Shown: piece after piece, positions 1-64,000 of the stretch
Layout: each line of letters starts with the position of its first letter
Position numbering within the stretch: position 1 is the first letter of the stretch
Assembly (NCBI GenBank): GCA_938074445.1
Contig: CALJEK010000010.1
Coordinates: forward strand, 1-64,000
Reading direction: 5' to 3'
DNA from: Candidatus Kryptoniota bacterium
Lineage (GTDB): Bacteria; Bacteroidota; Ignavibacteria; Kryptoniales; Kryptoniaceae
Length of the DNA stretch: 64,000 nt
Notes under the pieces: model-generated
The model's input: the letters and a program-made list of their open reading frames with translations, nothing else
Databases searched by the model: none
Told to the model about the DNA's origin: nothing
Program-made: the position numbers and the translations under genes

Positions 1-1
1 T

Positions 2-646
2 CCTGAGTTTGTTGAACCTGAGGTTGAGGTTGAAATGACCTCGGTTAGTTTTAAACTCCCCAAATCAAGCATCCCTTCAGATAATCAGTTTCACAAAATT
101 TTTCTTTCTTCGCTTTCGCAGAATGTTGAATTTTCTTATTATGCAGTTCCGAAATTGTCAAAGTATGCTTATTTAACGGCGAGTTTGAAGAACGAATTCA
201 AGTTTCCGATTCTTCCGGGTGAAGTTAGGATTTACATTGATGGCAAATATGTTTCAACATCTTCGCTCAACAAGATTTTACCTGATGAGACGTTTGATCT
301 ATTTCTTGGGGTTGATGAAGGTGTCAAGGTAGAAAGAAAGTTGAAAAGGAAGTTTACTGAGTTCACATCGTTTGGGAGGAATAAGAAGATTTCTTACGAG
401 TATGAGATAGAAATTGAGAATGGCAAGGGGCGAGACATAAAGATTGAAGTAAAGGATAATTATCCTGTTTCAAGAAACGAAAAAATAAAAGTTGTTCTTG
501 AATCTCCTTCTGAAGGTGAGGCGAAAATTGAATCTGATGGGATTATAACCTGGGGGATTGGTTTGAGACCGCGTGAGAAAAAAGTTTTGAAAGTTAAATT
601 TTACATTGAACATCCAAAAGATTTACCAGTAACTGGTCTTGAGTAA
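2..646 (+). CDS. DUF4139 domain-containing protein, C-terminal part (5' end outside window)
   Basis: The frame is open from the first bases, reading P-E-F-V-E-P-E-V-E-V-E before the first ATG at 35, so the gene starts upstream of the window. What remains (about 210 residues) is the beta-rich C-terminal DUF4139 region of the mucoidy-inhibitor MuiA-like family. Marks are a stretch in which subunits of structure are imposed on barrel/propeller-like strands (Y-Y-A-V-P-K), a later F-G-x-x-K-K-x-x-Y-E-Y-E-I-E segment, and the closing pattern in which W-G-I is followed by K-V-L-K-V-K-F. The biochemical role of the family is not established. It ends 29 bases before the OPT transporter and may share its transcript. 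Family assignment is fairly secure from the fold pattern; function is unknown. Confidence 0.7.
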   Translation, partial: PEFVEPEVEVEMTSVSFKLPKSSIPSDNQFHKIFLSSLSQNVEFSYYAVPKLSKYAYLTASLKNEFKFPILPGEVRIYIDGKYVSTSSLNKILPDETFDLFLGVDEGVKVERKLKRKFTEFTSFGRNKKISYEYEIEIENGKGRDIKIEVKDNYPVSRNEKIKVVLESPSEGEAKIESDGIITWGIGLRPREKKVLKVKFYIEHPKDLPVTGLE

Positions 647-675
647 ATCGATTAACAAACAAAAGCGAGGTAAAG

Positions 676-2703
676 ATGGCAGAAATTAAAAGTGGTCCTG
701 GTTTAAAGTATAAGCCTCTTGTTCCGCCTGAACAAACAATACGTGAATTTACAGTTCGCGCATTGATACTTGGGCTTATTATGTCCGTAGTTCTTGGTGC
801 AGCGAATGCTTATCTTGGTTTGAAAGCTGGTATGACAATCGCTGCTACGTATCCCGCAGCGGTTATAAGTATGGCTTTTTTGAGATTATTTAGAGGAACA
901 ATTCTTGAGGAGAATTTCGCGAGAACTGTTGGTTCGATAGGTGAATCGGTTGCAGCCGGAGCTATCTTTACGATTCCTGCTTTTTTGATTGCTGGCGTTT
1001 GGGAGAGTTTTGATTCTCCACAGAGGTATTGGGAGTCATCTTTTATAATGGTTATAGGTGGTGTTATAGGGATATTATTTGTCACGCTTTTGCGTAGGGT
1101 TTTGGTTGAGGACCCTGAGTTACCATTTCCTGAATCCGTTGCTGCATCTGAGATCCACAAGGCAGGTCAAGCTGGTGGAAGTGGAGCGAAGTATTTATTT
1201 GGGGCGATGGGGATTGGCGCCTTAATTCAAACGCTCGGTAAATTTAATTTCTTTGCAACGAGTTGGGAAAAATTTACAACATTTGCTAAAACAGGTGTAA
1301 AATTGTTAGGTGGAAGAGGGCAAGAGATTACGAGCGTTTCAGCTGGTGGTGGAACCCTTTTAACAGCCCCAGCGGTAAGCCCCGCTTATATTGGGGTGGG
1401 ATTTATAATTGGTCCAAGGCTTGCTGCTTTAAACTTCAGCGGTGGTCTGCTTGCGTGGGGATTGTTCGTGCCACTTCTGATGTATTTCCTTGGTCCGCAA
1501 CTTGAACCGCTTATATCTCAAGAGGGGAGACCAACTTCATGGGTTGAGTTATCCTATGCTATTTGGAAATTTATCGTGCGACCGATTGCGATAGGAGGAA
1601 TGCTTTTAAGCGCGATTTATACGCTTTATAGGATGAGGAATAGTTTAGCAATCGGATTGAAAAGATCGATATCTGACCTGAAAAAAGCGACCGCTGGAGA
1701 GGCTTCAAGTGTGAGTAGAATTGATCAGGATTTGAGTTTAAAGTGGGTCCTCCCACTTTTATTAATTTTTGCTGTATTAACTTTTTCGCTTTATTACTAT
1801 TTCAGCGGGCTGTTTAACGCATCGATAACTGCGACGGTAGTGATGATAATTGCGGGATTTTTCTTCGCTGCTGTTTCAGGTTATTTAGTTGGGATAATTG
1901 GTTCAAGTAATAATCCGGTGAGCGGACTTACGCTTTCAACTTTGATTGTCGCTGCGCTTTTGATGGTTGTGCTTGGTGTTAAGGGATTGCCGGGTGTAGC
2001 AGCTGTTCTTGGGGTTGCGGCTGTGATCTGTGTTGCTGCAGCTGTTGCTGGTGAAATGTTTCAAGATTTGAAGGTTGGACATATTCTTGGTGGAACCCCA
2101 TGGAAGATGCAGGTTGGAGATATAATTGGTGTTTTCGTGGCTTCATTTGTTTTATATTTCCCATTACTTATTTTGCACCAAGGTGATATAAAAGCGGGAG
2201 GAACTGGTTTCGGTGGGAAGGCACTTCCAGCGCCTCAGGCGAGTTTGATGGCGATGCTATCGAAGGGAATTGTTGGTGGTGAAATGGCATGGCCTCTTAT
2301 AATTGTTGGGATGCTTATGGCTTTCGGTCTTATACTTTTACAGGTTAGAAGCCCGATGCTTGTTTGCGTTGGAATGTATTTGCCTTTTGAGACGACATCT
2401 GCTATTTTCGTTGGTGGATTGATAAGAGGGATTGCGGATCTGATTGCTAAAAAGCGTAAGTTTACAGATGAGCAGATGTCAAAGCTTGAAAACAATGGGA
2501 CACTCCTTGCCTCAGGTTTAATCGCTGGTGAAGCTCTTATGGGTTTGATTTTTGCGGGATTTGCCTTTTATGATGTAAAGATAAAGCCAATTACACCAAC
2601 GCCTTCTTATCTTGTCAGCTTGATTGTAATAGTTTTAATAGCTTTGCTTTTGATCTTGACCCCTGTTCGTTATGCATCGCAGGCACAGGAGAAGAAATCT
2701 TAA
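676..2703 (+). CDS. OPT-family oligopeptide (or metal-chelate) transporter
   Basis: A 675-residue polytopic inner-membrane protein with about 14-16 hydrophobic segments, the usual size for bacterial OPT transporters. Near the N-terminus (about residues 25-60) it has the family pattern R-A-L-I-L-G, then A-N-A-Y-L-G-L-K-A-G-M-T-I, then P-A-A-V-I-S-M-A. Further family marks are F-P-E-S-V-A-A-S-E-I-H at about 151-161 and S-S-N-N-P-V-S-G-L-T near 411. The family imports small peptides or metal-siderophore complexes with the proton gradient; the substrate cannot be read from sequence. The ATG at 676 is preceded by an AGCGAGG ribosome-binding site. A strong terminator follows directly. Confidence 0.88.
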   Translation: MAEIKSGPGLKYKPLVPPEQTIREFTVRALILGLIMSVVLGAANAYLGLKAGMTIAATYPAAVISMAFLRLFRGTILEENFARTVGSIGESVAAGAIFTIPAFLIAGVWESFDSPQRYWESSFIMVIGGVIGILFVTLLRRVLVEDPELPFPESVAASEIHKAGQAGGSGAKYLFGAMGIGALIQTLGKFNFFATSWEKFTTFAKTGVKLLGGRGQEITSVSAGGGTLLTAPAVSPAYIGVGFIIGPRLAALNFSGGLLAWGLFVPLLMYFLGPQLEPLISQEGRPTSWVELSYAIWKFIVRPIAIGGMLLSAIYTLYRMRNSLAIGLKRSISDLKKATAGEASSVSRIDQDLSLKWVLPLLLIFAVLTFSLYYYFSGLFNASITATVVMIIAGFFFAAVSGYLVGIIGSSNNPVSGLTLSTLIVAALLMVVLGVKGLPGVAAVLGVAAVICVAAAVAGEMFQDLKVGHILGGTPWKMQVGDIIGVFVASFVLYFPLLILHQGDIKAGGTGFGGKALPAPQASLMAMLSKGIVGGEMAWPLIIVGMLMAFGLILLQVRSPMLVCVGMYLPFETTSAIFVGGLIRGIADLIAKKRKFTDEQMSKLENNGTLLASGLIAGEALMGLIFAGFAFYDVKIKPITPTPSYLVSLIVIVLIALLLILTPVRYASQAQEKKS

Positions 2704-2709
2704 CAATTT

Positions 2710-2745
2710 AAGGCGCGCCGTCGGGTGCGCCTTTTTGATTTTTTG
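2710..2745 (+). terminator. Rho-independent terminator after the OPT transporter
   Basis: A 10-base arm (2710-2719, AAGGCGCGCC) pairs with 2724-2733 (GGTGCGCCTT) around a four-base loop, with one G-U pair. It is followed by T-rich sequence to about 2745. It lies 7 bases after the transporter stop and 54 bases before nuoA, so it separates the two transcription units. Confidence 0.85.
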
Positions 2746-2799
2746 AGCACCTTTTTTAAATTATACCAAAGTTTTTTAAACAAAAGCACATTTTGAAAT

Positions 2800-3156
2800 A
2801 TGTTAAGTGAATATTTGCCGATTTTCGTTTTGATGATTTTTGCTCTTGCCTTTGCCTCGTTTATGGTTTTATCCAATCGAATCCTCGGTCCGAAAAGACC
2901 CAATCCTGAAAAACTTTCAACTTATGAAAGTGGGATGGAACCAATAAGAACCGCAAGGGACAGATTTTCTGTTAAGTTTTACCTTGTTGCGATGCTTTTT
3001 ATAATTTTTGACATTGAGATTGTTTTCCTCTATCCGTGGGCTGTAACTTTTGATAAACTTGGTGTGTTGGGTTATATAGAAATGTTTCTTTTTATTTTCG
3101 TTCTTTTGGTTGGGTATTTTTACATAATAAAAAAAGGTGCGTTGAAATGGGAATAA
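2800..3156 (+). CDS. nuoA: NADH-quinone oxidoreductase subunit A (operon 1 copy)
   Basis: 118 residues with three membrane helices (about 5-25, 61-80, 88-110), the standard NuoA/ND3 topology. The first loop carries the family pattern G-P-K-R-P-N-P-E-K-x-x-x-Y-E-S-G, where most NuoA proteins have E-C-G, so the usual Cys is Ser here. The second helix carries the acidic [11 protein letters not shown]. NuoA is a membrane-arm subunit that helps form the quinone channel. It opens a six-gene nuoA-F operon and overlaps nuoB by 10 bases. A second nuoA lies at 42992. Confidence 0.93.
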
Positions 3157-3644
3157 ACACGTTTAACATAGAGGAACAAGGATTTTTGACGACGAAATTG
3201 AGCGAATTTATTAGATGGGCTCAGCGTAATTCGCTTTGGCCGATGCCCCTTGGAATTTCATGTTGTGCTATTGAGATGATGGCTTTCGCTGCGCCAAAGT
3301 TCGATGTTGCAAGGTTTGGTTCTGAATTTCTAAGATTTTCACCACGTCAATCTGACCTGTTGATAGTTGCTGGAACGGTTACGTATAAAATGGCTCGCGT
3401 TGTCAGAAAAATTTACGACCAAATGCCTGAGCCAAAATGGGTAATAGCCATGGGCGTTTGCACCTCAACAGGTGGAATGTACAGGTCTTATGCGGTTGTA
3501 CAAGGAATTGACCAGTTTTTGCCAGTTGATGTTTATGTTTCTGGTTGCCCCCCGAGACCTGAGAACTTAATAAATGGCTTGCTTAAAATTCAGGAACTTA
3601 TAAAAAATGGGGTTCCGCCCAAAAGAGACCCAATATATATCTAA
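3147..3644 (+). CDS. nuoB: NADH-quinone oxidoreductase subunit B (operon 1 copy)
   Basis: 165 residues. NuoB carries iron-sulfur cluster N2, the last electron carrier before quinone. All four cluster cysteines are visible: the adjacent pair C39-C40 in S-C-C-A-I-E-M, C105 in G-V-C-T-S-T-G-G, and C134 in S-G-C-P-P-R-P-E. The start overlaps the end of nuoA by 10 bases, which suggests translational coupling. The C105 loop (V-C-T-S-T-G-G-M) differs from the S-C-A-N-C-G-G loop of the second copy at 43447, so the two have diverged, but both keep every ligand. Confidence 0.95.
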
Positions 3645-3662
3645 AAAACTTTGAAATTGAAA

Positions 3663-4169
3663 ATGAAGGATAAAATCATTGAAAAACTGAGCAACCTCTT
3701 CAAGGATGACATAATTGAGGTATCCGAATTTCGTGGGGAGCTTACTATAGTTGTTAAAAAAGAAAAAATCGTCGACATTTGTAAATTTTTAAAAGAGGAA
3801 CCTGAACTTTCATTTGATTATCTTGTCGATATCTGTGGGGTTGATTACTACCGTGAGAAGGATAGGTTTGCCGTGGTTTACAATTTATGGTCCTTAAAAA
3901 ACAAGTTTAGGTTGCGATTAAAAGTTTATGTGGACGAATCTGAACCTGTTGTCCCATCTGTTACATCTGTGTGGTCAGCTGCAAATTGGCATGAGCGTGA
4001 GACATTTGATATGTTCGGAATTAAATTTTCAGGGCATCCAGATCTAAGAAGAATTTATATGCCTGAAGATTTTGAGTATTATCCATTGCGGAAAGATTTT
4101 CCATTGCAGGGAATACCTGGATCAATTCCTTTGCCCGGACAGGAGAAAGTAAAAATTCAACGGGGTTGA
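3663..4169 (+). CDS. nuoC: NADH-quinone oxidoreductase subunit C (operon 1 copy)
   Basis: About 168 residues, the 30-kDa peripheral-arm subunit that packs against NuoD. The family signature is at the C-terminal half: S-A-N-W-H-E-R-E-T-F-D-M-F-G-I-x-F-x-G-H-P-D-L-R-R-I, split here at its variable positions, then Y-P-L-R-K-D-F-P. The ATG at 3663 is preferred; an in-frame TTG at 3651 would add four residues (M-K-L-K). It follows nuoB by about 18 bases and precedes nuoD by 3. NuoC is separate from NuoD here, not fused as in E. coli. Confidence 0.92.
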   Translation: MKDKIIEKLSNLFKDDIIEVSEFRGELTIVVKKEKIVDICKFLKEEPELSFDYLVDICGVDYYREKDRFAVVYNLWSLKNKFRLRLKVYVDESEPVVPSVTSVWSAANWHERETFDMFGIKFSGHPDLRRIYMPEDFEYYPLRKDFPLQGIPGSIPLPGQEKVKIQRG

Positions 4170-4172
4170 AGT

Positions 4173-5414
4173 ATGGAGGAAAAAATTGACAAAGTAGTTG
4201 AATCATTAAATAGGCGAAACATTGAAGCTGAGGTCAGAAAAGATCCGCTTGGAACTGAAATGATTTTAAATGTTGGTCCTCAACATCCGGCGACGCATGG
4301 GGTTTTGAGATTGGTCTTAAAGCTTGATGGTGAGTACATAGTTGACGCTGTCCCGGAGCTTGGGTATTTACACCGCGGTAAGGAGAAGATTGCCGAAAAT
4401 ATGACCTTCCTTGAATTTTTACCTCACACGGATAGAATGGATTATCTTGCTCCACTTTCAAATAATACTGCTTATATGCTTGCTGTTGAAAAGCTTTTTG
4501 GTATTGAAGCACCTAAAAGGGCTCAATATATCAGAGTGATTTTAAATGAACTTTCGAGGATTTCGTCGCATCTTGTGTGGCTTGGGACCTTTGCTATGGA
4601 TGTTGGAGCTTTGACTGTTTTTATGTGGTGCTTTAGAGAAAGGGAAAAAATTTTGAGCATATTTGATCTCGTGACGGGAGTTAGATTTACGACAAGTTAT
4701 GAAAGAATTGGTGGAGTTGCACAAGATATAACTGATGAAGCAATTCATGCGATAAAAGGGTTTATCGATAATTTTCCAAAAGAACTTGAACAGTGCGAGA
4801 AACTTTTAAACAAGAATAGAATTTTCATCGAAAGGGTGGATGGGATCGGTGTGATAACAAAAGAACAAGCGATTGACATTGGATTAAGCGGTCCAAACTT
4901 GAGGGCTTCCGGGGTGTCGAGAGATTTGAGAAAAGATGAACCATACCTTGTTTATAATGAAATTGATTTTGATATACCTGTTTATGAGGAGGGCGATTGC
5001 CTCGCTCGTTATTATGTGCGCCTTGATGAGATGAAGGAAAGCGTTAAAATTGTAAGGCAGTGTATCGAGAAGTTGCCCTCAGGTCCCGTAAAAGCTGATG
5101 AGCCAAAAGCAACGCATCCCAAGAAGGAGAAAATTTATACAAAGATGGAAGAGTTAATTCACGATTTTATTATAACAAATTTTGGTGGCACACCTCCAGT
5201 TGGTGAAGTTTATCATGCTGTTGAGAATCCAAAAGGTGAACTCGGTTTTTATATTGTGAGCGATGGGACTGGTTATCCTTGGAGGCTGAAGGTTAGGTCG
5301 CCATCTTTCACCAACATTCAGGCGTTGCCGTTGCTTCTTAAGGGTCATATGATCGCTGACCTTGTTGCCATAATTGGTAGCATTGATCCTGTTATGGGAG
5401 AAGCCGATAAATAA
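4173..5414 (+). CDS. nuoD: NADH-quinone oxidoreductase subunit D (operon 1 copy)
   Basis: 413 residues, the 49-kDa subunit that forms the quinone-reduction site with NuoB. The site residues known from the family are present: His38 in G-P-Q-H-P-A-T-H-G-V-L-R and Tyr91 in D-R-M-D-Y. The Asp of the L-G-T-F-A-M-D-V-G-A segment that partners the His is also kept. About 20 extra N-terminal residues compared with the second copy at 44499 account for most of the length difference. Quinone chemistry therefore looks intact in both copies. Confidence 0.95.
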   Translation: MEEKIDKVVESLNRRNIEAEVRKDPLGTEMILNVGPQHPATHGVLRLVLKLDGEYIVDAVPELGYLHRGKEKIAENMTFLEFLPHTDRMDYLAPLSNNTAYMLAVEKLFGIEAPKRAQYIRVILNELSRISSHLVWLGTFAMDVGALTVFMWCFREREKILSIFDLVTGVRFTTSYERIGGVAQDITDEAIHAIKGFIDNFPKELEQCEKLLNKNRIFIERVDGIGVITKEQAIDIGLSGPNLRASGVSRDLRKDEPYLVYNEIDFDIPVYEEGDCLARYYVRLDEMKESVKIVRQCIEKLPSGPVKADEPKATHPKKEKIYTKMEELIHDFIITNFGGTPPVGEVYHAVENPKGELGFYIVSDGTGYPWRLKVRSPSFTNIQALPLLLKGHMIADLVAIIGSIDPVMGEADK

Positions 5415-5437
5415 ACAAAAACAAATTTTTGTTTGAA

Positions 5438-5914
5438 ATGTTCACTGAGGAAAACTTGAAAAAGATTGAGGAAATTAAGAAAAGATATCCAACACCTCAA
5501 GCAGCACTTTTACCTGTTCTTTGGATCGCACAGGAACAATTTAAATGGATTTCGGAAGATGTGATGCGCTACGTGGCTGAACTTCTTGGGTTGCCCTATA
5601 GCCATGTTTATGGGGTCGTCACATTTTACACTATGTATAATAAAAAACCAGTAGGTAAGTATCATATTCAGGTATGCACAAACGTAAGCTGTATGTTAAG
5701 AGGTGCTTATGAAAATCTTGAGTATCTTGAGAAAAAGCTCGGGATAAAAGTGGGACAAACTACGCCTGATATGAAGTTTACATTAACCGAAGTTGAATGT
5801 CTTGGTTCATGTGGGACTGCGCCTGTTATACAGGTGAACGATGATTATTACGAGAATATGGAGCGAGAAAAACTTGAAAAATTAATTGAACAACTAAGTC
5901 GGGACGGGAAATAA
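5438..5914 (+). CDS. nuoE: NADH-quinone oxidoreductase subunit E (24 kDa, [2Fe-2S])
   Basis: About 158 residues with a thioredoxin-like fold holding one [2Fe-2S] cluster. Ligands are the C-x4-C of Q-V-C-T-N-V-S-C and the C-x3-C of E-C-L-G-S-C-G (residues 80, 85, 121 and 125 from the ATG at 5438). An in-frame TTG at 5429 would add three residues. NuoE belongs to the NADH-oxidising module. Its stop overlaps the nuoF start (TAATG). It is the only nuoE in the window; operon 2 has none. Confidence 0.94.
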   Translation: MFTEENLKKIEEIKKRYPTPQAALLPVLWIAQEQFKWISEDVMRYVAELLGLPYSHVYGVVTFYTMYNKKPVGKYHIQVCTNVSCMLRGAYENLEYLEKKLGIKVGQTTPDMKFTLTEVECLGSCGTAPVIQVNDDYYENMEREKLEKLIEQLSRDGK

Positions 5915-7179
5915 TGGAACAGATAAAACTAATTCTAAAAGATATACCTGAACTACACCGAATAGAAGTTTACGAAGCAAATGGTGGATATTCGGCTTTT
6001 AAAAAAGCACTTGGAATGAAACCAGATGAAATTATTGAAGAAGTAAAAAAGTCAGGGCTGAGGGGCAGAGGCGGTGCTGCATTCCCTACAGGTATGAAGT
6101 GGAGTTTTATGCCGAAGGATTCAAGACCGAAGTATTTGATCGTAAATGCAGATGAAGGCGAGCCTGGAACTTTTAAAGATAGAGCGATAATTGAAAAAAA
6201 TCCTCATCAATTAATCGAAGGTGCATTAATAGCAGCTTATGCCATAGGAGCGCAAACAATTTACGTTTATATCCGCGGTGAATATGTTAAGTGGATGAAG
6301 ATTCTCCAAAACGCGATTGACGAAGCTTATTCAAGGGGTTATATTGGGGAAAATATCTTTAATTCTGGGTTTAGTGTTGATATTTACATTCATCGCGGAG
6401 CTGGGGCGTATATTTGTGGTGAGGAATCTGCCCTGATGGAGTCAATTGAAGGGAAAAGAGGTTATCCAAGGGTGAAACCACCTTTTCCAGCTCAATATGG
6501 ACTTTGGGGTTATCCAACAACGATAAATAATGTTGAAACACTTGCAAACGTCCCGGTGATAATTGAAAAAGGTGGTGAATGGTATTCTAAAATTGGCGCT
6601 CCAAAACATCCAGGGACAATTCTCTTTGGGGTAAGTGGTCATGTAAATAAACCAGGTATATATGAACTGCCGACAGGAGTTTTGTTGACCGACTTAATTT
6701 ATAAGTATGCTGGCGGGGTTAGAAATAATAAGAAGATTAAAGCGGTGATACCCGGTGGGTCTTCAACTCCAGCTTTAAGGGGTGATCAGATTGAGGGTGT
6801 GACGATGGATTTTGATGGGTTGAGAAACGCTGGTTCAATGATTGGAACAGGTGGTGTTATAGTGATGGATGAGGATACGGATATGGTTAAAGTTTTATGG
6901 AGGATTGCAAAGTTTTATTGGCATGAATCCTGCGGTCAGTGCACCCCTTGTAGAGAAGGGACGGGTTGGATGTTTAAAATTCTTGATAGAATTTTAAAAG
7001 GTGGCGGAAAACCTGAAGACCTTGATTTACTCGTCAGCGTTGCCAGCAATATTGAAGGCAACACTGTTTGTGCACTTGGTGACGCTGCAGCTTGGCCAAT
7101 AAAGTTTGGTGTTGAAAGGTTTAGGGAAGATTTTGAAAAGTATATAAAGTTTAAATCAACCGTGTTGGTTGAGAAATAG
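5914..7179 (+). CDS. nuoF: NADH-quinone oxidoreductase subunit F (51 kDa, FMN and NADH binding)
   Basis: 421 residues. It binds NADH and FMN: the glycine-rich loop L-R-G-R-G-G-A-A-F-P-T-G lies at about 49-60, followed by N-A-D-E-G-E-P-G-T-F-K-D-R. The [4Fe-4S] N3 ligands are C340, C343 and C346 in S-C-G-Q-C-T-P-C-R-E-G, and C386 in N-T-V-C-A-L-G. Full length. It is the last complex I gene of this operon; the next gene, 6 bases on, is an unrelated lipoprotein. nuoG, which usually follows nuoF, is missing here. Confidence 0.96.
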   Translation: MEQIKLILKDIPELHRIEVYEANGGYSAFKKALGMKPDEIIEEVKKSGLRGRGGAAFPTGMKWSFMPKDSRPKYLIVNADEGEPGTFKDRAIIEKNPHQLIEGALIAAYAIGAQTIYVYIRGEYVKWMKILQNAIDEAYSRGYIGENIFNSGFSVDIYIHRGAGAYICGEESALMESIEGKRGYPRVKPPFPAQYGLWGYPTTINNVETLANVPVIIEKGGEWYSKIGAPKHPGTILFGVSGHVNKPGIYELPTGVLLTDLIYKYAGGVRNNKKIKAVIPGGSSTPALRGDQIEGVTMDFDGLRNAGSMIGTGGVIVMDEDTDMVKVLWRIAKFYWHESCGQCTPCREGTGWMFKILDRILKGGGKPEDLDLLVSVASNIEGNTVCALGDAAAWPIKFGVERFREDFEKYIKFKSTVLVEK

Positions 7180-7184
7180 CTTAT

Positions 7185-7766
7185 ATGATGAGAATAACTT
7201 TTTTACTTTGCTTTGCTTTTATTTCGTGTCAACTTTTTGAGACGCGAAGCCCTGAAACGCCAACTGAAGTAACTGAACAACTGGGCTGGAAGCAACCCAT
7301 AACCCCTGAGATAACCCTTGAAAATTTGCGTAATGCAATTTACTATAAAAACACTGAAAACTATATTCGCTGTTTTGTTGATTCAAATTTTTCAGATAAA
7401 AGGTTTACATTCGTTCCAACTCAAGAAGCACAGATACAGTATCCAGATATTTTCAGGAATTGGAATCTAAATAGCGAGAGGAATTATTTTAATAATATCA
7501 AAACCAATGTTCCGCAGGGAGGTACATCTGATCTTGTTTTATCTGGGGGTTTTCAGAGTTTCGGCACCGATGAAGCTGTTTATTACGCGAGTTATCTTGT
7601 AAGTTTTCAGCATGCGGTAAAGGATATCCCACAAAATGCAAGGGGAAATCTTCAGTTTTATTTAGTAGCTGACAGAAATGGGAATTGGGTAATTTATAAG
7701 TGGATTGATATAAAAGTCCAAAATGAGTTCACTTGGAGCGAATTAAAAGCAAAATTCAGCTATTGA
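7185..7766 (+). CDS. Putative lipoprotein with NTF2-like fold (tandem copy 1)
   Basis: 193 residues. A short hydrophobic N-terminus ends in a lipobox-like F-I-S-C at about residue 15, so it is probably an exported lipoprotein. The rest resembles small NTF2/SnoaL-type domains: an opening helix with L-E-N-L-R-N-A-I-Y-Y-K-N-T-E-N-Y, then beta strands ending in G-N-W-V-I-Y-K-W-I-D. The next gene has the same layout. It starts 6 bases after nuoF, so it is probably cotranscribed with complex I, but no link to complex I function can be shown. The fold is an inference from pattern only. Confidence 0.6.
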   Translation: MMRITFLLCFAFISCQLFETRSPETPTEVTEQLGWKQPITPEITLENLRNAIYYKNTENYIRCFVDSNFSDKRFTFVPTQEAQIQYPDIFRNWNLNSERNYFNNIKTNVPQGGTSDLVLSGGFQSFGTDEAVYYASYLVSFQHAVKDIPQNARGNLQFYLVADRNGNWVIYKWIDIKVQNEFTWSELKAKFSY

Positions 7767-7769
7767 TTG

Positions 7770-8267
7770 ATGCGTTTCCTTTATCTTACACTTTCGCTTT
7801 TAACCTTTTCTTGTGTTAACCCATTTGCGCCGGGACTTGACAGAAGCGATGAGGAATCAGTATTGCTTGGGGATCAGAGAACTATTGAGGGTGTTTTTCA
7901 GAATTTTAAATACGCTTATATATTTAAAGATACATCGGTTTACAGCAAGCTGTTGGGTGAAAATTTTGTCTTCGTTTATCGAGATTATGATAAAGGACAG
8001 GACATCTCGTGGGGAAAGGTTGACGAGATGAGAGCAACTTACGGGCTTTTTAGGAATACGCAAAACCTTGACCTTGTGTGGAATAATATAATTGTTGATT
8101 CCGGCGATTCACTTTATAGGAATGTCGTGAGAGGGTTTAACTTGACTGTCACATTTAATCCTGCTGATATAGTAAAAGTAGATGGAAAGGCAAATTTTAT
8201 ATTGCAGCGTAATAGTCCATCTGAACCATGGTTAATTGTTTTTTGGCGTGATGAATCAAATTACTAA
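7770..8267 (+). CDS. Putative lipoprotein with NTF2-like fold (tandem copy 2)
   Basis: About 165 residues from the ATG at 7770; an in-frame TTG at 7767 directly abuts the previous stop. The signal peptide ends in a lipobox-like T-F-S-C at about residue 15, followed by V-N-P-F-A-P. The mature part parallels the preceding gene: F-K-Y-A-Y-I-F-K-D-T-S-V-Y near the start, an F-V-F-V strand, and a closing W-L-I-V-F-W-R-D. The two look like an old tandem duplication. Function unknown. Confidence 0.6.
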   Translation: MRFLYLTLSLLTFSCVNPFAPGLDRSDEESVLLGDQRTIEGVFQNFKYAYIFKDTSVYSKLLGENFVFVYRDYDKGQDISWGKVDEMRATYGLFRNTQNLDLVWNNIIVDSGDSLYRNVVRGFNLTVTFNPADIVKVDGKANFILQRNSPSEPWLIVFWRDESNY

Positions 8268-8286
8268 ATAAAAGGGTGAAATTGGT

Positions 8287-9117
8287 TTGAAGGTAAAGGT
8301 TGGTTTTCAAGGTGAAAGAGGGGCTTTTAGTGAACAAGCTGGATATGAGTTTTTCGGCGATAAGATGGTTCCTGTGCCATTTCGCTCTTTTGAGGAAGTT
8401 TTCAGGAGTGTGAAGAAAGGTGAGGTCGATTACGGGGTTATACCGATTGAGAATTCGCTATACGGCAGTATACATCAGAATTATGATTTGCTTCAGAGGT
8501 ATAATATCTATATAGTTGGTGAGGTAAAATTACGGATAAAGCACTATCTTCTTGCGAATTATGGTGTGAAAATGAGCGGTGTAAGAAAGATTTATTCGCA
8601 TCCGCAAGCGTTGGCGCAATGTGAGAGTTTTCTTAAAAAGTTAAAAGGTGTTGAAATAATACCGACTTACGACACAGCTGGCTCTGCGAAAATGATAAAA
8701 GAGAAAGGGATACTTGATGGGGCAGCTATAGCTGGTAAGCAGGCGAGCAAATATTATGGTTTGAAAGTTTTAAGGTCGGGCATAGAAAATCATGAGAAAA
8801 ATTTCACGCGATTTTTAATTTTGTCAAGAAGAAAAATTATAGCACGTAAAAATCCGAAGACTTCAATCATTTTCACAACGAAAAATATACCGGGGGCTCT
8901 TTTTTCCGCACTTGGCGTCTTTGCCTATAGATATATTAACCTTCTAAAAATTGAATCAAGACCAATAATTGGGCAACCTTGGAGATATATGTTTTATCTT
9001 GACTTTGAGGGAAGCATTGAAGATGAACTTTGTGCTGATGCGATAAAAGAGTTGAAAAGAATGACGCAGTATTATAAATTTCTCGGGACTTATGAAAAAG
9101 GGAGGGAGGTTGAATGA
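8287..9117 (+). CDS. pheA: Prephenate dehydratase
   Basis: 276 residues. Converts prephenate to phenylpyruvate in phenylalanine synthesis. The catalytic domain opens with G-x-x-G-A-F-S-E-Q-A and carries the active-site T-R-F in N-F-T-R-F. A C-terminal ACT domain has G-A-L-F-S-A-L and the phenylalanine-binding E-S-R-P, so feedback inhibition by phenylalanine is likely. No chorismate mutase domain is fused. The start is TTG at 8287, because no ATG or GTG precedes the G-F-Q-G-E-R-G motif in frame. It overlaps ftsX by 4 bases. Confidence 0.93.
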   Translation: MKVKVGFQGERGAFSEQAGYEFFGDKMVPVPFRSFEEVFRSVKKGEVDYGVIPIENSLYGSIHQNYDLLQRYNIYIVGEVKLRIKHYLLANYGVKMSGVRKIYSHPQALAQCESFLKKLKGVEIIPTYDTAGSAKMIKEKGILDGAAIAGKQASKYYGLKVLRSGIENHEKNFTRFLILSRRKIIARKNPKTSIIFTTKNIPGALFSALGVFAYRYINLLKIESRPIIGQPWRYMFYLDFEGSIEDELCADAIKELKRMTQYYKFLGTYEKGREVE

Positions 9118-9992
9118 GATTTAGATATGCTTTTAGAGAAGCGATGTCTGGCTTTAAAAGATCAAAATTGTCAACATTTGCTTCGATTTTTGTGCTTTTT
9201 ATTTCTTTGCTTTCGATGGGCACATTTGTGATTGTTGGATATAATGTCAATCGTTTAGTTAAGATGGTAAAAGAAAAGATTGAGATCGAGGTCTTTATAA
9301 AGGAGGGGCTAACTTCGGCTCAAATAGATTCGCTAAAAAAAATTGTTAAGTCGTTTGATGAAGTTGAAGATGTAATTTATATATCGAAAGAGGAAGCAGC
9401 GAGAATATTTGAGAGTGAGTTTGGGGAAAACATTTTCAACCTTCTTGATTTCAACCCTCTTCCAGCGTCATTTAGGATAAAATTAAAAGAGAGATTTAGA
9501 ACCTCACACGGGGTTGAAAGCTTGATCGGGAAATTGAGAAAAATCCGCGATTTTGAGGATGTTAAATACAGAAGATTATTGCTTAGGATAATCGAAAGGC
9601 GATTTCAAATTTTATCGTGGGCATTTCTGGGAGGTGGAGTTTTGTTAAGCTTAATTTCAGTTCTTTTGATAGTTAACACAATAAGGTTGAGCATATATGC
9701 GAAGAGAAAGTTAATAAAAATAATGCAACTTGTTGGGGCGACGCGTGGATTTATAATGCTTCCTTTTTTGATCCAAGGTCTTCTGCAGGGATTGATCGCT
9801 GGAATTTTGTCGACAATGTTAATTTATATGATAGTGAAAGTTATCATACCACAATTGCCTGATGATGTTTTGAGCAGTGTGAATGTGCCTAATTTATTTT
9901 TTCCAGCATTGGTCTCAACGGGTTTAGTTCTTGGCTTTGTTGGCAGTTGGATATCGGCGCGGAAGTATATCACATATAAACTGATATCTTAA
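9114..9992 (+). CDS. ftsX: Cell division protein FtsX (ABC-transporter-like permease)
   Basis: 292 residues with four membrane segments: one near residues 22-45, then three in the C-terminal half (about 168-190, 213-240 and 258-280). A periplasmic domain of about 110 residues lies between the first two, with the family pattern I-E-V-F-I-K-E-G and Y-I-S-K-E-E-A. FtsX partners FtsE to activate cell-wall hydrolases at division. The ATG overlaps the pheA stop. ftsE is not adjacent, which is common in this group. Confidence 0.9.
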   Translation: MRFRYAFREAMSGFKRSKLSTFASIFVLFISLLSMGTFVIVGYNVNRLVKMVKEKIEIEVFIKEGLTSAQIDSLKKIVKSFDEVEDVIYISKEEAARIFESEFGENIFNLLDFNPLPASFRIKLKERFRTSHGVESLIGKLRKIRDFEDVKYRRLLLRIIERRFQILSWAFLGGGVLLSLISVLLIVNTIRLSIYAKRKLIKIMQLVGATRGFIMLPFLIQGLLQGLIAGILSTMLIYMIVKVIIPQLPDDVLSSVNVPNLFFPALVSTGLVLGFVGSWISARKYITYKLIS

Positions 9993-10012
9993 AAAACAAA
10001 GGACAATGGCAA

Positions 10013-10357
10013 ATGAACGAGTGCATATTTTGTGAAATTGTTGCAAGAAGAATGCCCGCGGATTTTGTTTACGAAGACGATGAGATAGTCGCTTTTAAGG
10101 ATATCAATCCACAGGCACCAATTCACATACTCGTCGCTCCAAAAAAACATTACTCTACACTTCTCGATCTTAAACCTGAGGATGCAAAGTTGATAGGAGA
10201 ATTAATCCTCGTTGCGAATGAGGTGGCAAAAAAGTTTAACATCCATAATCGCGGTTTTCGGCTTGTCTTCAATTGCAATCGTGAGGCTGGGCAAAGCATC
10301 TATCATGTTCACCTGCACCTTTTGGGCGGAAGAATTATGATGTGGCCACCTGGATGA
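10013..10357 (+). CDS. HIT-family nucleotide-binding hydrolase (HinT-like)
   Basis: 114 residues, the standard length for HinT-type purine nucleoside phosphoramidases. The histidine triad is at the end: H98-V-H100-L-H102-L-L-G-G. The N-terminal C-I-F-C-E-I-V half-motif is also present. Such proteins hydrolyse AMP-linked phosphoramidates in the cytoplasm. It lies between ftsX and a membrane protein with no evident functional tie. Confidence 0.92.
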   Translation: MNECIFCEIVARRMPADFVYEDDEIVAFKDINPQAPIHILVAPKKHYSTLLDLKPEDAKLIGELILVANEVAKKFNIHNRGFRLVFNCNREAGQSIYHVHLHLLGGRIMMWPPG

Positions 10358-10378
10358 TTAATAAAAGCTGAAGACGGT

Positions 10379-10807
10379 ATGAATTTACACCCGATGTTTG
10401 TTCATTTCCCGATCGGACTTTTTACAATCGCTTTTATCTTTGAGATAATTGAATTCACATTGAAAGATAAATTTAGAAATTCCGCATTCTTTCTTTTGTG
10501 TTTCTCTTTTCTATTCTCAATTGTCGCAGTCCAAACAGGGAACATCGATGCTCAAAATTTGAACTTGTCAAACGAAGCCGAGAGGATACTTATCCTTCAC
10601 CGGGATAGCGCAAATTTATTTTTGATCACATCTGCTGTTATTTTTATGTTTAAACTTTACATTTTTTTGAAATTTAAAAGCTCGTCACCTCGGCTTTTAT
10701 TCATTTTGCTCGGATTATACTTGATTGGGTTGTTGTTTGTTTTTAGAACGGCTTATTTTGGGATGAAGCTTGTTTTCGAACATGGGGTTGGAGTAAAACT
10801 AAATTGA
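10379..10807 (+). CDS. DUF2231 family membrane protein
   Basis: 142 residues with four hydrophobic segments (about 8-25, 34-53, 76-95 and 104-122). The N-terminus has the characteristic L-H-P-M-F-V-H-F-P-I-G of DUF2231 membrane proteins, whose conserved His residues suggest metal or heme binding. That role is not established. It starts 21 bases after the HIT gene and ends 12 bases before trmB. Confidence 0.78.
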   Translation: MNLHPMFVHFPIGLFTIAFIFEIIEFTLKDKFRNSAFFLLCFSFLFSIVAVQTGNIDAQNLNLSNEAERILILHRDSANLFLITSAVIFMFKLYIFLKFKSSSPRLLFILLGLYLIGLLFVFRTAYFGMKLVFEHGVGVKLN

Positions 10808-10819
10808 GGTTTATCTGAA

Positions 10820-11524
10820 ATGGGCGGATTCATCGTTGATTGGCGCAGTCTTAACTATCCGATTGATTTAGAAGATATTTTTGGGCGAAATTCGGAAACC
10901 GAACTTGAGATAGGATTTGGGAATGGGATTTTTCTTCTTCAAATAGCTAAAGATAATCCAAGTAAAAACTTCGTTGGAATTGAACTCGTAAATTTTTTTG
11001 CGAAAAAGGCTGATAAAAAATTTAAAAGCGCTGGGATCGACAATGTCAGGCTATTTGTTGGGGATGCGAAGTTATTACTTTTGATATTGTTCCAAGATAA
11101 AACTTTTGATCATATATATTTCAATTTCCCTGACCCCTGGTTTAAGAAAAGGCATAAAAAAAGAAGGTTGCTTAAGTTTGGTTTTAACTGCTTGCTCGCT
11201 AAACGGCTTAAAGACGGAGGTTTAGTTTCGGTGACAACAGATCACCCCGAATTCAGGGATTTCGTGCTTGAGTCGGTTCTTGATTCTGGTTTCTTTACAA
11301 GCGTATATCCGAACGGTTTTACTATGGAAAACCCAGGTTATTATCCAACAAAATACGAACAGAAATGGCGAAGTCAAGGTAAGGAAATTTATTATATGAA
11401 GTTTAGAAAAATTTGTCATCCCGTCGTTTTTGATGTCAATGAGTATCTCACGGAGGAAAACTTATGGTATGTGGTTTATTCAAAGGGTTTGAATAAAGTT
11501 ATAAAGGACTTGAGCAAAGCTTAA
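10820..11524 (+). CDS. trmB: tRNA (guanine-N7-)-methyltransferase
   Basis: 234 residues. Methylates G46 of tRNAs using SAM. It has the SAM site E-I-G-F-G-N-G-I-F-L (about 30-39), the family signature F-N-F-P-D-P-W-F-K-K-R-H-K-K-R-R, and the C-terminal P-T-K-Y-E-Q-K-W. Full length and intact. It is probably the last gene of the run that begins at pheA, because a 108-base gap follows. Confidence 0.94.
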   Translation: MGGFIVDWRSLNYPIDLEDIFGRNSETELEIGFGNGIFLLQIAKDNPSKNFVGIELVNFFAKKADKKFKSAGIDNVRLFVGDAKLLLLILFQDKTFDHIYFNFPDPWFKKRHKKRRLLKFGFNCLLAKRLKDGGLVSVTTDHPEFRDFVLESVLDSGFFTSVYPNGFTMENPGYYPTKYEQKWRSQGKEIYYMKFRKICHPVVFDVNEYLTEENLWYVVYSKGLNKVIKDLSKA

Positions 11525-11567
11525 AGGTGCAAATTTAAAATAGATCGTGCGAATCCCCTTGATTTTC

Positions 11568-11597
11568 TTGACTTGATGATTAAACTTTTGGTAAATT
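11568..11597 (+). promoter_or_regulatory. Possible promoter upstream of the envelope cluster
   Basis: TTGACT at 11568-11573 and TAAATT at 11592-11597 are separated by 18 bases, inside the 108-base gap before the secreted protein gene. It does not fit the TAnnTTTG type seen elsewhere in the window, so this is a weak call. Confidence 0.25.
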
Positions 11598-11632
11598 AAC
11601 TAAGCGATAGCAAAAACATTACCTCTAAATTT

Positions 11633-13294
11633 ATGCATCGTTTGAAACTTTTGTTTATCTTTCTGCTTTTTTTCGACATTATCAATGCTCAAGTTCAGGT
11701 CTCACCAGATACTATCGTTATTTCAAACTTTATTGATTTCGCTGATACCACACTAAGCACTGGGGTTGATTTTAGTAATTCGTCTGGTCAATTAATTTTA
11801 AAAACTGGCGAGCAAGAAAACCTTGCCAAGAATAAGAGGGCGACGATAACTTATTACGGGACTGGTGAGCCGAAAACCTCAACCGGTGAGCGGGATACTG
11901 TTACGGGAAATCCGATGAAAGTAATCGATGGAAATACTAAAACATTTTGCCAGATTAAACCAGGTGGCGACGGGAGTTACATTCTTATTGATTTGCTTGC
12001 GTTTAGAAAAGTTAACAAGATTGTAATTGTGACCTTTGGTCTAAATCAATCTCTTAGACCAAGGGCTTACACGATTTATGCGGGAACCGATTCAATTCAA
12101 TTAACGAGGATTTTACAAAAGACCGATAATCTGGATGTAAAAACTATCGATATTTTTGACCCAATTATCGTGAGATTTATAAAGATTGTTTTTGATGTCA
12201 TTGATAGGTTTAATTCAACAGTTATATCTGAAATAGAGGTTTACGGTGTAGGATATTTATCGTATGGTGAGTATTATTCCAAGGTTATTGATGTAGGGCA
12301 GGTGGTGAATTGGGGTTGGGCTGAATGGGATGCTGAATTACCCGCAGGTACTAACATAACTTTTCAATTTCGAACAGGTTCATCGCCTGTGGTCAATAAT
12401 ACTTGGAGTCAGTGGTCTCCGGAGATCTCTCAAACCGAGGTTTTAAAGGTTGATGAACCAAGGCGTTATATTCAATTTAAGGCAAATTTATCCACATCAA
12501 GCACAGAAACGCCAATTTTAAAAAGACTATCGATATTCTACGATAAAAAACTTGTTGCTCGAAACATCGCTTTTGAAGTTAACCCATCTGTTGTTCCGAT
12601 TTTAAAGCGAACGGAGATATCTTGTGATTTTAATGTTGAAGTTGATGAAAATTCGCTCGGCATTGATACTTTGGTTATATTCACACCATCTCCAGCAAAT
12701 GTAGAATCCGTTTTACTCGATGGAACCCCGATTGCTTATTCTGTGATCTCAAGTCCCGAATATGTTAAAGTAGGTTTTAATCGCTCAATTAATTCAAATT
12801 CACGGATAACTGTTAAACTAAGTTTAACTCTTTATCTTGATGTTAATGAGTTTCCTGCGGTTGCAATAAGCAAAGTTACGCCTTCAAATCCACAGTTTGT
12901 CAATGCGTATAAAAGAGGAAATTTGAGCAGTTGGGCTGTTTTAACAACCGGGGTCTCTGAAAGATTAATAGTTGATTTGGTGATAAATCCAAATCCATTT
13001 TCTCCTAATGGAGATGGATTAAACGATAAAACCCAAATAAGTTTTTTCATTTCAAACCTTAATGCCGAGAGAAATTTAAAAATTCAAGTTTTCGATCTAA
13101 CTGGCAGACTTGTTAAAACAGTTTTTGATGGTCCAAGCAAAGCGTTTGCTTATATTTCTTCTAACTCATTTTCATGGGATGGCAGAGATGATAATGGCAA
13201 GCTTGTCAGACCTGGTGTTTATCTTTTAAGAGTTTCAATAGATGCAGACACAGGGACTGAATCGGTTTTTAAAACTATAACCGTTGTTTATTGA
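11633..13294 (+). CDS. Secreted protein with discoidin-like domain and C-terminal FlgD/T9SS-type Ig domain
   Basis: 553 residues. A signal peptide (about 1-20, ending I-N-A-Q) leads into a region (about 65-190) that looks like an F5/8-type C (discoidin) carbohydrate-binding fold: K-V-I-D-G-N-T-K-T-F-C, later V-R-F-I-K-I-V-F-D. The last 100 residues begin N-P-F-S-P-N-G-D-G-L-N-D and end S-W-D-G-R-D-D-N-G-K-L-V-R-P-G-V-Y-L-L. This is the FlgD-type Ig fold common at the C-terminus of exported proteins in T9SS-bearing phyla. It is likely exposed at the cell surface. It is the first gene of the envelope cluster and its stop overlaps the next open frame. Confidence 0.72.
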   Translation: MHRLKLLFIFLLFFDIINAQVQVSPDTIVISNFIDFADTTLSTGVDFSNSSGQLILKTGEQENLAKNKRATITYYGTGEPKTSTGERDTVTGNPMKVIDGNTKTFCQIKPGGDGSYILIDLLAFRKVNKIVIVTFGLNQSLRPRAYTIYAGTDSIQLTRILQKTDNLDVKTIDIFDPIIVRFIKIVFDVIDRFNSTVISEIEVYGVGYLSYGEYYSKVIDVGQVVNWGWAEWDAELPAGTNITFQFRTGSSPVVNNTWSQWSPEISQTEVLKVDEPRRYIQFKANLSTSSTETPILKRLSIFYDKKLVARNIAFEVNPSVVPILKRTEISCDFNVEVDENSLGIDTLVIFTPSPANVESVLLDGTPIAYSVISSPEYVKVGFNRSINSNSRITVKLSLTLYLDVNEFPAVAISKVTPSNPQFVNAYKRGNLSSWAVLTTGVSERLIVDLVINPNPFSPNGDGLNDKTQISFFISNLNAERNLKIQVFDLTGRLVKTVFDGPSKAFAYISSNSFSWDGRDDNGKLVRPGVYLLRVSIDADTGTESVFKTITVVY

Positions 13295-13314
13295 AAAATA
13301 ACTTTTTCATTTCG

Positions 13315-14235
13315 ATGAAGAAAATTGTTCTGTTGATAATTTTAGTTGTGGTTGAGTTTAACATCGCGTTTGCAGGTGCTTTTAAAGACCTTGGGAACGG
13401 AGCCAGGGCTATATCGCTTGGTTCGAGCTATGTTGCTGTTTCTGATAATCCGTACGCTATCTTTTATAATCCAGCTGGAATAGGGCAGGTGAAAAGACTT
13501 AACTTGGCAACGACATATTCGCGACTTTATCCGTTCGTTCAAGATGAAAACCTTTATTATTTAACCTTTGCTGGGGTTTTGCCTATTTTCTCAATTTTTG
13601 ATTTCGGTTTTGGGATTTCATATTTCAAGACGGGGATGTGGAGTGAAAACCAGTTCATTTTCTCAATGGCGAGGGAGTTCAGGTTTATCAGGGGTTTATC
13701 AATAGGGGGAAACTTGAGGTTTTTGAGGTGGTCTGCTATTGCGCCGGTTGGGGAATCGGGTTATTCTTACTTCAATTTTACATTTGACGCTGGCGCCATT
13801 TTTGTATGGAAAGATTTCGTAAATGGTTCTAATTTAAGATTTGGATTAGCGGTGAAAAATTTAACACAGCCAAGTATTGCGGTGAATAAGTCACCTGATG
13901 CGAAATTACCGCTTGAGATTTCAGGAGGTGTTGTGTATGAATCAAATCTTTATAATTATTTGGTAGGTTTGGGAGCTTCGAAGTCGGATAATGGGTTAAA
14001 AATTGATGTTGGAGTGGAAATTTTAGCTTTCTCTTCCGAATTTTTAAAAACTAATTTCGAATTTGTCTTAAGAGGTTCAGGCGGAGTCATTGTTGAGGGC
14101 GGAAAGCAATCCAGCTTAAACCCAGGGTTCGGAGTAAAATACTGGAAATTTAAAATTGATTATGTTTATGTTTATCAATTTGAAATACCAGATGCAGGTG
14201 GGAGTCATAAGTTCAGCATTGAATTCAATTTTTAA
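13315..14235 (+). CDS. PorV/PorQ-family outer-membrane protein
   Basis: 306 residues from the ATG at 13315; an in-frame TTG at 13291 would add eight. A signal peptide ends near A-F-A-G-A-F. The mature N-terminus has the family mark G-A-R-A-I-S-L-G-S-S-Y-V-A-V-S-D, then F-Y-N-P-A-G-I. Alternating beta strands continue to the C-terminal S-I-E-F-N-F, as in FadL/PorV barrels. PorV shuttles type IX cargo in Bacteroidota. The preceding gene has a T9SS-type C-terminal domain, so a shuttle or surface role is plausible but inferred. Confidence 0.75.
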   Translation: MKKIVLLIILVVVEFNIAFAGAFKDLGNGARAISLGSSYVAVSDNPYAIFYNPAGIGQVKRLNLATTYSRLYPFVQDENLYYLTFAGVLPIFSIFDFGFGISYFKTGMWSENQFIFSMAREFRFIRGLSIGGNLRFLRWSAIAPVGESGYSYFNFTFDAGAIFVWKDFVNGSNLRFGLAVKNLTQPSIAVNKSPDAKLPLEISGGVVYESNLYNYLVGLGASKSDNGLKIDVGVEILAFSSEFLKTNFEFVLRGSGGVIVEGGKQSSLNPGFGVKYWKFKIDYVYVYQFEIPDAGGSHKFSIEFNF

Positions 14236-14255
14236 AAAAATTGAAACACAACGCC

Positions 14256-17219
14256 ATGAAAAGGTTTGTTATACTTGCCGTAGTTTCAATTATTTGTTTT
14301 GAGAGTTTAGTTGCGCAGTTTATCGCAAGAGATAAGGAGAGTTACCTTAATTATTCGGGGAGAAATTATGAAAACTATAGCATATCATTTTTGAGAAAAC
14401 GATTTTATGATAACTTTGGGAATTTTCTCATAGATGGGAGTTTGATTTTTGAGTTGCTTGAGAATCAGCGTCAGCTTTTGGGACAGGAGTTAGGTGGATT
14501 TAGTAGTTTAACGAAGTCAAGATTTTACTATCAATATTTTCAAAATCTTGTGATCGCAAGTGATAATTATGGTGATTTTCAAACGAGGTTAATAATCGGG
14601 GATGCTATAAGGACGAAATTTACATCGCTTACATTTGATAAGGCAAGATTTAACGGTGTTAGATGGGATGGGGCTACGACAAAGCATAGAGGCACGGTCG
14701 TCTTTTCAAGGGTTAGTGATCCTGTCAGATTTAGGTTTGATTCACCTCTTTTGATCGATGGAATTCAAAGGACACGAAATTGGGCTCAATATCTTTTCGG
14801 CGGTCATTTTGAAACGGACATTGGAGATGTTTTAACAATTGGTGCAACTTATGTAAATCAACATACGAGGCGTATGGATGTTAACGCTCGGGATGTGCCA
14901 TTTAAAGGGGTTCCACCGAATGGGGTTCCCAGAATTATTTTTGTCAGGATAAGTGACGATTCTCCGAAAGATGGTTCTGGTCCAATAATTTATTCAGAGC
15001 CTATTATTAAAATTAACGGTGTGCGGGTTCCAACAAAAAATATAAATGGCAAGGTCCCAACCCCACAAGAAACTGTTCTCGGTGCGCCAATTCAGTATTA
15101 CGTCTTTAGAAACTTCAGCATAGATAGGACGCTTTGGGTTGCTGGGGCTGATACATTAAGTTACACCGCTTATACTCCAATTCAAGGTGGACCCGGATAT
15201 AAGTTTAGGTCTATGTTATCAGCTTTGCCAGCTTACCCTGAGCAAATTCCAAGCGATGGGAATATAACGTTTGCTTATATAATCCCGCCCAAGGTTGAGT
15301 CAGTTGAGTTTGAACTTGTTGTCGCTAATGATTTCAAAATTGAAGCAGCGCATGATTTTGTTAATCGTCTTGATGATTGGGAACAAACTACAGGTGCGCG
15401 ATTTATTGCACATTATGATTCTATCGCCGTTGGAACACCAACATTTTTCAGACTTATAAAAAGGGCGGAAGGAAATGTTAAAGATGCATCAAATAGACAA
15501 ATTGTAAGGTTTAATTATGCTCTAACAACTGGAATGAGTGTGTATAGTTTAAACTTTAAATTCAACTGGAAAGGGTTTAATATAGAGGGTGAATTTGCTC
15601 AAAGTTTGGAGTGGTCGAAGTATCCCGTGGGACGTGGTCCTTGGTTTACGAAGACTGGGAACGCATTTTATATCAAAGCTTCTAAAAAAGTAGGGCGTTT
15701 AACTTTTGGATTTGAACGGTATAAAATTGAGCCAAATTATACAACTTCCCTCAATGTTTATTCGCTCGAAAACAGTTACTATATGATGTGGACAGGGTCA
15801 GGTTACAGTTATCTTGCGCCTGATGTTTACGGTGTGACAGCCTACGATGTTTCGAGCTCAATTTCTTTTATCCCAGGTGGGGCTTACTTTTCACTTGTTG
15901 ATGATAACGATGATAGAGATAGATGGGAAGATGGATTTTATTTCTACAATGCAACGCCAAATCCGACATTTGAGAATAGCGATGTTTTAAATCCGACGCC
16001 TGACCCGTTTTTATTGGGCTATAGGCAAAACGCAAACGAATTAATTGGCTTAACAAGTATAATAAGAAGACCTGACGCAGGCATATTCCCCGGGAAAGAT
16101 AGAAATAATGATGGAATACCTGACGATGACCAAAACGCTAACGGTATCCCTGATTATCAGGAAGATTTCTTAACATATTACAGTGATCCGCCAACCTTTG
16201 ATTATGGCGATGACTGGAATAACAACGGTGTAATTGACGAGCAAGAAAACGATATATATCCAGATTATCCTTATGAGCCAGACATAAACGGTTACCATGC
16301 TTTTACAAGATTGAATTTAACGAGAAATTGGTCATCGCAATTTGGTCTTATAAACGAGAGGGCTATCGCAAGAGGTGGAATTAATCAAGTTTTTTATTTT
16401 AAAACACTTTACTCCACGATGAACCCACGGCTTGGCTCAATCCTTTTGTATTATGTGATGAAAAGAGTTAGGGATGAAATTCCAAATCCAGTTTATCAAT
16501 ATAAAGGTGTGATAACGATAACAAGTCCTTTCCCTGTATTTACGGAAGACCCTTTGAGATATAGAAATAGTTTCGTTCATAATCTCTATTTTGAGGCAAG
16601 ATATACGCAGATACCAAATCTTAATATTGAAAACAAAGTTCGTTTTGAACTCAATTTCCAGCGTCCACTTGGCGATCCATCAAGAGCTTTGCTTCCGGAG
16701 GCGAAATACACTGGTGATCAACTTGATGGTAGGATAACGCTATGGGGTCTTGTTCATAAAATTGATTACACAATTAGACTTCTCAATAATCGACTTGAGA
16801 TAAGACCGCAGTTTAAGGTTAGAACAGTTAAAGAGGTAAAGCTCGGCTATGTTGATGTTGGGGGAAGTTTAAGAAAGGTTCCGAATGTAATTCAACACAC
16901 TCAGGAGATAATACCAATCTTTAGAATTGGGTACAAGTTAACGGATCGTTCTGTTTTTAATTTTGGACTTCAAGGTTTGAGCATTATAGGATTGCCAGAT
17001 ATGTTTTCGTATCAGATAAGAAACTTAAAAGATGGAACAGGGAGCGAAAATAGAGGCACAATAGCTTTTTCGTTGACAAATCAAAGTTCGTATAAAGGAT
17101 ATTCAATTGTTGTTGATTTCGGATATAAGTTTACAAAGAGAAAATTTACAAAGCCTGGAGAAGAAAGGTATAGTCGTGATGAGTCAGCGATATTTTTCAC
17201 TGTTATAGCAGGCTTTTAA
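14256..17219 (+). CDS. Large outer-membrane-type protein of unknown function with Ca-binding-like repeats
   Basis: About 987 residues from the ATG at 14256, which gives a clean signal peptide ending L-V-A-Q; TTG at 14241 is the alternative. The chain is rich in alternating aromatic strands and ends Y-S-R-D-E-S-A-I-F-F-T-V-I-A-G-F, typical of outer-membrane barrels. In the middle (about 610-680) it has acidic segments resembling thrombospondin type 3 or dockerin calcium loops: D-R-N-N-D-G-I-P-D-D-D, N-A-N-G-I-P-D, and D-W-N-N-N-G-V-I-D. I recognise no named family. It sits between a PorV-like and a TPR gene. Confidence 0.65.
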   Translation: MKRFVILAVVSIICFESLVAQFIARDKESYLNYSGRNYENYSISFLRKRFYDNFGNFLIDGSLIFELLENQRQLLGQELGGFSSLTKSRFYYQYFQNLVIASDNYGDFQTRLIIGDAIRTKFTSLTFDKARFNGVRWDGATTKHRGTVVFSRVSDPVRFRFDSPLLIDGIQRTRNWAQYLFGGHFETDIGDVLTIGATYVNQHTRRMDVNARDVPFKGVPPNGVPRIIFVRISDDSPKDGSGPIIYSEPIIKINGVRVPTKNINGKVPTPQETVLGAPIQYYVFRNFSIDRTLWVAGADTLSYTAYTPIQGGPGYKFRSMLSALPAYPEQIPSDGNITFAYIIPPKVESVEFELVVANDFKIEAAHDFVNRLDDWEQTTGARFIAHYDSIAVGTPTFFRLIKRAEGNVKDASNRQIVRFNYALTTGMSVYSLNFKFNWKGFNIEGEFAQSLEWSKYPVGRGPWFTKTGNAFYIKASKKVGRLTFGFERYKIEPNYTTSLNVYSLENSYYMMWTGSGYSYLAPDVYGVTAYDVSSSISFIPGGAYFSLVDDNDDRDRWEDGFYFYNATPNPTFENSDVLNPTPDPFLLGYRQNANELIGLTSIIRRPDAGIFPGKDRNNDGIPDDDQNANGIPDYQEDFLTYYSDPPTFDYGDDWNNNGVIDEQENDIYPDYPYEPDINGYHAFTRLNLTRNWSSQFGLINERAIARGGINQVFYFKTLYSTMNPRLGSILLYYVMKRVRDEIPNPVYQYKGVITITSPFPVFTEDPLRYRNSFVHNLYFEARYTQIPNLNIENKVRFELNFQRPLGDPSRALLPEAKYTGDQLDGRITLWGLVHKIDYTIRLLNNRLEIRPQFKVRTVKEVKLGYVDVGGSLRKVPNVIQHTQEIIPIFRIGYKLTDRSVFNFGLQGLSIIGLPDMFSYQIRNLKDGTGSENRGTIAFSLTNQSSYKGYSIVVDFGYKFTKRKFTKPGEERYSRDESAIFFTVIAGF

Positions 17220-17222
17220 CGC

Positions 17223-17230
17223 GGAGGTGA
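17223..17230 (+). promoter_or_regulatory. Strong ribosome-binding site for the TPR gene
   Basis: GGAGGTGA lies 6 bases before the ATG at 17237. It is a near-perfect Shine-Dalgarno site in a window where many genes have only A-rich leaders. Confidence 0.75.
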
Positions 17231-17236
17231 ATCAGT

Positions 17237-20200
17237 ATGTGGAAGATAATTATTATAATCACATTAGCTGCATCCATAGTTGCGAACTTTATTCCGACAC
17301 CGCTTGAACTTCAAAAGGCTTTCGTTTCGGGGCAAAATTTTTACGCAAGTGGTGATTTTAAAAAAGCGATAAGTCAATACGATTTCATTATAAAGACCGA
17401 AAGTAAATTTTTAAATGAGGATAGCGTGAAGGTTGCGCTTTTCAACGGTGATTTGATAGTAAGCGTGAAGACGGCAGCTTATTATCAAAAAGGCAACGCT
17501 TTAAGAAAACTAAAAAATAATGCTGAAGCGATAGAAAACTTTAGAGTTGTTTCTGAAAGAAGAAACGATTCCCCTTGGCTTTCAGCCCTCGCACAATATC
17601 AAATTGCTGATATCTATTACGATGAAGGAAAATTTGAAGAAGCAATAGAGGAGTCGAAGAAATTAATTGATCGATTCCCTAACGATGAGCGTGTTCCAAA
17701 GGCATATTACACGATCGGTTGGGCATTTAGGGAGTTAAATGCGCTTGACAGTTCAATTTTTTACCTTAAAACATTGCTTGAAAAATTTCCCAGAGGTGAA
17801 CTTGCGCCACATTCGATGTATCAGATCGGACAAAATTATTATGATAAAGGAAACTTTGATATAGCGTTGAGTTGGTTTAAAGGCGTTGTCGATAGGTTTA
17901 AACCGGAAGGTTTTAAAAAAGAAGAGTTTGAAAAAATCGAATTGAAAGCTGTAAGGGAAAGAAAAATTTTTGAAGCTGTAACTGGGCGAGAGGGGGAAGA
18001 AACCCCGCTTGAAATTGTAGCGAAATCAAGTTTGAGAATCGCTGATTGTTATAAAATGATGGATGAGTTTAATGAAGCGATCAAAGCATACAGAAACGTT
18101 ATAGCGACGTATAAACTTTTGCCAAGTTTAATTGAGACAGCATATATAAAAATGGCTCAATACACGCTTGAGAAGAAAGGACTTGAGGAAGGGATTTCAA
18201 TTTATAGAGAAGCAATTGATAGGAACTTTGAGAATAAGCAATTGCAAGCGAAAATGCAGTATTTAATTGCAAGAACTTATCAAGATTCGCTTCATTATGA
18301 TAAAGCAGCAAGCGAATATGACCTTTACATTAAGGCATACGGCGAAATTGCGTTTTTGATCGATTTCCCAGTTGAAGATGCGATTTATTCAAAGGTTATA
18401 TGCCTTTACAACGCAAAAAGATATAGAGAAACAATCTCTGAGTGCGATTCTTTTTTGGTAAGATTTCCGGGCTCAAATTACATCCCAGATATGCTCTTTT
18501 TCAAGGGGATTTCGCATCTTGCGGTAAGAGAGTATGTTTCGGCTGAAAGTTCCTTTGTCGCGATAAAGACGCGATATAAAAATTCACCACAGTATGTGCA
18601 TGCATGCGTTCAACTTGGGAGGACATATTATGAATGGAAACGATATGAAGATGCCCTGAACGAGCTTAACAAAATACTTGCCCAAGATTTGCCGGATTTG
18701 AACAAGGATGAAGCCTATTACTATATTCTTTCAACTTACTTTGACACGCAGAATTATGATTCTTTATTGAGCATTTTTCCAAAAATTACACCTGGCTCGA
18801 GTTTTTATTTACCTGCATTTATAAAGGTATCAAAGTCGTTTAGCTTGCAAAACAAATTCGTAGAAGGGGAAAAGTTCATCAAAGATATTTTGAGAACTGC
18901 GGAATCTTTAAAGGACAGTATATATTTCATTCCAGAGGTTCACTTTTCACTTGCGGATGTTTACATCGGTCAGGGAAGATATAAAGACGCCGTTGAAGAG
19001 TTGACGTTCGTTATAGATGATCCAAAGGCTAACGAGATGCTCAGGCTTCAGTCTATCTACGCTCGGGGTTCGCTTTATTATCAACTTGGGCAATATAAAG
19101 AAGCAGTGGCTGATTTTGAAAAGTGTGTCTTAGACAAAAAGTTCAATGAGAGCTTCCCCCAACTTGTTTCCCAAGCGAATGAAAAATTGGCGATTTCATA
19201 TATTAAAATTGGGCAGGTTAATAAGGGGATAGATTTTATTTCAAAGTTGATCGGCGAGGCAGTTGAGGTGGCAGAGAAGATTAGATATACTGCTACGCTT
19301 GCGGAGGCGTATTTCGAGATAAAGAATTATAAAGATGCGGTAAGGTTTGCAAGTGATGTTTTTCAAAGCGATGTCTCAGATGAATCTGTTTTCTCAAGGG
19401 CTACTTATGTTCTCGCTAACTCTCACAGGGAGCTGGGTGAGTTTAACAAAGCGTTGGCTGTTCTTTTAAGAGCCAGCGAAAAATTCCCAAATTCAAGCTT
19501 CGTTCACGATGTTTTCTATTCGACAGGAGCCGTTTACTATGATAAGGGTGAGTATGAAAATGCAATCGAAATTTTCGATAGATTTTTAAAACTTTTCCCA
19601 AATTCGCATAACTATAAAGATGCTCTTTTCTTTTTATCTTACTCATATTTCAGACTCGGATATTGGGACAGATCAGCGCTGTATTTTAGAAGATTTGTCA
19701 GAGAGTTTCCGAGCGATGGGCTAACACCAGAGGCGTATTTTAATATCGGTGAATCTTACTATAACATGGGGAAATATGAAGATGCGATCCGCGAATATAG
19801 AAATGTCTATAGGATTTTTCCGAACGATGAGCTTGCTCCAATAGCCCTTTACAGTGAAGGTTGGTGTTATTATGAACTTCAAAAACCCGAGCAGATGATC
19901 GAAACTTTTAAGCAACTTGTGAAGCGATATCCAAAAAGTGAATATGCGCCGATTGCTCTTTTCACGATTGGGGATTACTATTATAACTTAAAGGATTATA
20001 TGAGAGCACAACAAGCGTATGAGGAGTTTGTGATGTTGTATCCTGGACATGAAAAGGCGGGAGAAGCAAGGCAACTTATCAAAGATTTAAAGCTCATAAA
20101 TGTTTACGCTGAATATCAAGAAGCGATGAAATACTTTGATAACAAAGATTATCGTCGCGCAATTGATGAGTTGACAAAGATATGGCAAAAGTATCCGGAC

Positions 20201-20392
20201 TCGGATATCGTCGTTGGATGTCGCGTAAATATCGCTGCTGCATATGAACAACTTGGCGATTGGCGGAAGGCAGCAAAGATGTATGAGGAAATAATTCGAG
20301 ATTATGGGAATTCAACGGATGACAATGCTCGCGCTGCCGTTATTTTTGCGAGAGAACATCTTGAATGGTTGAGAAGCAACTTTAATTTTTAA
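17237..20392 (+). CDS. Giant periplasmic TPR-repeat protein
   Basis: 1051 residues. An N-terminal hydrophobic segment (about 2-17) suggests export or anchoring. Almost the whole remainder is tetratricopeptide repeats of the YbgF/BamD type, with recurring Y-x-x-G-x-F-x-x-A-I and F-P-N-x-x-x-x-P-x-A-Y-Y-x-I-G units, from about residue 30 to the C-terminus. Such arrays scaffold protein complexes. It lies 23 bases before exbB and is almost certainly in the same operon, which suggests a structural partner for the ExbB/ExbD motor. Exact partners are unknown. Confidence 0.8.
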   Translation: MWKIIIIITLAASIVANFIPTPLELQKAFVSGQNFYASGDFKKAISQYDFIIKTESKFLNEDSVKVALFNGDLIVSVKTAAYYQKGNALRKLKNNAEAIENFRVVSERRNDSPWLSALAQYQIADIYYDEGKFEEAIEESKKLIDRFPNDERVPKAYYTIGWAFRELNALDSSIFYLKTLLEKFPRGELAPHSMYQIGQNYYDKGNFDIALSWFKGVVDRFKPEGFKKEEFEKIELKAVRERKIFEAVTGREGEETPLEIVAKSSLRIADCYKMMDEFNEAIKAYRNVIATYKLLPSLIETAYIKMAQYTLEKKGLEEGISIYREAIDRNFENKQLQAKMQYLIARTYQDSLHYDKAASEYDLYIKAYGEIAFLIDFPVEDAIYSKVICLYNAKRYRETISECDSFLVRFPGSNYIPDMLFFKGISHLAVREYVSAESSFVAIKTRYKNSPQYVHACVQLGRTYYEWKRYEDALNELNKILAQDLPDLNKDEAYYYILSTYFDTQNYDSLLSIFPKITPGSSFYLPAFIKVSKSFSLQNKFVEGEKFIKDILRTAESLKDSIYFIPEVHFSLADVYIGQGRYKDAVEELTFVIDDPKANEMLRLQSIYARGSLYYQLGQYKEAVADFEKCVLDKKFNESFPQLVSQANEKLAISYIKIGQVNKGIDFISKLIGEAVEVAEKIRYTATLAEAYFEIKNYKDAVRFASDVFQSDVSDESVFSRATYVLANSHRELGEFNKALAVLLRASEKFPNSSFVHDVFYSTGAVYYDKGEYENAIEIFDRFLKLFPNSHNYKDALFFLSYSYFRLGYWDRSALYFRRFVREFPSDGLTPEAYFNIGESYYNMGKYEDAIREYRNVYRIFPNDELAPIALYSEGWCYYELQKPEQMIETFKQLVKRYPKSEYAPIALFTIGDYYYNLKDYMRAQQAYEEFVMLYPGHEKAGEARQLIKDLKLINVYAEYQEAMKYFDNKDYRRAIDELTKIWQKYPDSDIVVGCRVNIAAAYEQLGDWRKAAKMYEEIIRDYGNSTDDNARAAVIFAREHLEWLRSNFNF

Positions 20393-20401
20393 AATAAAAT
20401 T

Positions 20402-20407
20402 AGGTGG
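20402..20407 (+). promoter_or_regulatory. Ribosome-binding site that fixes the exbB start
   Basis: AGGTGG lies 8 bases before the ATG at 20416. The upstream in-frame GTG at 20404 is part of this site, so the ATG is the better start. Confidence 0.65.
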
Positions 20408-20415
20408 ATGGTTTT

Positions 20416-21282
20416 ATGATTCTTTTAATTCAGCAAAAATCTTGGTGGTCTTGGCTTTGGGATAACTGGCTTATTGATATAATTATCAAGGGTGGTCCGT
20501 ATATTATGGTTCCGCTTCTTATTTTTTCTGTGATCTCTATGGGTATAATTATAGAGCGAATTTACAGATACGTTCGGATTCCAAAGGATAAAAAAATTGC
20601 GGGGATATTGGAGGAGGTTGAAAAGATTTTGAGGGAAAACAAAAAGATTGAACCTGTTGTTAAATATTTTGAGAGCCGAAAAAATGCGCTTTCTTTCGTG
20701 TTCTTGTCAATTTTAAAAAGATATGAATTCTTGCTTCAAGAGAATCGCTCTATAAATGATATGCGTCAAGAGTTGATGGATACCGCGATTGATTCGACAA
20801 GCGATTATCTTGAAGAGTTTTTGCCAATTGTTGCTACAATTGCTAATGTCGCGACATTGCTTGGGCTTTTCGGCACAATTGTGGGAATGATAATGTCATT
20901 TGATGAGCTTGCGAAGGGCGGGCGCGGAGACCCAGCTGTTGTGGCTCATGGAATATCTGTTGCGCTTTTAACCACAGCTGCTGGGTTAACCGTTGCAATT
21001 CCTTCTGTGCTTGGCTACAGCTTTTTGAAAAGGAGAGCGGAGAAAATCACAAAGCATCTTGAACCATTTGAAAATCACTTTGTGAATACATTGCTTCATG
21101 AGCATGGGAGAATTGAATCTTATAGGGCAATTGTTGCCAGTATCTATAGAAATGGAAATTTGACGGAAGAGGAGAATGAGTATTTGAGGCGCAAAAGAAT
21201 TGAACTTGACATTTCAGATGAGGAGGCAAAGATGATTGAAAGTGAGGTCATTGAGAATTTAAAAGAGAAAAAAGAATCGTGA
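20416..21282 (+). CDS. exbB: ExbB/TolQ/MotA-family proton-channel protein
   Basis: About 288 residues. One membrane helix lies near residues 27-50 (G-G-P-Y-I-M-V-P-L-L-I-F-S-V) and two more in the C-terminal half. These include the family signature A-T-L-L-G-L-F-G-T-I-V-G-M-I and A-L-L-T-T-A-A-G-L-T-V-A-I-P. With ExbD it forms an inner-membrane motor driven by the proton gradient. Six bases separate it from exbD. The charged C-terminal tail is longer than in typical ExbB. Confidence 0.9.
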   Translation: MILLIQQKSWWSWLWDNWLIDIIIKGGPYIMVPLLIFSVISMGIIIERIYRYVRIPKDKKIAGILEEVEKILRENKKIEPVVKYFESRKNALSFVFLSILKRYEFLLQENRSINDMRQELMDTAIDSTSDYLEEFLPIVATIANVATLLGLFGTIVGMIMSFDELAKGGRGDPAVVAHGISVALLTTAAGLTVAIPSVLGYSFLKRRAEKITKHLEPFENHFVNTLLHEHGRIESYRAIVASIYRNGNLTEEENEYLRRKRIELDISDEEAKMIESEVIENLKEKKES

Positions 21283-21288
21283 TCGGCG

Positions 21289-21711
21289 ATGAAGAAAAGC
21301 AATAAAAATAATGGTTATTCTGTTGACATTAACTTGACGCCGATGATTGATTGTGTTTTTCAACTTTTGATATTTTTCATGGTGACAACCGTATTCGCAG
21401 TTCAAAGCGGTTTGAAGGTTGATCTTCCAACTGCGGCTTCTTCCGATGCCCCGCCGGAGAAGGATTTGACAATAGTTATCTCTTCAAGTGGAGAAATGGA
21501 TTTAAATGGGAGAAGGGTTACATTTGATAATTTACAAGAAGAGATGTTGAAGGATAAGGAAATATTTGGGAGCAAGGTTTTGATAATCAAGGCTGATAAG
21601 AAAACATTGCATGGTGTGGTTGTGAAGGTTATGGATATTGCGAAGTTGTGTGGAATTGATCAACTTGCTATAGCTACTGAAAAGGAGGAAGAAGAAATAC
21701 AAGTTAAATAA
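21289..21711 (+). CDS. exbD: ExbD/TolR-family proton-channel protein
   Basis: 140 residues with one membrane helix. The essential proton-carrying Asp is D21 in N-L-T-P-M-I-D-C-V-F-Q-L-L-I-F-F. The periplasmic domain has the family L-P-T-A-x-S at the helix exit and V-L-I-I-K-A-D-K later. It works with the ExbB just upstream. Its stop is one base before the ATG of the TonB-like gene, so all three are probably translated together. Confidence 0.92.
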   Translation: MKKSNKNNGYSVDINLTPMIDCVFQLLIFFMVTTVFAVQSGLKVDLPTAASSDAPPEKDLTIVISSSGEMDLNGRRVTFDNLQEEMLKDKEIFGSKVLIIKADKKTLHGVVVKVMDIAKLCGIDQLAIATEKEEEEIQVK

Positions 21712-21712
21712 T

Positions 21713-22969
21713 ATGGAGCGCAAAAGTTTTAAAATACCAGGGGTTGAGCTTAGCGATAAGATAGAGCGATTTATATATGAAAACCGAAAAGCGCTGTTGA
21801 AGTTTTTGCTTATTGCTCTTTTAATTCATAGCATACCTGTGATTTTAAATGTAAAGCTTCCCGAGAAAAAAGAGATAAAACGACCTCCAACGACTGTAAA
21901 ATTTATCCAAAAACCGCCCCGTTTGACGAAAAATATTGAATTCAGAAAGATGCCCACGATAGTTGAGCGGGTTATTCAGAAATTTGTGCCCACGCAAAAG
22001 CCTCGAATGTCCGCTCGCTCTATGACAACTGCTGCTGTTCACGGTGGAACCTCCCTCGCCTCGCTCGCTAGACCAGGCGAGTATATAGAAAGAACATACA
22101 GTCCTCCTGCGATGTTAACGGGACCGAGTTTGAACTATGATATAATGAGCACGAGACATTCTGGGAGGACGGTAAAGAGCCTGCAGGAAGAGTTGATAAG
22201 TTATACAAATTTTATGGATAGATTCGAAGGTTGGCTTGAACGTGGCAGAAGCAAAGAGGACTGGAGGGGATTTTTAAATGTTTATCAAGTGCAATATAGA
22301 AGCAGTAAATCAGCCCCAAACGGTGAACCGATGTGGAACTATAGACCAGCTGCATTACAAAATCTTCAAAGATATGCTATGGAAGTTTTGCCCAATCTTC
22401 AACTTAACCTTATGGGTTCAATTCGACTTGACTCGAAAAATATTATGGATGTTCCAATTCTCATAATGATGGGCTATGATGGTGAGGTAATTTACACAAA
22501 AAACGAAGTAGATAATTTAGCTAAGTATCTTCGTTCTGGAGGATTTTTATTCATTGATGATGGTCTTGCATCTGCTTATGGACCGTTTACGAGATCTGTA
22601 AAGCAGTTGATAAGTGATGCTCTTGGCTATGATGCTGTGTGGGAAAGGATTCCAAATAATCATCCGATTTATCACATTTGGAAAGATTTTGATGGTCCAC
22701 CTGCTGGTGATGACCTTGCGAGGGTGGATTCGAGAAGACCAGCCCGTGAAGTTTACAATTACCTTGAGGGAATTTGGCTCGGTGGGCGACTTGCGGTGGT
22801 TTTTTCTAACCGTGGCTATACCCAGGCGTGGGGTGACTGGCCATATTCAACTCCACCACTTGATAATACAAGACAATTGCAGATGGGTTTGAATATACTT
22901 ATCTTCGCGATGAATCAACCCGGTGGAATTGTTGCAAAGAATAAAGAAAAAGTCGTGATGCAGGAGTAA
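21713..22969 (+). CDS. TonB-like inner-membrane protein with C-terminal DUF4159 domain
   Basis: 418 residues. The N-terminus is cytoplasmic, then one membrane helix (about 28-45, with His39 in L-L-I-H-S-I-P-V-I). This resembles the TonB anchor, whose helix also has a key His. A Lys/Pro-rich linker follows (P-E-K-K-E-I-K-R-P-P, later Q-K-P-P-R). No TonB C-terminal domain is present. Instead residues about 210-405 are a DUF4159-type domain, with V-P-I-L-I-M-M-G-Y-D-G, L-R-S-G-G-F-L-F-I-D-D-G, N-H-P-I-Y-H-I-W and N-Y-L-E-G-I-W-L-G-G-R. DUF4159 has a glutamine-amidotransferase-like fold in other proteins. Placement after exbB-exbD suggests an energised transducer with an unusual effector. Confidence 0.75.
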   Translation: MERKSFKIPGVELSDKIERFIYENRKALLKFLLIALLIHSIPVILNVKLPEKKEIKRPPTTVKFIQKPPRLTKNIEFRKMPTIVERVIQKFVPTQKPRMSARSMTTAAVHGGTSLASLARPGEYIERTYSPPAMLTGPSLNYDIMSTRHSGRTVKSLQEELISYTNFMDRFEGWLERGRSKEDWRGFLNVYQVQYRSSKSAPNGEPMWNYRPAALQNLQRYAMEVLPNLQLNLMGSIRLDSKNIMDVPILIMMGYDGEVIYTKNEVDNLAKYLRSGGFLFIDDGLASAYGPFTRSVKQLISDALGYDAVWERIPNNHPIYHIWKDFDGPPAGDDLARVDSRRPAREVYNYLEGIWLGGRLAVVFSNRGYTQAWGDWPYSTPPLDNTRQLQMGLNILIFAMNQPGGIVAKNKEKVVMQE

Positions 22970-23005
22970 GACATTATTCAAACAAAATTAAAAATTTCCT
23001 ATTGC

Positions 23006-23010
23006 GGAGG
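23006..23010 (+). promoter_or_regulatory. Ribosome-binding site that fixes the lipoprotein start
   Basis: GGAGG lies 9 bases before the ATG at 23020. The longer frame from a TTG at 23002 would place this site inside the gene, so the ATG is preferred. Confidence 0.65.
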
Positions 23011-23019
23011 CGATTTAGG

Positions 23020-23862
23020 ATGAAAATTAAATTTCTACTCTTATCTTTCGTGGGATTCTTGTGGGGTTGTGCTTATTTGTTAAATGAAAATTATGAAGAG
23101 CAAACTAAGCCGAATGCGCCGACCAATTATACTGTAGCTGAAACCCTTGCAACAGTTGTGAAGGATAGTGTCAAAGTAAGCGTTAAACTTCTTACGCCAG
23201 CAGAGATAAGAGGTATAACAGCCGGCAGAAGGTATGAAAAGAAAGATTTTGAAAAAATTTTGAAGGACGAATATATAAATTATGCCCAAGACGATAACGC
23301 TGAAATTCTTTCCGCATACAATGAATTCATCCATGCTCAAGAGTACGGAAACTATTATGATGTGTTTGGTAACCCAATAGCTCCACAAAACATACCAAGC
23401 CCGTTTGAAGATGATTTCGGAAGGATTCCATATCTTATTTTTAGCGTTGTAATTGAAAATTTACGCACTGATAAAATAGAGATAAAACCATCTGCCAGTG
23501 TTTTGCTGGACGATAAGCGAAATCAGTTCCGAGCCCTTGAAGTTGATGATATAATTCAAACTGAACCAATTCCATACCCAATGAGATATATAAATCCGTA
23601 TACAATTTACGATCCGTTTCTTGCTGGGTACTTGCTTACAACGCAAAGAAGGGCGGAACTGAACAAAAAATTTCTGCGGAACATTTTGCTTCGCGATGAA
23701 AAAATATACCCTGGTGTTGTTAGAAAAGGATTGGTTGTTTTCAGAAAACCGAGTGGGAAAGTTAGATGGCTACTTTTTGTCTTGCCGGAGGTGAACATTT
23801 ATAAAGACAATGAGAAAGTCAAATCAATTGATTTCAGGTTTGAGTTTGTAAATGAAAAATAA
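23020..23862 (+). CDS. Lipoprotein of the ExbB/ExbD/DUF4159 cluster (single-domain form)
   Basis: 280 residues from the ATG at 23020. The signal peptide ends in a lipobox-like L-W-G-C at about residue 17. The mature protein has a beta-rich domain: V-K-V-S-V-K-L-L-T-P, R-I-P-Y-L-I-F-S-V-V-I-E-N-L, V-L-L-D-D-K-R-N-Q-F-R-A, then Y-P-G-V-V-R-K-G-L-V-V-F. The next gene carries the same series of motifs, so the two are paralogous over this domain. I recognise no named family. Its end overlaps the next gene by 11 bases. Confidence 0.68.
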   Translation: MKIKFLLLSFVGFLWGCAYLLNENYEEQTKPNAPTNYTVAETLATVVKDSVKVSVKLLTPAEIRGITAGRRYEKKDFEKILKDEYINYAQDDNAEILSAYNEFIHAQEYGNYYDVFGNPIAPQNIPSPFEDDFGRIPYLIFSVVIENLRTDKIEIKPSASVLLDDKRNQFRALEVDDIIQTEPIPYPMRYINPYTIYDPFLAGYLLTTQRRAELNKKFLRNILLRDEKIYPGVVRKGLVVFRKPSGKVRWLLFVLPEVNIYKDNEKVKSIDFRFEFVNEK

Positions 23863-25351
23863 ATTTGTTCTTATGATGAGAAGAAACCTTCTTGCCATTA
23901 TTTTGATTTTTATCTTGAGCGGTTGCGATAATGTTTATCGTTTCCTTTTCCTCCCGCCACAAAAAGTTGAGTATGAAATCATCCCAGATATAGAGATGAT
24001 GAAAGCGCTAAAGGATACAAGTTATTACATCGGCAAAGATTCAATGACCATCGTTTTTGACAAGGGCACTTTTAAGGTTGAAATTAAATATATGAGCGAT
24101 TATCAACTTAACAATTTTGAATTCCCAGAGGAATCCAAAGGTGGAATTTATTCTACAAATCCTTACACTTACGGCGATTGGGTTGACCCTGAACTTGGTT
24201 ATACTCCGAATCGGTTTACTGTCTTTAAGGTTTCGATATATAACTACGCTGCGCCCAAAATAAATTTCGATCCGGAAAACGCAATTTTGCTGAGCGATCG
24301 AGGTGATAGATTTGTTGCTTACGGGCTTGAAGCAAAGACAAGCAAATTTCACAGTATAGAGGAATATTACCGTGCGAGAAAAGGGTCCACTGGGATCGAT
24401 GAGGATGTCTTCGAGGCGAGAATGGGCATAGCGAGAAGAACGATGTTAACTTATGGGCGCCCCTTGTATAAAGGCGATAGCAGGGAAGGGTTAATTGTTT
24501 TTGACCCAATTTCGGAGGGAAGCGAGCGAATAAAGGTTGTCTTGAAAAATTTTATAGTTGGTTACGATGAAAATAATATGCCCAAAGATTTCATAGATAT
24601 TAACTTCTACTTCAAAAGAATTCCTGTGATTCGAAGGGTTGAGGAAGCAACCAAAGTTATTGCATCGGGTGGAGAGAGCGTCGATTTGAAAGCGTTAAAA
24701 GATAAAGAAATAAAAATATTTCAAGTTAAATATGGTGGAGATGGCGAAGAAATAGTTGAACTTGGTTTGAAAAATTTAGCTGAGTTTTTAAACAAGAAAG
24801 AAGGTTTAAAGATTACGCTCGAGAGCGGTAGGGCTGAGTCGCCAAGCATTGCTAAATCTGAGCTTGTCGTTGTGAGCGGTGGTGTGGTGAAACCTCAATT
24901 TTCACCTATTGCGGTTGATAATTTTGCTGCATGTATAAAAAACGGTGGGATAATCTTAATTGACGATCTTAATCATTCTAAATCAGGGCAATTTAATCTC
25001 GGAGCCAGGGACCTGCTTGACAAAATAAAGGCAAAGTTTAGCGGAAGCTACATTGAAAAGATTTTCCTCTCTCACCCGGTTTACTCAATCTGGGCAAAGA
25101 TAAAAGAACTTCCTCTTGGAGCCGATGATATATCCGAAGTAAAGGAGTTTGAAAGAGAAGAAAAATTTAACTACCTTGAAGGGCTTTTTTGGCAAAAGAG
25201 AATAATCGTTGTTTTTTCAAACAAAGGTTATTTGCGAATCCTTAGCAAATTTGACAACCCATCAATTGATAACACCACACAACTGCAACTTTTCTCCAAC
25301 ATCCTTCTATATGCCGTTTCAACGAAACAAGTAGCAATGAAAGCAGAGTGA
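23852..25351 (+). CDS. Lipoprotein with cluster-specific N-domain fused to a DUF4159-like C-domain
   Basis: 499 residues; ATG codons at 23873 and 23876 are alternative starts that give a more usual signal peptide. Lipobox L-S-G-C is near residue 25. Residues about 30-270 match the preceding lipoprotein in motif order: F-T-V-F-K-V-S-I-Y-N, I-L-L-S-D-R-G-D-R-F-V-A, Y-K-G-D-S-R-E-G-L-I-V-F. Residues about 300-490 match the DUF4159 domain of the gene at 21713: I-K-N-G-G-I-I-L-I-D-D, S-H-P-V-Y-S-I-W, N-Y-L-E-G-L-F-W, then I-D-N-T-T-Q-L-Q-L. It is thus a fusion of two modules found separately next door. Convergent with the peptidase gene. Confidence 0.7.
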   Translation: MKNKFVLMMRRNLLAIILIFILSGCDNVYRFLFLPPQKVEYEIIPDIEMMKALKDTSYYIGKDSMTIVFDKGTFKVEIKYMSDYQLNNFEFPEESKGGIYSTNPYTYGDWVDPELGYTPNRFTVFKVSIYNYAAPKINFDPENAILLSDRGDRFVAYGLEAKTSKFHSIEEYYRARKGSTGIDEDVFEARMGIARRTMLTYGRPLYKGDSREGLIVFDPISEGSERIKVVLKNFIVGYDENNMPKDFIDINFYFKRIPVIRRVEEATKVIASGGESVDLKALKDKEIKIFQVKYGGDGEEIVELGLKNLAEFLNKKEGLKITLESGRAESPSIAKSELVVVSGGVVKPQFSPIAVDNFAACIKNGGIILIDDLNHSKSGQFNLGARDLLDKIKAKFSGSYIEKIFLSHPVYSIWAKIKELPLGADDISEVKEFEREEKFNYLEGLFWQKRIIVVFSNKGYLRILSKFDNPSIDNTTQLQLFSNILLYAVSTKQVAMKAE

Positions 25352-25356
25352 TTTAA

Positions 25357-27534
25357 TCACAGATTTTCAAAAATGAAATTCGTTATCAATGTGAATAAGT
25401 GATACCGCGTGTCTCTTCCAGCAATGCTGTGATCTTTATTCGGATAAAACATTACGCTGAATTGTTTTCCCGCTTTTTGGAGTCTATCCACAAGTTGAAT
25501 CGTATTTTGCCAGTGTACGTTGTCATCAGTTGTACCGTGAATTACAAGATATTTACCCTTCAACGCATCCGCATATTTTAATACAGAGCTTTGTTCATAA
25601 CCTTCGGGGTTTAGTTCGGGAGTTTGCATATATCTTTCCGTGTAGATGGTATCATATAATCGCCATGTTGTCACTGGGGCGACTGCAACCGCTAACTTGA
25701 AAATATCTCCGAATTTGAAAAGTGTCAGGCTTGACATGTATCCCCCATAGCTCCAACCCCAAATTCCAATCCTTGCGCTGTCGACAAATTTGTATTTTTT
25801 GACAAGATAAGTTGCTGCTTCAGCTTGATCCTTTGATTCATAGTATCCAAGATTTTTATAGATCACATCCCGAAATGCTTTGCCCCTTGCGCCCGTTCCA
25901 CGCCCATCAACGCTGAAAATTATATATCCATTCTGTGCAAGATATTGATACCAGACATAGTTACCAAGGAAGGCATTTCTTACGGTTTGACTTCCAGGTC
26001 CACCATAGACATAGAAAAGTACAGGATATTTTTGGGTTGAGTCAAAATTTGTTGGCTTTATCATCCATGCATTAAGTTTTACGCCATCGCTTGTCTCAAC
26101 AGTTTCAAATGTGACCTCTCCTTTATCATAACCGTTAAGAATGTCATCTGGATTGTCAACGAGTGTTCGGACAAATTTCCCAGTGTAATCGTAAAGTTTC
26201 CATTTCGGCGGTTTTGTTATCGTCGAGTGATTATCAATATAAAATCTCCCGGAAGGGGAAAAGTCTATGTTATGCCATCCAGGTTCAGTGGTTAGTTTCT
26301 TCTTATTTAAACCTTTGAAGTCTATCACATATAAATGTCTTTCAAGTGGGGAAACCTCAGTCGATGTATAATAGATTTTCCTATTTTTTTCGTCTATAAA
26401 ACAAATTTCAGCAATTTCAAATGTCCCTTTTGTTATTTGATTTATCAGTTTTCCGTCGGTTCTGTAAAGATATAAATGAAGCCATCCATCTTTTTCGCTT
26501 GCCCAGATGAAGTGCTTGCCGTCTTTTAGAAAAGTTAGGTAATCGTGAACATCAACCCATGTATTTGATTCTTCAGTTAAGATTAAACTTTGCTCGCCGG
26601 TCTTGATGTTATAAAATACAAGTTCAAGCCTATTTTGTAATCTGTTAAGTTTCTGATAAGATAAAATGTCTTGAGTTCTTGTCCAATTGATTCTTGGGAT
26701 ATAAATATCTTCATCACCGAAGTCAATATATTTGATATTGCCGGTTTGAACCTCAACAATTCCAATTTTAACAGTTGAGTTTGGATAACCTGCATAGGGA
26801 TAGCGTTGATCGATCACATTTAAATAAGTTGGTTCGTAGTCGATAAGTTTGAAGACCGGAACCTTTGACTGATCAAGACGCCAGAAGGCGATGTATTTTG
26901 CGTCTGGCGACCATTCATAGCCATCAATTATGCTAAATTCTTCCTCGTAAACCCAATCGAAAAGTCCATTTAAAATTGTCTCGGAACCATCGAACGTAAG
27001 TTGTTTAAAATTTCCAGATGAAATTTCATAGACGAAGATGTTGTTATTTCTAACAAAACTTACAAATCTGCTATCGGGTGAAAATTTTATTATCGCTTGA
27101 GGCTCCTCTGTGTTTGTTATTTGTTTTAGGGTCTTTGTTTGAAGGTCGTAGAGATAAAAATTACCTCCGGTTTTCAACCTTCGTGCTGGTAGACTGCCGG
27201 TGAAAAGTATAAGTTTTTTGTTTGGTGAAAAGAAGTATGCGCTTACATTTTTTGAGAAATTTTGAATTTGGGAGTCGAGCTCAGCATAAGAGACAATTTT
27301 TTCCTCTTTGCCTGATTTCAGATCATATTTGTAAATTGCTATTGATTTTGAGAGCGAGTCATATTTAAGGGTTGTATATGCATCCTCGTCAGGTAGCCAT
27401 TGTTTTATCAGGGTGTTGGTTCTAAATTTAAAGGTCTTGAAGATATCTTCAAGTGTTAGTTTCTTTTGCGCAAGCGTTGGGAGTGTGAAAGTTAGAATTA
27501 AAATTGCTAAGGCTAAAAGTTTAAATTTTCTCAT
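25357..27534 (-). CDS. Dipeptidyl peptidase IV-type serine peptidase (S9B)
   Basis: About 725 residues. A signal peptide (L-L-A-L-A-I-L-I-L-T-F to L-A-Q) puts it in the periplasm or outside. The N-terminal two thirds are the beta-propeller DPPIV domain and the last 200 residues an alpha/beta hydrolase. The triad is Ser in G-W-S-Y-G-G (about 595), Asp in T-T-D-D-N-V-H (about 670) and His in K-D-H-S-I (about 702), with spacings like those of human DPP4. It cleaves X-Pro or X-Ala dipeptides from peptide N-termini. ATG at 27534 gives the better signal peptide; 27546 adds four residues. The OPT transporter at 676 could import such products, but is far away. Confidence 0.92.
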   Translation of the reverse strand: MRKFKLLALAILILTFTLPTLAQKKLTLEDIFKTFKFRTNTLIKQWLPDEDAYTTLKYDSLSKSIAIYKYDLKSGKEEKIVSYAELDSQIQNFSKNVSAYFFSPNKKLILFTGSLPARRLKTGGNFYLYDLQTKTLKQITNTEEPQAIIKFSPDSRFVSFVRNNNIFVYEISSGNFKQLTFDGSETILNGLFDWVYEEEFSIIDGYEWSPDAKYIAFWRLDQSKVPVFKLIDYEPTYLNVIDQRYPYAGYPNSTVKIGIVEVQTGNIKYIDFGDEDIYIPRINWTRTQDILSYQKLNRLQNRLELVFYNIKTGEQSLILTEESNTWVDVHDYLTFLKDGKHFIWASEKDGWLHLYLYRTDGKLINQITKGTFEIAEICFIDEKNRKIYYTSTEVSPLERHLYVIDFKGLNKKKLTTEPGWHNIDFSPSGRFYIDNHSTITKPPKWKLYDYTGKFVRTLVDNPDDILNGYDKGEVTFETVETSDGVKLNAWMIKPTNFDSTQKYPVLFYVYGGPGSQTVRNAFLGNYVWYQYLAQNGYIIFSVDGRGTGARGKAFRDVIYKNLGYYESKDQAEAATYLVKKYKFVDSARIGIWGWSYGGYMSSLTLFKFGDIFKLAVAVAPVTTWRLYDTIYTERYMQTPELNPEGYEQSSVLKYADALKGKYLVIHGTTDDNVHWQNTIQLVDRLQKAGKQFSVMFYPNKDHSIAGRDTRYHLFTLITNFIFENL

Positions 27535-27653
27535 GTCAACGGTCATTTTTGTTTTTGCTTATATAATGTTAACTCAAAATTTTGAAAAGTTCAACTACGG
27601 TTTGGGGAAATGTTTGGTCTTTGCATAGAAATCAGCGTAGAGGATAAAGTTGA

Positions 27654-27682
27654 TTGACTTTTTATTCGATTTTTGTTAAAAT
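27654..27682 (+). promoter_or_regulatory. Possible promoter of the restriction-modification operon
   Basis: TTGACT (27654-27659) and TAAAAT (27677-27682) are 17 bases apart, about 41 bases before the ATG at 27724. If real, translation cannot begin at the TTG at 27673. Confidence 0.35.
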
Positions 27683-27723
27683 CAGACGAGCGATGGAAAA
27701 GAGAAGATGAAAGAAGAATTTTT

Positions 27724-28482
27724 ATGGAAAAACTTATTGAGGCAGCTAAAAGCGAGATCCCATCTGTTGATCATATCCTTAACGAGACATGGGGTTATCT
27801 GGGGTTAAGTAGACCTTTTGTAAGGGATAACTTTGGGAGGGTATTAGTAATGTTCGATGAAAAAGCAACAGAGATATTTAGAGACTATGAAAAAAAGGCT
27901 TTAAAAAAACTCGCAGAATTTTGGCTGGGCTTGCAGAAGAGAGAAATTAGGGAAAGATTGAAGGAAATTATTGCTCAGGACGGCTGGGATAGGTTTATAG
28001 AAAAAGCAAGCGAAATTTTTGTAGAATTCGGAATTTTAGTTCAAAATTTTGAGAAGGTTTTAGGTAATATGAGAAAGGCAAGAGGCGGTAAAACTTTTGA
28101 AAAAGTAATCTTGAATCTCTTAAATTTTATAGATATTAAATGTGAAATCCCAAAAGGAAAAGCGAAAGAAGAGTTGAGGCGAGTTGATATAGTGATACCA
28201 TCTGTAGAGATTGCTATAAAAACTCCAGATAGAGCCATCTTTTTGACTTGTAAAAGAACGTTAAGGGAGAGATGGAAACAGGAAGTTCCTCAAGCCCGAT
28301 TGAATCAAAGAATTTATCTTATAACGATAGACGAAAGCCTATCCAAAAGCAAGGCTAACGAAATAAATCAGAAAGGATTGATTGCATTTGTTAGGGACGA
28401 ACTATTGGAGGACAAAACATTTCAAAGAATGCCCTGGATTAGGAAATTATCAGATTTACCTAAGGAGCTGAAAAAGATATGA
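27724..28482 (+). CDS. Type II restriction endonuclease, PD-(D/E)XK fold, EcoRII C-domain-like
   Basis: 252 residues from the ATG at 27724; a TTG at 27673 would add 17 charged residues. The C-terminal half carries a plausible PD-(D/E)XK site: a Glu in G-K-T-F-E-K-V-I, the Asp in R-R-V-D-I-V-I-P, then T-C-K-R-T-L-R-E-R-W. The last pattern (K-x-T then R-W with Q after) and the following Y-L-I-T-I-D-E-S-L-S resemble the catalytic domain of EcoRII. The EcoRII effector domain is absent. It overlaps the methyltransferase gene by 4 bases, which fits a cognate pair. The recognition site cannot be read from sequence. Confidence 0.72.
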   Translation: MEKLIEAAKSEIPSVDHILNETWGYLGLSRPFVRDNFGRVLVMFDEKATEIFRDYEKKALKKLAEFWLGLQKREIRERLKEIIAQDGWDRFIEKASEIFVEFGILVQNFEKVLGNMRKARGGKTFEKVILNLLNFIDIKCEIPKGKAKEELRRVDIVIPSVEIAIKTPDRAIFLTCKRTLRERWKQEVPQARLNQRIYLITIDESLSKSKANEINQKGLIAFVRDELLEDKTFQRMPWIRKLSDLPKELKKI

Positions 28483-29762
28483 AACAAATAACCCTATTTG
28501 AAACTGAAGAAAAAAATGTCAAAGTTAGTAAATCGTTAAAAGAGTTGCCTTTTAAGCGAGTAAGAGATGAATATTTTGATTTTAAAGATACACCAGCAAG
28601 CACTGGAATCTATGGGATACATCCTTATCCCGCTATGTTTCATTTTTTGGTTGTGAGAGAAATTATCAAAAATTTCTCTAAAGAGGGGGATTATCTTTTA
28701 GACCCATTTATGGGCTCTGGGGTAGTGGCTGGAGAGAGTTTAATTAGCGGAAGAAATTTTGTTGGCTATGACATTAATCCGTTGGCTGTGTTAATCTCAA
28801 AGGTTAGAACAACTCCCCTACAATTTAATATGCTTTTTGAAACATTGGAGCATATCTTAAAGACTTTCAGATGCCAAAAGCCAGAAGATGTAGAGTTCCC
28901 AAACGTTCATTATTGGTTTGATGAGGATGTAATAAAAAATCTATCGAAACTACGGCAAGTGGTGTTCAACATAGAGAGAAGCGAAGTGGGAGATTTCTTT
29001 AAGGTGGTATTTTCAGAAACGGTAAGGAGAGTTTCAAGAGCAAGATATGAAGAATTCAAATTGGTGAGAAGAAAAGATAATAATGTTCCCGATGTCATAA
29101 AAACCTTCAGGGAGGTATCTCTAAAAAATATTGGTCTACTTACAGATTTCTACAGTAAATTTACACCGCGCAATGTTTTCTTGAAACTTGAAGAGAGAAA
29201 CATAATGGATGGAATTCCATTAGAAGATAATTTTATCGATCTGGTGATAACTTCTCCACCTTATGGGGATTCTAAAACTACAGTTGCTTACGGGCAATTC
29301 TCGAGATTGTCCTTACGATGGTTGGGATTGGAGGAGAATGTTGATCGAGCCTCACTTGGGGCAAAGCCAAAGGACGTTCACTCTGGATTACCTTCCAACA
29401 TACTTTACAAATATATAGAAGAGATTGCAAGTAAAGATGAGAGACGAGCAAAAGAGGTATTTTCATTTTATGCGGATTTGTACGCGTGTATCCAAATCAT
29501 AGCAAAAAAAGTCAAGGAAAAAGGTTTTGTTTGTTTTGTTGTTGGCAACAGAAGGGTGAAAGGTTTTGAGCTACCGACAGATAAAATTTCTGCGGATTTC
29601 TTTGAGAGTCAAGGATTTGAACATCAAAAAACGATAGTAAGGACAATATCTAATAAGAGAATGCCAGTCAAAAATTCACCGTCTAACATCAGGGGTGAAA
29701 ATGATTTCACTATGAGATATGAATACATAGTAATTTTGAGGAAAAAGGGTAGCCTTATATAA
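28479..29762 (+). CDS. DNA methyltransferase of the type II R-M pair (amino-methylating, probably N4-cytosine)
   Basis: 427 residues. The SAM-binding motif I is D75-P-F-M-G-S-G81, followed by V-G-Y-D-I-N-P. The catalytic motif IV is T258-S-P-P-Y262-G-D. The T-S-P-P-Y form is typical of N4-cytosine enzymes, though N6-adenine cannot be excluded. Motif I precedes motif IV with about 180 residues between, room for the target-recognition region. Upstream H-P-Y-P-A-M-F-H-F is seen in related methylases. It starts within the endonuclease gene and should protect the host site. Confidence 0.85.
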   Translation: MKQITLFETEEKNVKVSKSLKELPFKRVRDEYFDFKDTPASTGIYGIHPYPAMFHFLVVREIIKNFSKEGDYLLDPFMGSGVVAGESLISGRNFVGYDINPLAVLISKVRTTPLQFNMLFETLEHILKTFRCQKPEDVEFPNVHYWFDEDVIKNLSKLRQVVFNIERSEVGDFFKVVFSETVRRVSRARYEEFKLVRRKDNNVPDVIKTFREVSLKNIGLLTDFYSKFTPRNVFLKLEERNIMDGIPLEDNFIDLVITSPPYGDSKTTVAYGQFSRLSLRWLGLEENVDRASLGAKPKDVHSGLPSNILYKYIEEIASKDERRAKEVFSFYADLYACIQIIAKKVKEKGFVCFVVGNRRVKGFELPTDKISADFFESQGFEHQKTIVRTISNKRMPVKNSPSNIRGENDFTMRYEYIVILRKKGSLI

Positions 29763-29830
29763 AAGTCTTAAGGTAAAGCGAGCGCATTGCATCGGTAATG
29801 TGTAAGTAAACGAACAGGCTATGAAGAAAT

Positions 29831-30454
29831 TTAATCCGCTTGGATTGGGGTGTAATCTTCGCAATCGAGGCGAAGTTCAATTATAGATAGTGGTTTATTG
29901 AGGAGGTTGCAATGGTGTGGGGCATTTGAATTTGGATAAGCGTTTTTTTGAAAGTAAAGGCATGAAAAGCACATTCTTTGAGCTGTAATTATACCAGCTT
30001 CATAGAATGATTCAATCAATTTTAGAATGAATTCAAGGATTATTTCCTTGTCCCTCTGATTAAAATTTTTAAGATTGTCTTTTAAAACATCAGCCCATGT
30101 TGAAAGTTGTTTTGCAATTTTTTTGCCCTTTGGGGTAAGTTTGAGAAGATATCTTCGTTTGTCGTTTATGTCTTGATGTTTTTCTACGAGATTTTTCTCT
30201 TCAAGCGAGGCGATTGCATCGCTTACGGTTGCTTTAGTGAGATTAAATTCATTGGCGATGTCCGTTGTGTAGGTTCGCGATGGCTTATTGTAAAGGAGAA
30301 AGATCAAAAATTGAATTTGAATTGGGCTTAAATTTTCATTTTTAGCGATATCCCACAGAAGGAATTTGAAAACTCTTGAAATTCTTTCAAGCCCTGCTAT
30401 AATTTTAGATTCAATGTTTTTATTTTGTTCAGTTGGGTCAAAGATTGATGGCAT
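29831..30454 (-). CDS. MarR-family transcriptional regulator with C-terminal Cys cluster
   Basis: 207 residues. Residues about 30-130 are a winged helix-turn-helix: I-Q-I-Q-F-L-I-F-L-L, the recognition-helix region N-L-T-K-A-T-V-S-D-A-I-A-S-L, then the wing D-K-R-R-Y-L-L-K-L-T-P-K-G-K. The C-terminal 50 residues are longer than in usual MarR and hold C162-x2-C165, H180/H181-C182 and C198 (L-R-L-D-C-E-D-Y). That arrangement could bind zinc or an iron-sulfur cluster. It lies downstream of the P460 gene on the same strand. A palindrome at the P460 promoter is its likely operator. Confidence 0.82.
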   Translation of the reverse strand: MPSIFDPTEQNKNIESKIIAGLERISRVFKFLLWDIAKNENLSPIQIQFLIFLLYNKPSRTYTTDIANEFNLTKATVSDAIASLEEKNLVEKHQDINDKRRYLLKLTPKGKKIAKQLSTWADVLKDNLKNFNQRDKEIILEFILKLIESFYEAGIITAQRMCFSCLYFQKNAYPNSNAPHHCNLLNKPLSIIELRLDCEDYTPIQAD

Positions 30455-30479
30455 GTTTTTTCAAGGGTTAATTTTTAAA

Positions 30480-30499
30480 GCGGGGCACAAAAGCCCCGC
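30480..30499 (-). terminator. Hairpin between the P460 and MarR genes
   Basis: GCGGGGC and GCCCCGC form a 7-base perfect stem around a 6-base loop, 19 bases beyond the P460 stop. The minus-strand tail is only TTTAAAAATT, so termination may be partial and allow read-through into the MarR gene. Confidence 0.6.
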
Positions 30500-30517
30500 C
30501 TTTTGTTTTACATTAAT

Positions 30518-31015
30518 TTACTTTCTATACTGGCTAAAAACAAAATCCGTTGCTTCCTGCGATGCATGACATGAGAAGCAATCCTGTTCAGCATTTTTCA
30601 CAACTCTTTCCTTTGTATCACCTTTAAATGCTTCAAAGCCCCATCCGCCGGTGCCTTTGAACTTCTTTGAGTCTTTATACATCACTCCAACAACTTTTCT
30701 TGCACCTTCAACATATGTGTTGTTTTCAAATTTAGCCTCAAGAAGATCAAATATAATTACAGAGCCATCGGGAAATTTTCCCGTTCTGTAGCCACGCATT
30801 GCTTTGTCGTTCGCATAGATGTGATGTATTCCACCAAACGCTTCATAAAGCGGATGCCCGGGGAGGATAAGCATCGATTTAACATGAACCCAATTTCTAT
30901 ATCCCTCAGGATAAGGAACCCCAGAGCTGGATTTTGACTGACCCGAGATATCGGTGAATACAAATAAAAACGCAACAATAAACAATGCGACTATTGGGAT
31001 TACTTTTTTAATCAT
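30518..31015 (-). CDS. Cytochrome P460 family protein
   Basis: 165 residues. An N-terminal hydrophobic segment (about 5-25) exports it to the periplasm. The body shows the P460 pattern: Y-P-E-G-Y-R-N-W near 35, H-H-I-Y-A-N near 65, G-G-W-G-F-E-A-F near 123, and the heme-binding C-F-S-C-H near 146. Family members carry a Lys-crosslinked heme and oxidise hydroxylamine or handle nitric oxide; others are merely P460-like. The gene has its own promoter overlapped by a palindromic operator. Confidence 0.85.
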   Translation of the reverse strand: MIKKVIPIVALFIVAFLFVFTDISGQSKSSSGVPYPEGYRNWVHVKSMLILPGHPLYEAFGGIHHIYANDKAMRGYRTGKFPDGSVIIFDLLEAKFENNTYVEGARKVVGVMYKDSKKFKGTGGWGFEAFKGDTKERVVKNAEQDCFSCHASQEATDFVFSQYRK

Positions 31016-31041
31016 GACAGCACCATATGTTTGTTTTTAAA

Positions 31042-31062
31042 TTTGTTAGGATTCCTAACAAA
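31042..31062. promoter_or_regulatory. 21-base perfect palindrome, likely MarR operator
   Basis: Arms TTTGTTAGGA (31042-31051) and TCCTAACAAA (31053-31062) are exact inverted copies around one central T. The TTAGG/CCTAA core is of the kind bound by MarR dimers. It begins at the end of the -10/-7 box of the P460 promoter and ends 26 bases before the P460 ATG, so a bound protein would block transcription start. Confidence 0.75.
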
Positions 31063-31089
31063 TATAATAAAACAAAATTCAAAAGTCAA
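31061..31089 (-). promoter_or_regulatory. Promoter of the cytochrome P460 gene
   Basis: On the minus strand TTGACT (31089-31084) and TATATT (31066-31061) are 17 bases apart. Read as a Bacteroidota promoter it is TTG, 20 bases, then TATATTTG, an exact TAnnTTTG. The operator palindrome overlaps its downstream edge. Confidence 0.65.
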
Positions 31090-31191
31090 GCGTTTGTGGG
31101 GTTGTTTAAATTTTTGTCGTTTAAGCGGGTTGAGATTTAACCTTGAAGTTATGAAACTTGGGCAGGTTTTGTATAAATTGGTCGGTAAAAC

Positions 31192-31220
31192 TTGACAGAG
31201 TTTTAAAAAATTGCTATTTT
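31192..31220 (+). promoter_or_regulatory. Promoter of the YgfZ/GcvT-like gene
   Basis: TTGACA (31192-31197) and TATTTT (31215-31220) are 17 bases apart. Transcription would start near 31227, just before an AAAGGT site (31233-31238) and the GTG at 31248. It argues against a longer frame that begins at 31158. Confidence 0.55.
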
Positions 31221-31247
31221 TTTAAAAAATGCAAAGGTAAAGTCTTT

Positions 31248-32357
31248 GTGAAAAGGACTCCGCTGTATGAAATACATCTTGATTTAGGCGCTGAATTTGG
31301 CTCTTATTCTGATTGGGAATTGCCGAAGCATTATGTAAATCCAGTTGATGAATACAAAGCAGCGAAAACATCAAATGTGATAATCGACAGAACGTATCTT
31401 GGAAAATTGCGAATTTTTGGGAAGGATGTGCTTGATTTTTTGAATAGAATTTCAACTAATGATTTGAGGGGGCTTTCGCCAGGGATGGGAATTGCCACAG
31501 TGCTTACCGATGAAAAAGGGAAGATGATTGAGCTATTGACCATTTATATTTTTGAATCCGAGGAGAATTATCAAGAGGTCTTTGCTTTGTTAAGTTATGA
31601 GGCATTGGAAAAGGTGAAAAGCTGGCTTAGAAAATTAATTATCATGGATGCTGTAGAATTCGAGGATGTGACTGATGATTATGCAATTATTTCTGCATAC
31701 GGCTATAATGTTCATAAAATCGTTGGGCTGGATTTTAAAGTTGACCACAAGCATTTTGCTGATATATCTAAAATGCCAGTTCATAATTTCATTCGTGGTT
31801 TTGTTTCTGAGAACGAAGTAATTTTAGCAAGGACAAATGAGTTTTTGGTTCCGGGATATAATTTGATATTTAAAAAAGATGTTGCTGTTAAGATATGGGA
31901 ATTGTTATATAAAAAGGATGTGATGCCGATTGGGCGTGAGATTTTTGAAATGTTGAGAATTGAAGCCGGTTTCCCAGCTTATGGCAAGGAAATAACACAG
32001 GATTACAATCCTCTTGAAGCGAATTTAGGTAAATATGTTAGTTTTACGAAGGGATGTTATATCGGGCAAGAGGTTTTGGCGAGAATCGATTCTTATAATA
32101 AACTGCAAAGGAAATTGGTTGGGTTTGTAATAGAAAAAGATAAGGGTAAAGGAAAGATTAAAGAAGGGGTTCGGGTATATGTTAGTGGTGAAGAAATTGG
32201 TGAGATAACAAGCTTGATTTATTCTTATGGTTTTCAAAGGTTGATCGCTCTTGGCTATGTTAAAATAAATCATGCTATTCAGGGGGAAAAGGTTGAACTT
32301 AGATATGATGGTGAAAGTTTAAGCGCAAGTGTTGTCATCCCACCGTTTTCAATTTAA
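31248..32357 (+). CDS. YgfZ/GcvT-like folate-binding protein
   Basis: 369 residues from the GTG at 31248 (K-R-T-P-L-Y-E-I-H follows, the usual GcvT/YgfZ opening). The signature K-G-C-Y-I-G-Q-E-V lies near residue 280. YgfZ uses tetrahydrofolate in iron-sulfur protein maintenance; GcvT is the aminomethyltransferase of glycine cleavage. The K-G-C-Y-x-G-Q-E motif favours YgfZ, although the length lies between the two (YgfZ about 325, GcvT about 365). No gcvH or gcvP is near, which also favours YgfZ. Confidence 0.8.
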   Translation: MKRTPLYEIHLDLGAEFGSYSDWELPKHYVNPVDEYKAAKTSNVIIDRTYLGKLRIFGKDVLDFLNRISTNDLRGLSPGMGIATVLTDEKGKMIELLTIYIFESEENYQEVFALLSYEALEKVKSWLRKLIIMDAVEFEDVTDDYAIISAYGYNVHKIVGLDFKVDHKHFADISKMPVHNFIRGFVSENEVILARTNEFLVPGYNLIFKKDVAVKIWELLYKKDVMPIGREIFEMLRIEAGFPAYGKEITQDYNPLEANLGKYVSFTKGCYIGQEVLARIDSYNKLQRKLVGFVIEKDKGKGKIKEGVRVYVSGEEIGEITSLIYSYGFQRLIALGYVKINHAIQGEKVELRYDGESLSASVVIPPFSI

Positions 32358-32382
32358 TTAAAAATAAACCAGTCATTTAAAA

Positions 32383-32862
32383 ATGGAGCAGATAACTATA
32401 AAAGGAGAGACAAAGCAAGAAATATATTCGGAGCTTTTGCCACAGATAAAATCGTTAATTGCGGATGAGCCGGATTTGATCGCAAATCTTGCTAATGTTA
32501 CATCTGCGCTGAAGCAAGCGTTTCCATCTTTTTCATGGGTTGGATTTTATTTGATGAAGGGTGATGAGCTTGTCCTTGGACCTTTTCAGGGAAAACTTGC
32601 TTGCACAAGGATAAAAGTTGGAACAGGTGTATGTGGAACTTCAGCTTTGGAGAAAAAAACCATAATTGTTCCAGATGTTGAAAAATTTCCGGGGCATATT
32701 TATTGTGATCCGGATTCTAAATCTGAGATAGTTGTCCCGATAATTAAAGATGGGAAAGTGCTCGGCGTGCTTGATGTTGACAGTTATGAGTTGAATAATT
32801 TTGACGAAGTTGACAAAGTTTATCTTGAAAAAATTGTTAGTTTGTTGATTTCAAAGTTTTAA
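32383..32862 (+). CDS. msrC: Free methionine-(R)-sulfoxide reductase (GAF domain)
   Basis: 159 residues, a single GAF domain. Reduces free methionine-R-sulfoxide with thioredoxin. The three redox cysteines are C74, C84 and C108 (L-A-C-T, G-V-C-G-T-S, I-Y-C-D-P). Their spacing of 10 and 24 is the same as in the characterised E. coli enzyme; C108 corresponds to the catalytic one. The gene sits 25 bases after ygfZ, so both may serve oxidative-damage repair. Confidence 0.9.
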   Translation: MEQITIKGETKQEIYSELLPQIKSLIADEPDLIANLANVTSALKQAFPSFSWVGFYLMKGDELVLGPFQGKLACTRIKVGTGVCGTSALEKKTIIVPDVEKFPGHIYCDPDSKSEIVVPIIKDGKVLGVLDVDSYELNNFDEVDKVYLEKIVSLLISKF

Positions 32863-32886
32863 AGTCAAAGAAAATAAGCGGTGAAA

Positions 32887-33618
32887 ATGGGAAAAAAGGT
32901 CGCTCTTGTCACTGGTTCTGGTAGGAGGTTGGGGAGACAGATTGCGATTGCGCTTGCCGAGGCAGGTTTCGATATAGTTGTGAATTATAATCGATCAAGG
33001 GATGAGGCGATGAAAACTTTGAGCAGGATAAGGGAGCTTGGAAAAGAGGCGATCGCGGTGAAAGCTGATATAACGAAAGGAGCGCAGGTAAAGAAGATGG
33101 TTGAGAAGGCAATTGAAAAATTTGGTCAAATAGATGTGCTTGTAAATAATGCAGCAATTTTCCCAAAGCCTGTTAAATTTTGGGAGATATCCGATGAACT
33201 TTGGGATTATGTGATTGATACAAACTTAAAGGGACAGTTTTTATGTTCAAGAGAGGTTGTTAAGTTTATGCTTGAGAGAAAAACGGGTAAAATAATAAAC
33301 ATCGCCTCGCTTGGCGGTTTGCAAGTTTGGACAGATCATATAGCTTATAACGTTGCAAAGGCGGGTTTGATAATGTTGACAAAAGCTATGGCTAAAGCGC
33401 TTGCGCCGTATATAACTGTGAACGCGATTGCTCCAGGCACTATAATAATTCCTGGGGAAGAATCCGGTGAAATAAAGCATATTCCTGAGCATAAAATCCC
33501 ATTGAAAAGATATGGGAAGCCTTCTGATATAACTGAAATAGTTGTATTTCTTGCTACTAAGGGAGATTACATAACAGGTCAGGTCATTCCAGTTGATGGT
33601 GGAAGGTCAATTTTATAA
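32887..33618 (+). CDS. Short-chain dehydrogenase/reductase, pteridine reductase-like
   Basis: 243 residues from the ATG at 32887 (GTG at 32881 is an alternative). A classical SDR: nucleotide-binding T9-G-S-G-R-R-L-G16, N-N-A-A at 87-90, and catalytic S141, Y154 and K158. The first motif fits T-G-x3-R-x-G, the form typical of pteridine reductase PTR1 and FolM rather than the common T-G-x3-G-x-G. It could reduce a pterin or dihydrofolate, which would suit a neighbour that binds folate. Substrate is inferred. Confidence 0.78.
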   Translation: MGKKVALVTGSGRRLGRQIAIALAEAGFDIVVNYNRSRDEAMKTLSRIRELGKEAIAVKADITKGAQVKKMVEKAIEKFGQIDVLVNNAAIFPKPVKFWEISDELWDYVIDTNLKGQFLCSREVVKFMLERKTGKIINIASLGGLQVWTDHIAYNVAKAGLIMLTKAMAKALAPYITVNAIAPGTIIIPGEESGEIKHIPEHKIPLKRYGKPSDITEIVVFLATKGDYITGQVIPVDGGRSIL

Positions 33619-33635
33619 ACAAAACTTAATTCGAT

Positions 33636-34511
33636 ATGCCAAAAGGAGAGATTGAGAAAGAGGAGAAGTTATTAAGCGAAAACAGGCAACCTGTGAAGGC
33701 GTATAAAAATTTAAAATTTTTAAATAGCCCTGATGCAAGAGCCTTGAGAATTCTTGCTGAATATCTTGAGCCGTTGTCCAGGTTTAAAAAATATCAAATT
33801 GTCGATACGATAGTTTTCTTTGGTTCTGCGAGGACGAAACCTATAAAGGAAGCAAAGGCAAATCTTCGCGAGATTGAGTTGAAAATAAAAGACTATGAGC
33901 TGAGGGGAAAGCCTGTACCTCAAAGTTTAATTGAGGAGAGAACAAAGGCTGAAGTTGAAGTTTACATGGCGAGATATTATGAAGATGCGGTGGAACTTGC
34001 AAGGTTGATAACGGAGTGGTCTAAAAGTCTTGGGGATGCGAATGGACATCGCTTTGTTGTTTGTTCTGGTGGTGGACCAGGTATTATGGAAGCTGCAAAT
34101 AGAGGGGCGTATAAGGCTAAAGGTTTGAGCATAGGACTTAATATAAGCCTTCCGTATGAGCAGAAGCCAAATCCATATATTACAAGTGAGCTTGTCTTTG
34201 AGTTTCATTACTTCTTTATGCGTAAGTTTTGGTTTGTTTATCCCGCTAAAGCGCTTGTTATATTCCCTGGTGGATATGGAACACTTGATGAACTTTTCGA
34301 GGTTTTAACGCTTCTTCAGACTAAAAAAATAAAGAAGAAAATGGTCGTTTTAATTTACGGGAGTGAATACTGGAGAAAAATTATCAATTTTGATGCGATG
34401 GTTGAACACGGCGTAATTGATAAAGATGATTTGAAACTTTTTAAGTTCGTTGATTCCCCAATTGAGGCTTTTGAATATCTGAAAAATGAATTAACAAAAC
34501 ATTATCTATGA
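33636..34511 (+). CDS. LOG-family / TIGR00730-type Rossmann-fold nucleotide hydrolase
   Basis: 291 residues. It has the family pair S-G-G-G-P-G-I-M-E-A-A-N-R-G-A (about 145-159) and P-G-G-Y-G-T-L-D-E (about 208-216). Homologues release free bases from nucleoside 5'-monophosphates, as in cytokinin activation by LOG, or are annotated as lysine decarboxylases in error. It is longer than plant LOG (about 215) by an N-terminal extension of about 80 residues rich in charges. It overlaps the next gene by 4 bases. Confidence 0.85.
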   Translation: MPKGEIEKEEKLLSENRQPVKAYKNLKFLNSPDARALRILAEYLEPLSRFKKYQIVDTIVFFGSARTKPIKEAKANLREIELKIKDYELRGKPVPQSLIEERTKAEVEVYMARYYEDAVELARLITEWSKSLGDANGHRFVVCSGGGPGIMEAANRGAYKAKGLSIGLNISLPYEQKPNPYITSELVFEFHYFFMRKFWFVYPAKALVIFPGGYGTLDELFEVLTLLQTKKIKKKMVVLIYGSEYWRKIINFDAMVEHGVIDKDDLKLFKFVDSPIEAFEYLKNELTKHYL

Positions 34512-35368
34512 GTCTTGAGAAGCGCATAATTTCGCTTGTTAGGCTACTTGACGACGAAGACGCTTTTATTTCTAAAGTCGCTTATGAGAAGTTGGTGAAT
34601 TCTGGGGACGGAGCAATTCCTGTGCTTTTAAGCTTGCGTGAGACAGTTAGTGAAAATCTTAGAAATTTGTTAGATGAAATTGTTGAGACTATAAGGTATA
34701 GGAGTTATCTTGGGGAGATCGCTTCGTATTTTAATGATGCTGAAAGGGATATCGAAAGGGGAGCGTATCTCGTTGCGAAGTTTGCATATTCCGATGTTAA
34801 TTTCAAAGAGTATTCTGAAAAACTTGATTTGATGGCTTTTGAGTTAAGGCGGAGAATTTATACGAAAGAAAGTTTTGATGACATTGTGGATGCTGTCAAT
34901 AAATTTTTCTTTGTTGAAAAAGGTTTCAGGGGAAATTTTGAGAATTATTATGAGCCTGATAACATCTTTATAAATCGCGTGATAGACAGGAGGTTGGGGA
35001 TATCTATAACGCTTTCCTTGGTTTATATCCTTGTTGGAAGAAGGGCAAATCTTCCTGTTTATGGTGTTGCTTTACCGGGGAATTTCATTGTAAAATATGA
35101 ATCAAATGGTTTTGAAATTTATGTTGACACATTTAACGGCGGTAGGATAATGTCGCGCGCCGATTGTGAGAGGTTAATTTCTCAGCTTGGATATTCTCAG
35201 AAGCAAAAGTATTTTGGGCGGGCTACAGCTGGAACAATTGTCAAGAGAATGTTTGAAATCCTTGTCCTTTCTTATAGAAACAACGGATATTTGGAAAAGG
35301 CAAGAAAATTAGATGAAATAATAAAATTAATTGAGTTCATAGATGAAAATTTACACGCGGACAGGTGA
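34508..35368 (+). CDS. SirB1-like transglutaminase-fold protein
   Basis: 286 residues. An N-terminal helical, HEAT-like part (L-L-D-D-E-D-A-F-I-S-K-V-A) precedes the SirB1/Transglut_core2 domain, marked by D-R-R-L-G-I-S-I-T-L-S-L-V-Y near 160 and V-A-L-P-G-N-F-I-V-K-Y. No Cys-His-Asp transglutaminase triad is evident, as is usual for this family; its function is unknown. It overlaps both neighbours, the downstream one by 26 bases. Confidence 0.8.
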   Translation: MSLEKRIISLVRLLDDEDAFISKVAYEKLVNSGDGAIPVLLSLRETVSENLRNLLDEIVETIRYRSYLGEIASYFNDAERDIERGAYLVAKFAYSDVNFKEYSEKLDLMAFELRRRIYTKESFDDIVDAVNKFFFVEKGFRGNFENYYEPDNIFINRVIDRRLGISITLSLVYILVGRRANLPVYGVALPGNFIVKYESNGFEIYVDTFNGGRIMSRADCERLISQLGYSQKQKYFGRATAGTIVKRMFEILVLSYRNNGYLEKARKLDEIIKLIEFIDENLHADR

Positions 35369-35885
35369 TGATGGGACAACTTCCATTTTTGCAGGTGGAA
35401 GGGTTAAAAAGAATGATGCGAGGGTTGAGGCTTATGGGACGATCGATGAGTTTAATTCAATTCTTGGTGTCGCGAGGGCTGTCTCAAGAAATGAGTTTAT
35501 TAGTGAGATAATTCGCGATATTCAAAATTTACTTTTCGTTCTTGGCTCCGATCTTGCGACACCAGTTGACTTTGAAAACTCGAAGATAAGAAGAATCGCG
35601 AGGGATGATGTTGAGATGGTCGAAAGATTGATTGATAAAATCGAGAGTGAGCTCGTTCCTTTGAGAAATTTCATACTTCCTGGTGGAACTTTGCTTGCGT
35701 CGATTTTGCATTACGCGCGAACAGTTTGCAGGCGTGCTGAAAGAAGAATCGTTTCGCTCTCGGAGAAGGAAAAAATAAATGAGCATGTTATACCGTTTGT
35801 AAATCGCCTTTCGGATCTTTTATTCGTGCTTGCAAGGTATGCGAACAAAATTGAAAATGTTGAAGATATAAAATGGACAGAATAA
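35343..35885 (+). CDS. Cob(I)alamin adenosyltransferase, PduO type
   Basis: 180 residues. Transfers the adenosyl group of ATP to cob(I)alamin to make coenzyme B12. The ATP-binding N-terminus is Y-T-R-T-G-D-D-G-T-T-S, then E-A-Y-G-T-I-D-E-F-N-S. The C-terminal helix has A-R-T-V-C-R-R-A-E-R-R and N-R-L-S-D-L-L-F-V-L-A-R. No other B12 gene is in the window. The start lies 26 bases inside the preceding gene and the end 13 bases inside ispE. Confidence 0.93.
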   Translation: MKIYTRTGDDGTTSIFAGGRVKKNDARVEAYGTIDEFNSILGVARAVSRNEFISEIIRDIQNLLFVLGSDLATPVDFENSKIRRIARDDVEMVERLIDKIESELVPLRNFILPGGTLLASILHYARTVCRRAERRIVSLSEKEKINEHVIPFVNRLSDLLFVLARYANKIENVEDIKWTE

Positions 35886-36715
35886 GGGTCCTTTCACCAG
35901 CCAAGATAAACATCGGATTAAGGGTGTGGAGGAAGCGTGAAGATGGGTATCATGACATAGAGACGGTTTTTCATGAGGTGAAACTTTTTGATGAAATTGA
36001 AATGGAAATTTCAGATAAGATTGAATTCGAAACCGACTCTGACGATATCCCGCATGGATTTGAAAATCTTTGTTTAAAGGCGGTGAGAGTTTTCTTTGAA
36101 AGTTTTGGAATTCATAGCGGTGTGAGAATTTATCTTAAAAAGAGAATTCCAGTTGGAGCAGGGCTTGGTGGGGGTAGCAGTAATTCGGCTGCGGTTTTGA
36201 AAGGGCTTAACATTTTATTCGGCGTTGGCGCGGATGACGAGTTACTAAGTGAACTTGGCAGTTTAATTGGTTCGGACGTTCCATTTTTTATTAAGGGAGG
36301 CACAGCTTACGCAACGGGGCGCGGGGAAATTATTGAACCGATGGAAGTGGAAGTGCCGTACAAAATCGTCATTGTTTATCCTGGTTTAAAAATTTCAACT
36401 TCGTGGGTTTATGGAAATTTGAGTTTGAAAAATCATCTCGGGGAGGAAAGCTTAAAAAAGATAGTTATCGAAAACATTGACAAGCCGGATAAGTTGAGGG
36501 GTCTTGTTAGAAATGACCTTGAAGATGTCGTTTTCCGCTATCATCCGGTTGTTGCGGATATAAAAGAAAAGCTTTACAAAGTTGGAGCGGTTTTTTCGTT
36601 GATGTCGGGGAGTGGTTCAGCTGTTTTTGGTTTTTTTGAAAAAATGGATGAGATGAAAAGAGAAAAAATTTTGGATGTGTTTTCTGGTGGCTTTAGTTGT
36701 TATTTTATAGAATGA
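35873..36715 (+). CDS. ispE: 4-diphosphocytidyl-2-C-methyl-D-erythritol kinase
   Basis: 280 residues. A GHMP kinase of the MEP isoprenoid pathway. It has the N-terminal P-A-K-I-N-I-G-L, the ATP loop P-V-G-A-G-L-G-G-G-S-S-N-S-A-A at about 91-105, and the third motif M-S-G-S-G-S-A-V-F-G near the C-terminus. Full length and intact. It ends a run of overlapping genes; a 119-base gap follows. Confidence 0.94.
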   Translation: MDRIRVLSPAKINIGLRVWRKREDGYHDIETVFHEVKLFDEIEMEISDKIEFETDSDDIPHGFENLCLKAVRVFFESFGIHSGVRIYLKKRIPVGAGLGGGSSNSAAVLKGLNILFGVGADDELLSELGSLIGSDVPFFIKGGTAYATGRGEIIEPMEVEVPYKIVIVYPGLKISTSWVYGNLSLKNHLGEESLKKIVIENIDKPDKLRGLVRNDLEDVVFRYHPVVADIKEKLYKVGAVFSLMSGSGSAVFGFFEKMDEMKREKILDVFSGGFSCYFIE

Positions 36716-36834
36716 TGAGGGTTAAGACCTGGGTTTTTGTTGCGAGATGTTTATTAAAATTGGGGCATTGGGGTTAAGTTGAAAAATTTCGTAATTTTTT
36801 TTAGTTTACCTCTGAGAGTTTATAATTTAAAAGC

Positions 36835-37419
36835 GTGAAAGCAGTGAACCTCACCGATGAAGAAAAAATCGAACTCTTGCGGATTGCTCGCAATTCCATC
36901 ACGAGCACTGTTAACGGGGCGGGACTTCCTGAAGTCAAACCGAAAACTGAAAATCTTAAAACACCATGTGGGGCTTTTGTGACTATAACGATTAACGATA
37001 GTTTAAGGGGCTGTATTGGTTATGTTGAACCGATAAAGTCGCTTGCTGAAACCGTTAATGAGGTTGCAGCTAAATCTGCGCTTGAGGACCCACGATTTCC
37101 CCCGGTTGAACCATATGAACTTGACAAAATTGAAATTGAGATATCGGTTTTGTCGCCTTTAAGTCGTGTTAAGTCAGTTGATGAAATAAAGGTTGGAGAA
37201 CATGGAATAATGGTCAAGAGAGGTTGGCGTCGGGGTTTACTTTTGCCACAAGTCGCAGTTGAACATAACTTAACAAGGGAGGAATTTCTTGAACATACAT
37301 GTTTGAAGGCTGGTTTACCACCCGATTGTTGGAAGGATAAAGAGACCGAGATTTATGTATTCACTGCAACAGTTTTTAAGGAAAGCGATTTTAAACAAAA
37401 AACAGAGGAGGGTGTATGA
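36835..37419 (+). CDS. amrA: AMMECR1-domain protein (AmmeMemoRadiSam protein A)
   Basis: 194 residues from a GTG. The AMMECR1 domain shows P-C-G-A-F-V-T-I, L-R-G-C-I-G-Y-V-E-P, D-P-R-F-P-P-V and later G-W-R-R-G-L-L-L-P-Q-V-A. The role is unknown, but it is widely paired with a Memo protein and a radical SAM enzyme. The Memo gene follows with a 4-base overlap. The radical SAM gene is not adjacent. Confidence 0.88.
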   Translation: MKAVNLTDEEKIELLRIARNSITSTVNGAGLPEVKPKTENLKTPCGAFVTITINDSLRGCIGYVEPIKSLAETVNEVAAKSALEDPRFPPVEPYELDKIEIEISVLSPLSRVKSVDEIKVGEHGIMVKRGWRRGLLLPQVAVEHNLTREEFLEHTCLKAGLPPDCWKDKETEIYVFTATVFKESDFKQKTEEGV

Positions 37420-38264
37420 TAAAAGAAAAAGTAAGAATGCCAGCGGTTGCTGGTTTATTTTATCCAGATGTTTCATCGATTTTAAACGCAGAAATTGAAA
37501 GGATGTTTGAAAGGGTTAAGGACATAGTTGGTGATAAAAAAATTGACGGTGAGATAAAGGCTATAATAGCACCTCATGCGGGTTATATGTATTCAGGTCA
37601 AACTGCTGCGATTGCTTATTTTTTCGTTCGCGGTAAAGACTATGATACAGTTGTTGTAGTTTCGCCAAGCCATAGGGAATATTTTGATGCTATTTCAATT
37701 TATGATGGAAAATCCTACAAAACACCACTTGGGGAAATTGAGATTGACTTTGAAGTTGCTGAAGAAATTGTTAGGATGGGAAATGGTTTAATTGAGTTTT
37801 CATCATATGGTCATAGAGCTGAACATGCTGTTGAGGTTCATCTCCCGTTTCTTCAAAAAGCATTGAGCCATTTCAAACTTGTTCCAATTGTAATGGGGGA
37901 CCAAAAGGCTGATTACTGTTTTCGCCTTGGGGATATACTTGGTGAGGTTTTAAATGGGCGTAATGCTCTTCTCGTTGCAAGCACCGATCTGTCTCATTAC
38001 TACCCTTATGATGTCGTTGTTAAATTTGATAAGATTGTGGTCGATGATGTCGCAAATTTCGATGAGGAAAAGCTTATGAGCGATCTTGAACAGCATATAT
38101 GTGAGGCGTGCGGTGGGGGTCCAACCGTTGCTGTTATGCGTGCTGCTAAAAAGCTTGGAGCAAATGAATCAAAAGTTCTTTATTATTGTAATTCGGGAGA
38201 TGTGACTGGTGATAGAACAGGTGTCGTTGGTTATATGTCCGCGGTTCTATTTAAAGCGGGTTAA
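37416..38264 (+). CDS. amrB: Memo-family protein (AmmeMemoRadiSam protein B)
   Basis: 282 residues. The Memo fold, related to extradiol dioxygenases, is marked by A-G-L-F-Y-P near the start, I-A-P-H-A-G-Y-M-Y-S-G at about 50-60, E-H-A-V-E-V-H-L-P-F-L near 140, and S-T-D-L-S-H-Y. The His residues could bind metal. The overlap with the AMMECR1 gene supports a functional pair. Confidence 0.9.
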   Translation: MIKEKVRMPAVAGLFYPDVSSILNAEIERMFERVKDIVGDKKIDGEIKAIIAPHAGYMYSGQTAAIAYFFVRGKDYDTVVVVSPSHREYFDAISIYDGKSYKTPLGEIEIDFEVAEEIVRMGNGLIEFSSYGHRAEHAVEVHLPFLQKALSHFKLVPIVMGDQKADYCFRLGDILGEVLNGRNALLVASTDLSHYYPYDVVVKFDKIVVDDVANFDEEKLMSDLEQHICEACGGGPTVAVMRAAKKLGANESKVLYYCNSGDVTGDRTGVVGYMSAVLFKAG

Positions 38265-38270
38265 ATTGAG

Positions 38271-39167
38271 TTGGCGTTTAAATCTTTTAACATAGCTATC
38301 GTCGGTGCTGGGAGAGTTGGCACTTTAATAGCAAGGTTTCTCGGTCAAATTCTCGGGCACAGGATAATCACTGTGATAAGCAGAAGTGATGAGTCTATAG
38401 AGAGATTTTTGAAGAGGGTAAAAGCGGATTTCGCTTCAAAGTCAATTTATGATTTACCTTCTGAGGTTGAAGTTATTTTTATAACCACATCCGATTCGGC
38501 AATTAAAGAAGTTGCAGAGAAGATTTCCAAGCTTGAAAATTTAAATTTTAAAAATCTTGTGGTTTATCACACCTCTGGGGTTTTAACAAGTGATGTCCTT
38601 GATAGTTTGCGTCAACTTGGTTCCGAGGTCGGCTCTTTACATCCCGTTTATTCAGTTTCGCACTTTGATTATACAGTTGACGAGATAAAAAAAGTGAAAT
38701 TTACGCTTGAGGGTAGCAAAAAGATTTACGATATAACGAAGTGGATTTTTTACAACTTTGATTCAAACATTTTGCCGATAGATAAATCTTGCAAAGTGCT
38801 TTATCACATCGCTTGTGTTTTTGCATCAAATTATGTGATCTCCCTTTTAAATGCGATTGATGAAATTTTAAAAAAGGCAAATTTAAATGTTGATAACAAA
38901 TTCCTAATCCCGCTTGTAGAAGCATCACTTAAAAATGCAGAAGCCCTTGGGGTAGTTAATGCTCTCACAGGACCAATTGAAAGAGGTGATTTGGAAACAT
39001 TGAAACTTCACCTTAATGAACTTAAAGATAAATTTCCGGAGATTTTACCGCTTTATTCTTCGCTGGCGATAGAGACAATAAGGGTTGCTTTTAGAAAGGG
39101 GAGCATTTCAGTTAACCTTGCCTCTCAGATGCTTGGGCTTGTAAGCTCTTACATTGGTAAAAAATAG
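38271..39167 (+). CDS. Rossmann-like and DUF2520 domain-containing protein
   Basis: 298 residues from a TTG at 38271. N-terminal NAD(P)-binding site I-A-I-V-G-A-G-R-V-G-T, then V-V-Y-H-T-S-G-V near 100 and G-S-L-H-P-V-Y-S. The C-terminal half is a helical DUF2520 domain with L-T-G-P-I-E-R-G-D near 235. It resembles pyrroline-5-carboxylate or ketopantoate reductases in build; the substrate is unknown. It follows the Memo gene by 6 bases. Confidence 0.83.
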   Translation: MAFKSFNIAIVGAGRVGTLIARFLGQILGHRIITVISRSDESIERFLKRVKADFASKSIYDLPSEVEVIFITTSDSAIKEVAEKISKLENLNFKNLVVYHTSGVLTSDVLDSLRQLGSEVGSLHPVYSVSHFDYTVDEIKKVKFTLEGSKKIYDITKWIFYNFDSNILPIDKSCKVLYHIACVFASNYVISLLNAIDEILKKANLNVDNKFLIPLVEASLKNAEALGVVNALTGPIERGDLETLKLHLNELKDKFPEILPLYSSLAIETIRVAFRKGSISVNLASQMLGLVSSYIGKK

Positions 39168-39175
39168 GAATATCT

Positions 39176-39967
39176 ATGGTTGATTATCACACACATACGA
39201 AACTCTGTCGGCATGCCAAAGGTGAGATTAGAGATTACATTTTAAATGCGATCGCTAAAAATTTCAAAGAGATAGGGGTTTCAGATCATATGCCCTTGCC
39301 AGATGGTTTTGACCCTGAGCATAGGATGAGCGTTGAAGAATTTAAAATTTATAAGCAGTGGTATGATTCAGTGGTTGAAGAGTTCGGGGATAAAATTAGG
39401 ATAAAATTCGGAATTGAAGCTGAATTTATAGAGGAGAAAATTGATTTCGTTAGGGATTTCATTTTGAACGGGGAATTTGATTATGTGATTGGCTCACTTC
39501 ATTTTATCGGCGATTGGAATATCGCAAGTCATAAGGAAGCGTGGAGGTGGGATGGGGTTGATGTAAACGAGGTTTATGAAAGCTATTATAAAGCTGTGAA
39601 AAAACTTGTGTCTTCAGGGATTTTTGATATTGTTGGGCATTTTGATATGATAAAGAAATTTGGACATCGTTCGGATAAAAATTTTGAAGGGCTTATAAGA
39701 GAAATATTGAGGCTTGTGAAAGAATATGGCTTATGCGTTGAGATTAACACATCTGGTTTATGGCATAAAGTTGGGGAAGTTTATCCTTCTGTTGAGGTTC
39801 TTGAGATTGTGAGAGAGTATAAAGTTCCGCTTACGCTTGGTTCTGATGCGCACAATCCTGATGATGTAGGTAGAGGATTTGAGATTGCGTATGAGTTAAT
39901 TCAAACTTATGGCGATGGCAGAGTTTCGGTTTTTGAGGGGAGGGAGAGGAAGGAGATAAAATTGTGA
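39176..39967 (+). CDS. PHP-domain phosphatase, HisJ (histidinol-phosphatase) family
   Basis: 263 residues. PHP metal-binding motifs: D-Y-H-T-H-T near residue 3, G-I-E-A-E-F near 81, G-S-L-H-F near 99, G-H-F-D-M near 158 and L-G-S-D-A-H-N at 220-226. The usual reaction is L-histidinol phosphate to histidinol. No other his gene lies near, so another phosphoester substrate is possible. It ends base to base against the convergent pfkA. Confidence 0.85.
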   Translation: MVDYHTHTKLCRHAKGEIRDYILNAIAKNFKEIGVSDHMPLPDGFDPEHRMSVEEFKIYKQWYDSVVEEFGDKIRIKFGIEAEFIEEKIDFVRDFILNGEFDYVIGSLHFIGDWNIASHKEAWRWDGVDVNEVYESYYKAVKKLVSSGIFDIVGHFDMIKKFGHRSDKNFEGLIREILRLVKEYGLCVEINTSGLWHKVGEVYPSVEVLEIVREYKVPLTLGSDAHNPDDVGRGFEIAYELIQTYGDGRVSVFEGRERKEIKL

Positions 39968-40933
39968 TTATATTGATAGAATTTTAGCAATTTTTATAAG
40001 GTATGGATCGGGTTCTTTTTTTCTGCCAAAAGTTTCTTTAAGCGGTGTAAGTTTGATTTCGCCCTTTATCTCTCCAACCATCACATTTAATTTGCCGTTT
40101 ATCAATGCCTCAACTGCTGCAACGCCAAGTTTACTTGCAAGGATTCTATCTCTTGCACTCGGTGCTCCTCCGCGCTGAATATGCCCAAGGATAACAACCC
40201 TGTAATCGAATCCGTAAAGTTCTTTAACTTTTCTGGCAATTTTAAATGCTCCTCCTTCCTCGTCCCCTTCGGCGACAATTATTATACTGCTTGTTTTATC
40301 TTTTCTGAAACCTTTTAGAACATTTCGTATTTCTTCGTAATCAGTTTGCTCCTCGGGTATTGCGATATATTCAGCTCCTCCGCCGATCCCAGCTTCAAGT
40401 GCTATGAAGCCACTTGTTCTCCCCATCACCTCAATATAAAACAACCTATCGTGCGCATCCGCTGTATCTCTGATCTTGTCAATTGATTCGAGAGCTGTGT
40501 TAACCGCTGTGTCATATCCAATTGTGTAATCGGTTCCGTATAAATCATTATCGATCGTTGCGGGTATCCCAACTGATGGGATTCCATGTTCTTCATACAG
40601 GGCAACTGCACCGCGGAAGGTTCCATCGCCACCAATTGCAACAAGCGCTTCTATTCCGTGTTCTTTTAGATTTTTCGCAGCTTTTGCTCTACCTTCTTTT
40701 GTCATAAATTCTTCGGACCTTGCGGTTTTTAGAATTGTTCCACCGCGTTGAAGAATATTTGATACAGACCTTGCCTGTAGAGGTATAAATTCACCATTTA
40801 TCATTCCTTGATACCCATGACCAATTCCAACAACTTCAAGACCATAGTAAATTCCAGCTCTTACAACCGCTCTTATACATGCGTTCATCCCAGGTGCATC
40901 GCCACCGCTTGTAAATACTCCAATTTTTTTCAT
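39968..40933 (-). CDS. pfkA: ATP-dependent 6-phosphofructokinase
   Basis: 321 residues, the usual bacterial length. N-terminal T-S-G-G-D-A-P-G-M-N-A, the nucleotide site I-G-G-D-G-T-F-R-G-A near 100-109, and the catalytic T-I-D-N-D near 125. Gly in G-G-D-G-T indicates ATP rather than pyrophosphate as donor. G-R-T-S-G-F and G-H-I-Q-R-G-G complete the family. Transcribed divergently from the parvulin gene. Confidence 0.95.
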   Translation of the reverse strand: MKKIGVFTSGGDAPGMNACIRAVVRAGIYYGLEVVGIGHGYQGMINGEFIPLQARSVSNILQRGGTILKTARSEEFMTKEGRAKAAKNLKEHGIEALVAIGGDGTFRGAVALYEEHGIPSVGIPATIDNDLYGTDYTIGYDTAVNTALESIDKIRDTADAHDRLFYIEVMGRTSGFIALEAGIGGGAEYIAIPEEQTDYEEIRNVLKGFRKDKTSSIIIVAEGDEEGGAFKIARKVKELYGFDYRVVILGHIQRGGAPSARDRILASKLGVAAVEALINGKLNVMVGEIKGEIKLTPLKETFGRKKEPDPYLIKIAKILSI

Positions 40934-40971
40934 TTTTGTGGTTCTACGAGTTTTGTTTTAAAAATCAGATT

Positions 40972-41002
40972 TAAATTTACTCAAGCACACACAAAAATCC
41001 AA
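40972..41002 (-). promoter_or_regulatory. Possible pfkA promoter
   Basis: On the minus strand TTG (41002-41000), a 20-base spacer and TAAATTTA (40979-40972) give a near match to TTTG-N20-TAnnTTTG. It lies about 39 bases before the pfkA ATG. Confidence 0.4.
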
Positions 41003-41026
41003 CTCCCGCAGAAGTGAAATTGAATT

Positions 41027-41058
41027 TTTGAAGATTTCAGTTAGTTTGTTTAACTTTC
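41027..41058 (+). promoter_or_regulatory. Possible promoter of the parvulin gene
   Basis: TTTG (41027-41030), a 20-base spacer and TAACTTTC (41051-41058) match the Bacteroidota promoter form except for the last base. Start of transcription would be about 25 bases before the ATG at 41090. Confidence 0.45.
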
Positions 41059-41089
41059 GGATGAAAAAATTGAATAGGTATTATTTAAG

Positions 41090-42904
41090 ATGAGAAACCT
41101 AATTTGGGCTTTGCTTATTTGTCTTACCTGCGTCGGATTTTCTCAAAATTTTTTTAAATCTGAAATCAAGAATGACACAATCGCAAAGGTTGGGGATAAA
41201 GCTGTAACTGTAAGAGATTTCATTGAGAGATACGAGTTGACGATATGGCTAGGGAAGGAAAGAAAAACGCAGGTTGATAAGAATAAGCTTGAATTTTTAT
41301 ATTCAATGATCGCTGAGAAGTTGCTTGCTCTTAAAGGGCTTGCGCTTGGACTTGACAAAGATCCGGAGATTCAAAGGGCAATTCAGCAAACGGAGAAACT
41401 TTTGGTGCTTGATGCTCTTTACAGGCAAGAGATAAAAAATAAGGTTGATGTTTCTGAAAAAGAGATTCTCGAGGCATTGCCAAAATATAATACGGAGGTT
41501 GAGCTACATTATATAGTTGCAAAGACAAGAGAAGAAGCCAACTCGCTTTGGAATTCGCTAAAAAGTGGGGAAGATTTTGATAGTTTGATGGTGAGTTTGG
41601 GGCAGAAAGGCAATATTGAAAAATTGAGATGGGGCGATATTTATGAGCCAATTGAAAAAGTTGTTTATGATTATCTTTCTGTCGGCGAAGTTTATCAACC
41701 GGTTCAAGTGGATTCGCTGTGGTATATCGTAAAGCTTGCTGGTAAAACATCAAAATTTGGTTTGAGTCCAGATGAAATTGAGAGCGCAAAGAGTAGGGTA
41801 AGGAAAATAATTCAGGAGCGAAAGGAAAAGAAAAGGTTTGTCGAATTCGTCAACGAATTTGGAAAGGGTAAAATCTTAAAAGTTGATGCGTACCTTTTGA
41901 AACTTCTTTACAATGAGATAAACAATCTAATTGAACGGAAAAAGTACATTCGTAAATCTGAAAATGTTTCCATTTATCCGCTTGCTATCTTAAGGGATGA
42001 TTTTCTTGATATAAAGTCAAAACTTGCAAAATTTCTTGACCAGTATTTTTTGAAGGGGGATAGTTTTAATCGAACGCTTGATTATGTGATAGATCAACTT
42101 TCATTCAAAGGTTTTGTGCTTCATTCCGAGATGCAGAGTGTTTGGGGTGTTTTGAACGACCTCTTGAAAACCATAATAAATGAGGAGTTTCTTGCTTTTG
42201 AGGGATATAAGCGAAATTTGGATAAATCGCCAGATGTTTTGAAGGATATGGAAATGTGGCGAGATGCTTACCTTGCTTATGCGGTTAAAAAGATGGTGCT
42301 TGATTCTTTAAAACTCAATCGTTCAATTTCGGCAGAAGAACTTTTAAAAAGTTATTCTTATACAAGAGGTGACATATGGGAGATAAAGATTCAGGAAATT
42401 CTTGTCGATGATGTTGTATTTGCAGATTCGCTTTTAAGGCTTGTTAAATCTGGGTATGATATGGGGGAGCTTGCCAGAAGATTTTCGAAGAGAGAATGGG
42501 CAAGGGAAAATAACGGGATAATTGGCTATGTTCTTTCAAATCAGCTTGGGGAGATAGGACAAATTGCAAGCTCTCTTGAAATAGGCGAGGTTTATGGTCC
42601 GTTTTATACTGACGAAGGTTATTCAATTTTTAAACTCATTGACAAACGCAAGCCGAAAGATACACTTTTTGTCGTGAATTATGATACTTTTAGCTTTGTT
42701 TTGAATAAGTTTATCGCTTCTATTGCTGATGAATATGGTGTAAGTGTTAAGCCAGAGGTTTTGAAGTCCGTTGAGGTTACTTATCTGAACACCATCGTCG
42801 TTCGCTTTCTTGGGTTTAACAATCGAATTCTTGCCGTCCCATTGCTTGAAAGAAACATTGACTGGTTGAGATTTATAAAAAGGAAAGATTTACCGTTGCC
42901 GTGA
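41090..42904 (+). CDS. Periplasmic peptidylprolyl isomerase with two parvulin domains
   Basis: 604 residues. A signal peptide (about 1-18, ending G-F-S-Q) is followed by a SurA-like helical segment (A-V-T-V-R-D-F-I-E-R-Y, then Y-S-M-I-A-E-K-L-L-A). Two rotamase domains follow: about 140-225 (V-E-L-H-Y-I-V, F-D-S-L-M, W-Y-I-V-K-L) and about 430-520 (K-I-Q-E-I-L-V, G-I-I-G-Y-V, Y-S-I-F-K-L-I-D-K). It probably folds outer-membrane proteins in the periplasm. The window has many such clients. Confidence 0.82.
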   Translation: MRNLIWALLICLTCVGFSQNFFKSEIKNDTIAKVGDKAVTVRDFIERYELTIWLGKERKTQVDKNKLEFLYSMIAEKLLALKGLALGLDKDPEIQRAIQQTEKLLVLDALYRQEIKNKVDVSEKEILEALPKYNTEVELHYIVAKTREEANSLWNSLKSGEDFDSLMVSLGQKGNIEKLRWGDIYEPIEKVVYDYLSVGEVYQPVQVDSLWYIVKLAGKTSKFGLSPDEIESAKSRVRKIIQERKEKKRFVEFVNEFGKGKILKVDAYLLKLLYNEINNLIERKKYIRKSENVSIYPLAILRDDFLDIKSKLAKFLDQYFLKGDSFNRTLDYVIDQLSFKGFVLHSEMQSVWGVLNDLLKTIINEEFLAFEGYKRNLDKSPDVLKDMEMWRDAYLAYAVKKMVLDSLKLNRSISAEELLKSYSYTRGDIWEIKIQEILVDDVVFADSLLRLVKSGYDMGELARRFSKREWARENNGIIGYVLSNQLGEIGQIASSLEIGEVYGPFYTDEGYSIFKLIDKRKPKDTLFVVNYDTFSFVLNKFIASIADEYGVSVKPEVLKSVEVTYLNTIVVRFLGFNNRILAVPLLERNIDWLRFIKRKDLPLP

Positions 42905-42922
42905 AATTTGCCCTCGGATAAA

Positions 42923-42954
42923 TTTGAATTTATCTTTCGGTTTTGATATATTTG
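42923..42954 (+). promoter_or_regulatory. Promoter of complex I operon 2
   Basis: TTTG (42923-42926), a 20-base spacer and TATATTTG (42947-42954) match the Bacteroidota TTTG-N19/20-TAnnTTTG form exactly, 37 bases before nuoA. Confidence 0.65.
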
Positions 42955-42991
42955 TGAAAAGTTCTTTGACGAAAATAAATAGAAAAATTTT

Positions 42992-43411
42992 ATGCTAAGT
43001 GAATTTGCGAAGGTTTTGCTATTTTTAATCATTGGAGTTGTTTTTGTTGCTGGAGCTTTAATTGCAAATCGTTTTATTCGCCCTCACAGACCAAACCCCG
43101 AAAAATCGACAATTTACGAATGTGGGGAAGAACCTGTTGGAAATCCATGGGTAAAGTTTAACATTAGATTTTATACGGTTGCTTTGATATTTTTGATTTT
43201 TGAGGTTGAGGTTGTGTTTTTGTTTCCGTGGGCTGTGATTTACAAAGAACTTGGTTTGTTTGCGTTTATCGAAATGGTCGTTTTTCTTCTGATTTTGATA
43301 CTTGGTTATGTTTACGCTTGGGCGAAGGGTGATCTTGAGTGGGATAAACCGAAGCCTAAATATACTAAGTTCGAAATGGGCGAGAAAGAGGTGGAAGAGG
43401 TCAAGGCGTAA
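42992..43411 (+). CDS. nuoA: NADH-quinone oxidoreductase subunit A (operon 2 copy)
   Basis: 139 residues with three membrane helices (about 7-30, 66-84, 92-113). The loop has R-P-H-R-P-N-P-E-K-S-T-I-Y-E-C-G with the conserved Cys that the operon 1 copy lacks. The second helix carries F-E-V-E-V-V-F-L-F-P-W. A charged C-terminal tail of about 20 residues is extra. It opens an 11-gene operon. Confidence 0.95.
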   Translation: MLSEFAKVLLFLIIGVVFVAGALIANRFIRPHRPNPEKSTIYECGEEPVGNPWVKFNIRFYTVALIFLIFEVEVVFLFPWAVIYKELGLFAFIEMVVFLLILILGYVYAWAKGDLEWDKPKPKYTKFEMGEKEVEEVKA

Positions 43412-43446
43412 ACATTTGATAAAAACTAAAATTGGAGAAATTTTAA

Positions 43447-43962
43447 ATGGGTCTTTTAGATAAAAGGTTTGAAAGTGAGAACATAGTTATAACGACTGTT
43501 GAAGATGTTCTCAATTGGGCGAGGTTGTCGTCATTATGGATGATGCAATTTGGGCTTGCATGTTGTGCAATTGAGATGATGGCTGCTTCTGCTTCACATT
43601 TTGACATAATGAGATTCGGTGTAATACCGAGGTCAACCCCGAGGCAGGCGGATTTGATGATAGTTGCGGGGACGGTGACTTTGAAGATGGCTTCTCGTGT
43701 GAAAAGATTATATGAGCAAATGGCGGAGCCAAAGTATGTAATATCTATGGGAAGTTGCGCAAATTGTGGAGGTCCATATTGGGAGCACGGCTATCATGTT
43801 TTGAAGGGGGTTGATAGGGTTATCCCTGTTGATGTATATGTCCCGGGTTGCCCTCCAAGACCTGAGGCATTGCTTGAAGGCATAATAAAACTTCGTGAAA
43901 AGATTCGTCGGGAAAGCTTGGTTAAGAAAAAGCTCCCGCCAGTCTATGTAGAAGAAAAATAA
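43447..43962 (+). CDS. nuoB: NADH-quinone oxidoreductase subunit B (operon 2 copy)
   Basis: 171 residues with cluster N2 ligands C39-C40 (L-A-C-C-A-I-E-M), C104 (G-S-C-A-N-C-G-G) and C135 (P-G-C-P-P-R-P-E). C107 is an additional cysteine close to the cluster. The loop sequence is the commoner bacterial form, in contrast with the operon 1 copy. Confidence 0.96.
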
Positions 43963-43975
43963 AAACGAGGTGAGG

Positions 43976-44461
43976 ATGCAAGCGAGTGAAATTTACGAAA
44001 GGATAAAGTCAAAATTTGAAGATGCAATTGTAGAATTTAAAGCAGATGCAATTGTTGAACCATATCTTGAGGTGAAGCCTGATAAGGTGAAAGATATATG
44101 CGAATTTTTGAGAGATGAGCCCGATCTTGCGTTTGATTATTTGATGTGCTTAAGTGGAGTTGATTATGGGGATGGAACGCTTGGGGTTGTTTATCATATT
44201 TATTCAATGAAGCATGGGCATAGATTTGTTTTAAAGGTTAAAGTTAGTGTTAACGATCCAGTTGTTCAATCTGTTGAATCTGTTTGGAAGAGCGCAGATT
44301 GGCATGAAAGGGAGGCTTATGATATGTTTGGGATTATCTTTGAAGGACATCCTGATTTGAGAAGAATTTTAATGCCATACGATTGGCCAGAGGGAAGTTA
44401 TCCTCTGAGAAAAGACTTTCAAGTTCCCGAATTTTATAATGGGATGAAAGTCCCGTATTAA
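43976..44461 (+). CDS. nuoC: NADH-quinone oxidoreductase subunit C (operon 2 copy)
   Basis: About 161 residues from the ATG at 43976, which follows a GAGGTGAGG ribosome-binding region; the GTG at 43970 lies inside that region. The signature S-A-D-W-H-E-R-E-A-Y-D-M-F-G-I and Y-P-L-R-K-D-F are intact. It is separate from nuoD. Confidence 0.94.
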   Translation: MQASEIYERIKSKFEDAIVEFKADAIVEPYLEVKPDKVKDICEFLRDEPDLAFDYLMCLSGVDYGDGTLGVVYHIYSMKHGHRFVLKVKVSVNDPVVQSVESVWKSADWHEREAYDMFGIIFEGHPDLRRILMPYDWPEGSYPLRKDFQVPEFYNGMKVPY

Positions 44462-44498
44462 AGATAGATTACAAAAATAAACAATAGGTGTTGATTTA

Positions 44499-45656
44499 AT
44501 GGCAACCTTTGAAATAACCACTCGTTCTGTTAGGGGGGATTTGAAGACCGACACAATGATTTTAAATATGGGGCCACAACATCCATCAACCCATGGGGTT
44601 TTAAGACTTGAGCTTGTGGTTGACGGTGAGATAATAGTTGATGTTATTCCGCATATAGGTTATCTTCATCGCTGTTTTGAGAAACACGCTGAACAGATGA
44701 CGAATTACCAACAAGTTATTCCGTATGTTGATAGAATGGATTATGTTGCTGCTATGGGGAATGAACTTGCATATGTTCTTGCGGTTGAGAAATTAATGGG
44801 TCTTGAGGTCCCAGAGAGGGTTCAATATATTCGTGTTATAATGGCTGAGTTGCAGAGGATAGCGAGCCATCTTCTTGCGGTTGGCACTTATGGTCTTGAC
44901 CTTGGGGCATTTACGCCGTTTTTGTGGTGTTTTAGGGAAAGAGAAAAAATACTTGATTTATTTGAGATAACTTGTGGGGCGAGGTTGCTTTACAATTATA
45001 TCTGGGTTGGTGGGCTGTCGCATGATTTGCCGTCTGAATTCGGGAAGAAACTTAAAGATTTTTTGAAAACATTTCCAAAGGCACTGAAAGAGATAAACGA
45101 TCTTTTGACGTTTAATAAAATTTTTATAGATAGGACTGCGAATATTGGTGTTTTACCCCCTGATGTTGCGATAAATTATGGGTGTAGCGGTCCAATGTTA
45201 AGGGGTTCTGGAGTTAAGTTTGATTTGAGGAAGAACGAACCTTACCTTGTTTACGATAGATTTGAGTTTGATGTTCCTGTTGGTGAGGGTAAAATGGGGA
45301 CGGTTGGTGATTGTTGGGATAGGTACTATGTGCGTGTGCGGGAGATGGAAGAGAGTTTGAAGATAATAGAGCAGGCTTGGGAACAACTCCCACCTGGCGA
45401 TGTTCATTCTGCGATACCTAAAAAAGTGCGTCCTCCTCAAGGCGAGGTTTACTTTAGAACTGAAAACCCGCGAGGAGAGATTGGGTTTTACATTATAAGT
45501 GATGGTCATTCAGCGTCTCCATTCAGGGTTAAAGCGAGAGCGCCTAGCTTTGTTAATCTATCCGTATTGCCAGAGATTTCAAGGGGTTATATGATTGCTG
45601 ATCTTGTGGCTATACTTGGGAGCGTTGATATAGTTTTGGGTGAGGTTGACAGGTAA
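44499..45656 (+). CDS. nuoD: NADH-quinone oxidoreductase subunit D (operon 2 copy)
   Basis: 385 residues. Quinone-site residues H28 (G-P-Q-H-P-S-T-H-G) and Y82 (D-R-M-D-Y) are kept, as is the Asp of G-T-Y-G-L-D-L-G-A. It lacks the N-terminal extension of the operon 1 copy. The C-terminus, L-G-E-V-D-R, is the typical end of NuoD. Confidence 0.96.
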
Positions 45657-45682
45657 AATTCAAAACAAATTCCATTTTTGAA

Positions 45683-46678
45683 ATGCCTGAGATTTTTAAT
45701 ATGTTAATTGCTTCATTTATCCCTTTGCTGTTTATACTTATTTATGCGGTTGTGATTTTATGGGTTGAGATAAAGGTTGCTTCACATGTTCAGGATCGGC
45801 TTGGGTATATGTATACAGGTGGTTTTCATGGAATTGCGCAACCGATAGCTGATCTTTTGAAACTTTTAACAAAAGAACATATAACGCCTGCAAATTCAGA
45901 CAAGATTTTTTTCACATTAGCTCCGGTGCTTGTATTTGCAAGTTCATATGCTGCGTATGCAGCGCTTCCGTTTACATCAACTTTTATCGCAGCAAATTTA
46001 AATGTTGGGATTTTCTACATCATTGCTATAACCTCATTTGTTGTGATAGGGATTTTAATGGCGGGTTGGTCATCAAACAATAAGTATTCACTACTTGGAG
46101 CGATGCGCTCAGTTGCTCAGATTGTAAGCTATGAGATTCCAACTGTTTTGTCGATTTTAACTGTTGTTGTGGCTGTCGGAACATTGAATTTGCAGGAGAT
46201 ATGCGAGATCCAGAAAGGTGGTATATCTAGTTGGAACATTTTTAAATATCCGCCGTTTATGTTGATAACTTTTTTGATTTATTTTACAGCATCACTTGCC
46301 GAGGTTAACAGGACGCCGTTTGACATCCCAGAAGCCGAGTCGGAGCTTGTCGCTGGTTATCACACTGAATATACAGGGATGAAGTTTGCGATGTTTTATC
46401 TTGCTGAGTATGCCAATATGTTTCTTGTATCTGGAATTGCAGCGATCTTGTTTTTTGGCGGGTGGAGCAGTCCATTTGGTAAATTTTTATCAAGCCCAGG
46501 CTGGGGAGTTTTCTGGTTCGTCTCAAAGGGATTATTTTTTGTGTTTTTACAAATAATGTTGAGATGGACATTGCCAAGATTAAGAGTTGATCAGTTAATG
46601 TATGTTTCATGGAAGGTGCTAACCCCGATTTCATTTGTGAACTTAATGATGGTTGGTTTGTGGGCAATTTTAAAATAA
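45683..46678 (+). CDS. nuoH: NADH-quinone oxidoreductase subunit H
   Basis: 331 residues with about eight membrane helices. It links the quinone site to the proton pumps. Conserved cytoplasmic loops are visible: Q-P-I-A-D-L-L-K-L-L-T-K-E, A-E-V-N-R-T-P-F-D-I-P-E-A-E-S-E-L-V-A-G-Y (broken at variable positions) and T-E-Y-T-G-M-K-F. Only copy in the window. Confidence 0.96.
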   Translation: MPEIFNMLIASFIPLLFILIYAVVILWVEIKVASHVQDRLGYMYTGGFHGIAQPIADLLKLLTKEHITPANSDKIFFTLAPVLVFASSYAAYAALPFTSTFIAANLNVGIFYIIAITSFVVIGILMAGWSSNNKYSLLGAMRSVAQIVSYEIPTVLSILTVVVAVGTLNLQEICEIQKGGISSWNIFKYPPFMLITFLIYFTASLAEVNRTPFDIPEAESELVAGYHTEYTGMKFAMFYLAEYANMFLVSGIAAILFFGGWSSPFGKFLSSPGWGVFWFVSKGLFFVFLQIMLRWTLPRLRVDQLMYVSWKVLTPISFVNLMMVGLWAILK

Positions 46679-46691
46679 AACTTGATTTAAG

Positions 46692-47258
46692 ATGAGGCAA
46701 TACTTTAAAAATATATTCATAGCAATTTGGACGATACTTGTTGGTTTAAAACTTACCTTTAAGCATCTTTTCGTAAGGGCTGTGACGATCCAGTATCCCG
46801 ATGTTAAGTTGAAACTTCCAGAAAGAGCGAGAAATCGCCTTTATGTCAATATAGATGATTGTATTGGGTGCAGGCAATGCGAGATGGCATGCCCTGTTGA
46901 TTGTATAACTATTGAGACAGTTAAGGCATTGCCAAACGAGGACCTCGGTGTTACATCCACGGGAAATAAGAAAAGGTTATGGGTTACTAAGTTTGACATT
47001 GATATAAGCAAGTGCTGTTATTGTGGTTTGTGCGTTTATCCTTGCCCGACGGAATGTATCTATATGACGGATGTTTATGAATTTTCGGAATATAAGAGGC
47101 ATAACTTAATTTATCATTTCAGCAACTTTACCCCTGAAGAAGCCGAAATGAAAAAAAGGCAAGTTGAACAGTTTGAACTTGAGCAGAAGATGAAAAAAGC
47201 GAAACCGGCTGAACAAGTTCCGGTTAATAATCCCGAAAGCGGGGAGAAAAAATCTTAA
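46692..47258 (+). CDS. nuoI: NADH-quinone oxidoreductase subunit I (two [4Fe-4S])
   Basis: 188 residues. Two ferredoxin motifs carry clusters N6a and N6b: C57-x2-C60-x2-C63-x3-C67 and C108-x2-C111-x2-C114-x3-C118. The C-terminal 45 residues are a Lys/Glu-rich tail not needed for the fold. Only copy in the window, so it would have to serve any complex built from either set. Confidence 0.95.
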   Translation: MRQYFKNIFIAIWTILVGLKLTFKHLFVRAVTIQYPDVKLKLPERARNRLYVNIDDCIGCRQCEMACPVDCITIETVKALPNEDLGVTSTGNKKRLWVTKFDIDISKCCYCGLCVYPCPTECIYMTDVYEFSEYKRHNLIYHFSNFTPEEAEMKKRQVEQFELEQKMKKAKPAEQVPVNNPESGEKKS

Positions 47259-47279
47259 AAAACAAAGTTAAAGAGAAAA

Positions 47280-47783
47280 ATGAGTTTATTTGATGTTGCG
47301 TTTTATGTTCTCGCGTTTATAACTGTTGGTTCAGCGATAGTTGTTGTAAGTTCAAAAAATATCATCTACTCTGCTTTTGCGCTTCTTTTTACATTTTTTG
47401 GCGTTGCGGGTTTATATGTCTTGCTCAATGCTGATTTTATCGCGGTGACGCAGATTTTAATTTATGTTGGTGGAATCCTTGTTTTGATAATTTTTGGAGT
47501 TATGCTTACGACAAAAGCTTTTGATGTGCCTATAAAAACTGAGACTTTACATGTCGGTCCTGCAATTGTTGTAACGGGTGCAATTATGGGCACACTTTTT
47601 GGCGTAATTTTGAAAACGAGATGGTTTAATGTTCTAAATGTCCAGTGGGATGGCACAACGAAGAAAATAGGTGAGAGATTAATGACGGATTTTCTATTGC
47701 CTTTTGAGGTTGCATCTGTTGTTTTGCTTGTTGCTTTGCTTGGTGCAGTAATAATTGCAAGAAGGGAAAAGGTTAAAAGTTAA
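47280..47783 (+). CDS. nuoJ: NADH-quinone oxidoreductase subunit J
   Basis: 167 residues with five membrane helices. The third helix has the family I-Y-V-G-G-I-L-V-L-I-I-F-G-V-M-L. A small membrane-arm subunit next to NuoK and NuoA. It follows nuoI by 21 bases. Confidence 0.94.
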   Translation: MSLFDVAFYVLAFITVGSAIVVVSSKNIIYSAFALLFTFFGVAGLYVLLNADFIAVTQILIYVGGILVLIIFGVMLTTKAFDVPIKTETLHVGPAIVVTGAIMGTLFGVILKTRWFNVLNVQWDGTTKKIGERLMTDFLLPFEVASVVLLVALLGAVIIARREKVKS

Positions 47784-47803
47784 AAAATAAAATGGAACTA
47801 TAG

Positions 47804-48136
47804 ATGCTGGTAAATTTATCTGGACTTAAGAATGTTGGGCTTGAGCATTTTCTGATCGTCGGGGCGATCCTTTTTTCACTCGGAATTTACGCGGTGGTCA
47901 CGAGAAAAAATGCGATTATGGTTTTGATGGGGATCGAACTTATTTTGAATTCGGCAAATATAAATTTCATAGCCTTTTCAAAATATAGCACTGCAGATTT
48001 AAGTGGTCATCTTGCTGCGATTTTCGTTATAATTCTTGCTGCTGCTGAAGCAGCGATTGCCATTGCGATCGTTTTGAACATTTATAGGAACTTTCTTACT
48101 GTTAACATCGATGAGATTGATAATTTAAAGCGATAA
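47804..48136 (+). CDS. nuoK: NADH-quinone oxidoreductase subunit K
   Basis: 110 residues with three helices. The buried glutamates of the proton path are seen in M-G-I-E-L-I-L-N-S-A-N-I-N and A-A-E-A-A-I-A-I-A-I-V. The start ATG at 47804 follows an A-rich leader with no clear Shine-Dalgarno site. Confidence 0.95.
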   Translation: MLVNLSGLKNVGLEHFLIVGAILFSLGIYAVVTRKNAIMVLMGIELILNSANINFIAFSKYSTADLSGHLAAIFVIILAAAEAAIAIAIVLNIYRNFLTVNIDEIDNLKR

Positions 48137-48159
48137 AAATAAAACAAATTTGAGTTGGC

Positions 48160-50244
48160 ATGAATCAAAATACATTGGTTTTACTTGCGAGCATTTCTTT
48201 GCTTTTGCCGTTTTTGGGATTTGTTCTTTTAATCTTTTTTGGCAAAAAGAGACTTCCGAGGCAAGGTGATATAATTGAAACAGGTTTTGTTCTCGGTTCG
48301 CTCGTCCTTTCGTTTATAGTCTTTTTCAACAAGATACTTTATTTCCCAGAGCCTATTGAGTGGAAGTTTGAGTGGGTAAATTTTGGGTTTGTTGAAAATT
48401 GGGGCGAGATGAAGGTAACTCTTGGGATTTTAATTGATAATCTCTCTGCTACGATGCTTGTTGTTGTTAATGTTATAAGTTCGCTCGTTCATATCTTCTC
48501 AATTGGTTATATGAAGGATGATGTCAGGTATTCAAGATATTTCGCATATCTTGGTTTTTTCACATTTTCAATGCTTGGGATTGTTTTGACAAACAACTTT
48601 TTCACGATGTATGTTTTTTGGGAACTTGTGGGTGTATCATCTTATCTTTTAATTGGTCATTGGTATGAAAAGAAATCGGCTTCAGATGCAGCTAAGAAAG
48701 CCTTCATTGTGAATAGGGTTGGGGATTTTGGTTTCTTTGTTGGAATAATGATAATATGGGCGAGCTTGAAGACATTTAACTTTGGTGAAGTTTTTGCTGG
48801 GATTGAGCAGGGGAAATTATCGGGTGGATTGCTTACAGCAGCTGGGATTTTGGTTTTTTGTGGTGCGATTGGGAAATCGGCTCAATTTCCGCTTCATGTT
48901 TGGTTGCCTGATGCGATGGAGGGTCCAACTCCTGTCAGCGCTTTGATTCACGCAGCAACAATGGTTGCAGCTGGCGTTTATCTTACTGCGAGAACTTACG
49001 CGATGATGAGCGCAGATGCTTTGACATTTATTGCTTACATCGGCGCTGTGACGGCTTTTATAGCTGCGACAATTGCTATAACTCAAACTGATATAAAAAG
49101 GGTTCTTGCTTATTCGACGATTTCACAACTCGGATATATGACGATGTCCCTTGGAAGTGGGGCTTATGTTGCAGGATTTTTTCACCTTGTGACGCATGCT
49201 GCGTTTAAAGCGGGCTTATTCCTTGGTTCTGGCTCGGTTATCCATGCGATGCATCACGCTTTGCACAAAATTCACGACCATCACACAGACCCGCAAGATA
49301 TACGAAATATGGGCGGGTTAAAGAAAAAAATGCCAATAACTTATTACACTTTTTTAATCTATACACTTGCAATATCGGGAATTCCGCTTACATCTGGATT
49401 TTTAAGCAAAGACTCAATTCTCGCTGGTGCTTTCGCATTTGGAAAATTAAGCGGTCATGTGGTAATACCTTTAATTGGATTTTTCGTCGCTGGTTTAACT
49501 GCGTTTTATATGTTTAGACTTTTAATATTGACATTTCATGGTGAGCCCAAGAGAAAAGACATTTTTGAGCATATACATGAGTCACCTAAAGTTATGGTCT
49601 TTCCGCTTGTTATACTTGCCGTTTTATCGCTTTGGTTCATCTTCGGACCGAATCCGTTTGATGCGAGCACAACTTGGGTTGAGAAATATATTCACAAGCC
49701 GAAAAGCGTTGTCCCACACGATCAGCAATTTGAGTTTAACCTGCCCAAGGAGAGCGTCTTGGTCACGGAATATGAGCATGCGCTTCATGAGGCGCATATA
49801 CCTGCGATGTTGCTATCACTTGGGATGGCAGGTCTTGGCATTTTGTTTGCGTTTTTAACTTATCAATGGGGTAAAATAAGCGCTGAAAAAGTTGCAAACG
49901 CTTTAAAGCCGGTCTATACATTCTTGAAGAATAAATGGTATTTCGATGAACTCTATCAAAATACATTTGTTCTTGCGACGCTTGGGATTTCCAGATTTGC
50001 TCGATGGTTCGATCTTAAAGTTATCGATGGCATCGTTGATGGTTCAGCCCACTTGACAAAATTATGGTCTTTCTCAGTTGGCAAATTTGATTGGAATATA
50101 ATTGATGGTCTTGTGAATTTGCTCGCTTATATAACTGGTTTCTTTGGCTATATCACGAGGCTATTGCAAAATGGAAAGGTTCAAACATACATCATCTATG
50201 TCGTTTTTGCCGTAATAGTCCTGTTCTACATTTTCCTCGGATGA
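48160..50244 (+). CDS. nuoL: NADH-quinone oxidoreductase subunit L
   Basis: 694 residues, full length, with the antiporter-like core and a long C-terminal part that forms the lateral helix and its anchor. Key charged segments are F-W-E-L-V-G-V-S-S-Y-L-L-I-G and H-V-W-L-P-D-A-M-E-G-P-T-P-V-S-A-L-I-H-A. A His-rich loop (H-A-M-H-H-A-L-H-K-I-H-D-H-H) near residues 364-377 is notable. Distal proton pump. Confidence 0.96.
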   Translation: MNQNTLVLLASISLLLPFLGFVLLIFFGKKRLPRQGDIIETGFVLGSLVLSFIVFFNKILYFPEPIEWKFEWVNFGFVENWGEMKVTLGILIDNLSATMLVVVNVISSLVHIFSIGYMKDDVRYSRYFAYLGFFTFSMLGIVLTNNFFTMYVFWELVGVSSYLLIGHWYEKKSASDAAKKAFIVNRVGDFGFFVGIMIIWASLKTFNFGEVFAGIEQGKLSGGLLTAAGILVFCGAIGKSAQFPLHVWLPDAMEGPTPVSALIHAATMVAAGVYLTARTYAMMSADALTFIAYIGAVTAFIAATIAITQTDIKRVLAYSTISQLGYMTMSLGSGAYVAGFFHLVTHAAFKAGLFLGSGSVIHAMHHALHKIHDHHTDPQDIRNMGGLKKKMPITYYTFLIYTLAISGIPLTSGFLSKDSILAGAFAFGKLSGHVVIPLIGFFVAGLTAFYMFRLLILTFHGEPKRKDIFEHIHESPKVMVFPLVILAVLSLWFIFGPNPFDASTTWVEKYIHKPKSVVPHDQQFEFNLPKESVLVTEYEHALHEAHIPAMLLSLGMAGLGILFAFLTYQWGKISAEKVANALKPVYTFLKNKWYFDELYQNTFVLATLGISRFARWFDLKVIDGIVDGSAHLTKLWSFSVGKFDWNIIDGLVNLLAYITGFFGYITRLLQNGKVQTYIIYVVFAVIVLFYIFLG

Positions 50245-50290
50245 GAAATTAACAAGTTTAAAAACAAAAAAATAAAGTAAGGAAGCATAA

Positions 50291-51895
50291 ATGCAAATAC
50301 TTGGCATTGGAATTTTGACTTGGATTGTTTTTCTGCCGATTGTAGCTATGGTATTTGTTTTGTTTGTCCCAAAGGGTAGGGAAATTTGGATAAAGTGGAT
50401 TTCGGTTGTAGCAACTGGGATTCAGGTTATACTTGCTGTGGTTTTACTTTTAAATTATAGGTATGATCTTGCTGGGGTAAACACGCTCGAGGGATTTCAA
50501 TTCGTTGAGAAATACCGCTGGATTGATGTCTCGGGCGTTGCTTGGTTTGGTAGGATTGTGATTGAATATTTTCTCGGCGTTGATGGTTTGAGCATGCCAA
50601 TGGTAGTTTTGACCGCTTTGATTTCATTCATTGGTGCTATAGCATCTTGGGAGTTGCCAAAGACAAAAGGATATTATGCACTTTATCTTTTGCTTGACAC
50701 GGGGATGATGGGTGTATTTGTTGCGCTTGATTTCTTCTTATTTTACATCTTTTGGGAAGTTATGCTACTGCCGATGTATTTTTTGATCGGAATTTGGGGA
50801 GGTCCAAGAAGGGAATACGCAGCGATAAAGTTTTTTATTTACACTTTACTTGGTAGTGTTTTGATGCTTCTTGTCATGATTGGATTATATTTCAGCACGA
50901 GTATAATTGACCCTGTGACAGGGGAAAAAGTTCATACATTTAACATGCTTGCGATGATGGATCCAAAGAATTATGAGCCGGGTTCAATCTTTTCAGGGTT
51001 GCATACAACTTGGAGATATATTGCTTACATTGCTTTGTTCATTGGGTTTGCGATAAAAGTTCCGATTGTTCCATTTCATACATGGCTTCCTGACGCGCAC
51101 GTAGAAGCACCAACCCCAATAAGTGTCATACTTGCCGGTGTTCTGTTAAAGATGGGGACTTATGGAATGCTTAGGATAAGCTTTCCAATTTTTCCTGATG
51201 GGATGATAAAATATGCCCTTCCAATGGCTATTCTCGGGTTTATCAATATAGTTTACGGTGCGCTTGCAGCGATGGCACAGGAGGATTTCAAAAAGCTCAT
51301 TGCGTATTCAAGTATAAGCCATATGGGTTATGTTGTTCTTGGGATGGCAGCTTTAAACACGCAAGGTGTTACAGGCGCAATTATGCAGATGTTTAACCAT
51401 GGGACGATAACAGCGATGTTGTTCCTTATAGTGGGCGTTCTTTATGATAGAGCACACACGCGTGGGTTATACGAATTTGGTGGGCTTGCGAATCAAATGC
51501 CGAAATATTTCGGAATTGTTATAATTGCTTTCTTTGCTGCTCTCGGACTTCCTGGGTTAAGTGGATTTATAAGTGAAGCGTTTGTTTTTCTTGGAGCTTT
51601 TCAAACTTATAAATGGATTGCAATCTTTTCCGCAACCGGCGTGATAATAACTGCGGGATATATTCTTTGGACGACTCAACGCCTTTTCTTCGGGCAATTA
51701 CCTGAAAAATGGAAAAACCTACCCGATATTAACGCTCGTGAACTTGTAACGCTCGTTCCACTTGCAATTATAGTTATCTTTCTTGGTGTATATCCGAGTC
51801 CTTTGATCAACTTGATGAATACATCGGTTAACCATCTGGTCAGATTTGTTTCAGAGATGGGTCAAGCGGGAATGCAATTGGGAATTTTACCTTGA
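50291..51895 (+). CDS. nuoM: NADH-quinone oxidoreductase subunit M
   Basis: 534 residues, about 14 helices. Key segments: F-W-E-V-M-L-L-P-M-Y-F-L-I-G, P-F-H-T-W-L-P-D-A-H-V-E-A-P-T and A-Y-S-S-I-S-H-M-G-Y. The middle proton pump of the membrane arm. It follows nuoL by 46 bases. Confidence 0.96.
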   Translation: MQILGIGILTWIVFLPIVAMVFVLFVPKGREIWIKWISVVATGIQVILAVVLLLNYRYDLAGVNTLEGFQFVEKYRWIDVSGVAWFGRIVIEYFLGVDGLSMPMVVLTALISFIGAIASWELPKTKGYYALYLLLDTGMMGVFVALDFFLFYIFWEVMLLPMYFLIGIWGGPRREYAAIKFFIYTLLGSVLMLLVMIGLYFSTSIIDPVTGEKVHTFNMLAMMDPKNYEPGSIFSGLHTTWRYIAYIALFIGFAIKVPIVPFHTWLPDAHVEAPTPISVILAGVLLKMGTYGMLRISFPIFPDGMIKYALPMAILGFINIVYGALAAMAQEDFKKLIAYSSISHMGYVVLGMAALNTQGVTGAIMQMFNHGTITAMLFLIVGVLYDRAHTRGLYEFGGLANQMPKYFGIVIIAFFAALGLPGLSGFISEAFVFLGAFQTYKWIAIFSATGVIITAGYILWTTQRLFFGQLPEKWKNLPDINARELVTLVPLAIIVIFLGVYPSPLINLMNTSVNHLVRFVSEMGQAGMQLGILP

Positions 51896-51917
51896 AAAAT
51901 AAACCTGGTGAAATGAA

Positions 51918-53435
51918 ATGACGGAGCGATTTTTGATAGAATTAACGCAATCACTGAAAAATTTTCTACCTGAGATTACGCTTACTATAACATTGTCGGT
52001 TGTTATTTTGCTTGATTTGATATTTGGGAGAAAGTTTAAAAACATCGGTGCTCTTGTCTCGCTCGTTGGATTAGTTGTAACTTCATTTTTCACAATTAAG
52101 CAATATGGTGGGAGTTATCAAATCTTTAGAGGGATGTTCGTTGTCGACCCTTATTCAACGTTTTTCAAATTTGTGTTTTTAATCTCTGCTTTTGTTATCG
52201 TCATATTCTCTTTGCAATCATATGAACTTAGGGAAACATCCGCGAGGAGGAGAAGCGGAGAGTATTATTTTTTAATTTTGAGTTTAACGCTGGGTGCGTT
52301 TTTGATGGCGGGCTCTGTTAATTTGATAATGATGTATCTTTCACTCGAGTTGGTCAGTATAAGTTCTTATATACTTGCAGGTTATATTAAAGAGTCTGAG
52401 CGTTCAAGTGAAGCCTCAATGAAATATGTGATTTATGGTGCTTTGTCATCTGGTTTGATGATTTACGGAATTTCGCTCATTTACGGGTTAACAGGAGAGT
52501 TAAATATATATGCGATAAATGCTTCGTTTTTATCAAGTGGCTATAGCCCAATTGTTTTGATGATTTCGTTGCTGTTAATGCTTGCTGGTTTTGGATATAA
52601 AATTTCAGCTGTTCCGTTCCACTATTGGACACCCGATGTATATGAGGGGGCACCTATAACTGTGACAGCTTTTCTGTCGGTTAGCTCTAAAGCAGCTGGA
52701 TTTGCGATGTTAGTCAGGTTTTTAAAAGCGAGCTTCATTGATAGAACAATCATGCAAGGGATGGAAGGCATGTGGGCGATAATTCAAGGACTACCGTTAA
52801 CTGAGATAGTTGCTGTTTTATCTGCTTTAACTATGACGGTTGGAAATATAATTGCAATATGGCAAAATAATTTGAAGAGAATGCTCGCATATTCAAGCAT
52901 TGCACACGCCGGATACATATTGATGGGTGTTGTTGTGATGCAAAATCTTGGCATTTCTGCAATGTTAATTTATTTCTTGGCTTATCTTTTTATGAATTTA
53001 GGAGCTTTTTACTGCGTTATGCTTGTTGCTGAAAAAACTGGAAGTGAAGATATAGAAGCTTACAAAGGGCTTGGATATCGAGCGCCATTCCTTGGAGTTG
53101 TGTTCACGATTTTTCTTGTTTCTTTGACAGGGCTACCCCCAACCTTTGGGTTTATCGGGAAGCTTTATCTTTTCTCAGCGTTGATAAATGCAAAAATCAT
53201 CTGGCTTGCTGTAGTTGGGATTTTGAATAGCGTTGTTTCGCTTTATTACTATATTCGGGTTGTAAGAAATATGTTTTTGAGAGATCCAGAGGTGGAGAAA
53301 GAGCCGATTAATTTTTCGCCAGCTCATATTGTCGTTATGTTAATCCTTGTGATACCAACTCTGCTATTCGGTGTTTACTTCAGCCCGATTGTTAATCTCG
53401 CTCAAATGTCAGTCGCAATGTTTGGCTTGAGGTGA
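51918..53435 (+). CDS. nuoN: NADH-quinone oxidoreductase subunit N
   Basis: 505 residues, about 14 helices. Key segments: S-L-E-L-V-S-I-S-S-Y-I-L-A-G-Y, V-P-F-H-Y-W-T-P-D-V-Y-E-G-A-P and A-Y-S-S-I-A-H-A-G-Y. Proximal antiporter-like pump and last gene of the operon. No clear hairpin terminator was seen after it. Confidence 0.96.
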   Translation: MTERFLIELTQSLKNFLPEITLTITLSVVILLDLIFGRKFKNIGALVSLVGLVVTSFFTIKQYGGSYQIFRGMFVVDPYSTFFKFVFLISAFVIVIFSLQSYELRETSARRRSGEYYFLILSLTLGAFLMAGSVNLIMMYLSLELVSISSYILAGYIKESERSSEASMKYVIYGALSSGLMIYGISLIYGLTGELNIYAINASFLSSGYSPIVLMISLLLMLAGFGYKISAVPFHYWTPDVYEGAPITVTAFLSVSSKAAGFAMLVRFLKASFIDRTIMQGMEGMWAIIQGLPLTEIVAVLSALTMTVGNIIAIWQNNLKRMLAYSSIAHAGYILMGVVVMQNLGISAMLIYFLAYLFMNLGAFYCVMLVAEKTGSEDIEAYKGLGYRAPFLGVVFTIFLVSLTGLPPTFGFIGKLYLFSALINAKIIWLAVVGILNSVVSLYYYIRVVRNMFLRDPEVEKEPINFSPAHIVVMLILVIPTLLFGVYFSPIVNLAQMSVAMFGLR

Positions 53436-53472
53436 GAAGTTTGAGTTTAACGGAATTTTAACATTTTCTTAA

Positions 53473-53502
53473 TTTGAATTTTAAATCTTTTTTTTAACTT
53501 TG
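53473..53502 (+). promoter_or_regulatory. Promoter of the TonB-dependent receptor
   Basis: TTTG (53473-53476), an 18-base spacer and TAACTTTG (53495-53502), an exact TAnnTTTG. An in-frame TTG at 53500 lies inside this box, so translation must begin at the ATG at 53542. Confidence 0.65.
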
Positions 53503-53529
53503 AGCGAGTCAAGTTCACTAAAACAAATT

Positions 53530-53535
53530 GAGGTG
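53530..53535 (+). promoter_or_regulatory. Ribosome-binding site of the TonB-dependent receptor
   Basis: GAGGTG lies 6 bases before the ATG at 53542 and decides that start. Confidence 0.6.
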
Positions 53536-53541
53536 CTTTCA

Positions 53542-56500
53542 ATGAGGCATTCTCTGTTACTTTTGGTATTATTTTTCTTAATTCCTTCCGTTCTTTTGGG
53601 ACAGGGTGTTACAACCGCAAGTATAAGTGGGGTTATAACAACTCAAACAGGTGAGCTTCTCCCTGGGGCTAACATCATCGCTGTTCATGAGCCAAGCGGG
53701 ACGGTTTATGGAACAATTTCAAGAATTGATGGACGCTATAACCTTGTTGGGTTGAGAGTTGGCGGACCTTATACGGTTACCGTCTCATATGTTGGTTACG
53801 CTCAGCAAAGGCGGGAAAATATAATCCTTGCCTTGGGTCAAAATCTCGAGCTTAATTTCCGACTCACGGAGCAACCAGTTCAACTTGGCGAAGTTGAAGT
53901 TGTAGGTGAGAGAGCAGGGGTTATTAACGCTGCCAGAACTGGTCCAGCGACGAACGTTTTGAGACAGCAGATTGACGTCCTGCCAACGATTTCAAGGAGT
54001 TTCCAAGATTATTACAAGATTTCGCCGTATTTTATCGGTAACAGCGCTGCAGGTAGAAACAATCGTTATAATAACATTCAAATCGACGGTGCAAACTATA
54101 ATGACTTGTTTGGTCTTGGTGCGACAGGGACGCCTGCGGGACAATCAAATGTGACGCCGATAAGTCTTGAGGCTATTGAAGAATTTCAAATTGTAATTGC
54201 TCCTTACGATGTTCGTCAGAGCGGTTTTACAGGCGGTGGTGTTAATGTTATCACAAGAAGTGGTACCAATAGGTTTTCAGGAGCGCTGTTCTATTATGGG
54301 CGAAACCAAAACTTCATTGGAAAAAGCCCTGACTCATTAAGGAGAAAATATCCTGATTTCACAGATTATCAAACTGGATTTAGGCTTGGGGGACCGATCT
54401 TAAGGAATAAAGTTTTCTTCTTTGTTAACGGTGAGATTACACGCTATAACTCGCCGTTGAATCGTATATTTGGTGCACCAGCTGTTGGAACAAATATTTT
54501 CACTGTTTCTCCCGATAGCGTCAGGTTATTCCGTGAGCGTTTGAAAAATGCTTATGGTTATGAGACAGGTTCATTTGATGCGCTCAAGTTCCAAAGACAA
54601 AGTAACAAACTTTTTGTAAAGTTTGACTTTAACTTAAGCCAAAATCATCGCCTATCATTGAGGCATAGCTATCTCGATGCATTTGATGATAACGCACCAG
54701 CAACATCCGGAATACCAGCGCCATCAGTTGCGACAATTTATGCTGAAAACACAAGATATAAAACACAAAATACGACCAACTCAACAGTTCTTCAGTTGAG
54801 AAGTTTATTTGGGAATAATGTTGCAAATGAGTTGATCCTTGGGTATACGTATATTCATGACGCGCCTTTATACTATGGGCAACCATTCCCATATGTAAGT
54901 GTAAGAACTTCAGACGCTCAAGGTAGAACATATAACCTTGCTGCTGGTTCTGAAAAGTTTAGAATGGCTAATGATTTGAAGCAAAGGGTTATTGAAATTA
55001 CCAACAATTTGACAATCTTTGCAGGTAGTCACGCAATTACGATCGGAACTCATAACGAAATATTCTCATTTAGCAACCTTTTCATTCGTGATTTCTTTGG
55101 CGCATATCATTGGAACTCACTTGCAGATTTTCTAGCTGGGAGAAAGGCTGCTCAATACGAGCTGAGTTATTCAAAGATACCTGACAACCCAGCCCCAAGG
55201 GCTGAGTGGAAGGCAATTCAATATGGATTTTATGTTCAGGATGAATGGACAGTTAGACCTGGTTTGAGATTAACTTATGGGCTTAGGCTCGATGTCCCGA
55301 CATTCCCGGATAAACCGTCATATAATCCAAAAGTTGATTCGACATTCAAACCTCTTGGTTATGATATTTCAACCGACAAGGTTCCAAAGGCACAATTTAT
55401 GTGGGGTCCAAGGTTTGGTTTAAATTGGGATGTGTTGGGTGACAAAACATTGCAGATTCGTGGTGGCATTGGATTATTTACGGGTCGTGTTCCATATGTT
55501 TGGATTTCCAACCAGTATTCAAATACCGGAATGGAATTTGCGAGGTTATTCTTGACTGGCGCTGCGGTTCCAGATTTTGTTCCTGATCCGTATAATCCAC
55601 CAAGAGGAGGAACACCTATACAAACGACCGAGATAAATGTCACGGCTCCAACTTACAAGCTTCCTCAACTCTGGAGAGCAAGCTTTGGCGTTGATAAAAC
55701 GCTTGCGCTTGGATTTATTGGAACAATTGAAGCTCAATACTCAAAGACTGTGAACGATATTCTTTATCAAGACATTAACCTTATACAGCAGGGTTATCTT
55801 GCTGATGGAAGACCAGTTTATGGAACATGGGATTATAGCAGAAGAAGGTGGACAGTTCAAAAGTACAATTCAACCTTCACAAATGTCATTTTGCTGACAA
55901 ACACGAATCAAGGATACACTTACAATATTACATTCCAACTTGAAAGACCCGCTGCACCAGATGGGATTTACGCTAAATTTGCTTACACTTATGGCGTATC
56001 AAAGGATATGAATAGCGGAACATCATCTCAGGCTTTTTCGCAGTGGCGATTTAATCATGCTATTGACCCAAATAATCCAACACTTTCATATTCCTCTTTT
56101 GATTACAGGCACAGAATTCTTGGCATAATTACCTACAGATATGAAATTTTCAGGGGCATATCTGCAACGATTGGATTATTCTACAATGGTCTATCGGGTC
56201 AGCCGTATTCGTGGGTTTATAGTGGTGATGTTAACGGAGATGGACAATCTGAAAATGACCTTGTTTATATTCCAAAGGATAAATATGATGTGATTCTTGT
56301 TGATGCCGGTGGTAATAACTTGCCTTATGATAACCCAGCTTACGATCAGTTAAATGCGTTTATAGAAAGTGATCCGTATTTGAGCAAGAATCGTGGTAAG
56401 TTTGCCGAGAGAATGGCTGCTCGCGGTCCATGGGCACATCAACTTGATGCAAGATTTACGCTTGAGATACCATCGATTAGAGGTCAAAAGCTTGAGTTGA

Positions 56501-56715
56501 CGTTTGATATTTTGAACCTGCTTAATCTTTTGAACAAGGATTGGGGAATTGTTAAGGCAGTTACTTTCCAAAGGGCTTTCTTGCTTAGGTTCCATAGTCT
56601 TGATCCAACAACGGGCAGACCAAGATTCCAGTGGACTGGGACCCCAGTTCGTGAACTCCCGCTTGATCTCGCCTCAAGATGGCAAGCACAAATTGGAATA
56701 AGATATACCTTTTAA
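53542..56715 (+). CDS. Oar-like TonB-dependent outer-membrane receptor
   Basis: 1057 residues. Signal peptide (ending L-L-G-Q-G), then a carboxypeptidase-regulatory-like beta-sandwich (about 22-105: A-S-I-S-G-V-I-T, L-P-G-A-N-I-I-A, G-R-Y-N-L-V-G-L-R-V-G-G). Next is a plug with I-Q-I-D-G-A-N-Y-N-D and G-G-G-V-N-V-I-T-R-S-G-T, and finally a large barrel. The plug pattern I-T-R-S-G-T-N is that of Oar proteins, not SusC, and no SusD gene follows. It imports or exports a large ligand across the outer membrane; the ligand is unknown. A strong terminator follows. Confidence 0.86.
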   Translation: MRHSLLLLVLFFLIPSVLLGQGVTTASISGVITTQTGELLPGANIIAVHEPSGTVYGTISRIDGRYNLVGLRVGGPYTVTVSYVGYAQQRRENIILALGQNLELNFRLTEQPVQLGEVEVVGERAGVINAARTGPATNVLRQQIDVLPTISRSFQDYYKISPYFIGNSAAGRNNRYNNIQIDGANYNDLFGLGATGTPAGQSNVTPISLEAIEEFQIVIAPYDVRQSGFTGGGVNVITRSGTNRFSGALFYYGRNQNFIGKSPDSLRRKYPDFTDYQTGFRLGGPILRNKVFFFVNGEITRYNSPLNRIFGAPAVGTNIFTVSPDSVRLFRERLKNAYGYETGSFDALKFQRQSNKLFVKFDFNLSQNHRLSLRHSYLDAFDDNAPATSGIPAPSVATIYAENTRYKTQNTTNSTVLQLRSLFGNNVANELILGYTYIHDAPLYYGQPFPYVSVRTSDAQGRTYNLAAGSEKFRMANDLKQRVIEITNNLTIFAGSHAITIGTHNEIFSFSNLFIRDFFGAYHWNSLADFLAGRKAAQYELSYSKIPDNPAPRAEWKAIQYGFYVQDEWTVRPGLRLTYGLRLDVPTFPDKPSYNPKVDSTFKPLGYDISTDKVPKAQFMWGPRFGLNWDVLGDKTLQIRGGIGLFTGRVPYVWISNQYSNTGMEFARLFLTGAAVPDFVPDPYNPPRGGTPIQTTEINVTAPTYKLPQLWRASFGVDKTLALGFIGTIEAQYSKTVNDILYQDINLIQQGYLADGRPVYGTWDYSRRRWTVQKYNSTFTNVILLTNTNQGYTYNITFQLERPAAPDGIYAKFAYTYGVSKDMNSGTSSQAFSQWRFNHAIDPNNPTLSYSSFDYRHRILGIITYRYEIFRGISATIGLFYNGLSGQPYSWVYSGDVNGDGQSENDLVYIPKDKYDVILVDAGGNNLPYDNPAYDQLNAFIESDPYLSKNRGKFAERMAARGPWAHQLDARFTLEIPSIRGQKLELTFDILNLLNLLNKDWGIVKAVTFQRAFLLRFHSLDPTTGRPRFQWTGTPVRELPLDLASRWQAQIGIRYTF

Positions 56716-56736
56716 AAAATTTAGTGTATAATGTTG

Positions 56737-56779
56737 AAGGGGAGCAAGGATTTAGCGCTTTGCTCCCCTTTTTTATTTT
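56737..56779 (+). terminator. Rho-independent terminator after the TonB-dependent receptor
   Basis: AAGGGGAGCAA (56737-56747) pairs perfectly with TTGCTCCCCTT (56760-56770) around a 12-base loop, followed by a T-rich run to about 56779. It lies 22 bases after the receptor stop. Confidence 0.88.
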
Positions 56780-56834
56780 TGAACGTTGATTTCTGCTGTA
56801 ATGGCAAGTTAAATTAAAAATAAAATGCGAAGTA

Positions 56835-57617
56835 ATGATGATCATAGCACTTTTGACCGATTTTGGAAATAGGGATTGGTTTGTTGGGGTTATGAAAGGT
56901 GTTATTTCACAAATAAATCCAAATGTTAGGATAATTGACATCACCCACGAGATCTCGCCACAGAATGTCCGCGAGGCTGGATTTGTTTTGTGGAACGCGT
57001 ACAAATACTTCCCACCGAAGACAATTTTTGTCTCTGTGGTTGACCCTGGAGTTGGAAGCGAGAGGAAAATTATCGCTGTTGAAACGGATAAGTATATTTT
57101 TGTTGCCCCAGATAATGGGCTTCTTGATTTTGTTTTGAGCGAGGTTGAAGTTTTAAGGTCAGTTTATGTTGAAAATAAAAACTATTTTCTTGAGAAGGTT
57201 AGTTCAACATTTCACGGTAGGGATATCTTTGCACCGGTTTCTGCTTATATCTCCCGCGGGGTTGATATAAGTGAACTTGGCAATGAATTTAAAATTGAAA
57301 AGTCGAAGAAAATGTTCGTCGAGATTTTGAGTGAGGGTAGTTACAGGGGTGAGGTCATTTATATTGATAGGTTTGGGAATTTGATAACAAACTTGAGGAC
57401 ATTTGGTGAGATAGAGGGTGAGGTCAAGTTTAAAGAAACCACAATAAATAAAATTTCAAAAACATATTCAGATGTTGAAGTTTCAAATGTCGTTGCTTTA
57501 ATTGACAGCAGTGGATTAATTGAGATTGGGATTAGGAATGGAAACGCGCGTGAATTTTTCAAAGCAAACCTTGGTGATGAGGTTTTCATCTGGGTCAAGA
57601 GTATAAACGCTCGGTAA
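56835..57617 (+). CDS. SAM hydrolase (SAM hydroxide adenosyltransferase, DUF62)
   Basis: 260 residues. Hydrolyses S-adenosylmethionine to adenosine and methionine. The N-terminal signature is A-L-L-T-D-F-G-x-R-D-W-F-V-G-V-M-K-G, then D-I-T-H-E-I, V-V-D-P-G-V-G-S-E-R, A-P-D-N-G-L-L and F-H-G-R-D-I-F-A-P. Later Y-I-D-R-F-G-N-L-I-T-N is also typical. The ATG at 56838 is an alternative start. It is related to bacterial fluorinases and chlorinases, but those are rarer. I see no halide-specific features. Confidence 0.9.
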   Translation: MMIIALLTDFGNRDWFVGVMKGVISQINPNVRIIDITHEISPQNVREAGFVLWNAYKYFPPKTIFVSVVDPGVGSERKIIAVETDKYIFVAPDNGLLDFVLSEVEVLRSVYVENKNYFLEKVSSTFHGRDIFAPVSAYISRGVDISELGNEFKIEKSKKMFVEILSEGSYRGEVIYIDRFGNLITNLRTFGEIEGEVKFKETTINKISKTYSDVEVSNVVALIDSSGLIEIGIRNGNAREFFKANLGDEVFIWVKSINAR

Positions 57618-57621
57618 TTCT

Positions 57622-57653
57622 TTTGGAAAATTGAAGTTGGTGGTTTAATTTAT
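57622..57653 (+). promoter_or_regulatory. Possible promoter of the TPR lipoprotein operon
   Basis: TTTG (57622-57625), a 20-base spacer and TAATTTAT (57646-57653). The second box matches only partly. It would favour the ATG at 57696 over the TTG at 57663. Confidence 0.3.
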
Positions 57654-57695
57654 CTAAAAAAATTGGCACGCTTAAATAAGCGAGATGAGATCTTT

Positions 57696-59429
57696 ATGAT
57701 GGCGCAATTTAAAAATTTAACGACTCTGCTTTTGATTTTACTTCTTTTTAATGGGTGTGCTTCAACCAAGAAGATGAGCTCAACTTCTACAGTGGAAAAA
57801 CTACCCGAGACTCAAAAGTTAACATACAATCAAGATTTTAATAGGGATAAGGCGATAGAACATTTCATCGCAGGGCAAGTTTACGAGCTCAAAGGTGATT
57901 ACGCAAGCGCAATACTTGAATATCAAGATGCACTTCGCTACGATAAAAGTCCCGGAATTTATAACGCCATTGCAAAAGCATATCGTAAAATTGGCAAACA
58001 TTCACTGGCTGTTCAAATGGCTCAGGAGGCAATTCGACTTGACCCATCTAACATAGCTTATCGTGAAACGCTGGTTGACATCTATATAGAGACATTTGAA
58101 ACACAAAAAGCCATAGACGAATTGGAGGCTATACTTCGGATCGATTCTTTAAACTATGGTGCGCTTTTTGGTCTTGCTCAGCTTTATGAGACAAGCAAAC
58201 CTTTGCGCTCTCTTGAATTTTATAGAAAAATTATCGAAAACTATGGTCCTGAATGGAGCGCCTTACAAAAAATTGCTGAACTTTCGTTTCAACTTGGGAA
58301 ATTTTCGGAGTCGGCGCATGCACTTGAAATGATGATTGAAATCGATCCATCGAATTATGAACTTAGAAAGTTAACTGCTGAAACATACATAAATGCGGGT
58401 GAGATTCAAAAAGCGAAATCAATACTTGCTGAGCTCGCTGAGATAAGACCTTCAGATGTTCAAGCAAAAATTATATACATTGATGTTTTGCTTCAATCGG
58501 GGGAGAAGAACGATGCTATTAAAATTTTCGATAGTATTTTATCTGATGACTCTGTTAAGGTTGATGTAAAACTGCAAGCTGTTGAGGCTTTGCTTAGAAA
58601 ATCGAACGATGATACGAGCTTAATACCAATTGTGAAAAAATCATTGGCTCATTTGTCAGCAAAGCATCCCGACGAGTGGAAGGTTCACTGGTTGCTTGGC
58701 GTAATCGCATCTGAAGATAAAGATAATGAGGTTGCATTTAGAGAATTTGCCAATGTTGTAAAAGTTAATCCAAAGATCATTGAAGCATGGCGTGGGATTG
58801 GAGTTGCGCTTTATGAAATGGAAAAATTCGAGGACCTTGTCAAATGGATGAAAAGTGGGCTTGAAAATTTCCCAGATGATTTCTTTTTAAACCTTTTGCT
58901 CGGTTTAGGTTATCATCGGCTCGATCAAAACGAGGAAGCGGTTAAACCTCTTGAAAAGGCTCTTTCAATTGACCCCAAAAATATTGATGTTATAAGCACG
59001 CTTGCCCTTGTTTATGACGCCATTGGCGAAGCAAGCAAATCTGACTCGCTTCATGAACTTGGTTTAAAGATCAACCCAAATAATCATCTTCTTTTGAACA
59101 ATTACAGCTACACGCTTTCCGAGCGCGGGGAAAGGCTTGAATTTGCTCTTGAGATGGCAAAAAAGGCAATTGAGCAAGAACCTGAAAATCCGTCTTACCT
59201 TGATACCATCGGTTGGGTTTATTTTAAACTTGGAGATTACGAAAAAGCGAAGGATTACATTTTAAAAGCGGTTGAAAGGGGTGGGAGCGCTGTCGTCATT
59301 GAACATTTGGGGGATGTTTACTTTAAACTCGGCGATAAAGAAAAAGCGATTGAGTTTTGGAAAAAAGCTTTGGAGAAAAACCCGAAGAATGAAAAATTAA
59401 AAGAAAAGATAAAGCGTGGTCAGATATAA
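57696..59429 (+). CDS. TPR-repeat lipoprotein
   Basis: 577 residues from the ATG at 57696. Signal peptide ends in lipobox F-N-G-C. The rest is about 14 TPR units, clearest at the ends: Y-A-S-A-I-L-E-Y-Q-D-A-L near 65 and Y-F-K-L-G-D-Y-E-K-A-K-D-Y-I near 510. A similar lipoprotein gene precedes a DUF4292 gene in many Bacteroidota. The role is probably outer-membrane assembly or lipoprotein handling, by context only. It overlaps the next gene by 14 bases. Confidence 0.82.
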   Translation: MMAQFKNLTTLLLILLLFNGCASTKKMSSTSTVEKLPETQKLTYNQDFNRDKAIEHFIAGQVYELKGDYASAILEYQDALRYDKSPGIYNAIAKAYRKIGKHSLAVQMAQEAIRLDPSNIAYRETLVDIYIETFETQKAIDELEAILRIDSLNYGALFGLAQLYETSKPLRSLEFYRKIIENYGPEWSALQKIAELSFQLGKFSESAHALEMMIEIDPSNYELRKLTAETYINAGEIQKAKSILAELAEIRPSDVQAKIIYIDVLLQSGEKNDAIKIFDSILSDDSVKVDVKLQAVEALLRKSNDDTSLIPIVKKSLAHLSAKHPDEWKVHWLLGVIASEDKDNEVAFREFANVVKVNPKIIEAWRGIGVALYEMEKFEDLVKWMKSGLENFPDDFFLNLLLGLGYHRLDQNEEAVKPLEKALSIDPKNIDVISTLALVYDAIGEASKSDSLHELGLKINPNNHLLLNNYSYTLSERGERLEFALEMAKKAIEQEPENPSYLDTIGWVYFKLGDYEKAKDYILKAVERGGSAVVIEHLGDVYFKLGDKEKAIEFWKKALEKNPKNEKLKEKIKRGQI

Positions 59430-60102
59430 AATCTTGGTCTTCATCATACTCGCTGCATTCATAATTTCCTGCGCCCCATCAAAAAAGATAGTGACCGATC
59501 TAAGTTTTGAAACCGCTTTACGCAGAATTAATTTTCGCGATCAATATGTTAAGGCAATAACTGCAAAGGGAAATGTTACGATCGATGCGCCCGATTTTTC
59601 GAACTCAGCAAAGCTACAGGCAATTTTAAAAAGACCAGATACGTTGAAACTGAAACTTGAGACGATATTCGGGATCGGCTTGGGTGAGGTTGAAGTTTAT
59701 GGGGATAGTTTTAAAGTTGTTGACAGGTTCAACGACCGCGTTTTATCTGGCAAAGTAGATGAGTATTTGCGAAGATACCTCGGCTTAAATCTTGGATTTA
59801 AAGAGGTTGTTAATGTTTTAATTGCCACGCCGAAAGTTGAAAACACCAGAATTTATAATTCAGAGGATTATGTTTTTTCAATCCACGAAAGAAGGGGAAG
59901 CGACGAAATAATTTTAAGCTTTAATCCAGAGCTTGAACTTGAAAGTTATACTTTCTTTAAAGCGGGCGTTAAAGTTTTTGAGGTGAGATATTCAAAATAT
60001 GTTAAGGTCGGCGAGACCACATTACCGAGGGTTATAAAAATTTATGATGGCGAAGGAAGGGGAATCTATTTTAATTTTTCGAAAATAGAAATAAACGGTT
60101 GA
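59416..60102 (+). CDS. DUF4292 (LolB-like) lipoprotein
   Basis: 228 residues from a GTG inside the preceding gene. Signal peptide with lipobox I-I-S-C near residue 19. The mature part shows the DUF4292 pattern: I-T-A-K-G-N-V-T-I, L-K-L-K-L-E-T-I-F-G-I-G-L-G-E-V, later L-G-L-N-L-G-F-K-E-V. The family resembles LolA/LolB and may act in lipoprotein or lipid transfer at the outer membrane. It overlaps the next frame by 4 bases. Confidence 0.8.
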   Translation: MVRYKILVFIILAAFIISCAPSKKIVTDLSFETALRRINFRDQYVKAITAKGNVTIDAPDFSNSAKLQAILKRPDTLKLKLETIFGIGLGEVEVYGDSFKVVDRFNDRVLSGKVDEYLRRYLGLNLGFKEVVNVLIATPKVENTRIYNSEDYVFSIHERRGSDEIILSFNPELELESYTFFKAGVKVFEVRYSKYVKVGETTLPRVIKIYDGEGRGIYFNFSKIEING

Positions 60103-60128
60103 AGGTGAAAGTTGATGAGGCAAAGTCG

Positions 60129-60848
60129 ATGAGCAAGCTTCGCAAGATTGCTGAAGTTGTCACCAAACTTTTTAAAATTGAAAAAAGAAATCAAGCAAAC
60201 CCACTTGATATTTTAATTGCCACAATTTTATCGCAAAACACGAATGATCTAAACAGTCATAGAGCGTTCAAAAATTTAAAAGAAAGATTCCCGGATTTCG
60301 AGAGTTTAGCTGATGCGAGTTCAAGAGAAATTGAAAAAGCAATAAAAATTGGGGGGCTTGCGCGTCAGAAAGCGAAAAGGATAAAAGAACTGTTGATTAA
60401 GCTGAGAGAAATAAATAGCGACTTTGATTTATCTTTTCTTAAGGGTCTTTCGGTTGAAGAAGGAATTAAGTTTTTGACTTCGTTTAAAGGTGTTGGGTTG
60501 AAGACCGCTGGGTGTGTGTTATTGTTCGGTTTTGGGAAGGAAGTTTTTCCTGTTGACACCCATATTCACAGGATATTAAACAGAATTGGAATAGTTAAAA
60601 CAAAAACACCGGACGAAACATTTCACGCTGTCCGCAAGTCGATTCCGAGTGGGTTTTCATATCAGCTTCACACTGGTTTAATAAAATTTGGCAGGGCAAT
60701 TTGTAGGGCGAGGGATCCGTTGTGTGGCGTTTGTCCAATCTACAAAATTTGTGAGTTCGAAATGAAAGATTTTTACAAGGAGAAGACTAAAAATCTTAAA
60801 ATTGCCAAAGGCTCTGATTTGGAATTTATCTTACTTGAGGAAGTTTAA
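60129..60848 (+). CDS. nth: Endonuclease III-family DNA glycosylase
   Basis: 239 residues from the ATG at 60129, preceded by GAGG at 8 bases; TTG at 60099 and GTG at 60105 are longer alternatives. The helix-hairpin-helix has the catalytic Lys in F-K-G-V-G-L-K-T-A, and the catalytic Asp is in P-V-D-T-H-I-H-R. The [4Fe-4S] loop is C-x6-C-x2-C-x5-C (R-A-R-D-P-L between the first pair). It removes oxidised pyrimidines from DNA. Confidence 0.92.
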   Translation: MSKLRKIAEVVTKLFKIEKRNQANPLDILIATILSQNTNDLNSHRAFKNLKERFPDFESLADASSREIEKAIKIGGLARQKAKRIKELLIKLREINSDFDLSFLKGLSVEEGIKFLTSFKGVGLKTAGCVLLFGFGKEVFPVDTHIHRILNRIGIVKTKTPDETFHAVRKSIPSGFSYQLHTGLIKFGRAICRARDPLCGVCPIYKICEFEMKDFYKEKTKNLKIAKGSDLEFILLEEV

Positions 60849-60931
60849 TTTTTCTCAAGAAATGCTTGCGTTTTAAAATTTGGAATTCTAAATTTCAAAG
60901 GTGCATTTTAAAAAACAAATCCGAGAGTCAA

Positions 60932-61939
60932 ATGGTTGGCAGAAGAGAATTTTTAAAGAACTCTTTACTTGTTGGGGTTGGGGCGATGATCGCGCGGAAA
61001 TTCAAAATTTTTGGTCTTTCAGAAAATGCGTTTGCACATTCATTTGAACAGGCAAGTCGACCAGTTTTAATTTCGACTTGGAGACAGGGGATAGCAGCTA
61101 ATGAGATGGGATTTAAAGTTTTATCGGAGGGAGGAACAGCTCTTGACGCAGTTGAATTGGGCGTTAGAACTGCTGAAGACGACCCAAATGTCATGAGCGT
61201 GGGATATGGTGGATTGCCAGATGAGTGCGGTCATGTCTCACTTGATGCGTGTATAATGGATTGGAATTTCAATGCGGGTGCGGTTGCATTTGTCCAAAAG
61301 TGCAAAAATCCAGTTTCGGTTGCGAGAAAAGTGATGGAGTTGACAAAGCATATTTTCATAGTTGGAGAGGGTGCAGATAGGTTCGCAAAATTAATGGGGT
61401 TTCCAGAGGTTGATTTATTGACAGATGAAGCTCGAAAAAGATGGCTTGAATGGAAAAAAAGGATGAGCCCAAGCGACAATTGGCTCTCGCCTGAAGAAAA
61501 TCATGATACGATAGCGATGCTTGCCCTTGATAAAGAGGGAAGAGTTGCCGGGGCTGTGACGACAAGTGGTCTTGCTTGGAAAATACACGGAAGGGTTGGC
61601 GATTCACCGATAATTGGTGCTGGCTTGTATGTTGATGGAGAAGTTGGCGCTGCTGGTTCAACTGGCGTTGGGGAAGCTGTTATAAGGACGTGTGGAAGTT
61701 TTCTTGTGGTTGAATATATGAGAAATGGAATGCATCCGCAAAAGGCGGTTGAGGAGACATTAAAGCGAGTTCTAAAAGTTAATAAAAAGTGGATTGACAA
61801 GGACCCAAATTTCCAAGTCGCATTTATCGCTGTTAACTTAAAAGGTGAAGTTGGAGCGATGGGTTTGAGGAAGGGTTTTCAATATGCCCTTTATAAGGAT
61901 GGGAAAAATCAGTTTCTTGACGCACCTAACTTGATTTAA
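60932..61939 (+). CDS. Glycosylasparaginase (N4-(beta-N-acetylglucosaminyl)-L-asparaginase), Tat-exported
   Basis: 335 residues from the ATG at 60932. The N-terminus G-R-R-E-F-L-K-N followed by a hydrophobic stretch is a twin-arginine signal, so the enzyme is exported folded. The Ntn-hydrolase nucleophile is Thr193 in N-H-D-T-I-A-M-L, where autocleavage makes two chains. Other marks are T-T-S-G-L-A-W-K, G-D-S-P-I-I-G-A-G and G-S-T-G-V-G-E-A. It splits the GlcNAc-Asn bond of glycopeptides or acts on Asn amides. Periplasmic peptide scavenging is likely. Confidence 0.9.
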   Translation: MVGRREFLKNSLLVGVGAMIARKFKIFGLSENAFAHSFEQASRPVLISTWRQGIAANEMGFKVLSEGGTALDAVELGVRTAEDDPNVMSVGYGGLPDECGHVSLDACIMDWNFNAGAVAFVQKCKNPVSVARKVMELTKHIFIVGEGADRFAKLMGFPEVDLLTDEARKRWLEWKKRMSPSDNWLSPEENHDTIAMLALDKEGRVAGAVTTSGLAWKIHGRVGDSPIIGAGLYVDGEVGAAGSTGVGEAVIRTCGSFLVVEYMRNGMHPQKAVEETLKRVLKVNKKWIDKDPNFQVAFIAVNLKGEVGAMGLRKGFQYALYKDGKNQFLDAPNLI

Positions 61940-61961
61940 AATTTAAAAATCTAAAGCTTCA

Positions 61962-62744
61962 ATGCGCGCAAAATTTGTAATCTTAGCGATTTTTTTCATT
62001 TCGCATCAACTATATAATCAGATTAAGATTGAAAGCATAACGCTCGGTTCAGATTTTATCTATGGGGTTAGAGGGATAAATTATGTTACAAAGGCAAGTG
62101 GATTTGGTTTTTGGGGTGATTTAAAATTTGGAGTTGGAAGTTCAAACTGGAAGATTGTGTTCGTTTCGGGATATGAAGATATGAAGCTTGAACCTTCCGA
62201 TTCGATGACAATTGAAAGATGGAATTGGGATTATTGGAGAATTTGGTATCGTAGTCATATTAAGTCGTTGATAGCTGATTCAAATTATGCGGTTAAATTA
62301 AATCCTGAGCAGAGGTTGTATGTTTTGCCTGTTAAGTTTCAGGTCGGCAGGGATTTTGATTTTGGGAGGTTAAAGTTTCTCGTTGGTGTTGGGGCTGGGT
62401 TTTTGTTTTATGAAAGGGCTTTTTGGTTGAATGAAACTTGGTGGAAAAAGTTTCCAAATCTTCCGGAAGGCGAGACATATGTTTTCCAGTATTCATTTAA
62501 AAACAACGCTCCAAGTAAGAAGGGAACGATTTTAAATTTTGGCGTAAAAATTGACGCAAGTTATAAGATAACAAAGATTGCGTCGCTTGTGTTTGGTTTT
62601 GAGTTTGAACATTACCCAAGCGTGAATAAGATCAAAAAAGTCGAATTTGGGAAAATTACACTTGGTGAGATCGGCGAATCATATAAAAATTTCGTTTTAC
62701 GCGATGTGCTTAAATTTAGATTCGGTTTCTCATTTAACTATTAA
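61962..62744 (+). CDS. Putative exported outer-membrane beta-barrel protein
   Basis: 260 residues. A short signal-like N-terminus (A-I-F-F-I-S-H-Q-L-Y) is followed by alternating, aromatic-rich strands: G-F-W-G-D-L-K-F-G-V-G, then W-N-W-D-Y-W-R-I-W-Y. It ends with F-R-F-G-F-S-F-N-Y, a beta-signal ending in an aromatic. No named family was recognised. A similar smaller protein follows 18 bases on. Confidence 0.55.
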   Translation: MRAKFVILAIFFISHQLYNQIKIESITLGSDFIYGVRGINYVTKASGFGFWGDLKFGVGSSNWKIVFVSGYEDMKLEPSDSMTIERWNWDYWRIWYRSHIKSLIADSNYAVKLNPEQRLYVLPVKFQVGRDFDFGRLKFLVGVGAGFLFYERAFWLNETWWKKFPNLPEGETYVFQYSFKNNAPSKKGTILNFGVKIDASYKITKIASLVFGFEFEHYPSVNKIKKVEFGKITLGEIGESYKNFVLRDVLKFRFGFSFNY

Positions 62745-62762
62745 AATTAACCTTGGGTTGAG

Positions 62763-63386
62763 ATGAAAAAAACTATCGTTATAATCGTCTCGCTTCTAAT
62801 GTCTTTGGGTTATTTGCGAGCTCAATTTACAGTAGCGGGCGAGGGAATTTATATAATGCCTGTTGGTGGATTTTCAGGTTGGTTTGATAGACATTATTCT
62901 GGAACGCTTTATCTCGGTCAAGTTCGGCAAGGGAATTCATTTCTTCTCGGAAGGATTGAATTTTATAAGTTTTACAAGGAGAATGTGGGTAAGCTTTATT
63001 ACAAAGATTTAAATCTTGAGTTGAAGGTTTATGGGGTTGGGGCTGAATACAGGCATTCTTTGTTTGATGTTTACTTTTTGAATTTTTATGGGGTTGTTGG
63101 CTCTGGGTTATACAGGTGGTTTGGTTTGAGGGGCGAGTATTTCTTTAAAGACTCCGTTGGAAATGTTTATGATTATATAGCTGAGCGAAGGTATCAAGAA
63201 TGGAGCGCTGGATTTTGGGGTGGAACTGGGGTTGAATTTAAAATTGCTAAAGGTTTATCTTTAAATTTAAACGCACGATATCAGATAATTGTTGGGGAGA
63301 TGTGGCAAACGCTTGTTTTACGACTTGAGCAAGCGAGCGGTTTCCAATGGCTTGGAGTTCAAGCAGGCATGCAGGTTAAGTTTTAG
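62763..63386 (+). CDS. Putative small outer-membrane beta-barrel protein
   Basis: 207 residues. Signal peptide ends at L-R-A-Q-F. The rest is beta-rich with G-x-G-x-E-Y-R-H and N-L-N-A-R-Y, and the chain ends V-Q-A-G-M-Q-V-K-F, an outer-membrane-type C-terminus. Function unknown. Its end overlaps the convergent MgtC-family gene by 11 bases. Confidence 0.58.
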   Translation: MKKTIVIIVSLLMSLGYLRAQFTVAGEGIYIMPVGGFSGWFDRHYSGTLYLGQVRQGNSFLLGRIEFYKFYKENVGKLYYKDLNLELKVYGVGAEYRHSLFDVYFLNFYGVVGSGLYRWFGLRGEYFFKDSVGNVYDYIAERRYQEWSAGFWGGTGVEFKIAKGLSLNLNARYQIIVGEMWQTLVLRLEQASGFQWLGVQAGMQVKF

Positions 63387-64000
63387 TTTTGATTTCTTTA
63401 ATGTATGATATTTTTAAAAGTTCTGATAGAAAACGGTGATGCGAAGGATGTTTATCGCAATAAGAGATGTTAATTCTTAAGTTGCCATCTTCCTCGATCA
63501 ATTTGTATTGATTCGGTTTTACTTCATGTTCATTTAAAATTTCTATAAGTTCAGCTCTACCCTTGCCTTTTTCGTCGGATATTTCAAGCTCGAGATTAGT
63601 AAAGTGGCACTTTCCAAGTAGTATTTTTTCGACTTGTGAAAGCAATGTTAACACCGCTAAGACTAAAGTGGTAAAAATTCCGGCAAGTATAATTTGATTC
63701 GCACCAAGCGCAAGTCCTATTGATGCGACGACGAAAATCGTCGCTGCTGTTGTTAAGCCAGTTATTGTCCCTCTTGATTGAATTATCGTCCCAGCGCCGA
63801 TGAATCCAACGCCTGTTACTATTTGTGCAGCAATTCTGCCGGGATCGCTGGAAATCTTCATTGATAAAACTGTATAAAGCGTTGAACCCAAACAGATTAA
63901 AATATTTGTTCTGAAGCCCGCTGGTTTGCCTTTAAGTTCCCTTTCAAGACCGATCAAGCCACCGAATATAATCGCAAGCAAAAATTTCAAAATGTCCTCT
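63376..64000 (-). CDS. MgtC/SapB-family membrane protein (5' end probably outside window)
   Basis: At least 204 residues. The membrane region carries G-G-L-I-G-L-E-R-E, G-F-R-T-N-I-L-I-C-L-G-S and G-V-G-F-I-G-A-G-T-I-I, the core of MgtC proteins, and a C-terminal ACT-like domain follows. A TTG at 63990 could start it. The frame stays open to the window edge as E-D-I-L-K-F-L-L-A, however, and family members usually have such a lead-in, so the start is probably outside. Role: magnesium-related or ATPase-modulating in pathogens, less clear elsewhere. Confidence 0.85.
   Translation of the reverse strand, partial: EDILKFLLAIIFGGLIGLERELKGKPAGFRTNILICLGSTLYTVLSMKISSDPGRIAAQIVTGVGFIGAGTIIQSRGTITGLTTAATIFVVASIGLALGANQIILAGIFTTLVLAVLTLLSQVEKILLGKCHFTNLELEISDEKGKGRAELIEILNEHEVKPNQYKLIEEDGNLRINISYCDKHPSHHRFLSELLKISYIKEIKTKT

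What the first reader, a model, noticed from the sequence alone, without database searches (positions are those of the whole stretch)
23020..25351. Two paralogous lipoproteins, one fused to a second DUF4159-like domain
The lipoproteins at 23020 and 23852 share a motif series (a V-x-I-x-N strand, L-L-D-D/L-L-S-D with R and F, then G-L-V-V-F/G-L-I-V-F). The second adds a C-domain that parallels the DUF4159 domain of the TonB-like gene, including an S-H-P-V-Y-S-I-W stretch against N-H-P-I-Y-H-I-W and N-Y-L-E-G-L-F-W against N-Y-L-E-G-I-W-L. Modules found separately are recombined in one protein, so the inner- and outer-membrane sides of one machine may carry matching domains.
Basis: seen in the sequence. 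Interest (0 to 1): 0.7.

Follow-up and report, generated by a model that had tools for sequence, protein, structure and literature searches.

The report
Twin DUF4159 domains in envelope operon
In a hot-spring bacterium (Kryptonia), a TonB-like protein of the inner membrane and a lipid-anchored protein from the same gene cluster both end in the same uncharacterised domain, and across hundreds of related genomes they are inherited together with one large predicted outer-membrane protein, which suggests an undescribed proton-powered envelope machine.

Summary
The second lipoprotein (Lip2, 23852-25351) ends in a genuine DUF4159 domain, homologous to the one ending the TonB-like gene (21713-22969): BLASTP 1e-22, hhalign 1.7e-38, both over Pfam's cut-off. 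The link between the two lipoproteins is real but remote. With signal peptides removed, profiles score 33.9 against a shuffled maximum of 22.5, the predicted strand/helix order matches, and both look like DUF4352/telokin-type immunoglobulin-like domains. They are better called fold relatives than recent duplicates.

The fusion is not a local shuffle. Lip2 is one old family, and all its DUF4159 domains form one clade. In 391 genomes of the class, a ~1000-aa predicted outer-membrane protein (OMP) and the TonB-DUF4159 protein occur in the same 39 genomes; full-length Lip2 occurs in 37 of them, and in the other two the contig ends where it would lie. Lip1 occurs only in Kryptonium (7 of 7).

Best reading: an ExbB/ExbD-driven envelope machine whose TonB-like transducer ends in DUF4159 and works with Lip2 and the OMP. 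DUF4159-to-DUF4159 contact is untested, and Lip2's conserved Asp after the lipid-bearing Cys leaves its membrane unsettled.

The parts
11633..13294 (+). Secreted protein with F5/8 type C domain and a type IX-like C-terminal sorting/FlgD-like tail; upstream member of the cluster
   Evidence: Pfam F5_F8_type_C 3.4e-9, CHU_C 8e-8, FlgD_ig 1.2e-6; TIGR04183 27.0 bits over its 23-bit cut-off
13291..14235 (+). PorV/PorQ-like outer-membrane protein
   Evidence: NF033709 PorV_fam 8.8e-18, 64.9 bits, below its 90-bit cut-off; same position in related clusters
14241..17219 (+). ~992-aa predicted outer-membrane protein (OMP), no known family; ends in ...FFTVIAGF
   Evidence: No Pfam or NCBIfam hit; no credible match in PDB sequences; found in exactly the 39 of 391 class genomes that carry TonB-DUF4159. 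Outer-membrane location inferred from signal peptide and C-terminal Phe
17237..20392 (+). 1051-aa tetratricopeptide-repeat protein
   Evidence: TPR families to 3.3e-69; partial similarity to YbgF/CpoB and PorW/SprE models; conserved in the cluster
20404..21282 (+). ExbB/TolQ-type proton channel subunit
   Evidence: PF01618 3.7e-30
21289..21711 (+). ExbD/TolR-type subunit
   Evidence: PF02472 5.8e-31
21713..22969 (+). TonB-like transducer: transmembrane helix with invariant His (residue 39), Pro-rich linker, C-terminal DUF4159 in place of a TonB C-domain
   Evidence: DUF4159 5.9e-22 over cut-off, no TonB_C hit; His in 13/13, Ser four residues before it in 7/7 non-Kryptonium members
22325..22912 (+). 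DUF4159 domain of the TonB-like protein
   Evidence: 80.8 bits
23020..23862 (+). Lip1: lipoprotein (...LWGC-A), one predicted immunoglobulin-like, DUF4352-related domain; Kryptonium only
   Evidence: 7/7 same-genus genomes, 0 of 190 other class genomes; DUF4352 hit in 4 of 7 members, best 6.7e-4; low-confidence model, pLDDT 52
23852..25351 (+). Lip2: lipoprotein (...LSGC-D), N-terminal telokin/DUF4352-like domain plus C-terminal DUF4159
23927..24637 (+). Lip2 N-domain (residues 26-262), the most conserved part of the family
   Evidence: 59% mean pairwise identity over 22 members against 31% for the DUF4159 part; Foldseek YjhA 3cfu 5.4e-4, MPT63 1lmi 1.3e-3, YcdA 4r4g 7.9e-3
24716..25312 (+). 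Lip2 DUF4159 domain
   Evidence: 33.8 bits over the 25.9 cut-off; Foldseek to DUF4159 structure 4i66 8.7e-10, TM-score 0.80 on the target

Best explanation
The gene set encodes one trans-envelope machine driven by the proton motive force. SHOWN by sequence: ExbB and ExbD; a TonB-like protein with a TonB-type membrane helix and Pro-rich linker but a DUF4159 domain where TonB has its own C-domain; a long TPR protein; a ~1000-aa predicted OMP of unknown family; and a lipoprotein joining a telokin/DUF4352-like immunoglobulin-like domain to a second DUF4159. SHOWN by comparison: OMP, TonB-DUF4159 and Lip2 are inherited together. INFERRED: ExbB/ExbD move the TonB-like protein; its DUF4159 is the working end; Lip2's conserved N-domain binds a conserved partner, most likely the OMP (its neighbour in family f17), and its DUF4159 is the docking or counter-binding site for the transducer, either directly or through a shared ligand or the TPR protein. 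The PorV-like protein and the proteins with type IX-like sorting tails beside the cluster suggest a role in exporting or placing surface proteins. Lip1 is a Kryptonium accessory with a related immunoglobulin-like domain.
For: Co-inheritance: OMP in 39 of 391 class genomes, TonB-DUF4159 in the same 39, full-length Lip2 in 37; in the two exceptions (G623, G626, drafts 84% and 89% complete) the TonB-DUF4159 hit lies within 250 bases of the contig end where Lip2 would follow. Gene order kept in about two dozen loci; in several f17 loci the OMP lies beside Lip2 and TPR beside TonB-DUF4159. Invariant His and S-x3-H in the membrane helix, as in the SHLS motif of TonB/TolA (PMC12204202). Both DUF4159 copies keep GG, D, H, P, S-x-x-G-Y, W and N. 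Protein distances of the two DUF4159 clades correlate, r = 0.84 over 21 loci (shared species history contributes). Purifying selection on both (pairwise dN/dS about 0.01-0.09 where dS could be estimated).
Against: No interaction is shown. Lip2's DUF4159 evolves 3.3 times faster than the transducer's, so it may be a looser or regulatory element. Asp/Asn after the lipidated Cys leaves open that Lip2 stays in the inner membrane. ExbB/ExbD are absent from the locus in about half of the clusters, so the motor may be shared there. The OMP's location is inferred.
Confidence: 0.45

Rival explanations
1. The two DUF4159 domains do not meet. Each binds the same small or glycan-like ligand through the conserved D/H/S-x-x-G-Y/N pocket, and the shared domain reflects an old duplication put to similar use in two proteins.
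For: The residues kept in both copies are pocket-like and also partly kept in stand-alone DUF4159 proteins; the fold is flavodoxin/ThuA-like, a fold that often binds ligands.
Against: Strict co-inheritance and joint placement fit a shared complex at least as well.
Confidence: 0.25
2. Lip2 is an inner-membrane lipoprotein, so both DUF4159 domains stand near the motor and Lip2 regulates or assembles the transducer instead of linking it to the outer membrane.
For: Asp in 20 of 22 and Asn in 2 of 22 members right after the lipidated Cys; Lip2 lies directly after the TonB-like gene in many loci.
Against: The Asp rule comes from Gammaproteobacteria (own knowledge) and is not established in this phylum; in family f17 Lip2 lies beside the OMP, not the transducer.
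Confidence: 0.2
3. The cluster is the missing motor of a type IX-like secretion system: it replaces GldL/GldM for the SprA translocon.
For: SprA is in the genome (2197-aa frame on another contig) while GldM is not found in any class member tested, though the same model finds it in 7 of 8 genomes from outside the class; PorV-like and sorting-tail proteins flank the cluster.
Against: SprA is also present, and GldM equally undetected, in nearly all tested class genomes that lack this cluster (SprA in 79 of all 80 tested, GldM in 0 of 72 class genomes), so the cluster cannot be the general replacement; the OMP is not a SprA relative.
Confidence: 0.12
4. The motif series shared by the two lipoproteins is a chance likeness or convergence within a common beta-sandwich, not homology.
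For: BLASTP E only 0.002; Lip1's model is poor (pLDDT 52) and hits many unrelated immunoglobulin-like folds.
Against: Profile score above 100 of 100 shuffles and both reversed controls; same order of strands and of the two-helix insertion; DUF4352-type signals from both sides.
Confidence: 0.2

Closest known systems
Pfam PF13709 (DUF4159), structure 4i66 (Hoch_4089, Haliangium ochraceum)
   Same: Both C-domains pass the curated cut-off; the Lip2 model matches 4i66 with TM-score 0.80; GG-D, H and N residues kept
   Different: The usual form in this phylum is a stand-alone ~220-aa protein; here it is fused to a TonB-like stalk and to a lipoprotein, and these two groups form clades apart from the stand-alone ones
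TonB/TolA force transducers with ExbB/ExbD or TolQ/TolR
   Same: ExbB/ExbD partners, membrane helix with conserved His and usually S-x3-H, Pro-rich linker
   Different: No TonB or TolA C-domain; DUF4159 instead. The 2025 survey of these transducers (PMC12204202) searched with PF06519/PF03544/PF13103, which would miss this form
Tol-Pal system
   Same: Motor + transducer + TPR protein + lipoprotein
   Different: No Pal-type peptidoglycan-binding domain found in either lipoprotein
DUF4352 / telokin-like lipoproteins (B. subtilis YjhA, YcdA; M. tuberculosis MPT63)
   Same: Foldseek matches for the Lip2 N-domain; DUF4352 sequence hits for Lip1
   Different: Two-helix insertion; long highly conserved motifs; fusion to DUF4159
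Type IX secretion system
   Same: PorV-like protein, sorting-tail substrates, TPR protein with partial PorW/SprE similarity beside the motor genes; SprA elsewhere in the genome
   Different: GldM not detected; the cluster's OMP is not SprA; most SprA-bearing class genomes lack the cluster

Membership tests
DUF4159 (PF13709) | Curated Pfam score in the Lip2 C-domain | tested here: met
   31.0-33.8 bits against 25.9; 15 of 15 family members hit
DUF4159 (PF13709) | Fold of the solved member | tested here: met
   Foldseek 4i66 E 8.7e-10, TM-score 0.80 on the target
TonB/TolA force transducers | N-terminal membrane helix with conserved His (SHLS-type) and ExbB/ExbD partners | tested here: met
   His 13/13; Ser at -4 in 7/7 non-Kryptonium members, Ala in Kryptonium; ExbB/ExbD
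TonB/TolA force transducers | TonB/TolA C-terminal domain | tested here: not met
   Only DUF4159 found, no TonB_C or TolA hit
DUF4352/telokin-like (Lip2 N-domain) | Immunoglobulin-like fold of the family | tested here: met
   YjhA, MPT63 and YcdA among Foldseek matches, probability 0.95-1.00
DUF4352 (Lip1) | Pfam DUF4352 score | tested here: inconclusive
   4 of 7 members hit, best 6.7e-4; the window protein itself has no hit
Paralogy of Lip1 and Lip2 N-domain by recent duplication | Closer to each other than to other immunoglobulin-like lipoproteins | tested here: inconclusive
   Homology above shuffles, but no other lipoprotein families were compared; Lip1 only in Kryptonium
Lipoprotein | Signal peptide with lipobox Cys | tested here: met
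   LWGC and LSGC, Cys conserved in all family members aligned
Outer-membrane lipoprotein | Location in the outer membrane | not testable with these tools
   Asp/Asn at +2 in 22 of 22 Lip2 proteins leaves it open
Type IX secretion motor | GldL/GldM | tested here: not met
   GldM absent from the own genome and from 72 class genomes, found in 7 of 8 controls outside the class; GldL not tested

The most novel reading that the evidence does not exclude
A TonB-type force transducer has exchanged its C-domain for DUF4159 and couples to a lipoprotein carrying the same domain by direct DUF4159-DUF4159 contact, forming a third kind of ExbB/ExbD-driven link across the envelope beside Ton and Tol, dedicated to one large outer-membrane protein.
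Probability: 0.25. Interest if true: 0.75.

Novelty: new variant of a known kind. Interest (0 to 1): 0.52.

Why it matters
Force transducers that couple the inner membrane to the outer membrane are recognised by the TonB and TolA C-domains; this one has neither, so such searches miss it. No paper in the held open-access library mentions DUF4159, although the domain is present in 294 of 393 sampled genomes of the phylum. A gene set in which the domain recurs on two partners, with perfect co-inheritance of one large OMP, gives a concrete way to find out what DUF4159 does.

Tried and rejected
Recent duplication of the lipoproteins: rejected as the default, since the similarity is remote and Lip1 is lineage-restricted. 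Gene- or genome-specific domain shuffling: rejected, the fused family is a single clade over several families. Cluster as general substitute for GldL/GldM: considered and not supported, since class genomes without the cluster also have SprA and no detectable GldM. OMP as SprA relative: rejected, only a short acidic stretch matches (1471 aa of the SprA frame were tested). A decaying Lip2 DUF4159: rejected, signature residues kept and strong purifying selection.

Full report
WHERE. The window lies in a 2.28-Mb genome of 53 contigs. The nearest named records are Candidatus Kryptonium thompsonii (90% identity over Lip2) and Candidatus Chrysopegis kryptomonas (86%), then Thermokryptus and Ignavibacteria, so this is a member of Kryptonia. 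The genes from 11633 to 25351 run in one direction: sorting-tail protein, PorV-like protein, OMP, TPR protein, ExbB, ExbD, TonB-DUF4159, Lip1, Lip2.

OBSERVATION. The C-domain of Lip2 and that of the TonB-like protein are homologous beyond doubt: BLASTP 1e-22, hhalign 99.95%, both above Pfam's cut-off for DUF4159. These are the only two DUF4159 domains found in this genome. The AlphaFold2 model of Lip2 (mean pLDDT 77) places the C-domain on the solved DUF4159 structure 4i66 (Foldseek 8.7e-10, TM-score 0.80 on the target).

THE TWO LIPOPROTEINS. Single sequences give only E 0.002. Profiles with the signal peptides removed score 33.9; column-shuffled controls reach at most 22.5 in 100 trials and reversed profiles 18.7 and 19.4. 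The predicted elements run in nearly the same order: hairpin, helix, long strand, short strands, two helices, long strands, though the Lip1 model is poor (pLDDT 52, seven close sequences). The Lip2 N-domain matches YjhA, MPT63 and YcdA; four of seven Lip1 proteins hit DUF4352, a family reported to have an immunoglobulin fold (PMC4520260). That YjhA and YcdA belong to the DUF4352/telokin-like group is my own knowledge. The shared motif series is therefore best read as the signature of a common immunoglobulin-like module. Lip1 was found in all seven Kryptonium-genus genomes searched and in none of 190 other genomes of the class; a single-sequence search can miss distant forms.

AGE AND SPREAD. 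Full-length Lip2 was found in 37 of 391 class genomes. The TonB-DUF4159 protein was found in 39, including all 37. The OMP was found in the same 39. In the two genomes without Lip2, the TonB-DUF4159 hit lies within 250 bases of a contig end, on the side where Lip2 would follow, so the absence is probably an assembly gap. None of the three was found in the other 352 genomes. The Lip2 and TonB-DUF4159 counts are my own tally from the printed tables. In two dozen loci the order is kept, with two layouts; in family f17 the OMP is next to Lip2 and the TPR gene next to TonB-DUF4159. Other recurring neighbours are a DUF5683 protein, a small lipoprotein and large proteins with type IX-like tails or choice-of-anchor D domains.

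DOMAIN HISTORY. In a 77-row tree, Lip2 domains form one group (99/94), TonB domains another (88/87), and stand-alone DUF4159 a third side (100/99). The tree is unrooted and long branches meet inside Lip2, so sisterhood of Lip2 and TonB domains depends on a root on the stand-alone side. Lip2 domains have diverged 3.3 times as much as TonB domains of the same loci, with correlated distances (r 0.84; shared species history contributes). The Lip2 N-domain is at 59% mean identity, its DUF4159 at 31%. Yet GG, D, H, P, S-x-x-G-Y, W and N are kept in 91-100% of Lip2 proteins. Within Kryptonium, dN/dS is about 0.01-0.09 where dS could be estimated; many dS values are saturated.

MECHANISM. The TonB-like protein has an invariant membrane His and, outside Kryptonium, the S-x3-H spacing of TonB/TolA (motif described in PMC12204202). 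It lacks the TonB C-domain. The simplest reading is that ExbB/ExbD move it and that DUF4159 is its working end. Lip2's very conserved N-domain should bind something equally conserved, and the OMP (mean column identity 58% in 15 sequences) is the best candidate. How the two DUF4159 domains relate physically is open.

TYPE IX LINK. The genome has SprA and no detectable GldM. The same GldM model finds 7 of 8 genomes outside the class but none of 72 in it, while SprA is in 79 of all 80. Since many of those SprA genomes lack the cluster, it is not the general motor for SprA. A link to surface-protein export is suggested only by neighbours. The Kryptonia description reports 811 proteins with the Por sorting domain (PMC4737851).

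NOVELTY. No held paper mentions DUF4159, and none found describes this cluster; most subscription papers are not covered. It is a new variant of the ExbB/ExbD-transducer kind.

Noticed in passing
own genome contig C12 (L142, L158); SprA is near-universal in the genomes tested (79 of 80) while the Bacteroidia-type GldM model finds nothing in 72 class genomes. What powers SprA in this class is open; GldL was not tested.
   Followed up: partly
window 27673-29762: A two-gene unit, EcoRII-C-like protein (PF09019, 1.2e-10) and N6/N4 DNA methylase (PF01555, 4.2e-22), looks like a restriction-modification pair; a similar pair stands at the same place in L004 and none in L003.
   Followed up: partly
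L118-L141: Some genomes of the wider phylum carry a second DUF4159 form (~205-270 aa) that scores nearer to the TonB and Lip2 domains than the common stand-alone form does and keeps S-x-x-D-Y; its context was not examined.
   Followed up: no
L007, L009, L100 (c9 family): In some Ignavibacteria clusters a PstS-like substrate-binding lipoprotein (PF12849, 6e-17) and a second ExbD sit between the motor genes and Lip2.
   Followed up: no
window 14241-17219 and alignment A4: The ~1000-aa OMP has an extremely conserved Asp/Asn-rich stretch (LVDDNDDNDRWEDGF; DNDGIPDDD; GDDWNNNGVIDEQENDI) that looks calcium-binding.
   Followed up: no
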